This document shows positions 1 to 64,000 of a DNA stretch of 64,000 nt, one piece after another (the stretch's first letter is position 1; each line of letters starts with the position of its first letter). This DNA is from Reichenbachiella versicolor (GTDB lineage: Bacteria > Bacteroidota > Bacteroidia > Cytophagales > Cyclobacteriaceae). Below the pieces are notes generated by a model. The model was given only the letters and a program-made list of their open reading frames with translations. It did not search any database and was not told where the DNA came from. Location of the stretch: NCBI RefSeq assembly GCF_003171675.1, contig NZ_QFZQ01000001.1, positions 682,001 to 746,000 on the forward strand, read 5' to 3'. The position numbers and the translations under genes are program-made.

Positions 1-602
1 CAATTACTGATATTCTGATTGAACACTGATGCCCCTTCAAACATCCCTACCATAGAAGTAACATTACTTACACTCCATTTATTAAGGTTTTGATTGAAGG
101 TGAGTGCTTTAAAGAACATACCGTCCATAGTGATGATATTACTTACATCCCAGCTACTGATGTCTTGATTAAAGGAATAAGCGCTATAAAACATCCCAGA
201 TACATCGGTGATGTCGGAAGGAATATTTTTAGGTACATTTGTTAAGTTCCTTGCACCTTTAAAAGCAAAGGATAAATCAGTTAATTCCGTAACATCAAAG
301 CTTTTTACACTAACCAATTTCTCTGCATTATCAGCATTATAGTTTCCAAAATGCTCTAATGAACCTTTTACAATTACTGTGTAAATACCGTCAGTATCAT
401 ATGTGTGGTCTATATTTCCTGCTTCGGTAATGATTTGTAAACTTGCATCACCCCATTCTATTGTTGCTGTTACTTCTCCTTGAAGGGGTAGAGTAATCGT
501 AGTACCCGATGATAGATTAGTATCATACTGCAAGATCATTTGTGCTTGAGTATTCCAGCTGAATAATATGAAAATGAGTAGTAGTATATTCTTATAGTTC
601 AT
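1..602 (-). CDS. DUF285/BspA-type repeat surface protein, C-terminus cut by window edge
   Basis: This is the 5' part of a gene read leftwards; its 3' end lies outside the window. The start at 602 gives a Sec signal peptide ending in SWNTQAQ, followed by the block [15 protein letters not shown] and a WGD-containing segment. The same N-terminal module is found in three neighbouring paralogs. At least three 25-residue units of the form FNQ(D/N)I/L..W.VSN(I/V)..M..MF are visible before the edge. DUF285 repeats are known from secreted or surface proteins of many bacteria. The gene follows the 679-residue paralog by 38 bp on the same strand, so it is probably the distal gene of that operon. Its ligand is unknown. 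The family call is firm; the full length is not visible. Confidence 0.85.
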   Translation of the reverse strand, partial: MNYKNILLLIFILFSWNTQAQMILQYDTNLSSGTTITLPLQGEVTATIEWGDASLQIITEAGNIDHTYDTDGIYTVIVKGSLEHFGNYNADNAEKLVSVKSFDVTELTDLSFAFKGARNLTNVPKNIPSDITDVSGMFYSAYSFNQDISSWDVSNIITMDGMFFKALTFNQNLNKWSVSNVTSMVGMFEGASVFNQNISN

Positions 603-640
603 ATATGATCTGAAGAGTTTTGTAATGAAGAAGCGAGGGA

Positions 641-2680
641 TTAGAACAAATCTTCTTTATTGGATATGTTCCAATTGTCAATGAATGCTGGGTTGAATGA
701 AGTAGCTCCATAAAACATGTTTCGTGTATTAGTTTTTTGGTTGACCCTCCAGTCACTTAGATCCTGGTTGAAGGATTCTGCTTTAAAAAACATCTTTTTC
801 ATGCTGGAGACGTTACTTACATTCCAATTACCAATGTCTTGATTGAATCCGGATGCCTCAAACATGCTATTCATTTTTGTTACCTTGCTGACATCCCAGT
901 TACTAATGTCTTGATTGAAAGCAGTCGCTTCTTGAAACATTTCTCCCATATTGATTACTTGGCCTACTTCCCAGTTACCTATATCTTGATTGAATACTGC
1001 ATTCTTAGTAAACATGCCATTCATATTAGTCACCTGACTGGTATTCCAGTTACCAATATCCTGATTGAAAGAGTAAGCTTCTTCAAACATAGCCTTCATA
1101 TTAGTCACCTGGCTGGTATTCCAGCCACTAATATCCTGATTGAAAGAGTAAGCTTTTATAAACATAGCAGTCATGTCATTAACCTGGCTGACATCCCAAG
1201 GACCAATATCTTTATTGAAAACTTTAGCGCTGCAAAACATCCAACTCATATCAATGACATTACTGACGTCCCAGTCTCCAATATCCTGATTAAAGGCAGT
1301 AGCTCCATAAAACATTTCAGACATCTCTTTAACATTTCTCGTATTCCATCCTCCTATATTCTGATTAAACTGTGAAGCATCCTTAAACATCCCGCTCATT
1401 ATGGTTACTTTGCTGGTATTCCAAGTTCCTATATTCTGATTGAAGGAAGTAGCTTCCTTAAACATTTCAAACATAGCCTCGACATTACTTGTATTCCAGC
1501 TTCCTATAGGCTGATTGAACGAAGATGCTTCTCTAAACATCCAAATCATATTGGTGACCTTACTCACGTCCCAAGAACTAATGTTCTGATTAAAAGAATA
1601 AGCACCGAAGAACATTGACGACATATCAGTTACCATGCTGACATCCCAATTACTAATGTCTTGATTGAAAGCAGTCGCTTCTTGAAACATTCCTTTCATA
1701 TTGGTTACTTGGCTTACTTTCCATTTACCTATGTCTTGATTGAAGGAATCGGTTCCAGAAAGCATAGCATACATATTGGTTACTTGACTTACCTCCCAAT
1801 TCCCTATGTTTTGATTGAAGGAAGATGCATTAGAGAACATCCAGCTCATGTCTGTTATTTTACTTACATCCCAGCTACTGATATCTTGATTGAAAGAGGA
1901 TGCTTCAAAAAACATACTTGATATTTTGGTGACATTACTTGTATTCCATTTTCCAATAGCTTGGTTAAATGCAGGTGCTTCAGAAAACATGCCGCTCATG
2001 TTTGTCACTTTACTCACATTCCATTTGCCTATATCTTGATTGAAGGCAGAGGCGCCATAAAACATCCGGCTCATATCTGTCACCTGACTCACATCCCAAT
2101 CACCAATATTTTGGTCAAAGGAATATGCCTTTCTGAACATTGATTTCATATTCGTTACATGACTGACGTCCCAGCCACCAATATCTTGATTGAATAATGA
2201 AGCTTCATCGAACATCCCTTCCAAGTTAGTTACCATTGGAGGAAGGCGAGAAGGTACAAGGACTAGATTCTCTGCACTGCTGAAGGCGAAAGACAAATCA
2301 GTTATTCCAATAGTACCAAAACTGATAACACCTACGAGTTTTTCAGCATTTGTACTACCGCCAAAATGCTCTAGTTTACCTGAAATACTCACAGTATATA
2401 GGCTATCTGATCCATAGGTGTGCTTGACTATAGAGGCTTCAGTAATGGTTTGCAATGCACTACTATCACCCCAGTCTATGGTGACATTGACTTCTCCGTT
2501 AAGAGGTAAAGTAATGGTAGTGCCATACGAGAGACGAGTGTCATATTGTAGTATGAAGAGATTGGTGTCATATTCTACAGTTGGAGGAGTGCTTTTTGCT
2601 GAAGAGCTTACATTACAACTTATCAGCAGGGGGATGATGACTATTAGTAAAACTAATTGTCCGATTATGTTTGTTTTCAT
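641..2680 (-). CDS. DUF285/BspA-type repeat lipoprotein, 679 aa
   Basis: A hydrophobic N-terminus ends in the lipobox LLISC, so the mature protein is probably lipid-anchored at Cys22. Residues about 40-110 form the shared module ([15 protein letters not shown], then a WGD motif), possibly a small beta domain. From about residue 155 to the end there are roughly 21 units of 25 residues with consensus FNQDIG.W.VS.VT.M..MF. The last unit changes to FNPAFIDNW and ends NKEDLF, a cap shared with the 500- and 557-residue paralogs. No type IX secretion C-terminal domain is present. Some repeat units are nearly identical at the DNA level, which indicates recent duplication. The gene lies 11 bp downstream of the VWA gene. 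A surface-exposed adhesin or binding role is inferred from the family only. Confidence 0.88.
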
Positions 2681-2691
2681 TTATTGGGTAA

Positions 2692-5600
2692 TTATTTCAA
2701 TAACTTACTTTGTGCTTCTTTGATCAGTTTAAAGCCAATATTGTTAGGTTGGATGTGCTCAAAATTTCCATGTCCTTTTTTAGTTAGCGTCTTTAGGTTT
2801 TTGACAGGAGTTTTTGCATCTCCAAAGTTGAAGACGGATAGGTAAATTCCCTTGCGCGCATTTTTTTCTACCCAACTGGTCATCGTTTTATTCAATTGAA
2901 ATTCCCCATCGGTGGCGAGTATGATTCGTGTGTTTTCATCTGGGAAAAAACTATTCCCAATGGTTTTATAAGCTAGTTTGATGCCTGCTTCTGCATTGGT
3001 CTGTCCTTTAGACTTTAGTTTATCCAAGGCTTCTTCTATAATCTCATTATCAGAAGCTGAAGTTGGTTTTAGTATTACCGTAGCCTCTCCAGCGTAGGTT
3101 ACCAGGGACAGTTTATCTTCAGGACGCATGATGCTGATGAGATATTTTAAGGATTCCTTGAGCAGTGGCAATTTGTTTTGATCGCTCATCGACCCCGACA
3201 CGTCTAGTAAAAGGAGCAGGTTGTTATGAGCAAATCCATCCATGCTTGTGAATTGGGTTCGTCTCTGCTCACAGTCACAGGGCTCTTGCTCTTTGGCATA
3301 TTTGGCTTCACTTTCTCTTTTGCGCCAAAATTCTTGTACCAATTGCTTGCTCAGGTTGTCTTCATTGACTGGAATATAAAATCCTTTGGCAAAACGAGTA
3401 AGCGTGGTAAGGTCTTTCCATGAATAGTAGGTATTGGCAAAACTAAGAATAGACAAGTCTACACCTTCAGCTTCTTTGTTGGAAACCATATTGTGCCACT
3501 TGTTTCGATCCACAGGATCACGAAATCCATCAGTGATGTAGACCAGTCGGTTGTTGCCTTCTCTTTTGAAGTTTTTTTGCAAAAAATCGTAAGTCACTTC
3601 AAAAGAAGCTACGGGTTTGTAACCAGGATATGGTGATTCTACTATTTTGTCAAAGGCTTCAATAATTTTTTCTTTTTGACTTCCGTCGAAAGTGGGTAGG
3701 TCATAATACCCAGCAGAACCTCCAGATTTTACAAAAAATCGGTTATCCTCAATATGATTAAAACCACCGATGGCTATGTTGACAATAAACACATGATCTT
3801 GAGGGCGTAAAGTAGGAGCCAAGTGTCTTACCGCTCTTTTGAGCATATGCTTGCGGCTCTCCATTTCATCACTAGATAAGTTTAAGACTATGCCTATGTT
3901 ATTCGGGGCGGCTTTTGGATCTACTTTAGACTTCTCTTCACAAGCACAAGGGACATAGCCCTCGTAACCCTGATAGGCTCCTGCCAATATGCCTTGATTA
4001 ATAATGAAGTCATTTTGCATGAAGGGCATTTTTTCTAAATCATAAGCAGATAGTGTTTCATTGTAATGGGACACTAAATAGTTGTATTGAAGAATGATCT
4101 CTCTGATGGTTTTAAAATCAACCCGAAAGTTGCCTTTAGCTTGGTCAAAACTCTCAATATGGTCAACGATGGTTCTTAAACTTTTATATTCAGAGCCATA
4201 TTCTTGGTTGATTTTGTCTCGATAATCTATTAGCGATGTGAAGTTGTCAGGATTAAGTATTGACTGAGGGTTTCCTTTTTCGAACTGTTGAATAGCCTGT
4301 ATTACTGGTTGGCAGAGTTCCAATATTTTTAATGCTTCTTTTTGGGCTGTAGAGGCTTTGACGGAAGTGATATTCTGAGTGTATTCGGAATGAAGTTCCT
4401 TTAATCTAGAATACATGCGCTTAACTTGACTTTGAACCTGATGTACTTGCTGGCTATGACTAGCCAAGCGTTTTACCAGCACTTCTAAATCATCCGATAA
4501 CCTTTTTTCCTTAAGGTAACTATCTAGGGCATTTTGACTTATAATTAGTTCTTCAATACTGCGAATAATATTTCCTGCTTTTTCTTGCAGTTCTTTGCGG
4601 TGAACAGGGTACAAATCTTTACCATAGTAGAAAGCTTTAAAAACCTCTGACCGCTTATAGCCCATATGACGGATAGTAGGATAAGTTTCGGGGAAGATGG
4701 CTGCTTGGCTATTTTCAATAGTACGTTTTTTTTCTTTTTCTATACTCCATAATAGCCTTTTGTAATCATTAAGCGAATAAGAACCAGATGTCCAACTAAG
4801 GAGCTGAACATATGCATTGAGTGAACGAACCGCAGCTTTTACCTCCAGTGTGTCTTGGTTTGGTTTGAACAAATCTATGGAAACTGCATTTTCGTCATTT
4901 TTATTATCTCTGTTATCAGTTGGAGGAGAACTTATACGGAAGCCGATGTATACAGGAATTGCTCGTAAGTGACTTGCTTCTAAGTCATTTGTTTTCAACA
5001 CTCGGTTATATTGACTTGTAAATGATTGGAGACGCCGGACGCTCAAAATCCCTACGTCTTTTAACCTTTCATCCATACTAAGATCTAGATGAGCTAGACA
5101 TGATCCGCCGAGTGAGTGGGCACTTGATTTGAAGCTGTTCCAAGCGTAATTGGTTGTTCTATCCAGTAGAAAATCATTCTTCTTTGCTGCTTTTATGCGC
5201 CTTACTTTTTCTTGCCATTCTAGGATGGCGGTGAGATAGTTTTCTACTTGAGGAATGGAAATATCTACAGATCTATCAGGCAATCCATAGTATCTTATTT
5301 GTCGGTGAAAACTGGCATTAATGGCCAGTAATTCATTCATTAAATTCAGAACTTGATCCAAATTGCTGGTTGAAGCTATATTCTTAGATTGGTGCGACAG
5401 TACTGTTTTTCTAAAACTAAGACTGTGTCTTTGCATAGAGTTACTAGCTTTTTCGAATTTGGCTAGTTCTTGATATTGTTGGGGGGAATTTCCTTCCTTG
5501 TAAAAGGCTTTACTGGCATTATTGGCATGGTTCATTTGTATGACGGCTTCCAACATTCCGAGCAAGTCTTTGTTCAGTTGAGGATACTGAGGATGAGATG

Positions 5601-5862
5601 CAGTTTTTCTTATAGACTCTTGAAAAGAATCGAATACCGGCAATAATTTATTGCCTAAACTATGTAGGGGTCGATCATTTTGAGATGCTTCTAAGTATCC
5701 GCGCGTTTTAAAAGTATAGTCAGTGGCTTTATGATACAAAGACATGTAGGCTTTGATATAGGCATTGATTGTTTGCTCATTTGTTTGTGTTCTTTGCTGA
5801 GCTTGAGAAATGCTTACAGTCATAAATAGTAAGCATAGAATGACTAATGGTTTTGTTTTCAT
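2692..5862 (-). CDS. Exported protein with two von Willebrand factor A domains, 1056 aa
   Basis: The ATG at 5862 gives a clean Sec signal peptide (MKTKPLVILCLLFMTVSISQA); the upstream ATG at 5895 would only add eleven residues before it. The long middle part is helical and probably coiled coil. Two VWA-like domains follow. The first, around residues 655-860, has lost the classical metal site (NLSSDE where DxSxS is expected). The second, at about 880-1056, keeps it: DVSGSMS, a Thr in KGQTNAEAG, and ATDGE. Cysteine pairs (CACE and CDCE) precede each VWA domain. The C-terminal VWA resembles the chloride-channel-accessory/TerF-like Bacteroidota type. It sits between two DUF285 genes in the same orientation, 11 bp and 58 bp apart. 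The second VWA domain probably binds a protein partner through a metal ion; the partner is unknown. Confidence 0.85.
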   Translation of the reverse strand: MKTKPLVILCLLFMTVSISQAQQRTQTNEQTINAYIKAYMSLYHKATDYTFKTRGYLEASQNDRPLHSLGNKLLPVFDSFQESIRKTASHPQYPQLNKDLLGMLEAVIQMNHANNASKAFYKEGNSPQQYQELAKFEKASNSMQRHSLSFRKTVLSHQSKNIASTSNLDQVLNLMNELLAINASFHRQIRYYGLPDRSVDISIPQVENYLTAILEWQEKVRRIKAAKKNDFLLDRTTNYAWNSFKSSAHSLGGSCLAHLDLSMDERLKDVGILSVRRLQSFTSQYNRVLKTNDLEASHLRAIPVYIGFRISSPPTDNRDNKNDENAVSIDLFKPNQDTLEVKAAVRSLNAYVQLLSWTSGSYSLNDYKRLLWSIEKEKKRTIENSQAAIFPETYPTIRHMGYKRSEVFKAFYYGKDLYPVHRKELQEKAGNIIRSIEELIISQNALDSYLKEKRLSDDLEVLVKRLASHSQQVHQVQSQVKRMYSRLKELHSEYTQNITSVKASTAQKEALKILELCQPVIQAIQQFEKGNPQSILNPDNFTSLIDYRDKINQEYGSEYKSLRTIVDHIESFDQAKGNFRVDFKTIREIILQYNYLVSHYNETLSAYDLEKMPFMQNDFIINQGILAGAYQGYEGYVPCACEEKSKVDPKAAPNNIGIVLNLSSDEMESRKHMLKRAVRHLAPTLRPQDHVFIVNIAIGGFNHIEDNRFFVKSGGSAGYYDLPTFDGSQKEKIIEAFDKIVESPYPGYKPVASFEVTYDFLQKNFKREGNNRLVYITDGFRDPVDRNKWHNMVSNKEAEGVDLSILSFANTYYSWKDLTTLTRFAKGFYIPVNEDNLSKQLVQEFWRKRESEAKYAKEQEPCDCEQRRTQFTSMDGFAHNNLLLLLDVSGSMSDQNKLPLLKESLKYLISIMRPEDKLSLVTYAGEATVILKPTSASDNEIIEEALDKLKSKGQTNAEAGIKLAYKTIGNSFFPDENTRIILATDGEFQLNKTMTSWVEKNARKGIYLSVFNFGDAKTPVKNLKTLTKKGHGNFEHIQPNNIGFKLIKEAQSKLLK

Positions 5863-5920
5863 AAAAACACGGTATCCAATTTTTAAAATCAACACTTTTA
5901 CTATCTAAAAACAGAGATAG

Positions 5921-7423
5921 TTAGAACATATTCTCTCTATTAGGAGTTTTCCAACTTCTCATGAAATCTGGGTTGAATATAGATGCATCCTTAAACATTG
6001 CCTTCATATCGGTAACATTACTCACATCCCAGTGATGAATATCTTGATTGAATAAAGATTCTGCGAACATTGCCCTCATGTTGGTAACGTTTTTGACATC
6101 CCATTTACCTATTTTTTGATTGAAACTGGACTGCCTAAACATTCCCATCATATTCGTTACATTTCTGACATTCCACTGTCCTATATCCTGGTTAAATGTG
6201 GTCTGTCTAAACATCTCACTCATGTTATTTACCTTGCTGACTTCCCATTGACCTATATCTTGATTGAACGAAGACGCTCCTGAAAACATATAGTGCATTT
6301 TAGTCACATTACTAACATTCCAGTTTCCTATGTCTTGATTGAAAGCAAGTGCTTCATAAAACGTCCAACGCATGTCTGTGACATTGTGGGTGTTCCAATT
6401 ACCGATGTTCTTATTGAAGGAAGAGGCATTTCTAAACATCATGCTCATGTCAGTCACTTTACTGACATCCCAGTTCCCAATTTCTTGGTTGAAGGCTTGC
6501 GCTTCCCAAAACATTCCGTTCATATCAGTGACATTACTGACATTCCAATCGCCTATCTTTTGATTAAAGGCAATTGCTTTGCAGAACATTTTCTTCATGT
6601 TAGTGACCTTACCAACATTCCATTTTCCAATATCTTGATTAAAAACTACTGCGTTGTCAAACATCTTATTCATGTTGGTGACATTACTGACATCCCAATC
6701 AAGAATCTCTTGGTTGAAGGCGGCTGCGCAGTAGAACATTTCGCTCATATCGTTTACACTACTGGTATTCCAACTTCCTATAGGTTGATTAAACGCTTTA
6801 GTCCTACAAAACATACCTGACATGTTGGTGACATTACTGACGTCCCAATTTGATAAATCTTGATTGAAGGAAGATGCCTTGCTAAACATATAGCTCATGT
6901 TAGTGACATTACTAACATCCCAAGAGTCAAGACTTTGATTAAAACTATTTGCATTGCAAAACATGCCTTCTGTATTAGCCACTGTAGAGGGAAGATCAAA
7001 AGGCACTTCAGTTAAATTTTGGGAAGAATAAAAGGCGTATGATAGATCGATTAGACCTAAATCTCCAAAGCTCTCCACCTTGACTAAAGAGTGTTCATTT
7101 CTGAGGACATTGTATACTTTTTTTCCAGTTTTCTCAAACCCAAAATGCTCTAAAGAACCTGTGATTTTCACAATGTATTTATTGTTTTTTTCATATGAGT
7201 GTTGGATGTTTCTTGCTTCTGTAATGGTCTTAAGTGCACTGCCATCCCCCCAATCAATTGATACATCAACTTTTCCATGCAGGGGTAAAGTAATCGTAGT
7301 GCCAGATGAAAGACGGGTGTCGTAGTGTAGGATCATTTGTGCACTAAGCTGGTAGGATGTTAGAAAAAAAGTTATAGTGATCAGGAATGACCATACTTTT
7401 TTACAAGTATTAGTAAGTGTCAT
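5921..7423 (-). CDS. DUF285/BspA-type repeat secreted protein, 500 aa
   Basis: An N-terminal signal peptide ends near SYQLSAQ without a lipobox cysteine, so this paralog is probably exported but not lipidated. The common module follows ([33 protein letters not shown]). From about residue 150 there are 14 units of 25 residues (FNQ...W.VSNVTNM..MF). The last unit becomes FNPDFMRSW and ends NRENMF. The first about 60 nt of the mature coding region match the truncated remnant at 9958-10170 with a single difference by eye, which suggests gene conversion or recent duplication. It is the gene directly upstream of the VWA gene. Function beyond a surface repeat protein is not visible. Confidence 0.87.
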   Translation of the reverse strand: MTLTNTCKKVWSFLITITFFLTSYQLSAQMILHYDTRLSSGTTITLPLHGKVDVSIDWGDGSALKTITEARNIQHSYEKNNKYIVKITGSLEHFGFEKTGKKVYNVLRNEHSLVKVESFGDLGLIDLSYAFYSSQNLTEVPFDLPSTVANTEGMFCNANSFNQSLDSWDVSNVTNMSYMFSKASSFNQDLSNWDVSNVTNMSGMFCRTKAFNQPIGSWNTSSVNDMSEMFYCAAAFNQEILDWDVSNVTNMNKMFDNAVVFNQDIGKWNVGKVTNMKKMFCKAIAFNQKIGDWNVSNVTDMNGMFWEAQAFNQEIGNWDVSKVTDMSMMFRNASSFNKNIGNWNTHNVTDMRWTFYEALAFNQDIGNWNVSNVTKMHYMFSGASSFNQDIGQWEVSKVNNMSEMFRQTTFNQDIGQWNVRNVTNMMGMFRQSSFNQKIGKWDVKNVTNMRAMFAESLFNQDIHHWDVSNVTDMKAMFKDASIFNPDFMRSWKTPNRENMF

Positions 7424-7493
7424 ATTTTATTGTTTTGTATGGCTGATTGATATGGTTTTATTTTTTTAAAATGTTTACAAACGAAAAGGGTAA

Positions 7494-9965
7494 TTAGTCA
7501 TCGGTAACAAAAACAGGGTAGTCCTTTTGGGTTCCAAAATCCCAGATGTTATCATTCCAATTGGTGAATGGATTGTCTTTACATGTTTGATCATTCACGC
7601 TGATGGGGCATTGGAGTTGATTTGAAAATACCCCTTTTCCCAAACTGCTTTTGGTCTTGCCTGTTACATTAATATCCCAAAAACTAGACTCAGCAGTACT
7701 TTCTTGGAAGCGGCTCTGATAGCCGATTAACCCTCCAGTTACTTCATCACAGACTACATGGGATCTAGTGTAGCTTTCGATAATTCTGCTGTCTTGCACA
7801 TATCCAATTAATCCGCCTGTTTTCTTACCTTTACTTTTAGCAGTTCCTTCGGAGAAGGTTTGCATTACTTCACTAGAATATGCGCACCCAAGCAAACCAC
7901 CAACACCTCTCGAATTATAACTGGTACCTTCAGCTGAACTGTTGGCATGGCTTTGGACCAATTGACTGAACTCACTTAGTGAACCTATTAATCCGCCTAT
8001 ACAGGACGCCTCACCTTTAGCCGCACCGCTTGCCGAGCAGTTGGAGACTTTGCTTTCAACGACTAGGCCTGCTAATACACCCGCTTCCGAATCCTCACTA
8101 ACAACGATGCCAGTGACTGAAGCGTTGTGAATAGTACTATTTTTAGCATAACCAACAAGGCTTCCTACATTCGAGTATCCGTGCACTTTGAGTAGTTTAC
8201 CAACTAAACGGATATTAGATACTTTAGCATCCTTAATAGCACCAAATAGTCCGATATCTTGTTTTGTCGAGCGATTGATATACAGATTCTTAATGCTGAA
8301 TCCGTTGCCTTCGAAAATAGCCTGAAACTCATTGTCATATCGGCCTATAGGCTCCCAGCCCTTACCTTCGTTCCAAAATGCATCTTGCTCATTGATCGCA
8401 CCATCTCCATTGGTGTCAAAATCCAGGTCTGCGGCTAATTCGAAACCGGTACAGCCAGGACGGGGACAACCTGCCGTTTTTTTTGGAAGCCGAAGTATGT
8501 TAAAATTGGTACGTACCGCATCCAGCTCTTTCCGTATGGCATCCAGGTCTTCGAGGGTATAGATTTCTATTAGTCCATCACCGTCCTTGTCTACTGCGTC
8601 AGCCTTCACCTGCCCACTAGGGTCAAGAGGAAAGGCATCTTTTTTGTCTGGTACATTATCATTATCATCATCCTTGTCAGCAGAATCGCCAATACCGTCA
8701 TTATCCCAGTCACGGTATTCCTTTGGGTCTGTAGGAAACTGATCTTCGTTGTCGTCGGTGCCATCATTGTCGAAGTCACGGGGGAATTTATCCTTAGGGA
8801 CTAAAATACCGTCGTTATCATAGTCGTCAGGAAACCTGTCAAAATGGTTCAGTATACCATCGCCATCATCATCCCGGTGAGAAGTGCCATTTATCACCAA
8901 GGCCGGAAAGTTGGACGCACGGCCAAAGTCCCAAACCGTAGCGTCCCAACCCTCATAAAGTGTTTTGGAGCACGCGGGGTCATTTGGTCTTTGTGGGCAT
9001 TGCATTTCAATGTCAGTATAACCTGGATTTCTTTTATCTAGGTATTGGTTAGTTTCACTGACTCTCCAATAACTATTAACTACACTGTCTGGTCTGCCGC
9101 CAACTAGCCCACCAATGGTACCTTCGCCACTCTTCTTGGTTAAGGTCTTCACCGTCCCTGAATACAAGCTATATTTAATTTGTGTTTCAGTATCAACTCC
9201 TAGCAGCCCACCAGCACGATAGTATTGGACGGTTACATCACCTTTTGCATAACAGTTGAGCACTAAACCTGATTGCAGTCGTCCGGCTAATCCGCCAGCA
9301 ATCTTTTCAGCTTCTACCGTGCCTTGAAAGTAACTCTTGATGATTTTACTATCATCTAAATAGCCAGCTAATCCACCTACAAACCTATCTGTTCCTATAA
9401 TATTGCCTAATACATAGCAATTAGAAATAGTTATATTCCTCCCAACACCTACTATTCCTCCCAGTTGACTTCCACCATAAATATGTACCTGACTACCTGC
9501 AATACCTAAATTAAGAATCATTGCGTCACGGGCATACATAAATAAGCCACCTCCGTTAAGGTTTCTGATTTCATAACCATTTCCCTCAAAAACCGCCGAA
9601 AAACTATTTGAGCCGTCTCCAATTGGCCGAGTGCCAGAACCATGGTTCCAGTAATCATCTTCTGCAGTAACAAAACCATCAGAGTTGGTGTCAAAATCCA
9701 GATGCCGGGTCAATTCAAACCCAATACAACCTGTTTCAGGACAACCCATAGAATTGCCATAGAGGGACTTTCCTTCAAGGTTGTTTTCAATTTCGAATAG
9801 GTCCTCCAGGCTATTGATTTCAATTAGGCCATCGTTGTCAAGATCATAGTCAGACCGACCGCTTTGCGCTTGTACCGAGGTTGTAATTAACGAAACAGTA
9901 ATACTTAATATGCAAAGTGAAGCATGAAACAAAGTAATTTTATTTGGTTGGATTAAATTATGCAT
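7494..9965 (-). CDS. Secreted GLUG-motif protein with thrombospondin type-3-like calcium-binding linker, 823 aa
   Basis: A signal peptide ends near SVQAQS. Two homologous modules flank a central linker. Each module starts with a D-rich phrase (NDGLIEINSLEDL at about 42; GDGLIEIYTLEDL at about 465), then a GCP..GC.GFEL segment, then LDFDTN.DG. Each continues into GLUG-type turns such as GGLVGG and GGLIGY that should form a beta-solenoid. The linker, about residues 365-455, is packed with D.D.DG.....D.FP units typical of thrombospondin type-3 calcium-binding repeats. Both modules end in a NxWDFG.(A/Q)..(F/Y)P segment. There is no type IX C-terminal domain. The start codon overlaps the end of the broken DUF285 remnant by 8 bp. 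Surface binding or adhesion is a family-level inference. Confidence 0.82.
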   Translation of the reverse strand: MHNLIQPNKITLFHASLCILSITVSLITTSVQAQSGRSDYDLDNDGLIEINSLEDLFEIENNLEGKSLYGNSMGCPETGCIGFELTRHLDFDTNSDGFVTAEDDYWNHGSGTRPIGDGSNSFSAVFEGNGYEIRNLNGGGLFMYARDAMILNLGIAGSQVHIYGGSQLGGIVGVGRNITISNCYVLGNIIGTDRFVGGLAGYLDDSKIIKSYFQGTVEAEKIAGGLAGRLQSGLVLNCYAKGDVTVQYYRAGGLLGVDTETQIKYSLYSGTVKTLTKKSGEGTIGGLVGGRPDSVVNSYWRVSETNQYLDKRNPGYTDIEMQCPQRPNDPACSKTLYEGWDATVWDFGRASNFPALVINGTSHRDDDGDGILNHFDRFPDDYDNDGILVPKDKFPRDFDNDGTDDNEDQFPTDPKEYRDWDNDGIGDSADKDDDNDNVPDKKDAFPLDPSGQVKADAVDKDGDGLIEIYTLEDLDAIRKELDAVRTNFNILRLPKKTAGCPRPGCTGFELAADLDFDTNGDGAINEQDAFWNEGKGWEPIGRYDNEFQAIFEGNGFSIKNLYINRSTKQDIGLFGAIKDAKVSNIRLVGKLLKVHGYSNVGSLVGYAKNSTIHNASVTGIVVSEDSEAGVLAGLVVESKVSNCSASGAAKGEASCIGGLIGSLSEFSQLVQSHANSSAEGTSYNSRGVGGLLGCAYSSEVMQTFSEGTAKSKGKKTGGLIGYVQDSRIIESYTRSHVVCDEVTGGLIGYQSRFQESTAESSFWDINVTGKTKSSLGKGVFSNQLQCPISVNDQTCKDNPFTNWNDNIWDFGTQKDYPVFVTDD

Positions 9966-10170
9966 TACTTATTTCTGTTTTGAGTAGAACTACCGAGTAT
10001 AATACTTCCTGCCTTATTGTACTAATATCTTTCCATAGGGGTAAGGTAATCGTAGTGCCAGATGAAAGACGGGTGTCGTAGTGTAGGATCATTTGTGCAT
10101 ATGTGTTCCAGCTAAGCAGGAATAGGCATATTATCGCAAAAATTGTTTTTGAATTCATGTTTGATTTCAC
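9958..10170 (-). pseudogene. N-terminal remnant of a DUF285/BspA-type gene
   Basis: This 70-codon frame encodes a complete signal peptide (LLSWNTYAQ) and the start of the common DUF285 module ([18 protein letters not shown]). After the Leu it departs into an unrelated tail (WKDISTIRQEV...) and stops. Intact paralogs continue here with a WGD segment and then hundreds of repeat residues. About 60 nt are almost identical to the 500-residue paralog at about 7275-7336. The simplest reading is a deletion or replacement that removed the repeats and joined the leader to the GLUG gene, whose ATG overlaps this frame. It could still be translated as a short exported peptide coupled to that gene. Confidence 0.7.
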
Positions 10171-10196
10171 TGGTTTAAAAAAGACTTGATGAGTTG

Positions 10197-11843
10197 TTAA
10201 AACATGTTTTCTTTATCAGCTACTTTCCATCTACTGACGAAGCTCTTATTGAAAGATGAAGCTTCTTGGAACATTGCTACTGTGTTTAATACCTTCTGAG
10301 TATTCCATCTATTTAGATTTTGATTGAATGCTGTAGCCCCCAGAAACATACCTTGCATATATTCTACATTGCTCACGTCCCAGTCGCTTATATCTTGGTT
10401 AAAGTTTGATGCTTTGTAAAACATGGTTCTCATGGAAGTGACGTTACTCGTATTCCAGTTGCCGATATTTTGATTGAAGGAGGATGTTTTAAAAAACATA
10501 TCATCCATACTAGTTATGTTGCTGGTATCCCAATTGCCAATGTCCTGATTAAAAGCAGTTGCGTGACCAAACATTTGAGTTGACCATTTTACCCCACTCG
10601 TATTCCAGCGTCCAATATCTTGATTGAATCTAGCTGCTTCATAGAACATAGCACTCATGTCGGTGACTGTCGAAGTATTCCAGTTTCCTATATCTTGATT
10701 AAAATTAGCGGCACCAGAAAACATCCCTTCCATAGTGGTAACCTTTCCAGTATTCCAATTTCCTATGCTTTGATCAAATACAATAGCACCATTAAACATA
10801 TGCTGCATAGTAGTCACTTCACTTGTATTCCAATCGCCGATATTTTGGTTAAAAGATGATGCATCCATAAACATCCATCTCATATTGGTGACTTTGCTAG
10901 TATTCCAGCCATTGATATCCTGATTGAATTTTGTGGCCTCCTCAAACATGAAGCTCATGTCAGTGACATTGCTAACATCCCAATTCGATATGTCTTGATT
11001 AAACGATGTTGCCTCCTGAAACATGCCAGACATATTTGTGACATTACTAACGTCCCATCTGGAAATATCCTGATTGAAGTTGGGCGTTTCCTCAAACATG
11101 GCTTTCATATTAACTACTTTGCTGGTGTTCCAATCTCCAATGTTTTGATTGAAGTTCGTATCGCCGCTAAACATCGAACTCATATTTGTGACATTACTTA
11201 CATCCCAGCTACTGATGTCCTGATCAAACGTCATAGCATTACAAAACATCAAACTCATATCGGTGACCTTGCTGACATCCCAGTTGCTGAGATCCTGATT
11301 GAAGGAGGATGCATAATGAAACATGCCCTTCATGTTTGTGATATTGCTAACGTCCCAATTGCTGATGTCTTGATTGAAAGATTCAGCTAGTAAAAACATA
11401 TGGGCTGTCGTATGAACTGTAGAAGGGATAATATTCGGAACTTGTTTTAAATTTTTGGCCCAATGAAATGCATATGATAAATCGACTAGATTAAGTTCTC
11501 CAAAGCTTCTAACTCGGGTTAATTTGTCCGCTTTTTCTTCCTTCATTTCCTTACTCCCAAAGTGCTCCAAAGTGCCTTCTAACTTTACGATATATACACC
11601 TTCTTCAGCGTAAGTGTGGTCGATGTTTCCCGCAGTGGTAATGGTTTGATCTTTCCTTCCGTCTCCCCAGTCTACTGTAATATTTGTCGATCCGTCCAGC
11701 GGCAGTGTGATAGTCGTACCTGCAGAGAGATTCGTGTCGTATTCTAATACCATGGTTTTTTTAGTATCGCAACTAATCAAAACCTTAGCAATTAGAATTG
11801 CGGAAAGAAGTGTAGTTTTCGTTATCGTTTTTATTGAAATCAT
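10197..11843 (-). CDS. DUF285/BspA-type repeat lipoprotein, 548 aa
   Basis: I chose the ATG at 11843 because it opens a compact lipoprotein signal ([13 protein letters not shown]...KVLISC); an ATG at 11870 would add nine residues. The lipobox LISC is followed by the shared module ([23 protein letters not shown]). About 16 units of 25 residues follow (FNQDI..W(D/N)(V/T)SNVT.M..MF). The terminal cap FNKSFVSRW...DKENMF is like that of the other paralogs. It is the first gene of the leftward run of exported-protein genes, so the promoter for the group is most likely upstream of it. Whether the paralogs bind different ligands cannot be seen. Confidence 0.86.
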
Positions 11844-12058
11844 TATTGTTTCTAGTGCCTTTTTTGACAAAAAATATTCTTAAACTACAGGTGAGTAAGT
11901 GCTTTTTTGAAGCTGTTTTAAGTGAATTATACTATTTCTTTTATGTCGATTAAGGTGGTTGTTTTTAACTCAAGAGACTTGATGGAGAGCTGTTTAGGTC
12001 ACAGGTAAATAATTTAAGTTTGATAGATGACGTCTTCTTCTATTACAATGAAATAGAG

Positions 12059-12086
12059 AAATTGGATAGTATAGACTATCCAATTT
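12059..12086 (-). terminator. Perfect 12-bp stem-loop, possible terminator
   Basis: The inverted repeat AAATTGGATAGT / ACTATCCAATTT has a 4-nt loop. It lies between the 3' end of the small hypothetical gene at 12188 and the promoter region of the exported-protein run. The stem is AT-rich and the U tract is weak, so it could also be a protein-binding site. The rest of 11871-12187 shows no gene; it should contain the promoter for the leftward run. Confidence 0.4.
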
Positions 12087-12187
12087 TAACTCTAATTTAT
12101 AACACCCTATAACCTTTATTTAAAGAGTTTCTTATTTAATTCATTTATGGCAGATCAGCTGGTTTTGCATTGCTAGAATATCTAAAG

Positions 12188-12592
12188 TCATAAAATCACG
12201 ATACTCGATTTATCTTGTGGATCATATTTTATTTCTATTCTTTGACCTTCTTGAGGAATAGTTAAATTAGAAAAAGCCATAGTTGTTTCTATTTCAAAAA
12301 ACACACAACTATTTGGTATTACTTTTAGCTTAAGAGTAAGGATAGGGTCTGTAAAGTTTAGAAGCTTTCCAGTTTTTTTGACTTCGGTTACGATAGCTTC
12401 CGCACTAATACCTTCAATAATCAATTGGTTTTGCTTTTCTATCAGTTTCATTTGATTGTTCGCTATTTCTAGAGAATCATCCACTTCATTTTCAAAACCT
12501 TTACCAAAGAAAACTTTTGATATCCATCCCTTAAGACCATTAATTCCTACCTTTTGAGGGCTTTGAACAGCATACATCGGATCGTTATTCAT
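12188..12592 (-). CDS. Hypothetical protein, 134 aa, DUF3592-like beta domain
   Basis: This small protein has no signal peptide or membrane segment. The C-terminal half (GISAEAIVTEVKKTGKLLNF..P.L.L.L.V, ending G.RIEIKYDPQDKSSIVIL) resembles the small beta domain in DUF3592-like and related hypothetical proteins, where a tail of the form V.YDP.d...V is common. The N-terminal half includes a short helical, charged stretch. It stands alone with gaps of over 300 bp upstream and downstream on the same strand. No function can be assigned. Confidence 0.6.
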   Translation of the reverse strand: MNNDPMYAVQSPQKVGINGLKGWISKVFFGKGFENEVDDSLEIANNQMKLIEKQNQLIIEGISAEAIVTEVKKTGKLLNFTDPILTLKLKVIPNSCVFFEIETTMAFSNLTIPQEGQRIEIKYDPQDKSSIVIL

Positions 12593-14009
12593 ATTCTATT
12601 TAACTAGACTATTTTTTTACTAAGATGTAGGTTGGAGTTTTTGGTAATTCTTCCATGGTATTAGAAGTATGCTATATGACAATCTTGGTTTGAAAGCCAA
12701 ACAGAATAAACTTCATCTACCATGACAGCAGACACGAATCTAAACAGGAGAGATTTCTAAAAATTGTATATTTCTTTCAACGGGTAAAAAATTGAAAAAA
12801 ATATAATCTATACTGAATGGTTGGTGTTGCTTTTATCCCGCTTTACGCACTAGAAGATTCGTCCCAAGTTTGGAAAACTTCAAGCAAAAAGTGTGAATCG
12901 TCTTATAGTACAACTATGTGCCAGAAAAAAAAAACTCGAATAGAGCCAATAAAAATAGTTTGTGGAGGGGTATAGTTTTCCAGAAATGATTTCCCCTTGA
13001 GTTTTGTCAACAATTGTTCGCTTTTCTTATGCTGTGCGTTAGAACGCTCTAATTAACTGAAAAGGAAGGCTTTGAAATTAAACTTGTCTAAATGATTGAA
13101 TTATTCTGATAGCATCGAAATGACGAAGTCTCTCATGCTTAAAATTTATCCGTCTAGAGAATAGTGCGATAGTTTAGGTGATGCTGGTTTTATCCAAGTT
13201 TCATCGATAATTAAAAGGTTGTCGATTTTTAATGTTGATGTCTTTTATCGATTGAGAAGTAGGTCTATTAGTATACAGATATTCAACCGGAATCAACTAA
13301 GTACACCTCTTGATACTTAGACATCTACTAATGGGGGACGCTAAATACCGGAAGTGACATTAGAATATTCTATATCGATGTAGTATCACATTTGTTCAAT
13401 CAACAAGAAGAATTTCATAGACCACCTTGAAATTTAATTTGCTCCTCTTGTGTTTTGATTTGTGACCTATTTTCGACAAGAAACTCCAATGACAAAATCC
13501 GGCTTTATTCAACTATAATCAGTTACGATGTTTATTTTTCTATCTGTATAATAAATGAACAACAAGCGCTGACAGTTCAGAAGGAATGTTCATAGTTGCC
13601 TACAAAGGCATACAGATATTTATAATTTCATGATTTATTAGTTAGACTATAATCCATTAGTGCCTTGATGAATATTTAAAGCTCACCTTATAATGGAGAT
13701 ATTTTTCTCAGTTATTTTAACGTGGTTATTTACTAGCAAAATTCTGTGCTATTTAATGGTGTGCGCGAAGCTACGTTGTATACCTTTTTAATAATTGTAT
13801 TTTTCTTTCAACACACTAAAAAGTTGAAAGTTCCATCATAAAAACTTATTCAATTGATACTAGTTATTTCTGTACATTGCTGAAATTCATTGATTTAATT
13901 TCAATACAAAAGCTTGAATACTTAATTAAAATTTTAAGAATTTCTTTGGGTGCATTTTCAGTGTTTTTATTTCGGATTAAGCTGTGTTGATTTTGGAATA
14001 GAAAGTGGT
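12593..14009. other. 1.4-kb AT-rich stretch without a recognisable gene
   Basis: Reading all frames by eye I see only short, frequently interrupted frames. Two related segments (about 12765-12800 and 13791-13835) share an AATTGTAT..TTCTTTCAAC start and a nearby GTTGAAA or ATTGAAA. This suggests a diverged repeat or the borders of something lost. No tRNA, transposase signature or CRISPR-like array is seen. Confidence 0.5.
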
Positions 14010-14816
14010 TTACAGATCTAAGTTCAGTATTGCGAAATCCGAAAAGGTAGAAGAGGAGTATGTCGTATTCTGTCTTATGATTTGAATATACTCTTTCGGT
14101 GTAACCCCTACCAGATCCTTAAATTCTTTCACAAAGTGAGGCTGATCATAGTATCCAGAATTGGTGCTGACTTTTGTGAGCCTTTCATTGGTCTGAAAAA
14201 TACGATAATTAGCAATTCTAAATTTGACTAATCTCACAAATTTCTTTGGAGTAATGTTTAGTATTCGCCCAAATAGGCGATAAATAGACATGTAGCTTAT
14301 TTTCTTTTCATCACAGAAAGATTCTATTGTTGATTCCTTAGGTGAATTAATTACATACTCATAAAGGTCCCTTATGATACTTACTTCATCTGCTCTCGAT
14401 TGAGAAAATTTCGTTTCTAGGTAGTCGTATATCTGAGTTATATAATTTTCTATATAACTCGGATCATCTTGGTCTTGATATCTCAAAGAAAAGTCAGTGA
14501 TGGGCATACAGCCTTTTATGTCTAAATCCCAGAATGAATAAAAACAGGATGGGTAAAATCTGACTGAAAGTAGCTGAGAATCCTTAGGTATCTTATACTT
14601 TGAAGACGTTAGGTTTATATTTTGAACAGTAGGTTGATCGAAAAATTCATCATTGTAGTAGAACCCACAATTATTCAAAGGAATAATCCATGGATGAAAA
14701 GGGATTGGAATTTGAAAATGATCAAAGTCACTTTCTTTGGCATATCCAAAACTAAATCGTTCTATATATGATGTGAGTCTTTCAGGTTTATAATGCTTAA
14801 GAATCAAGTTTTCCAT
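14010..14816 (-). CDS. AraC-family transcriptional regulator, 268 aa
   Basis: The C-terminal part (about residues 160-255) is an AraC/XylS DNA-binding domain. A first helix-turn-helix reads TIESFCDEKKISYMSIYRLF; a second contains STNSGYYDQPHFVKEFK, followed by the conserved GVTPKEY. The N-terminal about 150 residues match the ligand-sensing-type domain seen in Bacteroidota AraC proteins (P.PF.PW.IPLN..GFYYN..F..P). It is a close paralog of the gene 183 bp upstream and is about equal in length. No obvious target gene is adjacent, so the effector and regulon are unknown. Confidence 0.88.
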   Translation of the reverse strand: MENLILKHYKPERLTSYIERFSFGYAKESDFDHFQIPIPFHPWIIPLNNCGFYYNDEFFDQPTVQNINLTSSKYKIPKDSQLLSVRFYPSCFYSFWDLDIKGCMPITDFSLRYQDQDDPSYIENYITQIYDYLETKFSQSRADEVSIIRDLYEYVINSPKESTIESFCDEKKISYMSIYRLFGRILNITPKKFVRLVKFRIANYRIFQTNERLTKVSTNSGYYDQPHFVKEFKDLVGVTPKEYIQIIRQNTTYSSSTFSDFAILNLDL

Positions 14817-14999
14817 GAATACTTATTGATAAATTTTTCTCTATTTAGTCTGTACTTATGGATAATTCATGGTGTGGAATATTGAATGAGAGGTTGAGCT
14901 AGTTTGTCACGGCCATACTGGTTAAATAGGATCGTGAAATTGCAATCAAATACTTTAAAAATCAAAACTTCTTTTTACTTTAAAATCCGAAAAGACACA

Positions 15000-15803
15000 C
15001 TATATATCTAAATAAAGCAATGAAAAATCCTTAAAGGCAGACGAAGAGTAAATTTCATTTTGTTTGATTATTTGAATGTACTCTTTTGGGGTGACTCCTA
15101 CGAAATGCTTGAATTCTTTTACAAAATGTGGCTGATCATAATATCCCGAGTTTGACCCTATACCAGTAAGGCTTTTACTACTATGAAATAGATGATAATT
15201 AGCTACTCTAAACTTACATAACCTCACAAATTTCATTGGTGTCATGTTTAGTTTATTTCCAAATAAACGGTAAAGAGACATATACTTAATTTCTCTTTCA
15301 TCACAGAATGACTCTATAGTGGACTCAGGGTTATTGATTATATATTGGTAGAGGTCTTTTATAATATTTACCTTATCAGCTCTCGACTGAGAAAACTTCG
15401 TGTCCAAATAGTCATAGATTTGTGATAAACAAATTTCTAATCGCTCAGGATCTTCACAATCCTCTTGATTGGGAATAAAATCTAGAATCGGTTGATATTT
15501 TTTAAGACTGAAATCCCAAAAAGGATAGAAACTACCAGGGTAAAATCTCACAAGTAGCATTTGTGAGCCTTGAGGCATTTTATAAGTGGCCGGTACTAAG
15601 CTAATGTTTTGTACAATGGGTTTATCAAAGAAATCGTCATTGTAATAAAACCCATGATCATTTAAAGGAATAACCCAAGGGTTAAACGGTAAGGGGATTT
15701 GAAAATGGTTGACATCATTCGTTTTGGCATATCCAAAAGAAATTCGTTCTATGTAGTTGGATAGTTTTTTTGGTTTGTACTGTTTAATAATAATGTTTTC
15801 CAT
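15000..15803 (-). CDS. AraC-family transcriptional regulator, 267 aa (paralog)
   Basis: It has the same architecture as the neighbouring regulator. The N-terminal sensing-type domain contains IPLNDHGFYYND. The C-terminal AraC domain has TIESFCDEREIKYMSLYRLF and SNSGYYDQPHFVKEFK, ending in GVTPKEYIQIIKQN. The two proteins align end to end without large gaps, which indicates a tandem duplication. The 183-bp spacer leaves room for separate promoters. The gene is followed on the right by the divergent region in front of the GH16 lipoprotein, which it might regulate; that is inference from position only. Confidence 0.88.
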   Translation of the reverse strand: MENIIIKQYKPKKLSNYIERISFGYAKTNDVNHFQIPLPFNPWVIPLNDHGFYYNDDFFDKPIVQNISLVPATYKMPQGSQMLLVRFYPGSFYPFWDFSLKKYQPILDFIPNQEDCEDPERLEICLSQIYDYLDTKFSQSRADKVNIIKDLYQYIINNPESTIESFCDEREIKYMSLYRLFGNKLNMTPMKFVRLCKFRVANYHLFHSSKSLTGIGSNSGYYDQPHFVKEFKHFVGVTPKEYIQIIKQNEIYSSSAFKDFSLLYLDI

Positions 15804-16183
15804 GAATGCTGATTCAAAAAAATATATACTTCTTTCATGGATAATTAGGTTTGAAAATTAATGTTTAGTGCGTGATTGGGGAGGTCTGAATGTATGTTCA
15901 CGCCAACAAATTCAGGATGCTAATTTGCATCTAATATTGATAAAAAAAAATCTAATTAATAGAACCTTTATTCAGCTACTAATACATTGTATCAGCTTAA
16001 TAAGCTGTCTTGTTTTAATAAATTCTTTAAAAATTGATAATAAGGTTTTAGCAATTGGTGCTGCATATAGCTTTTCATGTTGTACAAAATCACTCCTGAT
16101 ACAGTTCTATTTTGACCATGTATGGTTTTTACTTGGCTATTTATCTTAGTGGTAGATATTTTATTCAATTTTTAAGTGCAGGT
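15804..16183. other. Intergenic region between divergent AraC and GH16 genes
   Basis: This AT-rich region must hold the promoters of the leftward AraC gene and the rightward GH16 gene. A 93-codon frame inside it has no coding character (hydrophobic low-complexity sequence, no family resemblance). No clear operator or riboswitch was recognised. Confidence 0.4.
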
Positions 16184-17395
16184 ATGATGATAAGAAGTAA
16201 GATGATGTTCTTCATTTTTTCTTTTCTGGTCATGGCTATGAGCTGTGATGAGAGTGAAACAAATAATAGTGATGGAACAGAAGAAGAAAATGGTGTTAAA
16301 GATGAAATAGATCCAGTTATCAGTTGTCCTAGTAACATAGAACACATGGTAAAAGGTTCTGAGCAGGCATTTGTGTCTTTTGATCCGCCAGTAGGTACGG
16401 ATGACAACGATCCTGTTACCAAACTGGTAGAAGGATTACCTTCGGGTTCAACTTTTCCTGATGGGACAACTACCAATGTCTATACAGTAACTGATAAAGC
16501 TGGAAACACAAGTTCTTGTAGTTTTGATATTACGGTTATTAGAGATTTGGAAGGTTTAGAGGAACCTTTTGTCATAGGAGGTGTAGATACTGGGGGTAAA
16601 AAATGGGAAAGAGTTGATGCTCTTTCCGATGAATTCAACGGTACGGAGTTTGATGATTCCAAATGGTGGAGAGACCCAGAGGATGATGGTTTTAAATGGT
16701 ATGGTAGAGAACCGACACTGTTTAGACCAGAGAATGTAAGCGTAGGAGAGGGGAACATGAATGTGGAGGTTTTCAAACTAGAAGAGCCTGAATCCAAAAC
16801 GATAGGAGGTAATCTAGTGTCTTTCGATTATGGAGGGTGTATTATCCGTTCACAGGCCACTGCTGGTCCTGGGCAATTTTATGAGACACGGATGAAAGCT
16901 AATGCTACTGTATTGTCATCTACCTTCTGGATTGCATTTCAGCAGAGTTGTACCGAGGGTCCGACTAGAAAGTTGGAACTTGATATACAGGAGTGTGTAG
17001 GAAGAGTGCACTCTGAAACGGAAACATGGGCTTTGAAATGGGATAATATATTTCATTCTAATACTTGGAGACATGCTCGTAGTTGTGATGTGGATGAAGC
17101 ACAAAACTCCCCAGCTAAGACTTTATTAGAAGAAAAAAATCATTCTAGATACTTTGTTTATGGATGTTGGTGGAAATCACCTTCAGAAATTCTATTCTAC
17201 CTAGATGGTAAACTAATACACCAAATCACTGATCCTCCGGCGGATTTTGATCTGTCTGGTCATATTACAATGGCCATAGAAACATATGATTGGAATCCTA
17301 TGGATGATGATAACAATCTTGTCATCAATGGAACTTTAGATCAAAGGACCACTAAGTATGATTGGGTCAGAACTTGGAAGTTAGTTGACGAATAA
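16184..17395 (+). CDS. Glycoside hydrolase family 16 lipoprotein with HYR-like domain, 403 aa
   Basis: The ATG at 16184 gives a lipoprotein signal ending MAMSC (Cys21); a longer frame from 16112 would bury it. An acidic linker and a HYR-type Ig-like domain (about 45-120; ISCPSNIEHMV...VYTVTDKAGN.SSCSFDITV) precede a GH16 catalytic domain (about 140-403). The catalytic signature ExDxxE is present as ELDIQE (Glu265, Asp267, Glu270). The Trp-rich C-terminal half (YDWVRTWKL) resembles beta-agarase/porphyranase-type GH16 more than laminarinases. This suggests a surface endo-hydrolase acting on a galactan-like polysaccharide, but the exact substrate cannot be read. It is followed by a strong terminator and then by the large type IX-secreted protein. 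Confidence 0.86.
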   Translation: MMIRSKMMFFIFSFLVMAMSCDESETNNSDGTEEENGVKDEIDPVISCPSNIEHMVKGSEQAFVSFDPPVGTDDNDPVTKLVEGLPSGSTFPDGTTTNVYTVTDKAGNTSSCSFDITVIRDLEGLEEPFVIGGVDTGGKKWERVDALSDEFNGTEFDDSKWWRDPEDDGFKWYGREPTLFRPENVSVGEGNMNVEVFKLEEPESKTIGGNLVSFDYGGCIIRSQATAGPGQFYETRMKANATVLSSTFWIAFQQSCTEGPTRKLELDIQECVGRVHSETETWALKWDNIFHSNTWRHARSCDVDEAQNSPAKTLLEEKNHSRYFVYGCWWKSPSEILFYLDGKLIHQITDPPADFDLSGHITMAIETYDWNPMDDDNNLVINGTLDQRTTKYDWVRTWKLVDE

Positions 17396-17416
17396 GGCTT
17401 TTTGTTTATCAAAATT

Positions 17417-17466
17417 AACTCGCATATCTAATCATTTAATGATTGATAGATGTGCGAGTTTTTTTG
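17417..17466 (+). terminator. Intrinsic terminator after GH16 gene
   Basis: A long stem (AACTCGCATATCTAATCA with an imperfect complement ending TGTGCGAGTT) is followed by a run of T. It lies 21 bp past the stop codon. Confidence 0.8.
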
Positions 17467-17661
17467 TGCTATATAAGTAGAGGTTTATTTAAAATATGCA
17501 CCATTTCTATCTTGGTAAGGCTTGAGAATTGTGATGAAGAACTACTGATGTATGGGTATATAGCCCATTTGTACGTTTACCCACCCTATCTTTAATTATC
17601 TCCCTATTTCACTTAGTCACATCTAGATACCTTGGTTCTCAAGACCAAAAATTATGTGACT

Positions 17662-20600
17662 ATGACAATCAAAAAAATACTATTAACGTGTGTGCTCTGT
17701 CTTTATTTTTTAGCTGGAGCAATTGCAGGTGCATCCAACTTATGGGAAGGCAAAGGAAGAATAGCCTGTAGCTCTGATGGAAATAAGCATGATAATGACG
17801 ACATGCAAGCCACCATGATGACCCTAATGATATTGGCGAAAGCTGGATTACAAGAAAATACAGTTCTATATACGTATGCCGATCATGTCTGGGCAAGTGA
17901 AAACAACGATCTAGCGATCATGAAAGAAAGTGCAGAAGGAGGAGGAGAACGATTTGGATTTCAAAGTACAAAGTTCTTAGCAGCGGTATCTGATCCAGAA
18001 GCTGCCTATAATGCGATGAGAGATGAAATCGTAAAATCTACTGCCGAGGATCCGTTATATATTATTGCGGCAGGACCAATGCAGGTGGTTGGTGAAGGTT
18101 TGGATAGAGCGAATGCTTTGACTCCTGCTTCACTGAACCATGTAACTGTTATTTCTCATTCAGTATGGAATGATAAACATGCTGATAACTATTCCAAGTC
18201 TGGGTTTCATGCAGAGTCTGCACATAGTGGCTGGACTTGGGATGAAATGAAAACAGCTTTTGGTACTAAAGTGAACTTTAATCATATCAGTGATCAAAAT
18301 GGAACAGGTGAGGGGTCTCAAGCTTATAAGAGTAAAGATAAGTTCAGTGCTCCTGCATGGAGTAACTGGGCATGGATGGGAGCTCATAAAGACCCAAATA
18401 TAAATTGGGTTTATACTAAAGGGCAGGCGAACCCTGGAGGACCAGATTATTCGGATGCTGGTATGGCCTATTACTTCTGTGCAGATTTAGATGGAGTTCG
18501 TGGAGATGAATTTGGAAATCCTGTAAAACTGGAAAAGTGGATCGGAACGGAAGAGATTCCAGTGGTGATTGACCCTACTAGAGTATCTAAGGTTTCATTA
18601 AATACAACTTCTCATCATATCAAGGATTTGAATGGTACTTTTCAGCTAACTGCTACAGTTGAACCAAGTACGGCAGTAGATAAATCAGTAGCGTGGAAGT
18701 CTAGTAATGAGGCTGTAGCTACAGTAAGTGCTACTGGGTTGATTACTGGACATAAGATAGGTTATGCGGAGATTACAGTTACGACCACTGACAATGGTAA
18801 AGTTGCTCGCGCAACTATTCAAGTAGGAGAAGTAGAGGCTGCCGATTATTGTGTAGGAGAGGACTTTATAGCATTTGAGGCAGAGGCCACCAATTCTGAT
18901 TTAGGTAAATGGAAGGTAAGAACTCCAGGTTGGTCTCAATATGTAGAGGGAACTTCAGGGGTTCTTCCTTTGAATGATACATACTTAGAGTACACAGGAG
19001 GTACTGAGAATGGTAATCCTTCAGGTAATGATATATTGGTGTATAAGTTTACTCCTATCTCTGATGGAGCTTATCGACTGACCGGACGTATGGCTCAAAA
19101 CCTACAAGGCGCAGTCTGGGACAAGTGTAATGATATCTATGTGAAGATGCAGGGCGATTTCACTTCTGGAAACGCCACTCCGATGAACTTATTGACTAGT
19201 TGGACCAAGCTGTACGGTAGAGGACATGATGGGGGTAAACCTCTTAAAGGAGACTGGGGAGCATTTGTCAAAATGGATGTAAACCATAAGAAATATACTC
19301 CAGTATATAACCTTAAGTCAGGCGTGGAATATACTTTTTCAATCAGCGGTAGAGCCACTCGAACATCGATTGATTACTTCCTTTTTGTAAAGGAACAAGA
19401 TGGTGTCACCATAGCGGAACGAAAGGATCTAATAACGCATACTCCTGCTAGAATGAGTCCTACCTGTATCCCTGTCAATGGATGTATGACTGTCAGAGCA
19501 CATGACTTTGACGTGACAAATGTAGCAGGATTCGACCCAGCAACTAAAGGAAAGATACCTGGTACTCCAGCAGATGGAATTAATAAAGGAGAACAAGTAA
19601 TCGGATGCGGGGGGAATAATGGTAAAACAAAACCAATCGCCGCAGAAGAAATTTATAACGGTGCTGATACTGATGCGACTTTTACAGTGAAGGCGGTAAG
19701 TGAACCTGATGGTGAATGTACTTATGCAGTTTATGTCAATGGTGTCAAAGTTGGGGAAAAGCAGACTAGTAGAATATTTGATACGGATATCCCTCCATAT
19801 ACCTATGAAGATTTAGTGATGAACGATACGCCTGTCGCTATTAAAAAAGGAGATGTAATCAGAGTAACATCTAATCAAGTATCTAACAATTTGGTGCCAG
19901 AAGGTGATGGTTTTGCTACTGCACGAGGTCGTTGGGTAAGTTTAGATATTTGTGGACTAGGGATTACGTCAAGGTCTGAGGCTTTAGGAGTGGTAGATTT
20001 TTCAGGTTTTATATTGAACACTGTCGATGAGATACCTGTGAAAGTAAGCTATACTGCGAATGAGGCTCGTGACATTTATGTAGCAATTCACCAACCTACG
20101 GGAGAGTTGATAAAATCAAAAACGGTTTCAGTTGAAGCTGGTAAAAGCGTGGCAACTGTGACTATTGCGCTGGATGGATCTTTAGCTCTTGCCAATGATT
20201 ATAGCGTAAAAGTGGAGCTAAGGCCAGATGGTGGTATTGACGGTTCAGCAGTCTTGAATGAGGTTGAGACTTTTAATGTAGTTGAGACTTTGCCTACACT
20301 TGAAGATTTAGTCAGTTTTTCTTCTTTTCCGTCCCAGTTGACCAACGGTATGACGGAAATAAGTGCGGTGATTTCATATAGTGCAAGTGAAAACAGGTAT
20401 ATCAATTTTGCTCTTCATGAAGCTGTAGGAAATAAATTCATCACTAATATCAAATACGATGTGACACAAGGATCGGGACAAGTTACTCTTACTCTTCCCT
20501 TAACGGCTGCATTAGCAGTAGGTACGGACTACAAACTTAGTACCGCTATTCGTCCTCCAGGTGGAAATTGGAGTTCTAATATTGATGATGATGATAAAGT

Positions 20601-21432
20601 CTTGAGTACGGTAGATGCTTCTTCAGCTCCTAATATTCCTGTTACTGGAGTATCACTTACCATTACGAGCTTTTCTTTGGATGCTAAGGATGCTACGCAG
20701 CAACTGACAGCTACAATTGAACCAGTTGACGCTACGAATAAGGGGGTGACATGGGAATCAAGTGATGATGGTGTAGCTACTGTAGATGGATCAGGATTAG
20801 TTACTGCGGTAGCTAATGGAACGGCTGACATTACTGTTAAAACCAAAGATGGTAACTATACGGCCGTAGCTAAATTAACTGTGACTATAGATGGATCTGC
20901 TACTCCAGATATTGCCGTAACAGGTGTCTCGATTGCGGCAGAATCTGTGACCTTAGAGTCTGAGGGTGCAACGGAACAACTTATAGCAACAATTACTCCC
21001 AGCGATGCTACAAACAAAAGTGTAACATGGGAGTCAAGTGACGATGGGGTAGTTACAGTGAATGCCTCAGGAATGGTTACAGCTATGGCTAGCGGCACAG
21101 CAACTATCACTGTAAAATCTCAAGATGGAAATCACACTGCTGTATCGACCATCACGGTAGAAATAGATGAAGATCCAGGTGAGGTGTCAGCTATTGCAAC
21201 ATTGGAGGGAGGATTGAAAGTGTTTCCAAACCCATCTACTGGTGAAGTTCAGATCAATTGTAAGCAAGGAACGGAGATTCGAATATTAGGTATGTCAGGT
21301 AGACTATTGAGGGTTATATATGCATCCAAAAGAAACCCAATAATTGACTTATCAGGTCTAGGCTCTGGTCTATATGTCATTCATTTGACTTTAGATGGTG
21401 AGACCGAAGTAAAGAGACTTAACCTTATCTAA
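17662..21432 (+). CDS. Type IX-secreted multidomain protein: nucleoside-hydrolase-like, Big_2 and carbohydrate-binding-like domains, 1256 aa
   Basis: The ATG at 17662 opens a signal peptide (MTIKKILLTCVLCLYFLAGA); an in-frame TTG at 17632 is less likely. Residues about 25-295 carry an SSDGNKHDNDD motif, like the Asp-rich metal site of nucleoside-hydrolase-fold proteins. A Big_2 Ig-like domain follows (about 305-388). A domain starting FIAFEAEA at about 402-580 is also found in the lipoprotein at 37752 and looks carbohydrate-binding. Further beta-rich domains lead to two more Big_2 domains near 1035-1195, each with VTWESSDDGV. The C-terminal about 70 residues (LKVFPNPSTGEVQI...GLYVIHL...KRLNLI) are a type A type IX secretion sorting domain. 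The protein is therefore secreted or cell-surface attached. Proximity to GH16 suggests a role in polysaccharide breakdown; the catalytic reaction is unknown. Confidence 0.85.
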   Translation: MTIKKILLTCVLCLYFLAGAIAGASNLWEGKGRIACSSDGNKHDNDDMQATMMTLMILAKAGLQENTVLYTYADHVWASENNDLAIMKESAEGGGERFGFQSTKFLAAVSDPEAAYNAMRDEIVKSTAEDPLYIIAAGPMQVVGEGLDRANALTPASLNHVTVISHSVWNDKHADNYSKSGFHAESAHSGWTWDEMKTAFGTKVNFNHISDQNGTGEGSQAYKSKDKFSAPAWSNWAWMGAHKDPNINWVYTKGQANPGGPDYSDAGMAYYFCADLDGVRGDEFGNPVKLEKWIGTEEIPVVIDPTRVSKVSLNTTSHHIKDLNGTFQLTATVEPSTAVDKSVAWKSSNEAVATVSATGLITGHKIGYAEITVTTTDNGKVARATIQVGEVEAADYCVGEDFIAFEAEATNSDLGKWKVRTPGWSQYVEGTSGVLPLNDTYLEYTGGTENGNPSGNDILVYKFTPISDGAYRLTGRMAQNLQGAVWDKCNDIYVKMQGDFTSGNATPMNLLTSWTKLYGRGHDGGKPLKGDWGAFVKMDVNHKKYTPVYNLKSGVEYTFSISGRATRTSIDYFLFVKEQDGVTIAERKDLITHTPARMSPTCIPVNGCMTVRAHDFDVTNVAGFDPATKGKIPGTPADGINKGEQVIGCGGNNGKTKPIAAEEIYNGADTDATFTVKAVSEPDGECTYAVYVNGVKVGEKQTSRIFDTDIPPYTYEDLVMNDTPVAIKKGDVIRVTSNQVSNNLVPEGDGFATARGRWVSLDICGLGITSRSEALGVVDFSGFILNTVDEIPVKVSYTANEARDIYVAIHQPTGELIKSKTVSVEAGKSVATVTIALDGSLALANDYSVKVELRPDGGIDGSAVLNEVETFNVVETLPTLEDLVSFSSFPSQLTNGMTEISAVISYSASENRYINFALHEAVGNKFITNIKYDVTQGSGQVTLTLPLTAALAVGTDYKLSTAIRPPGGNWSSNIDDDDKVLSTVDASSAPNIPVTGVSLTITSFSLDAKDATQQLTATIEPVDATNKGVTWESSDDGVATVDGSGLVTAVANGTADITVKTKDGNYTAVAKLTVTIDGSATPDIAVTGVSIAAESVTLESEGATEQLIATITPSDATNKSVTWESSDDGVVTVNASGMVTAMASGTATITVKSQDGNHTAVSTITVEIDEDPGEVSAIATLEGGLKVFPNPSTGEVQINCKQGTEIRILGMSGRLLRVIYASKRNPIIDLSGLGSGLYVIHLTLDGETEVKRLNLI

Positions 21433-21470
21433 AGAGATAAGCTAAGTATATAAATAGTTAATAGTCTTTA

Positions 21471-21527
21471 GGGGCGGTTTTCAATTTGTGTCACCTTGAT
21501 GACATAGATTTTAACTGCCCTTTTTTT
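21471..21527 (+). terminator. Long hairpin with T tract after the type IX-secreted gene
   Basis: GGGGCGGTT pairs with AACTGCCC (one G-T pair), and an inner TGTCA/TGACA stem extends the arm. Seven T follow. It lies between two genes that converge, so it may serve both strands. Confidence 0.65.
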
Positions 21528-21627
21528 GATTTTTAAATAGAGAACAGAGAGACTACTTTTTTAGGTTTTTTTCTTTCGAAGTAGATGTTTGGACTCTTGT
21601 TCTATTGACTTGAATCTATTGATATCT

Positions 21628-24600
21628 CTATAGGGTTGACATACTGGCTTTATTATGAAGTTTACGATAGTCTCTAGGAGTTACATTGTAGGTCTTCTTG
21701 AACTGTTCTCTGAAATAGCGTAGATCACTAAAACCTACATTATAGATGATTTCAGTTACGTTATACTCATCTTCTAGCAGCATATCAGCTGCTTTTTTGA
21801 GTCTAATGGAGCGCATATATTGATTAGGAGTCACACCTACGATAGACTTGAGTTTTTTGAAGAAAGTGGTGTGAGACATGTTGAAATTAGAAGCTAATTG
21901 TTCTACAGAGAATGATGATTTTGAAAGGTTTTCATCGATCAGATCAGAAACCTTTTTCAGAAAACTTTGATCTGCACTTGTTACTTGAGATTTAGATGGA
22001 ATAAAAAGTGGATTTTCCTTAAATCGAGTCCAAATATTCTGTCTTGATTTCCCGATAGCTTTTATTCTGGCCTTAAGTACAGTCATATTGAAAGGTTTAG
22101 ACACATACGCATCTGCACCATGTTGAAACCCTTGAAGTTCCGACTCTATTGAGGTCTTTGCAGTGAGTAAAACAACAGGAATATGGCTTAGTCTCTCGTT
22201 GTTTTTAATCTTACTACATAGCTCAATTCCGTCCATCACAGGCATCATTACATCACTAATGATGAGATCAGGGATTTGTTCCGCACAGAAATCAAGTGCT
22301 TCTTTACCATTTTTAGCAGTTACTGTTTGATAGTCACTGTTGAGACTCGAAGTGAGGTACTGCAAGAGTTCAGGGTTATCTTCAACAATCATTACTGTAT
22401 ATATGAATGATTCAGAACTAGTCGGTTTCGATGGCGTTTCTATGTCTTGTACAGCTAGCTCTTCAACATCAATTTCAGGTCTAGTGATCAATTCAGTCTC
22501 TAAGGTCGCTTCTAGTTTTTTGCTGAATTTTAGTAGGAAGGTCGTTCCTTCATTTGTTTTGCTAATAAGGGATATTTCACCTCCATGCATATCAACTAGA
22601 CTTTTAGTAAAAGAAAGGCCTATTCCTGAACTATTGATATTAGAATCTTTTAGAGAGTTGGCGACATAAAAACGTTCAAATATTCTCTTTTGCATTTCTT
22701 CAGGAATTCCAACACCTGAATCTCTAACTTCAATTTGAACAAACTCTGAATCTTCTGAAACTGATATTTCTACATGACCGCAATTTTGAGTGTACTTGAG
22801 AGCATTCGATAAGAGGTTATTTAGGATTTTCTCCATCATGTCATGATCAAATACAAGGCTTATTTTATCTGTACTAGATTCAATGCTCAAAGTGATATCT
22901 TTTTGGTCTGCTAACACTTGGAACGAACGATATACGTCTTTTACAAAACTCACAATGTCTCCCTTGGCAGCATTTAGAGACATTTTTCCTTGTTCAAACT
23001 TTCGGAAATCAATCAATTGATTGATAAGTCTAAGCATTACATTGGCATTTCGTTTGATGATCGAAAAGTCTTGTTTAGCACTCTCTTTATCGTTTTTATT
23101 CCAATGGTCTGACAGCTGATCTAGATAACCTAGAATAATAGATAAAGGTGTTCTGAATTCGTGGGAAATATTCGTGAAAAACCGGAGTTTAAGTTGAGTT
23201 AGCTCCTTGGTTTTTTCACGCTCAATACTATCCGCTAATAAAGTGTTCTTAGTGTTGGTTTTAATGATAGAATACCTCTTTCTCATCGCAACCGCCCCGA
23301 TAATTAGAATAGTATATAGTATTAGAGCACCGTTGCTCAGCCAAAGAGGTCGGATGATTTTTATAGGTAAAGTAAGTTCTTGAGTAGTTCTTTGTCCATT
23401 ACCATTTATTGCCCTTATCCTAAGCGTATAATCACCGGGTAACAAACTCGTATATTTAGCAAAGCGAGATCTCCAATCTGTTTTTATCCAATTATCATCA
23501 AACCCATCCAGTATGTATTCATATTGGACTTTTTGTGGAGAAGAATACTGAAGTGCAGTAAACCCTACTACAAAACTGTTCTCTTGATATTGAAGTTCTA
23601 GATTAGGGATTTCATTGAGGTTGGCTTTTATAATGACACGTCCATTGATTTTCTGACTAGGTCTAATTTGTTGGTTAAGAACTTGTAAATCAGTGAAAAA
23701 AAGTTTGGGGTTTGCGATGTCATTATGAATCAAATTAGGATCTACAACATTGATTCCATTTACACCACCAAACGCCAAATGTCCATTGGAGAGTTTACAC
23801 ATGGACAGATCAGTGAATTCATGGTCTTGAAGTCCATCATTCAAGTCAAAGTTGGAGATTGACATGCTCGGCAAGTCTATCTTAGATATACCTTTATTGG
23901 AAGATAGCCACATATTACCATTATCATCCTCAAGAAGTGCTTTTATGCTGTTATTGGATAGACCATCATCTGTTGTGATTTTTTGGAATGTATCTGTATT
24001 CTCATTTAGAATATTGACCCCACCTCCAAGAGTTCCTATCCATATTTTACCAGTCGAAGATTCAGTTATGGGTAAAATATAGTTATGAGAGATGGAATGT
24101 GGGTTTTGTATGTCAGGAGTATATACTTTGAAAGAAGGTAAATCGCTATCTCGTTGACCTTTGGATATCACACAAAGTCCTTTATCTGTACCGACCCATA
24201 TTCGTCCTTTAGAGTCCTTCATTAGACTTCGAACTATTTTAGAAGGGATATTTGTATTGGAAGGTAAAAAACAATCCAATACATCAATTTTGTAATTGTA
24301 CCTGGCTAAACCTTGACCGTATGTTCCTATCCATAGATAGTCTTCATCAGAGATCATTGCATAGGTGGCGTACACTACAGAATCTAATACAGCAGACATG
24401 TCACTATTGGTAAGAGTGCCATTTTCATGGATTATATGTTTTTTATGATTGACCTTGAAGTGAGTGCCTGTTACTAGATAGTTTTGATTATCAATATTTA
24501 ACTCGGTCATAGCAAGTACTTTTGTAATTCCTTCAAACTCAAAATCTACTGGCGTAAATGCTATGTGATTATATTCTTTTACTGTTCCCTTGAAAACACC

Positions 24601-25698
24601 ACCAGCAGTAGTTCCTACCCAGATGTTTTTTTTAGAATCTTCATAAATACAATTGACACGACGATTGTTAAAATCATTGTATAGAGCAATGTTTTTACCT
24701 CTTTTGTCAATTCTAATAAGACCGTCATCGCGTAATCCCACCCAAATGATACCTGAGTGATCAACTGACATATCTAAAGCTTCACGTCCATTGATAGGTT
24801 CCCCGTCTTCATATTCAGTATATAGCGCTGTTTGTAATAGTGATTGGTTGATGAGGTCTACTTTAAAGACATGGATACCGTGCTTCGATGCTGCCCAAAG
24901 ATCTCCTTCATGATCGAGAACCATACTTTTAAACTGACCATCGATCAGGTTTGTCAATTTGCCATTCGAATCACGGTAGATAATAGAATTGTCAATGGAA
25001 TAGATTTGACCATGATTAGGAGTGTCTATTATAGATCGAATGTGTTTTTGGTTTAGCAAATGAACTTTTTCGAATTCAAATTCTTCTTCCTTCCATTCGT
25101 AATAGTATAATCCCTTTATGCTACCAAGAAGGACTTTGCTTTCAGATACAGGGTGAATGAATTTAAAAACACCATCATCAATTTCTAAATGGTTTTTATT
25201 CCCAAACTTTCGAATCTGGTATTCGCCATCCTTTTTGTCATAGACGAAAAGTCTAGTGGGTGTAAGAATAAGCGTTACGTTTTCATTGATGAATTTAAAA
25301 TCTATTACACGATGGTTGAGAATATGATTAGGTAAAAAATCAGGTTTGAAAGGTCTTATTACTTCAGTTTTAGGATCGTATACACAAATGCCTTGGTCTG
25401 CTGTGCCGATCCATATTTTTTGATCAGGAGCTTCTTCTAGAGTGAGTATTAAGTTACTACTAAGGCCAGTGTCGCTGTTTAGGTTTATTCGAAATGTTAC
25501 AAAATCATAACCATCATATTTATTGAGTCCATCGTCTGTGCCAAACCATGAATACCCATATTGATCATGTAGAATACAGGCGACATTATTTTGTGATAGG
25601 CCGTTTCGAGTATCTATTTTTTGAATAGAGGGAGTTTGGGACATTGCGGGGAGTATGGATACAATGCCTCCTAGAACTACAATTAGGGAGCGTAGCAT
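21628..25698 (-). CDS. Hybrid two-component system sensor/regulator, 1356 aa
   Basis: This is a one-protein phosphorelay of the Bacteroidota HTCS type. After a signal peptide come about 670 residues of repeated two-component-propeller blades (motifs such as GLSQNNV, WFGTDDGLNKYDG, IWIGT.GGG). A Y_Y_Y domain (VQYEYILDGFDDNW) and one membrane segment near 775-795 follow. The kinase has His846 in the SHEFRTPL box, an N box near 961 (NNLLSNALKY) and a G box (DSGVGIP). A receiver domain has phospho-acceptor Asp near 1149 (IISDVMMPVMDG). The C-terminus is an AraC helix-turn-helix domain (about 1250-1350). Such proteins sense saccharides in the periplasm and activate nearby utilisation genes. It converges with the type IX-secreted protein gene, a plausible target. 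Confidence 0.93.
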   Translation of the reverse strand: MLRSLIVVLGGIVSILPAMSQTPSIQKIDTRNGLSQNNVACILHDQYGYSWFGTDDGLNKYDGYDFVTFRINLNSDTGLSSNLILTLEEAPDQKIWIGTADQGICVYDPKTEVIRPFKPDFLPNHILNHRVIDFKFINENVTLILTPTRLFVYDKKDGEYQIRKFGNKNHLEIDDGVFKFIHPVSESKVLLGSIKGLYYYEWKEEEFEFEKVHLLNQKHIRSIIDTPNHGQIYSIDNSIIYRDSNGKLTNLIDGQFKSMVLDHEGDLWAASKHGIHVFKVDLINQSLLQTALYTEYEDGEPINGREALDMSVDHSGIIWVGLRDDGLIRIDKRGKNIALYNDFNNRRVNCIYEDSKKNIWVGTTAGGVFKGTVKEYNHIAFTPVDFEFEGITKVLAMTELNIDNQNYLVTGTHFKVNHKKHIIHENGTLTNSDMSAVLDSVVYATYAMISDEDYLWIGTYGQGLARYNYKIDVLDCFLPSNTNIPSKIVRSLMKDSKGRIWVGTDKGLCVISKGQRDSDLPSFKVYTPDIQNPHSISHNYILPITESSTGKIWIGTLGGGVNILNENTDTFQKITTDDGLSNNSIKALLEDDNGNMWLSSNKGISKIDLPSMSISNFDLNDGLQDHEFTDLSMCKLSNGHLAFGGVNGINVVDPNLIHNDIANPKLFFTDLQVLNQQIRPSQKINGRVIIKANLNEIPNLELQYQENSFVVGFTALQYSSPQKVQYEYILDGFDDNWIKTDWRSRFAKYTSLLPGDYTLRIRAINGNGQRTTQELTLPIKIIRPLWLSNGALILYTILIIGAVAMRKRYSIIKTNTKNTLLADSIEREKTKELTQLKLRFFTNISHEFRTPLSIILGYLDQLSDHWNKNDKESAKQDFSIIKRNANVMLRLINQLIDFRKFEQGKMSLNAAKGDIVSFVKDVYRSFQVLADQKDITLSIESSTDKISLVFDHDMMEKILNNLLSNALKYTQNCGHVEISVSEDSEFVQIEVRDSGVGIPEEMQKRIFERFYVANSLKDSNINSSGIGLSFTKSLVDMHGGEISLISKTNEGTTFLLKFSKKLEATLETELITRPEIDVEELAVQDIETPSKPTSSESFIYTVMIVEDNPELLQYLTSSLNSDYQTVTAKNGKEALDFCAEQIPDLIISDVMMPVMDGIELCSKIKNNERLSHIPVVLLTAKTSIESELQGFQHGADAYVSKPFNMTVLKARIKAIGKSRQNIWTRFKENPLFIPSKSQVTSADQSFLKKVSDLIDENLSKSSFSVEQLASNFNMSHTTFFKKLKSIVGVTPNQYMRSIRLKKAADMLLEDEYNVTEIIYNVGFSDLRYFREQFKKTYNVTPRDYRKLHNKASMSTL

Positions 25699-26056
25699 GA
25701 TAGTTAATAGTCTGGTCTTATCTAATTCTTATACTATCATAAAAATACCCATATATCGTTTTTTAAATATGAATTTTGAATACAAAAAATACATCGAATT
25801 ACAGGGGGGATTAAGGTCGTATTAGATTTGAAATGTTCGAGGTGTACGCGAAACCTAAAAGTAGGTATTGTAAATACCTGATCAGTTTCCTATCTAGTTA
25901 AAAATGGAGAAATAATATCGAAAAGAACTCTGATAATGTACTTGAAAGTAGATTTGATATAGTTCTAGAATTTTTAATTTGTCAGTTAATTGTTAGAAAG
26001 TCAATGAATTACAAAGTGTTTTAAAAGATGCCTTTTAAACATGACTAACACCAAGT
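25699..26056. other. Promoter region of the first hybrid two-component gene
   Basis: No gene is seen in these 358 bp of AT-rich sequence. On the minus strand just upstream of the sensor gene the word TATGGGTAT occurs (25745-25753); the same 9-mer lies upstream of the type IX-secreted gene at 17551-17559. This could be coincidence or a shared regulator site. Confidence 0.3.
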
Positions 26057-26905
26057 CTATTTATTGTTTTTGAAGAGTTCTATGGTTTCCTTGTGAGGTA
26101 TATGAGGTCTACTGGCAGCTTCCAAATAGTCTGACGGAATATTGTTGTCGCCATTTCGAATACCCTCGTAAATTCCAGAAATAACTTTACCCAGAAATTC
26201 TCCGAGTTCTACTTCTCTTTCCACTCGGTATTCCTCAACGGTAACAGGTTTGTATTTAAGGTTAGTTCCAAACGCATTATTCATTAATTCAGCCAATTGG
26301 TCTTGCGATATCGCTTCTCCAGATAAATTGTAAATTTTTTGATCACTTTCATTTGTCAAAAGCTGAGCATAGGCATAGCCTAGTTCCGTCCGACTTGTGT
26401 AACCACATTTACCGTCAGCAGCACTGTTCCTGATACAACCTTCCTTGATATAGGTGCTCAAATATTCTAAATCAGGCTCGATGTAAATTCCGTTTCTACC
26501 AATAGCCCATTCTAATCCAGAGCCTTGTATATCCTTTTCTGTTTGACGATTGCTCTGAACTACAGGACTGAAATCTGTGTTAATTTCACTGCCAATGATA
26601 CTAGTGTATACGATTTTTCTTACTCCGTTCGATTTTGCTGCATTGATTACATTTCTATGTTGTTGAATTCTTTTGTCAGGAAGATCCATACTGGATACAA
26701 GTAATAGTCGATCGATACCTTTCAAAGCTTCATCAAACTCTTCTGGACTGTCATAATTACCTTTTCTAACTTCCACGTTCAAGTGTTCAGCTTTTTTAGG
26801 AGTTCGAGCGATAGCGATTACGTTTTCTTTTCCTACCTCTTTGATAAGAGCTTTGACGATTGCCGTACCCAGTTGTCCATTTGCAGCAGTTACTCCAATT
26901 TTCAT
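26057..26905 (-). CDS. NmrA-family NAD(P)-binding oxidoreductase, 282 aa
   Basis: The N-terminus MKIGVTAANGQLGTAIVKAL is a Rossmann-fold dinucleotide-binding motif of the atypical SDR type (GxxGxxG-like, here TAANGQLG). Conserved family elements follow: VIAIARTPKKAEHL, a GIDRLLLVSS strand and IVYTSIIGSE. The length and pattern fit the NmrA/QorB group of NAD(P)H:quinone reductase-like or redox-sensing proteins. It lies between two hybrid sensors on the same strand but with wide spacers, so it is probably transcribed alone. Substrate is unknown. Confidence 0.85.
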   Translation of the reverse strand: MKIGVTAANGQLGTAIVKALIKEVGKENVIAIARTPKKAEHLNVEVRKGNYDSPEEFDEALKGIDRLLLVSSMDLPDKRIQQHRNVINAAKSNGVRKIVYTSIIGSEINTDFSPVVQSNRQTEKDIQGSGLEWAIGRNGIYIEPDLEYLSTYIKEGCIRNSAADGKCGYTSRTELGYAYAQLLTNESDQKIYNLSGEAISQDQLAELMNNAFGTNLKYKPVTVEEYRVEREVELGEFLGKVISGIYEGIRNGDNNIPSDYLEAASRPHIPHKETIELFKNNK

Positions 26906-27040
26906 CTTCTATGTGTTTTAAAGTTTAATGTTAGAGGTTGTACAAATATCGCTAACCATGTATTGGGATAGATGGTGATTCTTAATCTATGAATGGTAAA
27001 AGTTGGAACTAAAAGAGAGTTGTCGTTTTGGTAGCCTCAT

Positions 27041-27280
27041 GCGGCGGGAAGAAAAACGACGGTCAGTTTTCTTCCCTCATCCGTCCGCAACAAAAATGAC
27101 GGCTGTTTTTCGAGCCTCACTCGTCCGCAACAAAAATGACGGCTGTTTTTCAAGCCTCACTCGTCCGCAACAAAAACGACGACCATTTTCCGAGCCTCAC
27201 TCGTCCGCAGCAAAAACGACGCTCGTTTTTCGTCCCTCACTCAGCGGGAAGAAAAATGACGGCCGATTTTTCTCCCGCCG
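27041..27280. repeat. Six tandem 40-bp GC-rich intergenic repeat units
   Basis: Units start at 27041, 27081, 27121, 27161, 27201 and 27241. The four central ones share CGTCCGCA(A/G)CAAAAA(T/C)GACG at the start and a GCCTCAC or CCCTCAC end. The outer two have GCGGGAAGAAAAA instead. One unit contains the perfect inverted repeat AAAAACGA-CGC-TCGTTTTT (about 27212-27230). The period is not a multiple of three, so an apparent frame through it (27003-27335) changes phase in each unit and is unlikely to be coding. There are no unique spacers, so it is not CRISPR. It is noticeably more GC-rich than its surroundings. Confidence 0.85.
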
Positions 27281-27393
27281 ACTGGCGGCAGCTGTTCCAT
27301 TAAAAAAGACAAAAAAGAAGGTTTTCGTAAAGTGAAAAGCAAAATCAAATAATTTATTTCGGGTGTTTTAAAAGCTTAAAGAATAGGCAGAAA

Positions 27394-30300
27394 TCACTTT
27401 CTAAACTCAGATGGAGTCATTCCAAACTGTTCCTTGAATTTATTTCGAAACTGCTCTACACTATCAAAACCGACCTGAGCACTGATAGTCGAAATCGTGT
27501 CATGACCATCTTTTATTAAATCTGCAGCGACTTGTAGTCGCATCTTTCTAAAGTAGTCAGCCGCATTTTCTCCTGTCAGAGATTTAAACTTTCTGTAAAA
27601 AGTAGACCTGCTCATATACAGCTGCTCGGCAATAGACTCCATAGTAAGGTTGGTGTCAGAGATGCCTTGTTTCATGATATGGTTAGCGTTTTTCCAAAAG
27701 TCCAAATCCCGTTTAGAAATCTTAGTTTGATCTATGTTATCACTAGCTTGAACGGTGATCAGTTGTTGTTTAAAAGCTTTACGATTATCAAGTAAAGAGC
27801 GCACTCTAGTGAGGAATAGTTTTTTGTCAAAAGGCTTTTCAATATAGTCATCGATTCCAAGCTCAAACCCCTCGATCTTTGATCTGTTATCAGTTTTTGC
27901 TGTAAGTAGAATGATGGGGATATGAGAAGTCATAATCTCGTCTTTAACAGCTTGACAAAACTCAATACCATTCATTTCGGGCATCATAATATCCGAAATA
28001 ATTAAATCCGGTAAGTGATGATCAAGAGCCTCAATCCCTTCCTTTCCGTGTTCAGCACTGATTACTTGATAGTTTGGAGATAAAATACTGATCAGATACT
28101 CTCTCAAGTCTAAGTTATCCTCCACTATCAGTATAGAATATTCTTTCACAGAAAGACTGTCTATGGAAGGTTGGTTTTCTACTTCTGTAGGAAGACTAAT
28201 TTTCGCTGAACTACCTCCGAAGTCAGCTTCGTCAAAATGTTGTTTACCTTTCTTAAATGAAACTATGAAGCAAGTGCCTTCATTGACTGTAGATTGAACA
28301 TCTATAACCCCATGCATCATTTCTACCAACTCATTGACAAGCGAAAGGCCAATACCATGTCCATCAGCCATCTGTTGATGTTGGCTATCACTACGGTAGA
28401 AACGATCAAAAATAGATTTCAAATCAGACTCTTGAATACCAAGACCTTCATCTTTGACGATGAAATCAATCGTACTATCACTAGCCTCAATACTCACCGA
28501 TACCACTTTATCTCTAGGCGTATATTTAATGGCATTTGAAATGAGATTATAAAGAACCTTGTCAAGTTTGTCAGGGTCGGACCATAAGCTTGGAATCGTT
28601 TTATTTTCATACTCAAGATTGATACCCTTTTTGTCGGCCAAAATTTGAAACGATTTTACAATGTCTTCTGTGAATTTGGAAGGGTTGATTTCAGATACGC
28701 TAAGCTTAGCCTGTTGAAGATCTATTTTTCTAAACTCAATTACCTGATCGATGAGACGAAGTAGACGAATTGCGTTGTTGCGAATTATACCTCGTGTCTT
28801 CTTTGAGTTATCTTGATCAAGTCCATCTAAGTAGCCAAGGATAACAGTAAGAGGTGTTCTAAATTCATGAGATACATTCGTGAAAAAACGGAGTTTGGCT
28901 TGGTCAGCTTCGTGTAGTTGTTCTGAAATTTTTTGAATCTCTTCATTTTTGATGCGCAGGTCCTTCGTTTGTTCATCAACCTTTTGACTAAGTAGCTTAT
29001 TTTGAATTTCGATCTGATGAATCCGATACCTTACAAAAGCAACAATCAATAATATTACAAAGACCAGTATAGCAATCTTAAACCAAGTCTCTTCCCAAAA
29101 AGGAGGAGTGATGACCAATTGAAGCTCTTTAGTACTTTCCCAGTTCTCTTTATTAGAACTTACCTGTATCAGCAGCTTGTATTGGCCAGGAGAAACGTTC
29201 GTAAATGAAACGACTCTTTGATTGTTATCAACTAGTTGCCAATCTTTATTCCAACCTCGTAGCATATATCTGATTTGGTCATTATTAGGAAGGTCAAAAG
29301 GAGTGACACCTACTTTGAAAGAAAATGTGTTTTGAGTGTAATCAAGTTTGATAGATTTGGATTGGTTTATGTTGTGCTCAAGTAGATTACTTGAAGGTGT
29401 AATAATTTGGTCTAGAACACTAAAACTCTCCAATGAAAGTCTTTTGATGGATTTTTGATTGGAAATTGAGTTTGGATCAAAAGACACAGTGCCAGAATAT
29501 CCCCCAAAGTAAAAGTTACCCGCTTCGTCTCTACTGGAGGCATCATCCATAAAAAAACGATCGGTCAAGTAACTAGTAAATTGTTCCGTATTTGTATCTA
29601 GAACCGATATACCCCAGTTGGAGCTAGTCCAAATTCGTCCCTGTTCATCGGCATCTACTGAGTACACTACATTATTGGCTAGACCGTCTTCTTCGAAGTA
29701 TTTTGCCTCGACAACCATATTAGAGAGGTTGAGTTTATTCAGACCAGAATTCGTAGCGATCCATAAATAGCCATTGAGAAATTTGAGATTGTAAACTTTA
29801 TCATCACTGATGTCTATTTTGTCAGCAGACCAATGGTAAGCAGAGTCCATTTCTGCATTCACGAAGACAATACCTTTATTATCTAATGCCAGCCAATAAT
29901 TCTTCTGATCATCAAGTTCGATATCTCTGATAGTTATATTGATATTAAGCTTGTCTTCATAATTAAAGACTTTTTGCTCACCTGTCAGGACATTGAAACG
30001 AGCTATTTTACTAGCATTAGACAATATTATTTCCGACTCATTCAGTTGCTCGAAAGCATAAGTACGCTTATTCCATCCATCTTCTAGAATATTACTAATA
30101 TGTACAAGTCGTTTTTTTCGTTGATCAAACTTTGATATTCCTCGCATAGAACCCACCCATATATTACCTAAGGCATCTTGGAATATTGCTCGGACAGAAA
30201 GTAGTTTCTTTTTATTACCATCACTACCCAAGTAGCTGTCGATAGACGATTGTGTACCATCAGAGTGTATAATACCAATTCCAGTTCGATCGAACCCCAG

Positions 30301-31461
30301 CCAGAGATCACCATTCGTTGTTTTGCAAATAGCACGGATTGGATCTATGGCTTTAGTTTGATCTTGACTATAGTCCCAAGAAATATGCTCAAATTGATTC
30401 TTAGAGTGACCAAAGTAATTAAGCCCATGCTTCTGAGTACCAATCCAAATGTTTTGGTTTTGGTCTGTTAAAATATGGCTGACATAATGCCCTGTAAAAG
30501 AATTGGGGTCTGAAGGGTTGTGCTTAAATGATTCAATAGAGCCAGTTCCGTCCAAAGCTTGTCTGGCAAGATTGAAATTTTGTTTAGCCCATACATGTTG
30601 ATCAGTTAAGACAATAGGAATTGAAGACTGTGAAGAAACAGAAGTAGATATTTTATGGTTTTGGAGAATTATTTTAGTCTCGTTACGTGATACATTAAAA
30701 TTGATGAGGTCATTTTTTGTAAGAAGATGAATTTGCCCTTTTTGAACCGACGCTCCATAAATAGATTCCTTTAGTAGAAGCTTTTTAATGATTTTATGAT
30801 TGTTGATTTCTAACCGGTAGAGTCCTTCGTTACCGAAAATGAATATTTGAGAATTCAAACTAAATATACCTCTCCAGTTGACTGATGATCTCAGTCTTGA
30901 GATAGCTTTTTTCTCTGTATCATAAGCTAAAATGCGTTTTCCAATTAAAATCCATAGACAATGGTTGGAAAAGGTCATGTCAGTCATCAAATCCAAATTG
31001 ATTCCTTTGAATATCGAATCAGTAACATGCTCAAATCTATATTCTGAGGCATTGTACCGGTCAATTCCACCATCTATCGTATAGACCCACATATTTCCAT
31101 CGATACCTGACGCCAGAGCTTTTACACTGTTGGAAGTGATAGAATTAGAATCTGACAAGTTGGGTTTGAAAACTTCAAAAGAGTAACCATTGTACTTATT
31201 GAGTCCATTGAGCGTACCGACCCACAAGTTTCCTCGTGAATCGAATTTCATACTAAAAACATTCTTTTGAGATAATCCATCTTTGATATCAAGATGGTCA
31301 AACTTCACATTTTGAGCCTGTAACGATACTGTTAAAAATACACTCAATAAAAGTCCGTATGTGCAGTGTCTTATATTCAATCCTCTAGTACTTCGGTAGA
31401 TGTAAAAGTAGTAAAAGGCCGTTCGCTGCCAGCTATTCAATTGGTTCAAATATGTATTCAA
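27394..31461 (-). CDS. Second hybrid two-component system sensor/regulator, 1355 aa
   Basis: The architecture matches the other hybrid sensor: propeller blades (GLSQKNVFSMKFD, NLWVGTLNGLNKYNGYSFEVF), a Y_Y_Y domain and one membrane helix (IAILVFVILLIVAFVRY). The histidine kinase has His865 in SHEFRTPL. A receiver has Asp near 1157 (IISDIMMPEMNG). An AraC domain forms the end (AEQLYMSRSTFYRKFKSL). The signal peptide lies unusually far from the ATG; an in-frame TTG at 31377 would start directly before it (LNIRHCTYGLLLSVFLTV) and may be the true start. The gene is divergent from the DUF1080/oxidoreductase module with a 142-bp spacer, so that module is its likely target. Confidence 0.92.
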   Translation of the reverse strand: MNTYLNQLNSWQRTAFYYFYIYRSTRGLNIRHCTYGLLLSVFLTVSLQAQNVKFDHLDIKDGLSQKNVFSMKFDSRGNLWVGTLNGLNKYNGYSFEVFKPNLSDSNSITSNSVKALASGIDGNMWVYTIDGGIDRYNASEYRFEHVTDSIFKGINLDLMTDMTFSNHCLWILIGKRILAYDTEKKAISRLRSSVNWRGIFSLNSQIFIFGNEGLYRLEINNHKIIKKLLLKESIYGASVQKGQIHLLTKNDLINFNVSRNETKIILQNHKISTSVSSQSSIPIVLTDQHVWAKQNFNLARQALDGTGSIESFKHNPSDPNSFTGHYVSHILTDQNQNIWIGTQKHGLNYFGHSKNQFEHISWDYSQDQTKAIDPIRAICKTTNGDLWLGFDRTGIGIIHSDGTQSSIDSYLGSDGNKKKLLSVRAIFQDALGNIWVGSMRGISKFDQRKKRLVHISNILEDGWNKRTYAFEQLNESEIILSNASKIARFNVLTGEQKVFNYEDKLNINITIRDIELDDQKNYWLALDNKGIVFVNAEMDSAYHWSADKIDISDDKVYNLKFLNGYLWIATNSGLNKLNLSNMVVEAKYFEEDGLANNVVYSVDADEQGRIWTSSNWGISVLDTNTEQFTSYLTDRFFMDDASSRDEAGNFYFGGYSGTVSFDPNSISNQKSIKRLSLESFSVLDQIITPSSNLLEHNINQSKSIKLDYTQNTFSFKVGVTPFDLPNNDQIRYMLRGWNKDWQLVDNNQRVVSFTNVSPGQYKLLIQVSSNKENWESTKELQLVITPPFWEETWFKIAILVFVILLIVAFVRYRIHQIEIQNKLLSQKVDEQTKDLRIKNEEIQKISEQLHEADQAKLRFFTNVSHEFRTPLTVILGYLDGLDQDNSKKTRGIIRNNAIRLLRLIDQVIEFRKIDLQQAKLSVSEINPSKFTEDIVKSFQILADKKGINLEYENKTIPSLWSDPDKLDKVLYNLISNAIKYTPRDKVVSVSIEASDSTIDFIVKDEGLGIQESDLKSIFDRFYRSDSQHQQMADGHGIGLSLVNELVEMMHGVIDVQSTVNEGTCFIVSFKKGKQHFDEADFGGSSAKISLPTEVENQPSIDSLSVKEYSILIVEDNLDLREYLISILSPNYQVISAEHGKEGIEALDHHLPDLIISDIMMPEMNGIEFCQAVKDEIMTSHIPIILLTAKTDNRSKIEGFELGIDDYIEKPFDKKLFLTRVRSLLDNRKAFKQQLITVQASDNIDQTKISKRDLDFWKNANHIMKQGISDTNLTMESIAEQLYMSRSTFYRKFKSLTGENAADYFRKMRLQVAADLIKDGHDTISTISAQVGFDSVEQFRNKFKEQFGMTPSEFRK

Positions 31462-31603
31462 TAAGCTAACAATTAATTAAAGAAATAGGAGGGTTCAATA
31501 GAATGATACAAAACCAAGGCTATTTGATACAAAACTGTGGGTAGCTAAAAAAGGGCTCTTATTACGTTTGGAAGCATAATTTGTTAAATACAAATTCAAA
31601 CGG

Positions 31604-32962
31604 ATGAAGACACAGAGACTAATAATGTTATTGATGGTTTGTGCGACTACAGTATTCGCCAAACCAAAGACCAAACCTCTTTTTAATGGTAAAAACCTAA
31701 AAGGATGGGTAAAGTACAATGGAGATGCTGAGTTCAAAGTGGAAAGCGGAGAGATAGTAGGAGTATCTAAAGCAACACGATCAAGTACCTTTCTAGCTAC
31801 AAAGAAGGAATACACCAATTTTATTTTAGAATATGAATTCTTGCTTGGAAAGGATTTGAATTCAGGAGTTCAGTTTCGAAGTAAAGTTAACAGCGAAGGA
31901 GTAGTGTCGGGACTACAGGTGGAAGAAGATGACTCTAATAGACGCTGGACTGGAGGCATTTATTACCAAGGTAGTAAAGGCTGGAGATATCCATTAGAGT
32001 ATAACAAAGCGGCAAGATCAGCATATAAAAAAGGTGCATGGAACAAAGTCAAACTAATAGCTTTTAAAAATCATGTTGCCACCTTCGTAAATGGTGTCAA
32101 TGTGGCCAACCTTTTAGAAGAAGTAGTAGAACCTGGCTTCATAGCTCTACAAGTTCATGGAGCTGGCAAAAATAAGGATGGTCGTGAAAATAGATGGAGA
32201 AACATCACTATCACGGAGTTGGAAGAAGAACCTTCATTTGCAGAAGCTCAAGCACCAGTAGTTAGTTATTTGAAAAATGAATTGACCGCAGAGCAAAAAG
32301 CCGATGGATGGAAGTTGCTATGGGATGGTAAGACAACCAACGGATGGAGAGGAGCCAAAAGAGATGATTTTCCAGATAAAGGTTGGTCTATCAAAGATGG
32401 GGTACTAACCGTTCATGCATCAGGTGGAGGAGAATCCGTTCATGGCGGAGATATTGTAACAACACGACCTTACAAGAACTTTATACTAGAGCTTGATTTT
32501 AAATTCACTGAAGGAGCCAATAGCGGAATCAAGTACTTTGTCGATACAGAGCTTAATAAAGGAAAAGGATCAGCTATCGGATGCGAATTTCAAATTCTAG
32601 ATGATAAAAAACATCCAGATGCCAAGAAAGGTACAGCAGGAAATAGAACTGTAGGTTCATTGTATGATTTGATCACAGCAGATTCAAGGTTGTTTGTAGA
32701 AGGGTTGAAGCCTAAGAAATATGTCAATAAAGGAGCATGGAACAGAGCTAGAGTTGAAGTGAGAGGATCTAAGGTCAAGCATATTTTAAACGGCTGTACT
32801 GTAGTAGAGTACGAAAGAGGTACACAGCAGTGGAAAGCTCTGGTCGCATATAGTAAGTATAAAAAATGGCCCAACTTCGGAGAAGCAGAAGAAGGTTTAA
32901 TCTTACTTCAGGACCACGGAGACGAAGTGCATTTCAAGAGCATCAAGATTAAAGAATTATAA
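31604..32962 (+). CDS. Exported double-DUF1080 (3-keto-glycoside hydrolase-like) protein, 452 aa
   Basis: A signal peptide (MKTQRLIMLLMVCATTVFA) is followed by two DUF1080 domains in tandem. The first, about 22-205, opens PLFNGKNLKGW and has SGVQFRSK. The second, about 235-452, opens LLWDGKTTNGWRG and has NSGIKYFV and GCEFQILDD. DUF1080 is a concanavalin-like fold; characterised members hydrolyse 3-keto-glycosides formed by an oxidoreductase. Two Gfo/Idh/MocA oxidoreductases follow on the same strand, which fits such a pathway. The gene starts 142 bp from the divergent hybrid sensor. The duplication of the domain within one chain makes it longer than single-domain relatives. Confidence 0.87.
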   Translation: MKTQRLIMLLMVCATTVFAKPKTKPLFNGKNLKGWVKYNGDAEFKVESGEIVGVSKATRSSTFLATKKEYTNFILEYEFLLGKDLNSGVQFRSKVNSEGVVSGLQVEEDDSNRRWTGGIYYQGSKGWRYPLEYNKAARSAYKKGAWNKVKLIAFKNHVATFVNGVNVANLLEEVVEPGFIALQVHGAGKNKDGRENRWRNITITELEEEPSFAEAQAPVVSYLKNELTAEQKADGWKLLWDGKTTNGWRGAKRDDFPDKGWSIKDGVLTVHASGGGESVHGGDIVTTRPYKNFILELDFKFTEGANSGIKYFVDTELNKGKGSAIGCEFQILDDKKHPDAKKGTAGNRTVGSLYDLITADSRLFVEGLKPKKYVNKGAWNRARVEVRGSKVKHILNGCTVVEYERGTQQWKALVAYSKYKKWPNFGEAEEGLILLQDHGDEVHFKSIKIKEL

Positions 32963-33057
32963 TAAGACATTAACCTCAAGTGATACTGGCTTTAGGGCGG
33001 AAGTGAATACGAAAAGCAGCTTGTTTTTATAGAAGTTAGAATTCTTCTATAGTCAGT

Positions 33058-34410
33058 ATGACAACAAAAAAACATAAGATGAAATCAAGAAGAGAATTTT
33101 TAAAAAATACAGTAATCAGTGCAGCAGGACTGACCATGATGAGTTCAGCCAGTGCATTTGGGAAAATTATCGGCGCGAATGATAATATCAATATTGCCAT
33201 TATAGGTACAGGTGGTCGAGCACATGGATTGGCGCAAGCCGCTGGTATTGTGAAGCAAATGACCGTATCACATATCTGCGATGTAGATCAAAAGAGAGTT
33301 CAAAAATTTCAAGGCTTTTGCAAGGATAAACTAGGGTATGAACCAGAGATGGTTCAAGATTTCAGGAAAATTTTAGACAATAAAGATGTTGATGCAATAG
33401 CTATAGCCACACCAGAACACTGGCATGCACCTATGGCTATTATGGGAATGCAGGCTGGTAAGCATGTATATGTCGAGAAACCGTGTAGTCACAATCCTTA
33501 TGAAAATGAATTGTTGGTTCAGGTTCAAGCTAAGTATGGTAAAGTGTGTCAGATGGGCAACCAACAGCGTTCGTCTTTCACCTCAGCGATGGCCAAAAAA
33601 GATATTATGGACGGTGTAATTGGCGAAGTATATGCTGGTAAGGCCTTTTATGCAAATACTAGAAAATCAATAGGAAAAGGAAAGAAGGTGTCAGTTCCCT
33701 CTACTTTAGATTGGGAATTATGGCAAGGACCTGCTCCAAGAGAAGATTATAGAGATAATGTGCATCCCTACAACTGGCACTGGTTCAGAACATGGGGAAC
33801 AGGAGAGATTCATAATAATGGTACCCACGAGATAGATATATGTAGATGGATGCTAGGAGTAGACTATCCTACAAGAGTAGTTTCTACAGGAGGACGATTA
33901 CATTATAAAAATGATGATTGGCAGTGGTTCGATACTCAGATCGCAAGTTTTGAATTTGATAATGGTAAAATGATCACCTGGGAAGGGAGAAGCTGCAATG
34001 GTTACAGACCTTCCGGAGGAAGAGGTACTACCATACATGGTACTGAAGGAACTATCAAGTTGGATAGGGCTAAGTATGAATTACTGGATTTAAAAGGTAA
34101 GAAAATCAAAACAGAGTGGGAGAACAAGAATGCGAAAGCAGCTAATGATACGGCTGACTTGACAGGGTTTGACACATTGTCTGTGAATCATATGAACAAT
34201 TTCGCAATGGCTATCATTAAAAATGAAAGCTTGAAAGCACCGATCGCAGATGCAGCTATTTCTACCCAGCTTTGTCACTTAGGAAATATCGCTCAAGATT
34301 TGAAAGTAAGTCTAGATGTAGATCCGAAAACAGGTAAAGTAATCGGAAACAAAGACGCCAAAAAAATGTGGAAGCGAGATTATGAAAAGGGTTGGGAACC
34401 AACTCTATAA
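33058..34410 (+). CDS. Tat-exported Gfo/Idh/MocA-family oxidoreductase, 450 aa
   Basis: The N-terminus carries a twin-arginine signal (SRREFLKNTVISAAGL); an ATG at 33079 directly before it is an alternative start. The NAD(P)-binding fold follows (IAIIGTGGRAHGLAQA), with ATPEHWHAPMAIMGMQAGKHVYVEKP containing the conserved EKP lysine. The C-terminal domain has a HEIDICRWMLGVDYPTRV segment typical of the family. Members of this Tat-exported group act in the periplasm with a tightly bound nicotinamide cofactor; some oxidise sugar C3 hydroxyls or rearrange glycosides. It lies 95 bp after the DUF1080 gene, so a role in forming or reducing 3-keto-sugars is likely but not proven. Confidence 0.9.
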   Translation: MTTKKHKMKSRREFLKNTVISAAGLTMMSSASAFGKIIGANDNINIAIIGTGGRAHGLAQAAGIVKQMTVSHICDVDQKRVQKFQGFCKDKLGYEPEMVQDFRKILDNKDVDAIAIATPEHWHAPMAIMGMQAGKHVYVEKPCSHNPYENELLVQVQAKYGKVCQMGNQQRSSFTSAMAKKDIMDGVIGEVYAGKAFYANTRKSIGKGKKVSVPSTLDWELWQGPAPREDYRDNVHPYNWHWFRTWGTGEIHNNGTHEIDICRWMLGVDYPTRVVSTGGRLHYKNDDWQWFDTQIASFEFDNGKMITWEGRSCNGYRPSGGRGTTIHGTEGTIKLDRAKYELLDLKGKKIKTEWENKNAKAANDTADLTGFDTLSVNHMNNFAMAIIKNESLKAPIADAAISTQLCHLGNIAQDLKVSLDVDPKTGKVIGNKDAKKMWKRDYEKGWEPTL

Positions 34411-34537
34411 CTAATTTTACTACACATCTCATCAATTAAAGTAGTCACTAAGAGCGATGATGAAAAGCCTTTAGACACCGATAGAAGTCTTTTCCTATGT
34501 TTTTAGTGATTCTTTAGTTGAAAAAATATTCAATGAC

Positions 34538-35359
34538 ATGCAAACAGATATAGATCTTTTCTATGAAACGACAATGGGGATGAATACTCGTCTTGAGGTC
34601 GTGATGTGGGGACAGTCTGAGTTAAAACAGCAAGTATGTTTTAATCAAATCTGTGCTGCCTTGGAGTATTGGGAAAGGTTGTTGAGTAGATTCGATCCTA
34701 CAGCAGAGATATATCATTTTAATTCTTTAGTAGAAAATGAACCAATGCAATTAGGGGATGATTTATTGAACTCATTCATACAGGTCATTGAATACCGTCA
34801 AAAGACTAAAGGACTATTTGACGTGTTTTATTTATCAAAAAACAGTGAAACCCGTCATGAAAAAGATCTTGTTGATGTAGACCCTGTACTTAAAACAATT
34901 GTCAAAAAATCACCAGATGTACAAGTAGATTTTGGAGGGGTTGGGAAAGGTATTTTATTAGCTAGAGCGATAGAATTACTAGATCAAAATGAGATTAAAA
35001 ATGCTTTTATAAGCTTTGGAGGAAGTTCTATCCATTGTCGAGGAATTCACCCAAAAGGAGGCGCTTGGCCATTTGATTTTCAAGTTGAACAAGGTATAGA
35101 CACAACCTTAGAATTATATAATACTAATCTATCAGTCAGTGGTCTTTACCATGGCAAAGGGCACATTTTCGAATCTGGAGAAGATATACCAAAGCAAAGT
35201 GGAAAAAGCGTAACCATACAGAGTCAAAACCCCATAGAAGCAGAGGTGTTATCCACAGCTCTATTCATAGCCAGCGAACAACAACGCCATGATATCTTAA
35301 AGAATTTTGAAATAGAGAAAGTTCTTATAGGAAGCGAACAGCTCGTACTTAACGAATAA
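34538..35359 (+). CDS. Divergent ApbE-like FAD:protein FMN transferase, 273 aa
   Basis: ApbE hallmarks are present: LLSRFDPTAEIYHFN near the N-terminus, VDFGGVGKGILLARAIELL in the middle, and AFISFGGSS. The family normally attaches FMN to a Thr/Ser in FMN-binding domains of exported redox proteins. Here the metal-site region is altered: AEVLSTALFIA replaces the usual AD.LSTA (Asp to Glu), and HIFESG replaces HI.DP.TG. No signal peptide or lipobox is seen, unlike many ApbE proteins. No FMN-accepting domain is found in the window. The gene is between two Tat-exported Gfo/Idh/MocA genes (gaps 127 and 41 bp), which suggests a linked redox role. It may be an active but diverged transferase or a cofactor-binding relative. 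Confidence 0.75.
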   Translation: MQTDIDLFYETTMGMNTRLEVVMWGQSELKQQVCFNQICAALEYWERLLSRFDPTAEIYHFNSLVENEPMQLGDDLLNSFIQVIEYRQKTKGLFDVFYLSKNSETRHEKDLVDVDPVLKTIVKKSPDVQVDFGGVGKGILLARAIELLDQNEIKNAFISFGGSSIHCRGIHPKGGAWPFDFQVEQGIDTTLELYNTNLSVSGLYHGKGHIFESGEDIPKQSGKSVTIQSQNPIEAEVLSTALFIASEQQRHDILKNFEIEKVLIGSEQLVLNE

Positions 35360-35400
35360 GACCGGCAAATAATCCAATCAAAATAAGAGACTAAAGAATT

Positions 35401-36678
35401 ATGAGTAATAATAGAAGAGATTTTATCAAGACATCCATAGTAGCTGGTACGGGTCTAGCGCTCGGGTTATCTTCCTTCCAAAGTTGGGGAGGAGTTTTTG
35501 GTAAGAAAGTGAGATTAGCAGTAATAGGTACTGGAGGACGAGGAAGGTTTCTAATGGAACACTTGCTTAATCAAATGTCCAATAATGATACTTATGAATT
35601 GGTAGCCATTTGTGACAATTACCAGCCTAGTATGGATGCCGCTAAGAAGATTTGCAATAAGTATAAAATTACTCCTAAAACCTTCGATGATTATAAAAAG
35701 TTAATGGCGGATGCTCCAGTAGATGGAGTAATTATTGCGACTCCTTTGTATCAGCATGCTCATATCACGATTGATTGTCTCAATGCAGGGATTCATGTCT
35801 TATGTGAAAAGTCAATGGCTCGTACACTTAGCGATGCCAAAGCTATGTATGATGCTAGTATTAAATCTGGAAGTATTCTTATCATAGGTCATCAACGAAT
35901 GTTTAACAAAAAATACCTCAATGGTATAGAAAGAATACACGCTGGTGAGTTTGGTCCAGTAGGACAAGTGAAAGCTTATTGGCATCGAAACAAAGACTGG
36001 AGAAGACCTATCCCAGAGGGTAAACCAGAGCTAGAGCGACAGTTGAACTGGAGACTTTACAAAGAGTATTCTGCAGGGTTATTGACCGAATTGATGTCTC
36101 ATCAGATTCAAGTGTCCAATTGGGCATTCCAAAATACACCAGTATCTGTACAAGCCTCTGGAGGTATTCAATTTTGGAAAGATGGTAGAGAAGTACCAGA
36201 TAACCTAGCAGCCATATTTACCTATGCCGATGGTTCGAGATGTATAGCTGATTACATGAATATGAATCGTAACTATGGGGTTGAAGAACATATCATAGCA
36301 GACTACGCCACGCTGAGAATGGAAACTAATAAACTTCAATGGGATAAGCCCAATCAAACAGTCAATGGCCCTATGAAGACTCCAGTATCAAAAATGGTGG
36401 ATGATATCAAAAAAGGAGAAAAGAAGCCAGCAGCAATAGGAGGAGCAAGTTGGAGGCCAGAGACTGCTAAAAAGACTAAAGAAGAATCAATATATGAAGG
36501 TCAAAAAGGAGATGGAACTGTCGAAGAGCTATTGACTTTTGTAGAATTTATCAAAACAAAATCTGCTCCGGACTGGATGCTACGTGAAGGATATAATGCT
36601 AGTCTATGGACCCTATTGACCGAAAAAGCTATAGATACAGGTAAAACCGTGACTTGTCCTAAAAAATACATGATTTAG
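35401..36678 (+). CDS. Second Tat-exported Gfo/Idh/MocA-family oxidoreductase, 425 aa
   Basis: The twin-arginine signal NNRRDFIKTSIVAGTGLALG is followed by the Rossmann motif LAVIGTGGRGRFLMEHL. The catalytic-region motif is ATPLYQHAHITIDCLNAGIHVLCEKSM, with the family lysine in CEKSMA where the first paralog has EKPC. A GHQRMFNKKYLNGI segment and a long C-terminal substrate domain complete the fold. It differs clearly from the gene at 33058, so the two are not recent duplicates and may catalyse different steps. It lies 41 bp after the ApbE-like gene and is probably in the same transcript. Confidence 0.9.
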   Translation: MSNNRRDFIKTSIVAGTGLALGLSSFQSWGGVFGKKVRLAVIGTGGRGRFLMEHLLNQMSNNDTYELVAICDNYQPSMDAAKKICNKYKITPKTFDDYKKLMADAPVDGVIIATPLYQHAHITIDCLNAGIHVLCEKSMARTLSDAKAMYDASIKSGSILIIGHQRMFNKKYLNGIERIHAGEFGPVGQVKAYWHRNKDWRRPIPEGKPELERQLNWRLYKEYSAGLLTELMSHQIQVSNWAFQNTPVSVQASGGIQFWKDGREVPDNLAAIFTYADGSRCIADYMNMNRNYGVEEHIIADYATLRMETNKLQWDKPNQTVNGPMKTPVSKMVDDIKKGEKKPAAIGGASWRPETAKKTKEESIYEGQKGDGTVEELLTFVEFIKTKSAPDWMLREGYNASLWTLLTEKAIDTGKTVTCPKKYMI

Positions 36679-36792
36679 GCAGTAGATCATTTGATGCGGA
36701 ATTTTGTTTATCGATGCTATAGGAGCTTCAAGAAGGTTCTTCTTTTTAGAATTTTTATTTGTAGAAATCAAACATTCGCATGATGTTCAATA

Positions 36793-36818
36793 GGAATGGT
36801 AAATTATACTACCATTCC
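36793..36818. other. Perfect 9-bp stem-loop upstream of the small membrane protein gene
   Basis: GGAATGGTA and TACCATTCC are separated by 8 nt. There is no T run after it, so it is not a standard terminator; it may be a protein-binding site or a 5' RNA structure of the gene at 36875. Confidence 0.35.
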
Positions 36819-36874
36819 TTCCATAGGTGGATTGTTTGTGTAATTATCTTATTCATTACATATAACTTCGCCGA

Positions 36875-37471
36875 ATGATATATCAATTCCCCTTTCAGGT
36901 CGCATGGATATTAGCGGCTATCGACTTAGTATTATTGATCATGGTATTTGTCGCTCAGACCAGGGTGCAAGGAATGGTTAAAAAAGTCTTGATGATATTA
37001 TCAATCTCATTTTTTGTAGCGCTTGCTTGCTATAAGTATACAGGAAGCTCCCCAGGATATGACTCAGCTAAACCTATTGACGTAGAGATGTACAGCGGGT
37101 CGAAAGTCAGACGACTATTTCTAGCGACAGACCAAGGTGAGGAATATTCACAGTTTTGGAGAGTTTGGACGTTAAAGAGTGATGTAGAATTGACTTTGGA
37201 TTTAGAGGGATTAAAGAACAATACTTTAGTCCTTGTTAAGAAAATAAATGGCAGTTATTTTGAACGAAAAATAGATCTGACCAATAGCTCTGATCAGTCT
37301 ATTCCATTGAAAATAAACATCAGAGACGAAGAGTTCAATAACCTGTCTAGTCAAGGTCATCAGTTAGTGTCCAGATCTAAATGGATAAACGGAGCCAACT
37401 TCGCTACTAATCTTATATCCATGGTTTATCTTATCTACCTACTAGTCCTTTTAGCATGGATGTTTGATTAG
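36875..37471 (+). CDS. Small membrane protein of unknown function, 198 aa
   Basis: Two hydrophobic segments near the N-terminus (about 7-27 and 35-52) and one at the C-terminus (about 175-197) flank a soluble middle of about 120 residues. That part (VRRLFLATDQGEEYSQFWRVW, then LTLDLEGLKNNTLV) looks beta-rich and probably faces the periplasm. I do not recognise the family. The gene is downstream of the oxidoreductase module by 196 bp, and a perfect hairpin lies between them. It ends before another hairpin at 37550. Confidence 0.65.
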   Translation: MIYQFPFQVAWILAAIDLVLLIMVFVAQTRVQGMVKKVLMILSISFFVALACYKYTGSSPGYDSAKPIDVEMYSGSKVRRLFLATDQGEEYSQFWRVWTLKSDVELTLDLEGLKNNTLVLVKKINGSYFERKIDLTNSSDQSIPLKINIRDEEFNNLSSQGHQLVSRSKWINGANFATNLISMVYLIYLLVLLAWMFD

Positions 37472-37549
37472 ATCATGCTGTGATAAACAAATTTTACTTA
37501 TTGTATAAAACTTATGTAGTACTCAACTCTACCTGAACATGCCTTGATT

Positions 37550-37572
37550 AAAACTCAACTTTGTTGAGTTTT
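37550..37572 (+). terminator. Perfect stem-loop after the small membrane protein gene
   Basis: AAAACTCAAC-TTT-GTTGAGTTTT is a perfect 10-bp stem with a 3-nt loop ending in T4, 79 bp after the stop. It is a probable but short-tailed terminator. Confidence 0.5.
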
Positions 37573-37751
37573 GAATTCAAAATAAGATCTTGTTTTCTAT
37601 GTTTACAGAGTATAGGTCGCTAATTGGTCGAAGAATGCAAACCTACTTTGGTATTGGAAATACGGCTATTTAGTACAGTGCGCTTGGACTTTTCGTCCAA
37701 TCTCATACCTATCACAGAATGATATATTTCAATATGAATGATGATTAAGCT

Positions 37752-38765
37752 ATGAAAATTCAGATTACCACATTGTGCCTAATTTTTTTGGTAGGAGTAT
37801 TGGCATGTGAAACCGACGAGGAACTCGAGCAAGCTGCCAAAGATGCTCTAGAAGAACAGCAAAATAAAGACGAATCTACCGATGAGGATGTCTCTGATGA
37901 AAATACAGATGATGAAACAACTGACGAGGATTCAAGCAATAACGATAATGAAGGTGATTCAAGTGATCAAACGACCAATGAGATCGTACTAACTGATTTT
38001 CCAGTTTGTGAAGGAATCACACAACCAGCAAGGACATTATTTTCAAATAGAGATGATGCTAATTCGGGTAAGTGTGGGACGTTTTTGGAAGAAAATGGAA
38101 TGGTGATTTTTGAAGCTGAAAATACGATTTCAGAATTAGGGGACTGGACACTAAGTAGTGCTGATACAGAGGTCCTGGTAAGTAAAGATTTAAAAGTAGA
38201 ACCATTAGAAACCAAAACTATTAACGATCATATTGGAGAAGGGTATCTAAAATATGTAGGAGGTTTTTGGAGTAAGGATAAAGCCAATTACAATCCGTCT
38301 CCTCTAGTATATAAAATTAAAGTTCAGAATACTGGTAGCTATAGATTAATGGTTCGAAGCATTAAATCTGTTGATAAGAATCAAAAGAGACATGATACCT
38401 TCAACGACTGTTTTGTGAAAATGGAAGGCAATTTTCAAAACGGACAACTTAATGAGGAGTGTAAAGAAAGAGAAACAGATAAAACACTAGTCTCTAGTAC
38501 TTACCATTTGAAAAAGGAAACGAAGTATTTTGGAGCATCAAATAAGTTTTGGGCAATTACAGGAATGCTAGATGCGCACTTAAGCTTTAAACCATGGGCA
38601 GTTTATACATTAATAGCTGGTGAAACCTATACTTTTACCGTGACAGGTCGATCTAACAATTATCATATTGATAGATGGATGTTGTATGATCTACACAAAT
38701 ATACCGATGCAGATATGAGAAATTATATGAAAAAGGCCGTTCAAAGTCCTTGTGTACCTGAATAA
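37752..38765 (+). CDS. Lipoprotein with a carbohydrate-binding-like domain, 337 aa
   Basis: The signal ends in the lipobox VGVLAC (Cys19), followed by an acidic Asp/Glu/Thr/Asn-rich stretch to about residue 75, typical of surface-tethered Bacteroidota lipoproteins. The folded part, about 115-325, opens MVIFEAENTISELGDWTL and includes GEGYLKYVGG, PLVYKIKV and GETYTFTVTGRSNNYHIDRWML. It parallels the middle domain of the 1256-residue type IX-secreted protein (FIAFEAEATNSDLGKW, YLEYTGG, VEYTFSISGRATRTSIDYFL). The two therefore share a domain, probably sugar-binding. A role as a surface glycan-binding lipoprotein of the same utilisation system is inferred. Confidence 0.75.
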   Translation: MKIQITTLCLIFLVGVLACETDEELEQAAKDALEEQQNKDESTDEDVSDENTDDETTDEDSSNNDNEGDSSDQTTNEIVLTDFPVCEGITQPARTLFSNRDDANSGKCGTFLEENGMVIFEAENTISELGDWTLSSADTEVLVSKDLKVEPLETKTINDHIGEGYLKYVGGFWSKDKANYNPSPLVYKIKVQNTGSYRLMVRSIKSVDKNQKRHDTFNDCFVKMEGNFQNGQLNEECKERETDKTLVSSTYHLKKETKYFGASNKFWAITGMLDAHLSFKPWAVYTLIAGETYTFTVTGRSNNYHIDRWMLYDLHKYTDADMRNYMKKAVQSPCVPE

Positions 38766-38778
38766 GAATTTTTTAAAC

Positions 38779-38944
38779 CTCCCTGCATAATTTTTTGCAC
38801 TCCCTGCAGAGCAGGAAGGGTGCCAAATAGCGCAGGGAGCATGTCTTCCTCGGCAGGGAACAGTTAAATTGACGCAGGGCGAAAGGTTTATTCTGAAGGA
38901 AGCCTACATTATACTACAGGAGACCCAAAAATCGACGCAGGGAG
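38779..38944. repeat. Intergenic patch of GCAGGG/CCCTGC repeats
   Basis: The word GCAGGG (often CGCAGGGAG) occurs near 38832, 38853, 38873 and 38938, with CTCCCTGC in the opposite sense at 38779 and 38800. The pair around 38796-38826 (TTGCACTCCCTGC / GCAGGAAGGGTGCCAA) can form an imperfect hairpin. The spacing is irregular. The patch sits in a 393-bp gap between two rightward genes and is more GC-rich than its flanks. Nothing else was recognised in the gap. Confidence 0.6.
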
Positions 38945-39158
38945 ACTATAATTGTCACTTATCTTCTATTAATGAAATGATCAAACGTTGAAATAACTTC
39001 CTCTGCTCCAGAAGAGATTATTTTCTGCATAAATCAGAGAGGTAATAAATAAACTGATCCAAAGAGCTTTCACATAGTAGTAGACTTTCTAAGCCATAAA
39101 ACCAGTTAAACTTTGAACTTTTCCGCTCGGCTCATACATTTGCCGAAAATTCAATGAT

Positions 39159-39650
39159 ATGCTACAAAGAGTACAATCAATATTTCTATTTTTTACTGCG
39201 GCTTGTATGATTACTATCTTGTTCTTCCCGATGTGGCAGAAGCTAGATGTTGATAAAAATGAAGCCATGACCTTGACAGTGATGTCACTTAAACTAGAGA
39301 AAACAGATATCGAAACAGGCGAAGTAGCTGTCATATCAGAAAAAAACACCATTTACATTGCAGTGCTCTGTATCCTGGGCGCTGCTATAGCTATGTACTC
39401 TATTTTCAGATACGATAATAGACTATTCCAAATGAAACTCAATGCCGTCAATTCATTAGTAATGGGAGGAGCTCTTGGGCTATCAGTTTACTTGACCATG
39501 AATGCAGAAAAAGAGTTTCTTCCAATGATAAGAGGTGAATACATGCTGGGTTATTACTTTTTTGTAGGAGGTATGATCTGTAATATCCTCGCCAATAGGT
39601 TTATCAAGAACGATGAAAAGTTGGTAAGGTCAGCTGATAGAATTAGATAA
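39159..39650 (+). CDS. DUF4293 membrane protein, 163 aa
   Basis: The protein begins MLQRVQSIFLFFTAACMI, the characteristic start of the DUF4293 family restricted to Bacteroidota. Four hydrophobic segments are visible (about 5-25, 67-85, 100-117 and 125-145) with a short loop of about 40 residues after the first. Its role is not known. It is a useful lineage marker. A strong terminator follows. Confidence 0.85.
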   Translation: MLQRVQSIFLFFTAACMITILFFPMWQKLDVDKNEAMTLTVMSLKLEKTDIETGEVAVISEKNTIYIAVLCILGAAIAMYSIFRYDNRLFQMKLNAVNSLVMGGALGLSVYLTMNAEKEFLPMIRGEYMLGYYFFVGGMICNILANRFIKNDEKLVRSADRIR

Positions 39651-39680
39651 ATAACATCCTTTTTAAATAAAAAAATTGTA

Positions 39681-39732
39681 AAAGCGTTTGCTACACTGTA
39701 GAATGAATACAGTGTAGCAAACGCTTTTTTTA
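39681..39732 (+). terminator. Strong intrinsic terminator after the DUF4293 gene
   Basis: A perfect 20-bp stem (AAAGCGTTTGCTACACTGTA and its complement) with a 7-nt loop is followed by a T tract, 31 bp past the stop codon. Confidence 0.9.
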
Positions 39733-39933
39733 TTTAATGATCTATGAATTATTTTATTAGTGATACTACTAGCCAAGTGTTTACGGGTTTCTCTTAGTGC
39801 TGAGTGAAATTTAATCACTTGTCTAAAAATAAGGTTTGTTCATCGAACAATTACATCTGCTGTTCGAAACATAAGTCATCATTGCTGCTAATTAATTTTA
39901 ACAAAATCACTTACTTATTTAACAAACAAACTA

Positions 39934-40845
39934 ATGAAACTAAAAACCTTAATTCTGGCATTTGCTGCCGTACTGACTATTTCATTTTATTCTTGTGATG
40001 AAGACTTTGATGATTCGCAGCTAACAGGCGATGTAGACTCTATTTTTACTGCAACTGATTCTATTTCGGGCGTTACTGATTCACTTTCAAATGTTACTGA
40101 TTCTTTAGATTCTCATCTTGATTCTTTGGCTACCGCTTTGGATTCAATTAATGATATTTATGGAAGTACGTACATTAAGTCTCCTTTAATTTTTAAAATA
40201 GATGGTGAATTTGAAGATGAAGAATCTGAGGAGTCTACTATTGCATTCAGTTCTACGAAGGAGTTGATCAAACTGGCTGGGCCTAAAGAGTATTTTCTTT
40301 CGATGTATGAAATTACCGACATTGATGATGTAGAAGGTCCAAGGTTCTCTCTTGAAAGTGAAGTTCCTGTTGAGGAGACTCTTGAAGGGGTCTATGGTGT
40401 TACAATTGCATTACAAGGAGCTACATCTAATACTAGTTTTGTTGGTCCTCCAATTGGAGATGTAGCTTTTATCAGTGCTGTAATTGATACAAAAGAAACG
40501 GGAGCGGCTTCAGTTCTTTACTTTAGCTATGATGTTTATGGAATCATTAGTTTAGAAGAACAAAAGACGGCTAAAATGATAAATGTAGAGAGTACATATT
40601 ATGCAGAATCTGAAGAAGCGCCAGAAGATGGTCCAGGTGATGTAATTGTTTCTCCTTTAGCAATAGAAGAAGATGAAGATTTCACTTTTGATTTCAAAAC
40701 TGTGGCACTTGATGTTGATAACAAAACTTTCAAATTCGAGGTGTCTATAGTTGATAATGATAATCTAGACTATGAAACAACTTATTCTCTTAGCTATGAC
40801 GGAGAGTTAGTATGGGGATTAGATATAGACGAGCTTCGTTTCTAA
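39934..40845 (+). CDS. Acidic lipoprotein with short coiled-coil, 303 aa
   Basis: The signal ends SFYSC (lipobox, Cys21). Residues about 35-80 contain repeated D(S)L/I...TDSL units (VTDSLSNVTDSLDSHLDSL), likely a short coiled coil or stalk. The rest is strongly acidic and beta-rich (EDEESEESTIAFSS, GPRFSLESEVPVEE, FEVSIVDNDNLDYETTYSL). I do not recognise a named family. It has its own terminator and is flanked by unrelated genes, so it is probably monocistronic. A surface or periplasmic location is likely from the signal. Confidence 0.75.
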   Translation: MKLKTLILAFAAVLTISFYSCDEDFDDSQLTGDVDSIFTATDSISGVTDSLSNVTDSLDSHLDSLATALDSINDIYGSTYIKSPLIFKIDGEFEDEESEESTIAFSSTKELIKLAGPKEYFLSMYEITDIDDVEGPRFSLESEVPVEETLEGVYGVTIALQGATSNTSFVGPPIGDVAFISAVIDTKETGAASVLYFSYDVYGIISLEEQKTAKMINVESTYYAESEEAPEDGPGDVIVSPLAIEEDEDFTFDFKTVALDVDNKTFKFEVSIVDNDNLDYETTYSLSYDGELVWGLDIDELRF

Positions 40846-40898
40846 TAGAAATAGATTCTAAAGTGTCTGTTTTGTAAGATAGATACTGTTATAAGTAG

Positions 40899-40928
40899 AA
40901 AAGCATTGGGGAGACTCAATGCTTTTTT
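40899..40928 (+). terminator. Intrinsic terminator after the acidic lipoprotein gene
   Basis: AAAAGCATTG pairs with CAATGCTTTT across an 8-nt loop and runs into seven T. Confidence 0.85.
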
Positions 40929-41085
40929 TAATTTTTGCTATACTGCCAACATAACCATCTCTATCTGACATCCTGTCACGCATTTTTGTATCATTCCTCT
41001 TTGGAACAGCTTTTGTAAATAAGCAGCTTGATGGAAAATTTAAGAATCTGTCAAAAAATAGAATCACAACAAAAGCAAAATACAA

Positions 41086-42978
41086 ATGAGCGAGAAAGGT
41101 AATATTTCGATTCACACCGAGAATATTTTTCCAATCATCAAAAAATTCCTCTATTCAGATCATGAGATCTTTTTAAGAGAGTTGGTGTCAAATGCAGTAG
41201 ATGCTTCGCAGAAGCTAAAGCAACTATCAGGAATGGGCGAGTTCGGAGGTGAGCTTGGAGACATGACTGTAGAAGTTAGTTTCGATGAGAAGGCTAAAAC
41301 TATCACTATTAGCGATAGAGGTATCGGTATGACTGCCGAGGATATCAAAAAATACATCAACCAAATCGCATTTTCTGGAGCAACTGAATTTGTAGAGAAA
41401 TACAAAGATAAAGGTGATGAGCAGCAGATTATTGGACACTTTGGTCTAGGATTTTACTCTGCTTTCATGGTAGCCGACCAAGTTGAAATTCAGTCATTGT
41501 CGCATGTGGATGGTTCGGAGCCAGCACATTGGATCTGCGATGGATCAACAGAGTTCGAAATCAAAGCAGGTACTAGAACTGAAAGAGGTACAGATATCAT
41601 CCTTCACATCAACGAAGAGTCTGAAGAGTTCTTGAATCAAGCTAGACTACAAGGTATTTTAACTAAATACTGTAAGTTCTTACCGGTTGAGATTAAGTTT
41701 GGTCAAAAAGACGAAAGTCAACCTGACGGTGAAGATGAAGAAGGTAAGCCAAAATACAAGCAGGTAAAAGTTGATAACATTGTCAACAATCCATCACCAA
41801 TCTGGACAAAGTCCCCTTCAGATCTTTCTGATGACGATTATTTGAAGTTCTACAAGGAGCTTTACCCATTTTCTGAGGAGCCATTATTCTGGATTCATTT
41901 AAATGTAGATTATCCATTCAACTTAACAGGTATTCTTTACTTTCCTAAGGTGAAGAATGATATCGAGATGCAGAAGAATAAAATTCAACTGTACTCTAGA
42001 CAAGTCTTTATCACTGATGAGGTGAAGGATGTAGTGCCTGAATTCTTAATGTTACTTCATGGAGTGATTGATTCTCCAGACATTCCATTGAATGTGTCTA
42101 GAAGCTTTCTACAGGCTGACGGTAATGTGAAGAAGATAAATACTTACATTACTAAGAAAGTAGCAGATAAGCTCAATGAGCTATATAAGAAAGACAGAGA
42201 ACAGTTTGAGTCTAAGTGGCCTGATGTTGGACTGTTTGTTAAGTATGGTATGCTTAGCGATGAGAAGTTCTATGACAAGGCTAAAGACTTTGCACTTCTT
42301 GAAAACGTGGATGGCCAGTTTTTTACTTTCAACGAGTATAAAGAGAAGGTAGAGGCACTACAAAAAGATAAAGACGATAATTTGGTGTACTTGTATGCTA
42401 CAGAGCCAGCTAAGCAGCACGCTTTTATCGAGTCTATTAAAAACAAGTCTTACGATATTTTGAAGCTAGACGGGCCTCTAGATACCCACTTCATTGGAAC
42501 TTTAGAGCACAAGCTTGAGAAGACTCAATTAAAGAGAGTAGATGCCGAAACTGTTGATAAGTTAATTGACAAAGGAGAGACACAAGAGTCTGTTTTATCT
42601 GACGACGAGAAAACTAAGGCTAAGGAAATCTTCGAAAAAGCTATTAATGACAAGAACTCAACTGTTAATGTAGAGAGTTTAGCTTCAGACGAAATGCCTG
42701 TTATTGTAACGATGCCAGAATTCATGAGAAGAATGAAGGATATGCAGCGACAAGGTGGCGGAGGAATGATGATGATGGGAGATATGCCTGATCAGTATTC
42801 AGTATCCGTCAATGCGAATCACCCATTAATTTCTAAAGTACTGAATGCTGACTCAGATGAAATTAAGGAACGTTTGGCAAGACAGTCATATGACTTGGCA
42901 TTGTTATCTCAAGGGTTATTAGAAGGGTCTGCATTGACAGACTTTATTAAAAGAACAGTTGATATTTCTGCTAATTGA
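41086..42978 (+). CDS. htpG: Molecular chaperone HtpG (Hsp90), 630 aa
   Basis: All Hsp90 landmarks are present: FLRELVSNAVDASQKL (ATP-lid start), DRGIGMT, GHFGLGFYSAFMVAD, and later LNVSRSFLQ with the catalytic arginine of the middle domain. The N-terminal ATPase, middle and C-terminal dimerisation domains fill the full 630 residues expected of bacterial HtpG. A Gly/Met-rich insert (GGGGMMMMGDMPDQYSV) precedes the C-terminal helices, as in Bacteroidota homologs. It acts in the cytosol in ATP-driven folding of client proteins. It stands alone between a terminator and tRNA-Thr. Confidence 0.97.
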   Translation: MSEKGNISIHTENIFPIIKKFLYSDHEIFLRELVSNAVDASQKLKQLSGMGEFGGELGDMTVEVSFDEKAKTITISDRGIGMTAEDIKKYINQIAFSGATEFVEKYKDKGDEQQIIGHFGLGFYSAFMVADQVEIQSLSHVDGSEPAHWICDGSTEFEIKAGTRTERGTDIILHINEESEEFLNQARLQGILTKYCKFLPVEIKFGQKDESQPDGEDEEGKPKYKQVKVDNIVNNPSPIWTKSPSDLSDDDYLKFYKELYPFSEEPLFWIHLNVDYPFNLTGILYFPKVKNDIEMQKNKIQLYSRQVFITDEVKDVVPEFLMLLHGVIDSPDIPLNVSRSFLQADGNVKKINTYITKKVADKLNELYKKDREQFESKWPDVGLFVKYGMLSDEKFYDKAKDFALLENVDGQFFTFNEYKEKVEALQKDKDDNLVYLYATEPAKQHAFIESIKNKSYDILKLDGPLDTHFIGTLEHKLEKTQLKRVDAETVDKLIDKGETQESVLSDDEKTKAKEIFEKAINDKNSTVNVESLASDEMPVIVTMPEFMRRMKDMQRQGGGGMMMMGDMPDQYSVSVNANHPLISKVLNADSDEIKERLARQSYDLALLSQGLLEGSALTDFIKRTVDISAN

Positions 42979-43026
42979 AATCAGGAATTAATAAATGAAT
43001 CAGGTGTCTGATTCATTCAAATATAG

Positions 43027-43056
43027 AAGGCTACTCGAATAGGGTAGCCTTTTGTT
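43027..43056 (+). terminator. Intrinsic terminator after htpG
   Basis: AAGGCTAC / GTAGCCTT stem followed by TTTTGTTTTTT. A second small hairpin (GAATCAG/CTGATTC, 42998-43015) lies just before it. Confidence 0.75.
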
Positions 43057-43100
43057 TTTTGGAGGTGAACCATATTTATTTTTGATTGGGGCTAAAAAAG

Positions 43101-43133
43101 AAAAACCTTGCAAAATTAATATTTGCAAGGTTT
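43101..43133 (-). terminator. Intrinsic terminator after tRNA-Thr (minus strand)
   Basis: AAACCTTGCAAA and TTTGCAAGGTTT form a 12-bp stem with a 7-nt loop. Read on the minus strand it ends in GGTTTTTCTTTTTT, 14 bp beyond the tRNA 3' end. Confidence 0.75.
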
Positions 43134-43146
43134 GTTTCTCTTTGAG

Positions 43147-43219
43147 AGCCCCCTGTCGGACTCGAACCAACGACCGCCTCATTACAAGTGAGGTGCTCTA
43201 CCAACTGAGCTAAGGAGGC
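43147..43219 (-). tRNA. tRNA-Thr (anticodon TGT)
   Basis: On the minus strand the sequence folds into a standard cloverleaf. The acceptor stem is GCCTCCT/AGGGGGC, the D arm contains AGCTCAGTTGGTAGAGC, the anticodon arm is CCTCA-CTTGTAA-TGAGG, and the T arm is GTTGG-TTCGAGT-CCGAC. The anticodon TGT reads ACA/ACG threonine codons. The CCA end is not encoded. A terminator follows. Confidence 0.95.
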
Positions 43220-43342
43220 CTTTTGTTTTGCTCTCTGTGACCCTTTTGGTCATTTGCGAGTGCAAAACTAGAGCTTTTGATTTACTGTGCAAGTGTAAGA
43301 AATGAAAAATATTACACTTTTTTGTAACTAGTTGAAAATGAA

Positions 43343-45439
43343 TTATCCAGCGTATGAAATAATTTTCAACTCTTCTTTTAGCTCAAGGAGTTCTGCTTCT
43401 GCTTTCTCAATCTTAGTTTCAAAATCAGCTAATAGAGCATTCGCGTTTTTCGAACTTGCGAAGAAACCAATGTTATTCTTCCATGTCGATATGTCGTTCT
43501 CTAGATGTTGAATCTTACGTTTCAAGGCTTGCTCTTTTCGTTGAAGTTTTTGATCTCCATGAGGGCCTGCTTTGATTCTATTGATACTGACCAAAGATTT
43601 GAATTCATCAAGTTGTTCGGTATCCATGCCTTTAGCTTGATTCATTACTTTTGATAAAGCTTCCTTGTACCTGTTCTGAATTGATTTGATTGCTTTTTTA
43701 GGTACAAATCCTATTGCATTGTATTTGTCTTGCAATTCGTAGATAGATTCAGGATCTAATTCTTCAGAAGTCGCAAGAGCTTCGATTTCGTCACATATTG
43801 CTTGTTTCTGTTTCAGGTTATCTTCGTAGCTAGATTCTAATCCTTTTGAGTTTTCTCGTTTTCGATTAAAGAATTCATCACATGCTGCTTTAAACTCCTT
43901 ATAGATTGACTCTCTTTTCTTCTCAGGAACTGGACCTACTTCTTTCCATTGCTTTTGAAGGTCTTTAAGAGCATTGGCTGTTTTATTCCAGTCAGAGCTC
44001 TCTTTTAATTCTTTAGCTTTAGATATAAGTTCCTGTTTTAAGACAAGATTCTCTTCTCGTTTATTATCAAGAGCTTTAAAGAAATCAGACTTGTGTTTGA
44101 AAAACGTTTTAAAGCCACTCCAGAATTTTCTGTTAACTTCCTTAGCCTTTTCTTTAGGCATGCTTCCAATTGCTTCCCATCTCTTTTGTAGCTCTAGGAC
44201 TTCTTTAGTTTTAGCATTCCATTCACCTATATTCTCAGAAGTGTATGACTCAAGTAATATGGCCTCTTCAGCTAGTGCTGTTTTTTTGACAAAATTTTCC
44301 TCAAATGCCTCCTTTAGGTGAGCAAAATAATCTTTTCTTTTAGCATAGACTTTGTCAGAAGCAGCTTTGAATCTTTGCCAAGTTTCTTCCTGTTGTTCCT
44401 TCGGTATAGGACCTATGTGCTTATACTCTTCATGAAGCTCATTAAGCTTAGTAATAGCTTCATTAAGGTTTTCTAGTTTATCGAGAGACTCTGCTTGCTT
44501 ACAAAGCTCCAACTTAGCTGTTAGATTCTTTTTACGATCTAATTCCTTTAGTTCAAAGTAGATGCTTCTATGGTCATAGTATCGATCCATCAAAGCATTA
44601 TAGTTAGCCCAAAGAGTCTTATTGTGTACATGAGGAACAGGGCCAATTGTTTTCCATTCTTCTTGCATTACTTTAAGCTCATTGATACTAGCAGTGTTTT
44701 CGTCATTATCAACGAAAACTCTGATTCTTTCTAGAAGCTCAGTTTTCTTGGCTAAGTTTTGTTCCTTTTGTTGTTCGAGTTCTCGAGCGTTTCTTGTTCG
44801 TTTCTCTCTGATTATTTTGAAGTAAGCTTCGAATTGTTGAGAAATTTCATCAAGACGATATTCAAAATCATCTTCTGATTCTCCGTCAGCTATAAATTTT
44901 TCGAGCGCTGTGCTTTTTTCTTCTTCAAAAATATGGTCATAGGCTTCTTTGATAGCAAAGATTGCCTTTCCTTTTTTATAACCGTCCTCGTCTTTAGAAA
45001 ATGACGCAATGGCTTTGCAAAGTTCTTTTTTACTGTAGTTAGAATAATCGATTATTTCTTCATGATCCTCTTCATGTAATTCTTCATGGTCAGAATGAGT
45101 ATTATCTTCATCTTCAGAATTAGTGGCAGCTTTGGGAGTTTCTTCTCCTATATCTGCTGTAGAATATACTGAAGCAGTGGCTTCAAGATTTTTTTCTGAA
45201 ATAGCGTTTTGAGAATCCTGGTTAACTGATTCAGATATTTCAGGTGTTTCGCCACTAACCTTTTCTGAAACTTCATTACTTAATTTTTCAGAAAAGTCAG
45301 TTTTAGTTTCTTCCTCGGCTTTAGGTGTATCTACAGCCGATTGATTTTTAGTTTCATCTGTTTTTTCAGGGGATCCCTGAACAGCCTCTGACTTTCTAGG
45401 TTGTTCTTCTAAATTGCCAGCCATTGTATTATCTTCCAT
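43343..45439 (-). CDS. DUF349 domain-containing protein, 698 aa
   Basis: An acidic, Glu/Ser/Thr-rich disordered N-terminus of about 150 residues precedes an array of helical DUF349 units. Each contains W..IG..P or WK.VGPVP motifs (EEWKTIGPVPHVHNK, RWEAIGSMPKEK, QWKEVGPVPEKKR). A coiled-coil C-terminus (KRKIQHLENDISTWKNNIGF) follows. No signal peptide is present, so it is cytosolic. The family is widespread and its molecular role is poorly defined. It is 49 bp downstream of the YqgE gene on the same strand and may be co-transcribed. Confidence 0.88.
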   Translation of the reverse strand: MEDNTMAGNLEEQPRKSEAVQGSPEKTDETKNQSAVDTPKAEEETKTDFSEKLSNEVSEKVSGETPEISESVNQDSQNAISEKNLEATASVYSTADIGEETPKAATNSEDEDNTHSDHEELHEEDHEEIIDYSNYSKKELCKAIASFSKDEDGYKKGKAIFAIKEAYDHIFEEEKSTALEKFIADGESEDDFEYRLDEISQQFEAYFKIIREKRTRNARELEQQKEQNLAKKTELLERIRVFVDNDENTASINELKVMQEEWKTIGPVPHVHNKTLWANYNALMDRYYDHRSIYFELKELDRKKNLTAKLELCKQAESLDKLENLNEAITKLNELHEEYKHIGPIPKEQQEETWQRFKAASDKVYAKRKDYFAHLKEAFEENFVKKTALAEEAILLESYTSENIGEWNAKTKEVLELQKRWEAIGSMPKEKAKEVNRKFWSGFKTFFKHKSDFFKALDNKREENLVLKQELISKAKELKESSDWNKTANALKDLQKQWKEVGPVPEKKRESIYKEFKAACDEFFNRKRENSKGLESSYEDNLKQKQAICDEIEALATSEELDPESIYELQDKYNAIGFVPKKAIKSIQNRYKEALSKVMNQAKGMDTEQLDEFKSLVSINRIKAGPHGDQKLQRKEQALKRKIQHLENDISTWKNNIGFFASSKNANALLADFETKIEKAEAELLELKEELKIISYAG

Positions 45440-45488
45440 GTGATTGTACTTTATGCAGTTAGCAATTTAGCTATTTTTTAAATCAATG

Positions 45489-46073
45489 CTAATTCAGTCG
45501 CGGGTCTGTTGGATATTTTGAGATCATTTTAAATTTCCCTCCAAGATCTTCAAGTATTGATTTCCACAACATATCTGACGGAATATCAAAAAGTTTAGTG
45601 GTTAAAGGGTTTTTATAGATAAACCATGATTTCTGATTGATTTCATCTTGAAGTTGATTAGTGCCCCAGCCACTGTATCCAATAAAGAATTTAAAATCAG
45701 ATTCGACTACAAGTCCAATATTTATTAATTCAATTAACCTGTCGTAATCTCCACCCCAAAAAAGCCCTTCATTAATTTCTTGGCCTCCAAGTAGTTTATC
45801 TTCACATCTGTGGATGAAATGTAAAGTATCCTGTTGGACAGGACCACCTATATGTATGGGGTGCTCAAAGCCTTCTACTTGTTTTACAATTTCTCCAAAA
45901 TTAACTTCAGCATTTTGGTTTAGTACATATCCGAAAGTGCCTTCATTATCATGTTCACAGATTAAAACAACAGTTCTATCAAAGTTAGGATCAGGGAGGT
46001 AGGGTTCTGATATTAATAAATCTCCTTTTTCAGGTTTCAGGTTCTGAAAGGGGTGAAAATAATCCATAGGCAA
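45489..46073 (-). CDS. yqgE: YqgE/AlgH family protein, 194 aa
   Basis: The sequence has the family pattern GDLLISEPYLPDPNFDRTVVLICEH..EGTFGYVLN near the N-terminus. It continues with IHIGGPVQQDTLHFIHR and a GYSGWGTNQLQDEI segment; these are conserved in YqgE/AlgH. Length is typical at under 200 residues. Translation may start at Met1 or Met3 (46067). The protein is cytosolic and conserved, of uncertain biochemical function; the AlgH name comes from an effect on alginate regulation in Pseudomonas. It is divergent from pdxH. Confidence 0.93.
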   Translation of the reverse strand: MPMDYFHPFQNLKPEKGDLLISEPYLPDPNFDRTVVLICEHDNEGTFGYVLNQNAEVNFGEIVKQVEGFEHPIHIGGPVQQDTLHFIHRCEDKLLGGQEINEGLFWGGDYDRLIELINIGLVVESDFKFFIGYSGWGTNQLQDEINQKSWFIYKNPLTTKLFDIPSDMLWKSILEDLGGKFKMISKYPTDPRLN

Positions 46074-46372
46074 TTCAATAATGCTATTTAAATCTGGCTA
46101 ATACCAATATATAATTCAACTACTGATTCTCAATCTCTTCAAAACTTTTACTTCTTCAAAATAGTTACATGGTTTTTTGTAAAGGTTCGTACCAACCATA
46201 GAATAATAGTTTCATTCATGTTGTAATGTCGCATATTAGCATGCATTAGGGTCAAAAAGTGCGTAGGCAATGAAAACGAAGTTCTTTTTGTGATTTGAAT
46301 CTTATTTCAAAAAGAAACTTACTCGGTGATTTATACAATATTTGTAATTATAATTTAATTAGTAAAAGACCA

Positions 46373-47020
46373 ATGGATCAAGGTAATTTGTACGATATGC
46401 GCAAGGATTATGGCGTAAGGGAGCTAAGAGAAGAAGATGTAAATCCTAATCCTTATGATCAGTTTGAAGAATGGTTTAAACAAGCAGTGAAAACGGAAGG
46501 TAGCGAGGCAAACGCATTTACGCTATCAACTATTGGAGAAGACGGAATGCCTGAAGGGCGTGTTGTATTGTTGAAATTTTATGGTGAAGACGGGTTTACT
46601 TTTTATACAAATTACAATAGTAGAAAAGCTAATGATATCGAATCAAATCCAAAAGCGGCTATGACATTCTATTGGAGAACTAAAGAACAGCAAGTACGAA
46701 TCAAAGGAATTGTTTCTAAAGTAGATCCAATAATATCAGATGAATACTACAAAGAGCGTCCATTAGGAAGTAGAATAGGTGCTTGGGCTTCTCCTCAAAG
46801 TCAAATAATACCTAATAGAAGCTTTCTTGAAGAACAGTATAAGGAGTTTGAAGATAAATTCAATTCATCTGTAGAAATTCCTCGTCCAGAGTATTGGGGA
46901 GGCTATCTAATAGATCCAACTAGAATAGAGTTTTGGCAGGGACGTTCAAGCAGACTTCATGATCGTATTGTTTATGAGAAGGATGGTGACATTTGGAAGA
47001 CCTATAGACTTGCTCCTTGA
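46373..47020 (+). CDS. pdxH: Pyridoxamine 5'-phosphate oxidase PdxH, 215 aa
   Basis: The ATG at 46373 gives a 215-residue protein, the usual PdxH length; a longer TTG-started frame adds residues with no family match. FMN- and substrate-binding motifs are present: EGRVVLLKFYGEDGFTFYTNY..RKA, ERPLGSRIGAWASPQS and EFWQGRSSRLHDRI. The enzyme oxidises pyridoxine or pyridoxamine 5'-phosphate to pyridoxal 5'-phosphate using FMN and oxygen, in the cytosol. Its stop codon overlaps the ATG of the following glycosyltransferase gene (TGATG), so the two are translationally coupled, although functionally unrelated. Confidence 0.95.
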   Translation: MDQGNLYDMRKDYGVRELREEDVNPNPYDQFEEWFKQAVKTEGSEANAFTLSTIGEDGMPEGRVVLLKFYGEDGFTFYTNYNSRKANDIESNPKAAMTFYWRTKEQQVRIKGIVSKVDPIISDEYYKERPLGSRIGAWASPQSQIIPNRSFLEEQYKEFEDKFNSSVEIPRPEYWGGYLIDPTRIEFWQGRSSRLHDRIVYEKDGDIWKTYRLAP

Positions 47021-48264
47021 TGACGCAGGAGAAAAATGTATATCTAGAAAGATACGCTGTATCTAAGACATATATTCAAGCTTCTGATTATGGAAATCCA
47101 GACATGGTTATTGTCATTCCATGTCACAATGAGCCTGATTTGATATCGTCTCTTAATTCACTTGAAAATTGTCACAAGCCAGAAGGACAAGTTAAGGTTA
47201 TTGTGGTAATAAATGCGGGAGAACATTCCTCAGAAAAGGTGAAAATGAGGAATCAAGAAACTCTATTTGAAGCTAAGAAATGGCAATATGAAACCTCTAG
47301 GAAGTATACCTATCACTTTATTCTGGATAATAAATTACCAAAAAAGCATGCAGGTGTAGGCTTAGCACGAAAAATAGGGATGGACGAGGCTGTTCGTATA
47401 TATGAATCGACTAGAAAGAATGGGCCAATAATTTGTTATGATGCAGATAGCAAATGTAGGCCAAACTATTTGATAGAGTTAGAGAAGCTATTTCGAGATT
47501 CTTCTGTAAAAGGCTGTAGCATTCATTTTGAGCATCCATTAGATGGTGATTTAGACAGGAATGTATATGAAGGAATAATAAACTATGAGCTTCACCTTCG
47601 TTGTTATGTAAATCTGCAAAAACTAAGTGGATTTCCTTATGCTCATCAGACTATTGGGTCGAGTATGGCAGTCAGATCTTCAGTGTATCAAAAACAGGGG
47701 GGCATGAATAAGAGAAAAGCAGGAGAAGACTTTTACTTTTTACACAAAATTATTCCACTAGGTGGCTTTGTAGATTTAAACACGACAATGGTAATCCCTT
47801 CTCCAAGAGTTTCTGATAGGGTTCCATTTGGTACCGGAAAGGCAATAGGCGACTGGATAGAAAGCGATCAAGATCTGTATTTAACTTATAGTCCAAAGAG
47901 TTTTGAAGTGTTAAAAAGTTTTTTTGAGAAGTCGGACACTTGGTATAGGTGTACTACATTAGAATTAGAGTATTTTAATTTATCAGTACAGATAAAGTCT
48001 TTCATTTCGAAAGAAGAGTTCATTTCCAAAATCAATGAGTTTAATAACTATTCGACAAGTTTAAAAGTCTTTCGTAACCGGTTTTTTCAATGGTTTGACG
48101 CTTTTAAGTTGATGAAGTGTGTCCATCATTTTAGGGATGAGTTTTTTGCTGATGAGGAAGTGAGGGAAGTAGCTAGGAAAATATTAAATATAAATGTTCA
48201 TTCAAATAAGAAAAACAAAGAATTACTTGAGGAAATAAGAGGGGTGGAAACAAGTTCTCATTGA
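47020..48264 (+). CDS. Family 2 glycosyltransferase-like protein, 414 aa
   Basis: A GT-A nucleotide-sugar fold is suggested by MVIVIPCHNEPDLISSLNSL at the N-terminus, and ICYDADSKCRPNYL provides the DxD-type metal site. A middle region (GFPYAHQTIGSSMAVRSS, then KAGEDFYFLHKI) resembles the acceptor-side GEDF motif of GT2 enzymes. No membrane helix is evident. The ATG overlaps the pdxH stop codon. It is the first gene of the glycan locus. Just beyond its stop the same frame continues into a LamG-domain fragment, which marks an old junction. Donor and acceptor are unknown. Confidence 0.78.
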   Translation: MTQEKNVYLERYAVSKTYIQASDYGNPDMVIVIPCHNEPDLISSLNSLENCHKPEGQVKVIVVINAGEHSSEKVKMRNQETLFEAKKWQYETSRKYTYHFILDNKLPKKHAGVGLARKIGMDEAVRIYESTRKNGPIICYDADSKCRPNYLIELEKLFRDSSVKGCSIHFEHPLDGDLDRNVYEGIINYELHLRCYVNLQKLSGFPYAHQTIGSSMAVRSSVYQKQGGMNKRKAGEDFYFLHKIIPLGGFVDLNTTMVIPSPRVSDRVPFGTGKAIGDWIESDQDLYLTYSPKSFEVLKSFFEKSDTWYRCTTLELEYFNLSVQIKSFISKEEFISKINEFNNYSTSLKVFRNRFFQWFDAFKLMKCVHHFRDEFFADEEVREVARKILNINVHSNKKNKELLEEIRGVETSSH

Positions 48265-48432
48265 TGTGTTTCGAGGAGTCAGATATTATATTTTGAAGTG
48301 AATGTTGATTTAACAAGAACAGCTAATCTGGTTGTAGGGGTATTGTCAGTTCCAACAGGAGAAAGTAGATATAGATATTTTAAAAGTAAAGTTGATGATG
48401 TAAGAATATATAATAGGGCTTTGACAGGCTAA
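48265..48432 (+). pseudogene. C-terminal remnant of a LamG/concanavalin-like domain
   Basis: In the frame that continues from the glycosyltransferase stop codon, about 55 codons are open. They end with KSKVDDVRIYNRALTG and a TAA at 48430. The pattern VDDVRIYNRAL is the typical C-terminal strand of Laminin_G_3 domains in secreted bacterial proteins. The preceding residues (VDLTRTANLVVGVLSVP) fit the preceding strands. No start codon or signal lies before it. It is therefore a decayed 3' fragment of a larger gene truncated when the glycosyltransferase gene arrived or was rearranged. The next about 90 bp to the flippase 3' end show nothing. Confidence 0.7.
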
Positions 48433-48524
48433 TAAATTTTTAGGCTTTATACGGAATAACGATACATAAAGTATATTTCATGCTAAAGTTCTATTATTGA
48501 ATGCTTTCTTACTAGAACTTTTAG

Positions 48525-49973
48525 TTATCGCCTTTCTTTAAAATCGAAGTGTTTTCTTTGAAGTAATTTAAAAGAAAATAAAGAAGCAATAAAAACTATA
48601 CTGACTCCACTAGACTTTAATATCAAATCTAGATATATGTTTTCTAAGTTAAATACTAATGGTTTTACTATAAATAGAATTGCTATTAATGCAACAACAC
48701 CAAGGCTATTGTACGTGAATTGAAAAAAGCCAAAATTATATTTGATATAGAACAATTTGAATATTTGACTTAATCCTATTACCAAAAGAGTCGCAATTGC
48801 GGCTCCATTTATCCCCCAATATTGAATAAAGTAATAATTTAAAACTATAGCAACGACTGAAGTTATTGTGCTAAGGATTAAGTTTATTTTGTATTTTGAG
48901 GAGAAAGAAATAATCTCATTTACTGGACCAAAACCTGAAATAATAACTTTAGTGAATAGTAATATTATTAATGCTAATGCTCCTTCTGAAAATTCTTTTT
49001 TAGGTAAAATGGTAAACATACTATCCATCCCATAGTACAATGCGAGTAGAATCGTTGATGAAAGGATTAGTTGGATAAGTGAATATTGTTTATAGATTTG
49101 GTCAATCTTATGGCTATTGTTTTCATGCCACGCAGCAGCAATTTGTGGAGACGCAAATTGCATTAAGATTCTTTTTGGTATTTCTGCAACAGTAGCGATA
49201 TATATCATAGTAGTATATATGCCAACTTCTCTTAGGCTAAGTTGTGCTCCTAACATTATTACATCAAATTTTAGGAAAAGCATTGTAACCGTCCCGTTTA
49301 GAACTGCGAAGGTTGAGTAGTTGAGAATTCCCTTGATTAAATCAGACTTAAATACTTTAAAGTCTAGTCTTAAATTGAGTTTTTTCAGAAAAATAATGTA
49401 GAGGATGAGTGCTATGCATTGGATTAAATAAATTCCAGTGAAAAGCCACCAAAATAAACTTCTGTCCCAAGAATATATTCCAACAACTATAATCAGAGCC
49501 AAAAATAGTAGCCTAGATGAAAATTCTCTAAAGAATGTTGGTACCAACACTTTGTAATAGTTTCTTAAATAAGACTCAAATAAAGTGATAGATAATAGTG
49601 CAAAAGTAAGAGGGAATATTAAATAGAAATATTCAATGAATAAAGGAGAGTTGTTATAGAATGAAAAAAGGAATCCTTTTCCTATTAGAAGAATACTTGA
49701 AAGGAAAATGAAGTTTAGAATTGGAATTGAGAAAATGAAAGCTAAATATCCTTTTTCGTTGACTTCTTTGAATGGAGAAAAATACTTTATAGTAGCAGAA
49801 GAAAAACCAAATAAGCTTAATTGAAAAAAGATGGTGGCAAAATCAATAAGGTAATTTCTAAGTCCAATTTCTTCAATTGTGAAGTATTTTGGCATTAAGA
49901 TAATCATGTTGAGATATCCTAGACCAATGCCTATGTACACAATAATCATACTTAATAGTCCTTGTTTCTTCAT
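48525..49973 (-). CDS. Wzx-like polysaccharide flippase, 482 aa
   Basis: The protein is hydrophobic throughout with about 12-14 predicted membrane segments and no signal peptide. The arrangement and residues fit the oligosaccharide flippase family of the MOP superfamily: a start like LLSMIIVYIGIGLGYLNMIILMP, FGFSSATIKYF, then AEIPKRILMQFASP. It would move lipid-linked glycan repeat units across the inner membrane. It is the only leftward gene in the glycan locus, and the sequence is strikingly AT-rich, which is common for horizontally exchanged flippase genes. Confidence 0.85.
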   Translation of the reverse strand: MKKQGLLSMIIVYIGIGLGYLNMIILMPKYFTIEEIGLRNYLIDFATIFFQLSLFGFSSATIKYFSPFKEVNEKGYLAFIFSIPILNFIFLSSILLIGKGFLFSFYNNSPLFIEYFYLIFPLTFALLSITLFESYLRNYYKVLVPTFFREFSSRLLFLALIIVVGIYSWDRSLFWWLFTGIYLIQCIALILYIIFLKKLNLRLDFKVFKSDLIKGILNYSTFAVLNGTVTMLFLKFDVIMLGAQLSLREVGIYTTMIYIATVAEIPKRILMQFASPQIAAAWHENNSHKIDQIYKQYSLIQLILSSTILLALYYGMDSMFTILPKKEFSEGALALIILLFTKVIISGFGPVNEIISFSSKYKINLILSTITSVVAIVLNYYFIQYWGINGAAIATLLVIGLSQIFKLFYIKYNFGFFQFTYNSLGVVALIAILFIVKPLVFNLENIYLDLILKSSGVSIVFIASLFSFKLLQRKHFDFKERR

Positions 49974-50035
49974 ATTAAAAATACTGGTGTGTTTGAGGCC
50001 GGCAAAGTATTACATTTGTAGGAAAAAGTTAAACA

Positions 50036-50935
50036 TTGCTGCTATCAGTTGTTATTTGTACCTATAATAGGGCGGAATTATTAAAAAAAACGGTTAAAAG
50101 CCTTTGCAACCAAGATTTTTCAAGATCAGATTATGAAATACTGATAATAAATAATCAAAGTACTGATCATACAAATCAGGTAATTCAAAGTCTTATTAAA
50201 ACATATCCTGAGAATCGAATTTTGAATTTTTTAGAAACTAGTCAAGGATTAAGTTATGCAAGAAATCGTGGTGTTAAAGAATCGAAAGGTAGTTTGATTT
50301 GTTTTTTAGATGATGATATAATTGCATCCAGAGATCTAATTAGTGTTTATTGTAAGTTTTTTAAATCACATCCTCAGGTGAGTTCAGCAGGAGGTAAGGT
50401 TGTTCCATATTTTGAAGTTGATCCTCCTGTTTGGTTGTCAAGTTACCTATTGCCATTATATGCTCAGCAAAATTTAGGTGATTGTGACTCAGTATTTAGA
50501 AAAAATTCCTTTCCAATAGGAGCAAATATGTGTTTTCGGAGTAGTTTTTTTCATACTTACGGTCTTTTTGATACGAATTTGGGAAGAAAAGGAGTAGAGT
50601 TATTAGCTGGTGAAGAAAAAGAGCTGATTTCTCGAGCTCATTTAAAAAGTGATTTCTCTAACTATGTTGCTGGTGCTGTTATTCAACATTATATTCCAGA
50701 GAAAAGACTGAACCTCAATTATATCAAACGACAGGCTTTAGGTACAGGATTAAGTGAAAGATTCAGGTCTAAAAGTGAAGAGAGCTTTATTAGTAGATGT
50801 CTTGTAGAAGTATTTAAGTGGCTAGCAACCTTAGTCCTTTTTTTTAGGTATCTGTTTACCTTTTCTTTAGGCAAAGGAATAGTTCTTGTAAAATTCCGGT
50901 ATTGGGTAAGTCGCGGACTTTTAATAGGTAGATAA
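50036..50935 (+). CDS. Family 2 glycosyltransferase, 299 aa, TTG start
   Basis: The sequence LLSVVICTYNRAELLKKTVKSL opens a GT-A fold and ICFLDDDIIAS is the metal-binding DxD-type motif. FPIGANMCFRSSFF and LLAGEEKELISRA match the acceptor region of family 2 enzymes. A hydrophobic C-terminal segment (ATLVLFFRYLFTF) may tether it to the membrane. A stop codon lies two codons upstream of the TTG at 50036, and no ATG precedes the fold, so TTG is the probable start. It is the first rightward gene after the flippase and begins 63 bp from its divergent start. Confidence 0.85.
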   Translation: MLLSVVICTYNRAELLKKTVKSLCNQDFSRSDYEILIINNQSTDHTNQVIQSLIKTYPENRILNFLETSQGLSYARNRGVKESKGSLICFLDDDIIASRDLISVYCKFFKSHPQVSSAGGKVVPYFEVDPPVWLSSYLLPLYAQQNLGDCDSVFRKNSFPIGANMCFRSSFFHTYGLFDTNLGRKGVELLAGEEKELISRAHLKSDFSNYVAGAVIQHYIPEKRLNLNYIKRQALGTGLSERFRSKSEESFISRCLVEVFKWLATLVLFFRYLFTFSLGKGIVLVKFRYWVSRGLLIGR

Positions 50936-50975
50936 ACACTTTTAGAGATTTAGTAAAATTGATTTAACAAAACGA

Positions 50976-51854
50976 ATGCTGTTTGTAATAAAAGTCTGGT
51001 TAGAGAATGCTTGGAAAACACTTGTATCAATATTGAGAGTAGCTTTTTTAAGCAAGTACAATGTTAATCTACCTAAGTTGGCTGAGAAAGAACAGGGATT
51101 AGTAATCTTAGGAAATGGCCCTTCACTAAAATCTGATTTGACTAATTGGATACATACTTTAGATAGTAAAGATATTATGTGTGTTAATCATTTTCCGATT
51201 ACCCAAGAGTACATTGATCTAAAGCCAAAGTATTATATAACATCGGCACCTGATTTATGGTTAGATGATATTGATGAGAAGTTTGTTATTGCAAGTAAGA
51301 AATTATTTGAGACAATGGCTGAAGTAACTGATTGGTCAATTACTTTTTTTATTCCTTTTGAAGCTAAAAAGTATACTAGATGGAAAGAGCAATTGGTTGG
51401 TAACCATAATATTAAAATTGTTTATTTCAATAATATTGGTGTTGAAGGTTTTTTGAGTTTTAGTCATTTAGTGTATCGATTAAAACTTGGTATGCCTCGA
51501 CCGCATAATATTATGATTCCAAGTATTACCAATGCTATTATTATGGGGTATAAAAAAATATATCTTTGGGGTGTAGATCATTCTTGGCTTCCTGAAATAT
51601 CAGTGACCAAACAAAATGATGTGCTCCTTCATCAAAAACATTTTTATGATGAAGGAACTTCTAAAGCTTCTACCCTTGATAAAAGGGGTAAGGGGAAAAG
51701 AAAATTGTTTGAAGTCTTGCATAAATTTATGCTGGCATTTGAAGGTTATTTTCTTTTAAAAGATTTTGCAAACTCAATGAATGTTGAAATAATTAATACA
51801 ACGGAAGGTTCATTCATAGACGCATTTGAAAAAGTCTCATTGAAAGATTTATAG
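50976..51854 (+). CDS. DUF115-like / sialyltransferase-like protein of the glycan locus, 292 aa
   Basis: After an N-terminal amphipathic stretch, the motif GLVILGNGPSLKSDL appears. A GNGPSL loop is shared by DUF115 (MptE-like/Maf flagellin glycosyltransferase) and CST-type sialyltransferases, where it binds the nucleotide. The segment PSITNAIIMGYKKIYLWGVDHSW matches the second DUF115 motif (G..I.L.G.D). It directly precedes NeuB by 10 bp. That context suggests transfer of a nonulosonic acid to an acceptor, but the acceptor and the exact family are uncertain. Confidence 0.65.
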   Translation: MLFVIKVWLENAWKTLVSILRVAFLSKYNVNLPKLAEKEQGLVILGNGPSLKSDLTNWIHTLDSKDIMCVNHFPITQEYIDLKPKYYITSAPDLWLDDIDEKFVIASKKLFETMAEVTDWSITFFIPFEAKKYTRWKEQLVGNHNIKIVYFNNIGVEGFLSFSHLVYRLKLGMPRPHNIMIPSITNAIIMGYKKIYLWGVDHSWLPEISVTKQNDVLLHQKHFYDEGTSKASTLDKRGKGKRKLFEVLHKFMLAFEGYFLLKDFANSMNVEIINTTEGSFIDAFEKVSLKDL

Positions 51855-51864
51855 AAAAATTAGA

Positions 51865-52743
51865 ATGGTAGAAAAATATCAAGAACCTAAGGTAATTGCT
51901 GAAATTGGATGTAATTATATGGGGGATTTTGACATAGCCAAAGAGCTTGTTCAATTGGCTAAAACATGTGGATGTGACTACGCTAAATTTCAAAAGCGTA
52001 ATGCAAAAGAGTTGTTAACGGAGGAACAATATAATGCTCCTCACCCGAATCCACGTAATAGCTATGGAGATACCTACGGTGAACACCGCGAATTTTTGGA
52101 GTTGAGTATTGATCAACACAAAGATTTAAAGAGGTTCTGCGAAGAAATAGGAATTGGTTATGCTACTTCAGTATGGGATATTACTTCAGCAAAGGATATT
52201 ATAGCGCTTAATCCAGACTTTATTAAAGTACCTTCAGCGTGTAATAATCATTATGAGATGTTAGGTCTATTACGAGATAACTACGATGGAGAAGTACATG
52301 TTTCCACAGGGATGACTACCAAAGATGAAATTGACGATATTATTTCCTTCTTTGATCAAAAGGAGACAGCTAAAGAGAGATTGGTAATATATAATTGTAC
52401 CTCAGGGTATCCAGTTCCGTTTGAAGATATTTGCCTTCTCGATATTTTGACTTTTTATGAGAAGTATGGTAATAAAGTCAAGAATATTGGGTTCTCTGGT
52501 CATCATTTGGGAATTGCTGTAGATGTAGCTGCCTATGCACTGGGAGGTAATTGGATAGAAAGACATTTTACCAAGGATAGAACTTGGAAAGGTACAGATC
52601 ATGCTGCTTCACTTGAGGCTCCAGGGATGATTAAGTTGGTTAGAGATTTAAAAGCGACTCATAATTCATTGACTCATAAACAAGTCGATATTTTGCCTAT
52701 TGAGGCCGAACAAAGAGAAAAACTAAAATTCCGAAAAGCGTGA
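51865..52743 (+). CDS. neuB: NeuB-family nonulosonic acid synthase, short form, 292 aa
   Basis: A TIM-barrel NeuB domain is evident: KVIAEIGCNYMGDFDIAKEL, AKFQKRNA, KVPSACNNHYEML, VHVSTGMTT and IERHFTKDRTWKGTDHAASLE. The family condenses phosphoenolpyruvate with an N-acetylmannosamine-type sugar to give sialic, legionaminic or related acids. The chain ends near residue 292 and lacks the C-terminal SAF antifreeze-like domain of typical NeuB proteins of about 340-350 residues. The stop overlaps the GTG start of the NeuA fusion by 4 bp (GTGA), so the two are translationally coupled. The exact sugar cannot be told from the sequence. Confidence 0.88.
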   Translation: MVEKYQEPKVIAEIGCNYMGDFDIAKELVQLAKTCGCDYAKFQKRNAKELLTEEQYNAPHPNPRNSYGDTYGEHREFLELSIDQHKDLKRFCEEIGIGYATSVWDITSAKDIIALNPDFIKVPSACNNHYEMLGLLRDNYDGEVHVSTGMTTKDEIDDIISFFDQKETAKERLVIYNCTSGYPVPFEDICLLDILTFYEKYGNKVKNIGFSGHHLGIAVDVAAYALGGNWIERHFTKDRTWKGTDHAASLEAPGMIKLVRDLKATHNSLTHKQVDILPIEAEQREKLKFRKA

Positions 52744-53888
52744 GTGTAATAGCATTCATTCCAGTTAGAGGAGGTAGTAAGTCTATTGAATCAAAAAACA
52801 TTAAAGCCTTTTGCGGTAAACCGTTAGTTTATTGGACAGCTATGGCATGTCAAGAGTCAGATTCAGTTAATAAGCTTGTAATCGCAACTGATGATAATGA
52901 GATTAAAACTACCGTGCTAGGGTTTGGGTTTGATAAATTGGAAGTTTTTGACCGAAACGATATCAATGCTACTGATATAGCATCAACTGAGTCAGTGATG
53001 CTAGAATATTTATCTTTGAGACAACATCAAGCTGATGATCAATTTGTATTGATTCAGGCCACTTCACCCTTAACCAATTCAATTCACATTGACAAAGCTG
53101 TATTACTGAGTCAAACGGATGAATTTGATTCTGTATTGAGTGCTACTTTATCTAAACGTTTTTTTTGGGATAAAGAAGGTAGATCTATTAATTATGACTA
53201 CAAATCAAGGCCTAGAAGACAAGATTTTGAAGGGGTATTTCTTGAGAATGGTGCCATTTATATCAACTTAATAGGGAATATTTTAAAAGATAGAAATAGA
53301 CTATCTGGTAGGATTGGGGTATTCCAAATGGGCGATGAAACTAGTATTGAAATAGATGAGCCAGAAGATTGGATAGTGGCTGAAAGGCAAATGAGAAAGT
53401 ATCACCCATATTTCTCAAAAAAGAAGTCTTCTGAGATAAAAATTGTCTTAACAGACGTTGATGGGGTATTGACTGATGCTAGTATGTATTATACTGAAAA
53501 GGGAGATGAGATAAAACGTTTTAATACCTATGATGGCATGGCTTTCTCTATGCTTAGAGATAATGGAATAAAAGGAGGACTTATTACAAAAGAAAACACT
53601 AAACTGGTAAAAAGAAGAGCCAAGAAGCTTAATCTAGATTATGAGTATAGTGGTATTGATGATAAGCTTGCCATATTAGATGAAATATGCCAACAAGAAA
53701 AGATTGAATATTCTAATGTTGCGTATATTGGGGATGACGTGAATGATATTCCTGTATTAAGTGTAGTAGGTTTGGCTGCGTGCCCATCTAATGCTCAATT
53801 TGAAGTTAAATCATTATCTAATATACTTCAATTAGAAACTAAAGGAGGTAGCGGAGTTATCAGAGAGTTTATTAAACATATTATTTAA
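52740..53888 (+). CDS. neuA: CMP-nonulosonic acid cytidylyltransferase fused to a KdsC-like HAD phosphatase, 382 aa
   Basis: Residues 1-215 form a NeuA-type nucleotidyltransferase: AFIPVRGGSKSIESKNI, IATDDNEI, LIQATSPLT and the GAIYI.. region. Residues about 233-382 form a HAD phosphatase of the KdsC/sialic-acid-9-phosphatase type. It has VLTDVDGVLTDASMYYTEKG (Asp239, Asp241), FNTYDGMAFSMLRDNGIKGGLITKE and YIGDDVNDIPVL. The fusion would activate a nonulosonic acid as its CMP conjugate; the phosphatase may remove a 9-phosphate. Similar fusions exist in animals and some Bacteroidota. It starts with GTG overlapping neuB and stops one codon before the TTG of the next gene. Confidence 0.88.
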   Translation: MSVIAFIPVRGGSKSIESKNIKAFCGKPLVYWTAMACQESDSVNKLVIATDDNEIKTTVLGFGFDKLEVFDRNDINATDIASTESVMLEYLSLRQHQADDQFVLIQATSPLTNSIHIDKAVLLSQTDEFDSVLSATLSKRFFWDKEGRSINYDYKSRPRRQDFEGVFLENGAIYINLIGNILKDRNRLSGRIGVFQMGDETSIEIDEPEDWIVAERQMRKYHPYFSKKKSSEIKIVLTDVDGVLTDASMYYTEKGDEIKRFNTYDGMAFSMLRDNGIKGGLITKENTKLVKRRAKKLNLDYEYSGIDDKLAILDEICQQEKIEYSNVAYIGDDVNDIPVLSVVGLAACPSNAQFEVKSLSNILQLETKGGSGVIREFIKHII

Positions 53889-55952
53889 TTGGAAAGCAGT
53901 CGATCAACTTGTATCATTTGTTCAAGTAAGAAGGTAGAGACTTTTAAAGTTACAGCTCGTGATATAGAAGAACTGGAATTGGTAAAATGCAATAATTGTC
54001 TCCATGTTTATCAGCCTATTGAAGAATACAAGGATCTGTATACGTCTGGGGAGTTCTCAAAAGTTGCCCGTAATAATTCTAATGTTCCATCGAATGATAA
54101 AATTAAGAGTCTTGATAAAAAAGCATTTAAACGACTTGAATTTTATAAAGGAATAATTAGTCAGTTTTCTAATACTCTTGAAATAGGTAGTTCTATAGGT
54201 TCATTTATCAGCTTGTTGAAATTGAGAGGTATTGAAGCGAGGGGAATAGAACCAGATCTGGACTACGCGAAATTTTCAATGAGTCAGTATGGTTTTCAGC
54301 AAGATTCAGCGCTACTTGAAAATTATAATTCAGATAAAAAATTCGATAGTCTTTGTTCTTTTCATGTCCTTGAGCATGTAAAAGATCCTAAAGAATTCAT
54401 AAAGAAAGCTCAGGAACTTTTAAACGAAAACGGTCAAATACTTTTTGAGTTACCGTCTATGGAAGTTCACTCTTATGGTGATTTAAAGTTCACTTATTGG
54501 AGCCCGCATATACACTACTTTACCATGAGTAGTTTGTATTTTCTTTTCACACAGTTTTTTGAAGTGAAGAATATAGGTTTTTACGGGAGTGCTTTGTATG
54601 TATATGCTGTAAAGAGTTCTTCCTCTACCTTTGATAGTAAGGAGTTTAGCTCACTGAAGAAAAAAAGTATTAGGATAAAAAGTTTGATGAATATCTTTCC
54701 TTCTGTTCCAGTATTAGGTAAGAATAAGACTTTTCTAAGGCAGATGGTTGTTCAGCCTTTTCTTCAAAAGAATGTAAAGGAAGTTTTTGATCGCTATTAT
54801 AGAATTGGATCTTATCATACTATCAAGGACAAGCTCTATCTGAAGAAAGAAACAAATGGTAGTGGAGGAAGTCTAAAAGCGTTTCATGTCTCTTATTACA
54901 ACCTGTGGGAGAACGCTGGTGATACAATATTATCGAAATGTGTTAGGGATAATTTCAATGTACATTTTAAGCAAAAGTGGGATCTTGAAAGGGTAACAAA
55001 TGTCGTTACAGATAAGACTATTAACAGAATTAATCAGAGCAAATATGTTGTTGTCGGAGGCGGGGGGTTATTCTTACCAGACTCTAATAAAAACGATGTT
55101 TCTGGATGGCAATGGGCAATCAGTAAAGAACAACTAGAGCAAATTAAAGTGCCATTATTAATCTATTCAGTTGGTTTTAACTATTTCCATGGTCAATCTA
55201 CGAATTCTGAGTTTGTAAAGAACTTAAATGCCTTAGTAAATAGAGCTGATTTCTTTGGGTTAAGAAATTTAGGTAGTATTGAAAGAGTGAAGAGGTTGCT
55301 TAGGCCTGAACTTAAAGAAAAGGTGAGGTGGCAGCCCTGTACAACTACAGTAATTAGGAAAAGACTGTCGAATCTTGCAAACAAACCATCAATGCCAACT
55401 AAAAAGGTAGCTATTAATATGGCTTTTGATCGTTATGAAAAGCGATTTGAAGGAAATATGCATCAAGTAATGATTGAGACTGCTAAGGCAATGATGGATT
55501 TACAGACCAAGGGTTATCAGATATATTTAGTTGGTCATCTTGTTCAGGACTTTTGGTTTGGGTTGAGTTTAGAAGCAGAAGGGGTTAATTTTGAAAGAGT
55601 TGATCTACAATATGCTTCTCCAGAGTATGCATACACATTCTATAATGAAATGGATATTGTATTTGGAGCAAGAGGCCATGCACAGATGGTTCCTTTTGGT
55701 GTGAACACAAGGATTATTTCTCTTGGATCTCATAACAAGGTGAAGTTTTTTCTTGAGGATTTAAAAGCTGGAGATTGGTTTATTGATCTAAGAGAAGATC
55801 ATGAAACTTTAAGAGAAAGAATAATTGATAAGTTTGAGTCGGTAAATGAGAAGAATGTTGAAGAGACTAATTCTAGACTTTTAGATCAACAGGATAGATT
55901 GTTTGATCAAACTTTAAAGAATTTTGAAATAATTAAAAAGATACTAAACTAA
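53889..55952 (+). CDS. Fused zinc-ribbon methyltransferase and polysaccharide pyruvyl transferase, 687 aa, TTG start
   Basis: Four cysteines (8, 11, 34, 37; CIIC and CNNC) form a probable zinc ribbon like that of class I sugar methyltransferases. A SAM-binding core follows at about 85-200 (TLEIGSSIGSFISLL, FHVLEHVKDPKEFI). After a linker, residues about 325-640 match polysaccharide pyruvyl transferases: YNLWENAGDTILSK, VVVGGGGLFLP, and GARGHAQMVPFGV near the end. The protein would add a pyruvyl ketal and methylate a glycan sugar. The TTG at 53889 immediately follows the TAA of the NeuA fusion in the same frame; no ATG precedes the first cysteine pair. An original longer fusion cannot be excluded. 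Confidence 0.82.
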   Translation: MESSRSTCIICSSKKVETFKVTARDIEELELVKCNNCLHVYQPIEEYKDLYTSGEFSKVARNNSNVPSNDKIKSLDKKAFKRLEFYKGIISQFSNTLEIGSSIGSFISLLKLRGIEARGIEPDLDYAKFSMSQYGFQQDSALLENYNSDKKFDSLCSFHVLEHVKDPKEFIKKAQELLNENGQILFELPSMEVHSYGDLKFTYWSPHIHYFTMSSLYFLFTQFFEVKNIGFYGSALYVYAVKSSSSTFDSKEFSSLKKKSIRIKSLMNIFPSVPVLGKNKTFLRQMVVQPFLQKNVKEVFDRYYRIGSYHTIKDKLYLKKETNGSGGSLKAFHVSYYNLWENAGDTILSKCVRDNFNVHFKQKWDLERVTNVVTDKTINRINQSKYVVVGGGGLFLPDSNKNDVSGWQWAISKEQLEQIKVPLLIYSVGFNYFHGQSTNSEFVKNLNALVNRADFFGLRNLGSIERVKRLLRPELKEKVRWQPCTTTVIRKRLSNLANKPSMPTKKVAINMAFDRYEKRFEGNMHQVMIETAKAMMDLQTKGYQIYLVGHLVQDFWFGLSLEAEGVNFERVDLQYASPEYAYTFYNEMDIVFGARGHAQMVPFGVNTRIISLGSHNKVKFFLEDLKAGDWFIDLREDHETLRERIIDKFESVNEKNVEETNSRLLDQQDRLFDQTLKNFEIIKKILN

Positions 55953-58339
55953 TGGATCTAAAAAAGGTTCTTAACCATGTACTACCTGTATTACTTTTTA
56001 TAGTTGTACTTTCAGCTTATTTCGCTCCAGTCTTTTTTGAAGGGAAACATCTAAAACAGAATGATGTTTTACAAGGAATTGCAGCAGCACAAGAAACTAG
56101 AGATTATCGTGCAGAATTAGGGGAAGAACCGTTATGGTCTGGGACTATGTTCTCAGGTATGCCAGCATATTTAATAAGTGTTCATTATTCTGGAGACTGG
56201 ATGATGCATCTTAATCACTTCCTTCGTTTTTTACCGAATACAGTAGATGCAATCTTTATTAATTTTCTCTGCTTCTATATTATGTTACTCTGCTTTAGAG
56301 TTAACCCATACCTTGCTTTTGTCGGAGGGTTAGGATATGCTTTCTCTACATTTACTATGGTTACCGCGGAAGCGGGTCATTTGTTTAAAGTTTTAGCAAT
56401 AGGTTATTTACCATTATTGTTTGGAGGAATTAAGCTTGTCTTCACTAATCGAAAAGTTTTAGGAGCAGCTTTAATTGCTGTAGGTACAGGACTTGAATTG
56501 GCAGCGCAACATTATCAAATTACATTCTATGGATACTTGTTGGCGGCGATTATGACCTTGACTTACATGGTAAGAGAGATTAAAAGTGTAAAGCTAGTAG
56601 TTGTTAATGGTGCCATTGTGCTTTTTTCAGTGATTTTAGGAGTAGGTCCAAGTACAGGTAGACTTTGGGGAATACAAGAATATAACCCGTATACTATCAG
56701 AGGAGAAAAAGAATTAACACCACTTCCAGGACAAACTTCTCCTAAGAAAGGACTTGATAAGGACTACGCTTTTGCATGGAGTCAAGGTGTTTGGGAAACG
56801 ATGACTATGGTTATTCCAAATTTATATGGAGGAGCAAGTGGACAAGAACTAGGTAAGAACTCGAATACTTTCAAGAAACTAAAAGCTCAAAATGTTCCAA
56901 GAGGTAGCATTAAACAGTTTTGCAGTAGTGTTCCTACCTATTGGGGACCACAGCCTTTCACCTCTGGACCGGTATATTTCGGTATAACTATTTTAGTTCT
57001 TTTTATTTTAGGCTTATTTACTCTTCCAACTGCTGATAAGCAATGGTTATTAATAGGTACTATATTTTTTACTCTATTGGCCCTAGGAAAGAATTTTGCA
57101 ACCTTTAACTATTTCATATTCGATTATGTGCCGATGTTTAATAAGTTCAGAGCAGTAACCATGACTTTAACCATTACTGCATTTTGTATGCTTTTGATTG
57201 GTTTATTTGGTTTACAGAATTGGTTAGAAAAACCAAAGACTGAACAATTTCAAATATTAAAAAAAGTAGCTTTAGTATCTGCCGGTGTAATTGGCGGTGT
57301 ATGGATTTTTAGCTTAATGTTCTTGTCGTTCAAAGGAGAAAGAGATGCTTCAATGCAATTTCCCTCTTGGTTGATGGATGCGATAGTTGAGGACAGAAAA
57401 GCATTGTTTCATAGAGATTCCTTAAGATCTTTGTTCTTTGCCTTGACAACTCTTGGAAGCTTGTTTTTGTTTTATTTAGGTAAAGTCAAAAAAACAGGCC
57501 TTTTGGGATTGATAGTCTTATTCTCATTGCTTGATCTTTGGTTTATAAATAAAAGGTATCTTAACTCTAATGATTTTGTAAGACAAAAAATTACGGATCA
57601 AATAAGTCCAAGTAAGATTGATTTGCAGATTCAGAATGATAAATCAAATTATAGAGTATTGGATTTGAATAACCCATTTAATAATGGAATTACTTCCGCA
57701 CATCATAAATCAATTGGAGGCTATCATGGTGCTAAGATGCAGAGATATCAAGATTTGATCGAAAGGCATATTTCAAAAAATAATCAGAAAGTGCTAGATA
57801 TTTTGAATTGTAAGTATTTGATTACAAATCAGCCTCAGCAACCATTTATTGAAAGAGAGACTGCGTTAGGAAATGCTTGGTTTGCAAATAATATTATAAG
57901 GGTATCAACTGCTGATGAAGAGATTGCGGAATTAGCCACTTTCGATCAAAAAAATGATGCTGTTGTGGATGTAAGTAAGTTTAAGTTGTCTCGCAACGCA
58001 ATAAGTAATGCCGAGGCATCAATTAAATTAGATTTATATCAGCCAAACTATCTAGTATACTCTACAAATAATGATGATAATGGTTTTGCAGTATTTTCTG
58101 AGATATATTATGCCGAAGGTTGGGATGCATATATTGACGGGGAAAAGGTTCCTTATTTAAGAGCTGATTATATTTTAAGAGGTTTAGAGGTTCCAGCAGG
58201 TAAGCATAAAGTTGAGTTTAAGTTTCAGCCCCAATCTTACTTTATAGGTAACAGAGTTTCTATGGGGGCATCAATATTGGTAGTTTGCTTAGTACTTGGG
58301 GCTGTTTTCGTTGAAGTGAAAAAGCAAAAAGAGGTTTAG
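55952..58339 (+). CDS. YfhO-family membrane protein, 795 aa
   Basis: The protein begins with a membrane helix (VLPVLLFIVVLSAYFAPVFFEGKHL) and has about a dozen hydrophobic segments. YfhO hallmarks include LWSGTMFSGMPAYLISVHYSGDW and the C-terminal soluble part AYIDGEKVPYLRADYILRGLEVPAGKHKVEF. Such proteins are related to GT-C type glycosyltransferases and act on lipid-linked sugars or teichoic-acid decoration in other bacteria. The ATG overlaps the preceding stop codon (TAATG), so it belongs to the same transcript as the nonulosonic-acid genes. Confidence 0.9.
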   Translation: MDLKKVLNHVLPVLLFIVVLSAYFAPVFFEGKHLKQNDVLQGIAAAQETRDYRAELGEEPLWSGTMFSGMPAYLISVHYSGDWMMHLNHFLRFLPNTVDAIFINFLCFYIMLLCFRVNPYLAFVGGLGYAFSTFTMVTAEAGHLFKVLAIGYLPLLFGGIKLVFTNRKVLGAALIAVGTGLELAAQHYQITFYGYLLAAIMTLTYMVREIKSVKLVVVNGAIVLFSVILGVGPSTGRLWGIQEYNPYTIRGEKELTPLPGQTSPKKGLDKDYAFAWSQGVWETMTMVIPNLYGGASGQELGKNSNTFKKLKAQNVPRGSIKQFCSSVPTYWGPQPFTSGPVYFGITILVLFILGLFTLPTADKQWLLIGTIFFTLLALGKNFATFNYFIFDYVPMFNKFRAVTMTLTITAFCMLLIGLFGLQNWLEKPKTEQFQILKKVALVSAGVIGGVWIFSLMFLSFKGERDASMQFPSWLMDAIVEDRKALFHRDSLRSLFFALTTLGSLFLFYLGKVKKTGLLGLIVLFSLLDLWFINKRYLNSNDFVRQKITDQISPSKIDLQIQNDKSNYRVLDLNNPFNNGITSAHHKSIGGYHGAKMQRYQDLIERHISKNNQKVLDILNCKYLITNQPQQPFIERETALGNAWFANNIIRVSTADEEIAELATFDQKNDAVVDVSKFKLSRNAISNAEASIKLDLYQPNYLVYSTNNDDNGFAVFSEIYYAEGWDAYIDGEKVPYLRADYILRGLEVPAGKHKVEFKFQPQSYFIGNRVSMGASILVVCLVLGAVFVEVKKQKEV

Positions 58340-58439
58340 TCGAAAAAATTGCACTGAGTTTAATTCCCCCTCCCCCCTTTTTGTTTGGTTGAGCTTAACT
58401 TAAATTCCGAAATACCAGATTTCTTTGAGTTGAAAAAAT

Positions 58440-59015
58440 TTATTCAAAAGGTGTATAAAGTTCTCCTTTAAGATATTCATTGTATTCATCACAAGTCATT
58501 CTACCAGAGAGTCCGGATACAGGACAAGTTTGATAAATAGCTCCAAATTTTCCAGGGGTAATTAGTACTCCAGTTCCTTGGCACACAGGGCACATTACTA
58601 TAGGGGCGGGGCAATCATAGTATTCTTCTTCTGTTAGTTTTTTTACTGTCTCGTTAAGAATATCATCCTTTTGTTTTTGAAAAGCAATAGTGGAGAGTTC
58701 AAGATATCTAGAAGCTTCATCGAAAAACTTACCAGGTGTACCTTTTAGTTCAACGTATTTTGTTAACCAATTTATTGACTGCTTGTATTTTCCAAGATGG
58801 AATGAGTTTCTTCCGAAATAGTATGCTAGATCACTAGGTAGTTTTTCAAGCAATCCCATTGCCTCTCTAAATAGCTCATCTGCTATTACATACTTGCCAT
58901 CTGCCATAGCATCAGCTCCCTGATCCATTTTCATAAGACCATCACGCTTCATTATTCCTTGTCCCAATCCAATATGAGTAATGAATAAAAAACCAATTAG
59001 GAAAAAGTATTTCAT
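58440..59015 (-). CDS. Exported TPR-like protein with cysteine-rich C-terminus, 191 aa
   Basis: A signal peptide (MKYFFLIGFLFITHIGLGQ) is followed by helical TPR-like repeats (AMADGKYVIADELFREAMGLL, YYFGRNSFHLGKYKQSINWL). The C-terminal 60 residues contain C-P and CxxC/CxGxG-like elements (DCPAPIVMCPVCQGTGVLI, YQTCPVSG, MTCDEY), reminiscent of a DnaJ-type zinc knot. I do not know this combination by name. It stands alone between convergent and divergent neighbours. A binding protein in the periplasm or outer membrane is plausible. Confidence 0.7.
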   Translation of the reverse strand: MKYFFLIGFLFITHIGLGQGIMKRDGLMKMDQGADAMADGKYVIADELFREAMGLLEKLPSDLAYYFGRNSFHLGKYKQSINWLTKYVELKGTPGKFFDEASRYLELSTIAFQKQKDDILNETVKKLTEEEYYDCPAPIVMCPVCQGTGVLITPGKFGAIYQTCPVSGLSGRMTCDEYNEYLKGELYTPFE

Positions 59016-59194
59016 AAGTAAAAACTTAAACTAAAAATGCAATTTTTGAGATTGGGGTTGCAATCTAATTAGTATAAGGTAAAACTCTTTTAAGACTTAA
59101 TCATAAGTAATTTATAAGTGTTATTTTGACAATAAAAAAGAATATGTTTTGAATCTTACGAACCATTTACGATAATTGCAACACGATATAAAGT

Positions 59195-59260
59195 ATGAAC
59201 AAAAATAAATCATATTACAACTACTTCTATTACTTCTACTATTCAGTAGAGGCGAGGTAG
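59195..59260 (+). CDS. Tyr/Phe-rich leader peptide, 21 aa, of the aromatic amino-acid operon
   Basis: An ATG at 59195 opens a 21-codon frame ending TAG at 59258-59260. Residues 7-16 (YYNYFYYFYY) contain seven Tyr and two Phe codons; the rest is Lys/Asn-rich and then SVEAR. The chance of such a run directly before the pheA-tyrA genes is tiny, so it is read as a regulatory leader. A possible promoter with TATGTTTTG (59143-59151) lies about 45 bp upstream. Codon-dependent ribosome stalling here when Tyr-tRNA (or Phe-tRNA) is scarce would expose 59249-59257 (GAGGCGAGG), which can pair with CCTCG at 59296-59300 in the terminator arm. Confidence 0.85.
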   Translation: MNKNKSYYNYFYYFYYSVEAR

Positions 59261-59291
59261 TCTATAGGTTCTTGTTCAATAAGAAATTATA

Positions 59292-59322
59292 AAAGCCTCG
59301 ATCAAAAGTCGAGGCTTTTTTT
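59292..59322 (+). terminator. Attenuator terminator between the Tyr/Phe leader and pheA
   Basis: AAAGCCTCGA and TCGAGGCTTT form a 10-bp stem with loop TCAAAAG and seven T. It lies between the leader stop codon and the pheA start, only 15 nt before the ATG, which makes no sense except as a conditional terminator. Its 5' arm is partly complementary to GAGGC/CGAGG in the leader 3' end, an antiterminator candidate. Confidence 0.88.
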
Positions 59323-59337
59323 ATAACAAAATTTTAA

Positions 59338-60171
59338 ATGGAAGTTGGAATTCAAGGCGTATTAGGATCTTTTCATGATCAGGCGGCATCTATCTATTTT
59401 GTTGAAGAGAATGAGATTTGCCTCAAGCCATTCCATGATTTTAGATCATTGGCAAAAGCTGTATCTAGTAAAGAATTGGATTATGGAGTAATGGCTATTG
59501 AAAATACGATTGCAGGTAGTATTTTACCTAACTATGCCTTGATGAATGAATACGATTTGGAAATTTCTGGAGAGGTTTATATTCGAATTCAAATGAATTT
59601 TATCGCACATCCTGGGACTAAAGTAGAAGAGTTGACACATGTTTATTCTCACCCAATGGCTTTATTACAGTGCGCCGATTACTTGTCAAAATATCCAAAC
59701 TTAAAGTTGACGGAATCTGATGACACAGCTGACAGTGTGAGAATGGTCAAGGAAGAGGGGATGATGCATGCAGGGGCGATTGCTAGTAAGAAAGCAGCTG
59801 ATATTTTTGGTATGCAAATGCTGGATGAAGATATCGAGACTAATAAAAAGAATTATACACGTTTTTTGATCTTGAAGAGTCGCATGAATGGGCATGAAGG
59901 AGTTCCATATAAAGCTTCTTTGAGAATTGTAACTAAACATGATCCAGGAGCATTGGCCAATGTGTTAACTGCGTTTAAAGATCACAATATTAACCTGACT
60001 AAAATTCAATCAATGCCAATCATAGGTGAGCCATATAGATATGCTTTCAATATAGATGTGATATGGGAGGATTATGCTGAATATGAGCAAGCAATGAAAG
60101 AAGTAGCAAAAAGCTCAGAAAGCATTAAAGTACATGGAGAATACGAAAAAGGAACAATACCAACGCAATGA
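59338..60171 (+). CDS. pheA: Prephenate dehydratase PheA with ACT domain, 277 aa
   Basis: The catalytic PDT domain spans about 1-180 (GVLGSFHDQAASIYFV, MAIENTIAGSILPNY, and the TRF motif in NYTRFLIL). An ACT domain follows (about 195-265; GALANVLTAFKDHNINLTKIQSMPI). The family converts prephenate to phenylpyruvate. The ACT domain normally senses phenylalanine through GALV and ESRP motifs; here they read GALA and QSMP, so feedback sensitivity may differ. There is no fused chorismate mutase; that activity is in the DAHP synthase fusion downstream. The gene is 15 nt after the attenuator and overlaps the aminotransferase by 4 bp. Confidence 0.94.
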   Translation: MEVGIQGVLGSFHDQAASIYFVEENEICLKPFHDFRSLAKAVSSKELDYGVMAIENTIAGSILPNYALMNEYDLEISGEVYIRIQMNFIAHPGTKVEELTHVYSHPMALLQCADYLSKYPNLKLTESDDTADSVRMVKEEGMMHAGAIASKKAADIFGMQMLDEDIETNKKNYTRFLILKSRMNGHEGVPYKASLRIVTKHDPGALANVLTAFKDHNINLTKIQSMPIIGEPYRYAFNIDVIWEDYAEYEQAMKEVAKSSESIKVHGEYEKGTIPTQ

Positions 60172-61325
60172 TAGAGGTAGCAGATAGAATATCGGAAGTA
60201 AAGGAATACTACTTCTCAAAGAAACTAGATGAAATTAGGGGAATGATTGCTGCTGGTCATGACGTGATCAATTTAGGAATAGGTAGTCCTGATCTTCCTC
60301 CAGCTGAAGAAGTGGCTCAGCAGTTGATTGATAGTGCAAAAGATACTTCCAAGCATGCATATCAATCATATCGATCTATTCCAGAGTTACGTCAGGCAAT
60401 CGCTGATTTTTATATTGGACATTACGAAGTGGAGTTAAATCATGTGACTGAAATTTTACCACTTCTAGGGTCAAAAGAAGGTGTGATGTACATCTCAATG
60501 GCGTTTCTGAACCCAGGAGATACCGTATTAGTACCTAATCCAGGGTATCCAGCCTATAAAACAGCTGCTGAAATGATGGGGGCAAATGTTGTTTTTTATG
60601 ATCTGACTGAAAAAACAGGGTGGTTACCAAATTTTCAAGATATAGATTCAGAAATAATAGAGTCTGCCAAGTTAATGTGGGTGAATTATCCAAATATGCC
60701 AACGGGCAAAAAGGCAGATGAGAAGATTTTTGAAAGTATAGCAGCTTTCGCGAAAGAGAATGAAATTCTTGTTGTCAATGATAACCCATACAGCTTTATT
60801 CTAAATGATAATCCAATCAGTTTATTGTCTGTTGGGGGCAGTAAAGAAAATTGTCTGGAGCTGAATTCTATGAGTAAAGCTTTTAACATGGCTGGCTGGA
60901 GAGTTGGGATGGTGTGTGGTCGTCAAGAATACATAGACGCTATATTGAGAGTAAAATCAAATGTTGATTCAGGAATGTTTAGACCCATTCAAGATGCAGC
61001 TATCAAAGCGTTGCAGCTTCCATATTCTTGGTTTGAAAGTATTAATGCTGAGTATCAAGAAAGAAGGAAATTAGCTGAGCAAATATTGGGTGTTCTAGGA
61101 TGCGGATATGACGAAGAACAATCAGGCATGTTTATGTGGGCTAAGATTCCAGAAGGAAGAAAGAGTGAAGAGTTTGTAGATGAGATTCTTCATGATAAAC
61201 ATGTATTTATTACACCTGGAACTGTTTTTGGGACTAATGGAGAAGGGTATTTGAGGATTTCACTTTGTTCTAAAATAGAGGTTTTTAACGAGGTTATAGG
61301 AAGGTTGACAGCAGTGAACGCATGA
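60168..61325 (+). CDS. Class I/II PLP-dependent aminotransferase (aromatic pathway), 385 aa
   Basis: This fold type I aminotransferase has the expected landmarks: NLGIGSPDLPP, PNPGYPAY, WVNYPNMPTG, and the PLP lysine in NSMSKAFNMAGWRVG (Lys237). Substrate-binding Arg is expected in the C-terminal YLRISLC. It lies between pheA and tyrA with 4-bp overlaps at both ends (ATGA), so it should transaminate phenylpyruvate and 4-hydroxyphenylpyruvate, or prephenate, to complete Phe and Tyr synthesis. Related enzymes also act on aspartate or LL-diaminopimelate, so the substrate is inferred from context. Confidence 0.88.
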   Translation: MIEVADRISEVKEYYFSKKLDEIRGMIAAGHDVINLGIGSPDLPPAEEVAQQLIDSAKDTSKHAYQSYRSIPELRQAIADFYIGHYEVELNHVTEILPLLGSKEGVMYISMAFLNPGDTVLVPNPGYPAYKTAAEMMGANVVFYDLTEKTGWLPNFQDIDSEIIESAKLMWVNYPNMPTGKKADEKIFESIAAFAKENEILVVNDNPYSFILNDNPISLLSVGGSKENCLELNSMSKAFNMAGWRVGMVCGRQEYIDAILRVKSNVDSGMFRPIQDAAIKALQLPYSWFESINAEYQERRKLAEQILGVLGCGYDEEQSGMFMWAKIPEGRKSEEFVDEILHDKHVFITPGTVFGTNGEGYLRISLCSKIEVFNEVIGRLTAVNA

Positions 61326-62197
61326 AAGTTGTAGTTGTTGGATTAGGTCTTATTGGAGGTTCTGCTGCTTTGAAGCTTAGACAGACTGGTTTTGCTACAG
61401 ATTTGGTAGGAGTTGACCGTAACGATAAAAATGCTGATAAGGCCGTTGAGTTAGGACTAGTAGATAATATCTCGGATTTGTCTGTAGTTGCGGAGGCAGA
61501 GTTGGTGTTACTGGCAATCCCAGTCACTAGTATGGAAGCGGTATTACCAAGTATTCTAGATCAAATAGGAGAGCAGACCACAGTGCTTGATTTAGGATCT
61601 ACCAAAGAAAGAATTGCTCTAGCTGTAAAAGGTCATGATAAGAGATCACAATTTGTAGCTGGGCATCCAATAGCAGGTACTGAGAACTCAGGTCCGGAAG
61701 CAGCTTTTGCTGAATTATTTGAAGGTAAAACTGGTATTTTATGTGATGTTGAGGAGAGTTCAAAAAGTGCATTGTCTATATCTAGAGACTGTTTTAATCA
61801 TTTAGGGATGCACTTAATCGAGATGGATAGTAAAGAGCATGATAGGCACATAGCTTATGTATCACATATCTCGCACATAAGTTCATTTGTACTAGGACAG
61901 ACAGTATTGGAAATAGAAAAAGATGAGGCTAGTATCTTCAATATGGCAGGTAGTGGTTTTGAATCTACTGTACGATTAGCGAAGAGTTCTCCAGAGATGT
62001 GGGCTCCTATTTTTAAACAAAATAAAACGCACATTTCTAGTGCTTTAGAAGCGTATATAGATAATTTAGCGCGATTTAAAAAGATGATTGATGCTAGCGA
62101 TGAGGTTGATTTAATCAAAACTATGCGCGAAGCAAATGATATTAGAAGGGTCTTAGACGGTATTAACGGTAAGGCAAAAAATAAACAATTGGTATAA
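61322..62197 (+). CDS. tyrA: Prephenate dehydrogenase TyrA, 291 aa
   Basis: The N-terminal Rossmann motif VVVGLGLIGGSAALKL binds NAD(P). The catalytic His lies in GHPIAGTENSGPEAAF, and the helical half contains EHDRHIAYVSHISHISSF. Length matches monofunctional prephenate (or arogenate) dehydrogenases, with no chorismate mutase or ACT extension. It oxidatively decarboxylates prephenate to 4-hydroxyphenylpyruvate for tyrosine. The presence of tyrA in the operon fits the tyrosine-dominated leader peptide. Confidence 0.94.
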   Translation: MKVVVVGLGLIGGSAALKLRQTGFATDLVGVDRNDKNADKAVELGLVDNISDLSVVAEAELVLLAIPVTSMEAVLPSILDQIGEQTTVLDLGSTKERIALAVKGHDKRSQFVAGHPIAGTENSGPEAAFAELFEGKTGILCDVEESSKSALSISRDCFNHLGMHLIEMDSKEHDRHIAYVSHISHISSFVLGQTVLEIEKDEASIFNMAGSGFESTVRLAKSSPEMWAPIFKQNKTHISSALEAYIDNLARFKKMIDASDEVDLIKTMREANDIRRVLDGINGKAKNKQLV

Positions 62198-62215
62198 CGG
62201 GAATTTTTTATAAAC

Positions 62216-63310
62216 ATGAAGATTGATTTGAATTTGACTCCAATGGATCAATGGATCGAAGGTGTAAAGTTGCCTTTGATAATTGGTGGTCCATGTAGTG
62301 CGGAGAGTGAAGAGCAGGTTTGTGCAACTGCTAAACTGATAAAAGAGCATACAGATATTCAGATTTTAAGATCTGGAATTTGGAAGCCAAGAACTAGACC
62401 TGGTAGTTTCGAAGGTATCGGAGTAAAAGGCTTACAATGGTTGAACAAGGCTAAAGAAGAAACTGGTCTTTTGACTGCTACAGAAGTAGCTACACCTGAA
62501 CATGTCGAGTTGGCTTTGAAATATGAAATTGACATATTATGGGTTGGAGCTAGAACTACTGTAAACCCTTTTTCTGTTCAGGCAGTTGCTGACGCTTTAA
62601 AAGGCGTTGATGTTCCAGTATTAGTAAAAAATCCTATTAACCCAGATTTAGCACTTTGGATTGGTGCATTGGAAAGAATTAATGGTGCTGGCGTTACTAA
62701 GTTAGGAGGGATTCACAGAGGTTTCTCTGCTGCAACAGGTTCTAAATATAGAAATGATCCTACTTGGAGTATTGCTATCGAGTTGAAAAGATTAATTCCA
62801 GATTTACCAATTGTATGTGATCCATCTCATATTGCAGGTAATAGAGATTTGATTGAGCCTATTACTCAAAAGGCATTTGATCTTCAAATGGAAGGTGTAA
62901 TGATTGAGTCTCACTTGGACCCAGATAATGCTCTTTCTGATGCTAAGCAGCAAATTACTCCTCAAAGACTAGGAGAGATTTTGAATGATGTAGTGATTAG
63001 ACATGGTGAATCTGATAACACTGATTTCGAAATTAAATTGAAAGAATTGAGAAGCGATATCGATAAGATTGATGCTGAGTTGATCGAAACATTGGCTCAA
63101 AGAATGAAGATCGCTGAGAAAATCGCTGAGCACAAGAAGGATAATGAAATCACTATTCTACAGCCAGGTAGATATGATGAAATCATGGAGAATAGAGTTG
63201 CTCAAGGTAAAAAGGTAGATTTGAAGGAGTCTTTTGTGCACGATTTGTATGAATTGATTCATGACAATTCTATCAAAAGACAAACAGCCATAATGAATGG
63301 TGAAGGTTAG
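62216..63310 (+). CDS. Bifunctional DAHP synthase / type II chorismate mutase, 364 aa
   Basis: The first about 260 residues are a type I beta DAHP synthase: IGGPCSAESEEQV, GIWKPRTRPGSFEG, WVGARTTVNPF, KLGGIHRGFS and CDPSHIAGNR. It condenses phosphoenolpyruvate and erythrose 4-phosphate, the first step of the shikimate pathway. From about 278 to 364 comes an AroQ-type chorismate mutase (LRSDIDKIDAELIETLAQRMKIAEKIAEHK), which turns chorismate into prephenate. The fusion of entry and branch-point enzymes in this order is characteristic of Bacteroidota. The gene is 18 bp after tyrA and ends the operon; a strong terminator follows. Confidence 0.95.
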   Translation: MKIDLNLTPMDQWIEGVKLPLIIGGPCSAESEEQVCATAKLIKEHTDIQILRSGIWKPRTRPGSFEGIGVKGLQWLNKAKEETGLLTATEVATPEHVELALKYEIDILWVGARTTVNPFSVQAVADALKGVDVPVLVKNPINPDLALWIGALERINGAGVTKLGGIHRGFSAATGSKYRNDPTWSIAIELKRLIPDLPIVCDPSHIAGNRDLIEPITQKAFDLQMEGVMIESHLDPDNALSDAKQQITPQRLGEILNDVVIRHGESDNTDFEIKLKELRSDIDKIDAELIETLAQRMKIAEKIAEHKKDNEITILQPGRYDEIMENRVAQGKKVDLKESFVHDLYELIHDNSIKRQTAIMNGEG

Positions 63311-63333
63311 TAGTAAATGAAAATGGCATTTTT

Positions 63334-63366
63334 AAAAGTCTGACTCTTTGAGAGTCAGACTTTTTT
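63334..63366 (+). terminator. Terminator of the aromatic amino-acid operon
   Basis: AAAAGTCTGACTCT-TTG-AGAGTCAGACTTTT is a perfect 14-bp stem followed by T. Confidence 0.9.
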
Positions 63367-63443
63367 GTGTAATACTACTAGTTATAGTTTTGTTTTGATG
63401 TACAAATCACTAAGTTTGCACACCAAAATTTAAAGGCGGAACG

Positions 63444-63719
63444 ATGGCTGTAACAAGATTAAAAAGAAAAGGAAGAAGAAATAAAGTAGTTGCTAAAAGT
63501 AAATTGGCTAACATCCAAAGACTTAGTGCATCTCCAGTGATAAAAAATGTAGATGTAGAGGCAATCAAAGAAGAATTTAAAAAGAATGCTTCTAAAGCTG
63601 CGCCTAAAGCAGAGAAGAAAGAAGTAAAAGAGGAACCAAAGGCTGAGAAAGCTGCTCCAAAAAAGAAAGCCACTCCTAAGGCTAAAAAAGAGGAAGAAGC
63701 CAAAAAAGAAGAAAAATAA
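63444..63719 (+). CDS. Small Lys/Ala/Glu-rich protein, 91 aa
   Basis: The basic start (MAVTRLKRKGRRNKVVAKSK) leads into a conserved-looking core (LSASPVIKNVDVEAIKEEF) and then a Lys/Ala/Pro/Glu-rich tail like a histone H1 C-terminus or other nucleic-acid-binding tail. Similar short proteins occur near gyrB in Cytophagia, from general recollection. The tail is low complexity, so the sequence match is weak evidence. A nucleic-acid or ribosome-associated role is possible. It is followed by a terminator. Confidence 0.7.
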   Translation: MAVTRLKRKGRRNKVVAKSKLANIQRLSASPVIKNVDVEAIKEEFKKNASKAAPKAEKKEVKEEPKAEKAAPKKKATPKAKKEEEAKKEEK

Positions 63720-63743
63720 TAAGCATCCGCTTACACTCATGAA

Positions 63744-63773
63744 GGGCTGTTTCGATTCGAGACAGCCTTTTTT
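63744..63773 (+). terminator. Terminator after the small Lys-rich gene
   Basis: GGGCTGTTTCG and CGAGACAGCC form a stem with one G-T pair, followed by a T run. Confidence 0.75.
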
Positions 63774-63819
63774 GTTTTATACTATTTTGTTATAGCTAAT
63801 TATTGATTTATCTGTAAAC

Positions 63820-63854
63820 AAAAAGCCCGTTCCGAGTTATTCGGAACGGGCTTT
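63820..63854 (-). terminator. Terminator of gyrB (minus strand)
   Basis: AAAGCCCGTTCCGA and TCGGAACGGGCTTT form a perfect 14-bp stem. On the minus strand it ends in five T and lies just past the gyrB stop codon. Confidence 0.85.
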
Positions 63855-63878
63855 AGTCTTTTTGACTCTTTAGTAGTT

Positions 63879-64000
63879 TTACACGTCTACGTTCGCGTAT
63901 TTAGCATTCTTCTCTATGAACTCTCTTCGTGGTGCAACTTCATCTCCCATCAGTACTGAAAACAAGTGGTCAGCTTCAGCAGCTGATTCTATAGTAACTT
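63879..64000 (-). CDS. gyrB: DNA gyrase subunit B, C-terminal end (partial)
   Basis: On the minus strand the last 40 codons before a TAA at 63879-63881 read [20 protein letters not shown], then [12 protein letters not shown]. This is the conserved C-terminus of gyrase/topoisomerase IV B subunits (LMG..V.PRREFIE.NA), and matches GyrB better than ParE. The rest of the gene lies beyond the window. GyrB supplies the ATPase of the supercoiling enzyme in the cytosol. Confidence 0.9.

Follow-up and report, generated by a model that had tools for sequence, protein, structure and literature searches.

Why should a short reading frame crowded with codons for tyrosine and phenylalanine, and behind it a terminator-like hairpin, stand directly before the pheA operon of Reichenbachiella versicolor, and which amino acids would it report? 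We addressed these questions in the window (the whole 64,000-nucleotide stretch of DNA that was analysed) and in related genomes.

The pheA operon and its leader frame

The gene order pheA-aminotransferase-tyrA-DAHP synthase, as read in an earlier note made from the sequence alone, was confirmed by Pfam, with DAHP synthase found to be fused to chorismate mutase. According to the Pfam assignments, the operon covers the synthesis of both Phe and Tyr.

59338..60171, + strand: pheA, prephenate dehydratase, with an ACT-like C-terminal part (Pfam PF00800; PF01842 just under the cut-off)
60168..61325, + strand: class I/II aminotransferase (Pfam PF00155)
61322..62197, + strand: tyrA, prephenate dehydrogenase (Pfam PF02153, PF20463)
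62216..63310, + strand: aroG, DAHP synthase fused to chorismate mutase (Pfam PF00793, PF01817)

On the 3' side of the operon, a small, basic, Lys/Ala-rich frame with no Pfam match was observed (63444-63719). Upstream of pheA, a short frame was present.

59195..59260, + strand: leader peptide frame of 21 codons, MNKNKSYYNYFYYFYYSVEAR, stop TAG (equivalent frame in 8 of the 8 genomes of the genus)
59213..59242, + strand: putative sensing run, 9 aromatic codons in 10 (7 Tyr, 2 Phe)

Frame 59195-59260 reads MNKNKSYYNYFYYFYYSVEAR*, and codons 59213-59242 correspond to Y Y N Y F Y Y F Y Y, exactly the nine aromatic codons in ten that had been claimed for a 21-codon frame. In a pattern search of the 5.25-Mb genome, 24 seven-codon Tyr/Phe runs were found versus 14 in the control; among the 20 of these 24 runs that were fetched as 3-kb loci, the pheA leader alone lay in an ATG-to-stop frame. 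The leader region was more stable than expected (folding z = -5.82), with none of 200 shuffles being equally stable.

Terminator and competing RNA arms in the window

Four arms were distinguished upstream of pheA, the first of them within the sensing run.

59220..59227, + strand: arm 1 of the leader hairpin, predicted to pair with 59254-59261 (minimum-free-energy fold; matched-versus-swapped test on 80 leaders)
59253..59258, + strand: arm 2 (CGAGGT), formed by the last leader codons and the first stop base; predicted to form the antiterminator with arm 3
59291..59302, + strand: arm 3, the terminator 5' arm, of which 59295-59300 would pair with arm 2 in the antiterminator
59308..59322, + strand: arm 4, the terminator 3' arm and T tract

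The terminator has a 12-bp stem (59291-59302 with 59308-59319) and a T run at 59316-59322. The T run ends at 59322 and pheA starts at 59338, in agreement with the intrinsic terminator that had been placed 15 nt before the gene. The nearest upstream gene on the + strand ends at 58339 and an opposite-strand gene (58440-59015) lies in between; this terminator therefore does not belong to a gene further upstream. The earlier note had also singled out GAGGC and CGAGG, at the leader end, as complementary to part of the terminator 5' arm. Both indeed are (CGAGG, 59253-59257, to CCTCG, 59296-59300; GAGGC, 59249-59253, to GCCTC), but the predicted fold uses CGAGGT and not GAGGC. The two alternative structures have close predicted energies, with -15.1 kcal/mol for the antiterminator versus -16.7 kcal/mol for the terminator. 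When a ribosome was placed at the stop codon in the folding model, arm 2 was covered and the terminator was the sole remaining structure. An Rfam search of the window for a T-box, riboswitch or leader family gave no match at the gathering threshold, the sole match being a tRNA.

Occurrence of the leader in related genomes

To survey relatives, PheA was searched in 146 genomes, including that of the window. A match was obtained in 126, and 66 loci were fetched from 65 genomes. The relative set consisted of the 65 loci with usable upstream DNA, leaving out L001 (a copy of L002) and L010 (contig end); it takes in seven weak matches (L061-L067), none of which has a leader, and the 61 matched genomes outside it nearly all had weaker scores. 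The second set, referred to as the named set, comprised the best 80 of 587 GTDB loci by likeness to the window PheA, and is thus no random cross-section of the phylum. It was found with an alignment of 19 PheA proteins, a single-PheA search of genome contigs having given no relatives. The two sets share at least one organism (the upstream DNA of L022 and L085 is identical), and in six pairs of leader loci the likeness is 90% or higher. To count as a leader, a frame had to run from ATG to stop over no more than 50 codons, carry 6 or more aromatic codons in 10, and lie no further than 450 nt before pheA.

Such a leader preceded pheA at 26 of the 65 relative loci, as against a mean of 0.8 and a maximum of 3 in ten rounds of dinucleotide shuffling, and at 55 of the 80 named loci (shuffle mean 1.7, maximum 6). 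Elsewhere in the same loci, the same definition was satisfied by 2 of 558 tiles in the relative set and 33 of 3162 tiles in the named set. One locus with a leader but without a terminator (L068) was removed from the named leader set, which brought it from 55 to 54. The leader was absent from 39 relative and 26 named loci. At twelve leaderless loci (L013, L017, L020, L022, L024, L027-L029, L031, L032, L035 and L041), pheA was preceded by what appears to be one and the same membrane protein, whose L022 copy corresponds to DMT_6 (DUF486) by Pfam.

Related genomes had been named in the earlier note as the place to look for the frame and its terminator. The comparison spoke for the attenuation reading: the leader was found in all eight genomes of the genus and at 52 of the 56 named loci with DAHP synthase downstream; in addition, a script detected a terminator, a T-ended hairpin, after 80 of 85 leaders, and the antiterminator arms co-varied. 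The 54 named leader loci include Cyclobacteriaceae, Flagellimonas, Maribacter, Winogradskyella, Salegentibacter, Lutibacter, Flavobacterium, Sphingobacterium, Mucilaginibacter, Pedobacter, Parabacteroides, Paludibacter and Phaeodactylibacter, as well as one uncultured Chlorobi bacterium and one metagenome-assembled genome (MAG) titled Legionellaceae. Bacteroidota-like pheA genes were observed in MAGs titled Legionellaceae (L137, with an aromatic leader) and Bdellovibrio (L090), presumably through either binning errors or transfer.

Presence of the leader was associated with the genes downstream. DAHP synthase was found on the same strand, at most 5 kb downstream of pheA, at 52 of the 54 named loci with a leader versus 4 of the 26 without (p ~1e-13, kinship ignored; 4 of 23 when three short contigs were set aside, p ~3e-12, kinship likewise ignored). 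Using tblastn, tyrA was found downstream at 29 of the 54 named leader loci and not at the remaining 25; at 22 of the 54, the search recovered pheA and DAHP synthase but neither of the other two operon genes. The full Tyr branch is therefore not always in the operon, and the switch appears to be tied less to tyrA than to the opening step of the common pathway.

Tandem aromatic leaders were observed before one pheA at four loci, L040, L047 and L055 (three genomes of one genus that belongs to the same taxonomic order) and L114 (Phaeodactylibacter). Each was followed by a terminator, that of the first L055 leader being recognised by eye only.

Covariation of the arms and folding with a ribosome

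Pairing was compared between arms taken from the same locus (matched) and from different loci (swapped). The five leaders without a script terminator were excluded, four of which (the first leader of L055, and those of L099, L119 and L122) show a T-ended hairpin by eye. For the 80 others, the arm 2-arm 3 duplex had a mean of -14.46 kcal/mol when matched versus -10.45 kcal/mol when swapped, and -7.28 kcal/mol when arm 2 was shuffled; the matched value was reached in none of 5000 permutations (kinship ignored). Among 37 distinct terminator cores, the values were -13.43 versus -8.86 kcal/mol (0 of 10000 permutations, kinship ignored). The arm 1-arm 2 pairing behaved in the same way, with -17.81 matched versus -12.99 swapped for the 80 leaders (0 of 5000 permutations, kinship ignored). 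The complementary arm 2/arm 3 pairs themselves differ by genome: CGAGGT/GCCTCG in the window, GGGGTT/AACCCC in L005, CGGGACT/AGTCCCG in L118, GAGACT/AGTCTC in L082, and AGGACTTT/AGAGTCCT, with one G-U, in L138.

A stalled ribosome was modelled on the middle aromatic codon, with its edge 12 nt past the codon and the RNA present up to arm 3. Under these settings, the expected share of antiterminator (arm 2-arm 3) pairs was above 0.5 in 79 of the 80 leaders (mean 0.95), the exception being L127 (0.47). With no ribosome and arm 3 complete, equilibrium folding gave an antiterminator above 0.5 in 54 of the 80 (mean 0.62), with 0.94 for the window. In the textbook attenuator, an untranslated leader terminates. 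Since the antiterminator was favoured without a ribosome in these 54 cases, the arm 1-arm 2 hairpin may not be the strong protector of textbook cases, at least in this folding model, and basal read-through is hard to predict. It may be that timing decides, or that the arm 1-arm 2 hairpin has another role, such as polymerase pausing.

A conserved frame, a terminator and mutually exclusive pairings that covary between genomes support the layout of ribosome-mediated attenuation that the earlier note had recognised. Judging from the sequences, the region before the pheA operon very probably works by ribosome-mediated transcription attenuation, with charged Tyr-tRNA and Phe-tRNA being sensed jointly. 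When both Tyr and Phe are plentiful, the ribosome would pass the aromatic codons, reach the stop codon and mask arm 2 (59253-59258); arms 3 and 4 would then pair and transcription would end near 59322, before pheA. When either amino acid is scarce, the ribosome would stall within 59213-59242 and leave arm 2 free to pair with arm 3 (59295-59300) once this is transcribed. The terminator would thereby be blocked, and the pheA-aminotransferase-tyrA-aroG operon transcribed.

Amino acids probably sensed by the leader

Within the genus alignment, gaps in the aromatic run were of three or six bases and substitutions mostly replaced one aromatic residue by another, with one Arg found inside the run of L005. 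From this pattern we infer that the leader is translated. Across genomes, 84 leaders were compared, with a median of 23 residues and 83 distinct peptides. Leader length varied, and Tyr, Phe and Trp interchanged among leaders (324 Tyr, 373 Phe and 23 Trp in total), Tyr and Phe both being present in all 84.

From the seven Tyr to two Phe codons of the window, the earlier note had suggested tyrosine sensing. The count was right, and the window leader is the most Tyr-rich of the 84 (7 of its 9 aromatic codons); however, this excess is a trait of Reichenbachiella versicolor and not of the leader family, in which the two residues stand at about 1:1. The suggestion thus holds in part, and joint Tyr/Phe sensing fits better, because both codons occur in every leader at this ratio.

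The same attenuator could nevertheless respond to one effective amino acid, either Tyr in this genus or Phe as in Corynebacterium aroR, with the other codons as passengers. We consider this unlikely. The Tyr content of the window leader is in keeping with such a single signal, as are the 25 of 54 named leader loci where tyrA was not found downstream and the Phe-Tyr-Phe leader aroR of C. glutamicum, which, according to passages of PMC11802643, responds to Phe and not to Tyr. On the other hand, both residues are found in each of the 84 leaders in similar totals, none is a pure Phe run like E. coli pheL (seven Phe, no Tyr), and the window operon makes both amino acids.

Taking joint sensing further, we find it reasonably probable that the interleaved Tyr and Phe codons constitute a two-amino-acid OR-gate that is ancient in Bacteroidota and tied to DAHP synthase operons, with arms that were rewritten many times yet stayed complementary, and which was doubled in series in some lineages. 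If so, a single leader can sense two amino acids, and many small leader genes would be marked in these genomes. Such a device could also account for the control of Phe and Tyr synthesis in genomes that, as far as is known, lack a TyrR-type regulator.

Other possible roles for the hairpin and the peptide

Instead of acting by intrinsic termination, the hairpin might affect pheA translation, or the access of Rho or an RNase. The window hairpin is indeed close to pheA (15 nt), and a simple consensus scan listed it on the minus strand only, the plus-strand terminator being accepted by a looser hairpin script. In our reading, the scan missed the plus strand because four of the seven T lie within the 12-bp stem. 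Against this, a T-ended hairpin follows nearly all leaders by the script (80 of 85), and it lay anywhere between 6 and 101 nt from the approximate pheA start (first leaders of tandems excluded), so masking of that start is not the rule. A role other than intrinsic termination is accordingly very unlikely.

TnaC is a known case of nascent-peptide arrest, which senses tryptophan. An aromatic peptide that stalls the ribosome in a similar manner, by sensing free Tyr or Phe or some other ligand, would be short and hydrophobic, as the leaders are, and would place the stall at a similar position. We give this little credence: 83 different peptides were found among the 84 leaders, length is variable and the residues Tyr, Phe and Trp are exchanged for one another, which is what codon sensing, and not a specific arrest peptide, would lead one to expect. 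Finally, seven-codon Tyr/Phe runs are not rare in the genome (24 versus 14 in the control), but chance, in the form of an AT-rich intergenic frame beside an unrelated terminator, is hardly credible given that frame, terminator and complementarity are all conserved relative to shuffled or swapped controls.

Promoter and translation start

Passages of PMC9723704 give TAnnTTTG as the flavobacterial sigma-A consensus. An exact TAnnTTTG was found at most 70 nt before 24 of 79 leaders, versus 3.9 in mononucleotide shuffles, and started 23-31 nt before the ATG in 17 of these 24. With this enrichment, the leader is probably at the transcript start in many genomes. In the window, no clear TAnnTTTG was found near the leader, the best candidate being TATGTTTT (one mismatch), which starts 52 nt before the ATG. 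A scan for sigma-70-type promoters gave no more matches than shuffles. A Shine-Dalgarno-like motif was present before 3 of 84 leaders; such sites are rarely used in Bacteroidota. If the proposed attenuator is real, classic attenuation, along with tight coupling of ribosome and RNA polymerase, would be widespread in a phylum where Shine-Dalgarno sites are seldom used, and the leaders would provide an assay for transcription-translation coupling in Bacteroidota.

Comparison with known attenuators

The arrangement resembles pheL-pheA of E. coli K-12 (NC_000913.3), in which a leader rich in the end product also stands directly before prephenate dehydratase, and for which passages of PMC11802643 describe attenuation by Phe-tRNA. 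Unlike here, pheL has seven Phe and no Tyr, and precedes a single bifunctional gene, tyrA being encoded on the opposite strand; in the window, Tyr and Phe are interleaved and the operon spans both branches and DAHP synthase. The second likeness is with aroR-aroF of C. glutamicum, where a Phe-Tyr-Phe leader precedes a DAHP synthase operon. It differs in belonging to Actinobacteria, in the three aromatic residues named and in a response to Phe limitation but none to Tyr, as far as the relevant passages of PMC11802643 go. Among nine loci searched, the Rfam family Phe_leader (RF01859) stayed below its gathering score (31.5 versus 55 bits for L002); a permissive Rfam search gave sub-threshold Phe_leader and Thr_leader matches over the right stretch, which serve as leads only.

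In Bacteroidota, a Bacteroid-trp motif is linked to trp genes. It had no match in the genome of the window, while a positive control matched in Bacteroides ihuae. Rfam lists this motif (RF01692) as a putative cis-regulatory RNA of Bacteroidetes, according to a part of PMC2864571. Candidate leader-peptide attenuators of Flavobacterium psychrophilum belong to the same phylum; the cited portion of PMC9723704 (2021) reports strong hints of attenuation ahead of amino-acid operons in this species and names no operon or leader. In a figure of PMC6429828, two candidate uORFs containing F and Y residues are shown close to shikimate genes. The statement that such attenuation is little described in Bacteroidota is thus fair for pheA, but less so for the phylum, in view of the clues in PMC9723704 and of Bacteroid-trp (RF01692, PMC2864571), as far as these excerpts extend. 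In the literature searched, we came across no account of a mixed Tyr/Phe leader preceding a Bacteroidota pheA operon, and an earlier prediction is possible in older surveys. Two of these, Vitreschak 2004 and Lopatovskaya 2010, reportedly treat attenuation in Bacteroidetes/Chlorobi. The mechanism as such is known; what seems to be new, by sequence comparison, is the mixed specificity, the breadth within the phylum and the tandem copies.

A candidate histidine leader in the same genome

A frame with a His run, MNNKTLHHHHHPFAQAR, followed by a terminator-like hairpin, was found before hisG and hisD (Pfam HisG, Histidinol_dh) in the genome of the window.

L170 1483-1640 (G000 contig C18, near 417588): His leader locus

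This leader and terminator suggest that the organism makes wider use of attenuation. When the His-codon pattern was searched in the eight genomes of the genus (loci for 30 of the 43 matches listed), this was the one convincing leader. Three other short frames with a His run (L177, L191 and L197) were rejected, with no terminator in the following 140 nt examined. The motif TATCTTTG starts 25 nt before the ATG of the L170 His leader, and the tail of this leader, AGGCGAGG, recurs at the end of the pheA leader.
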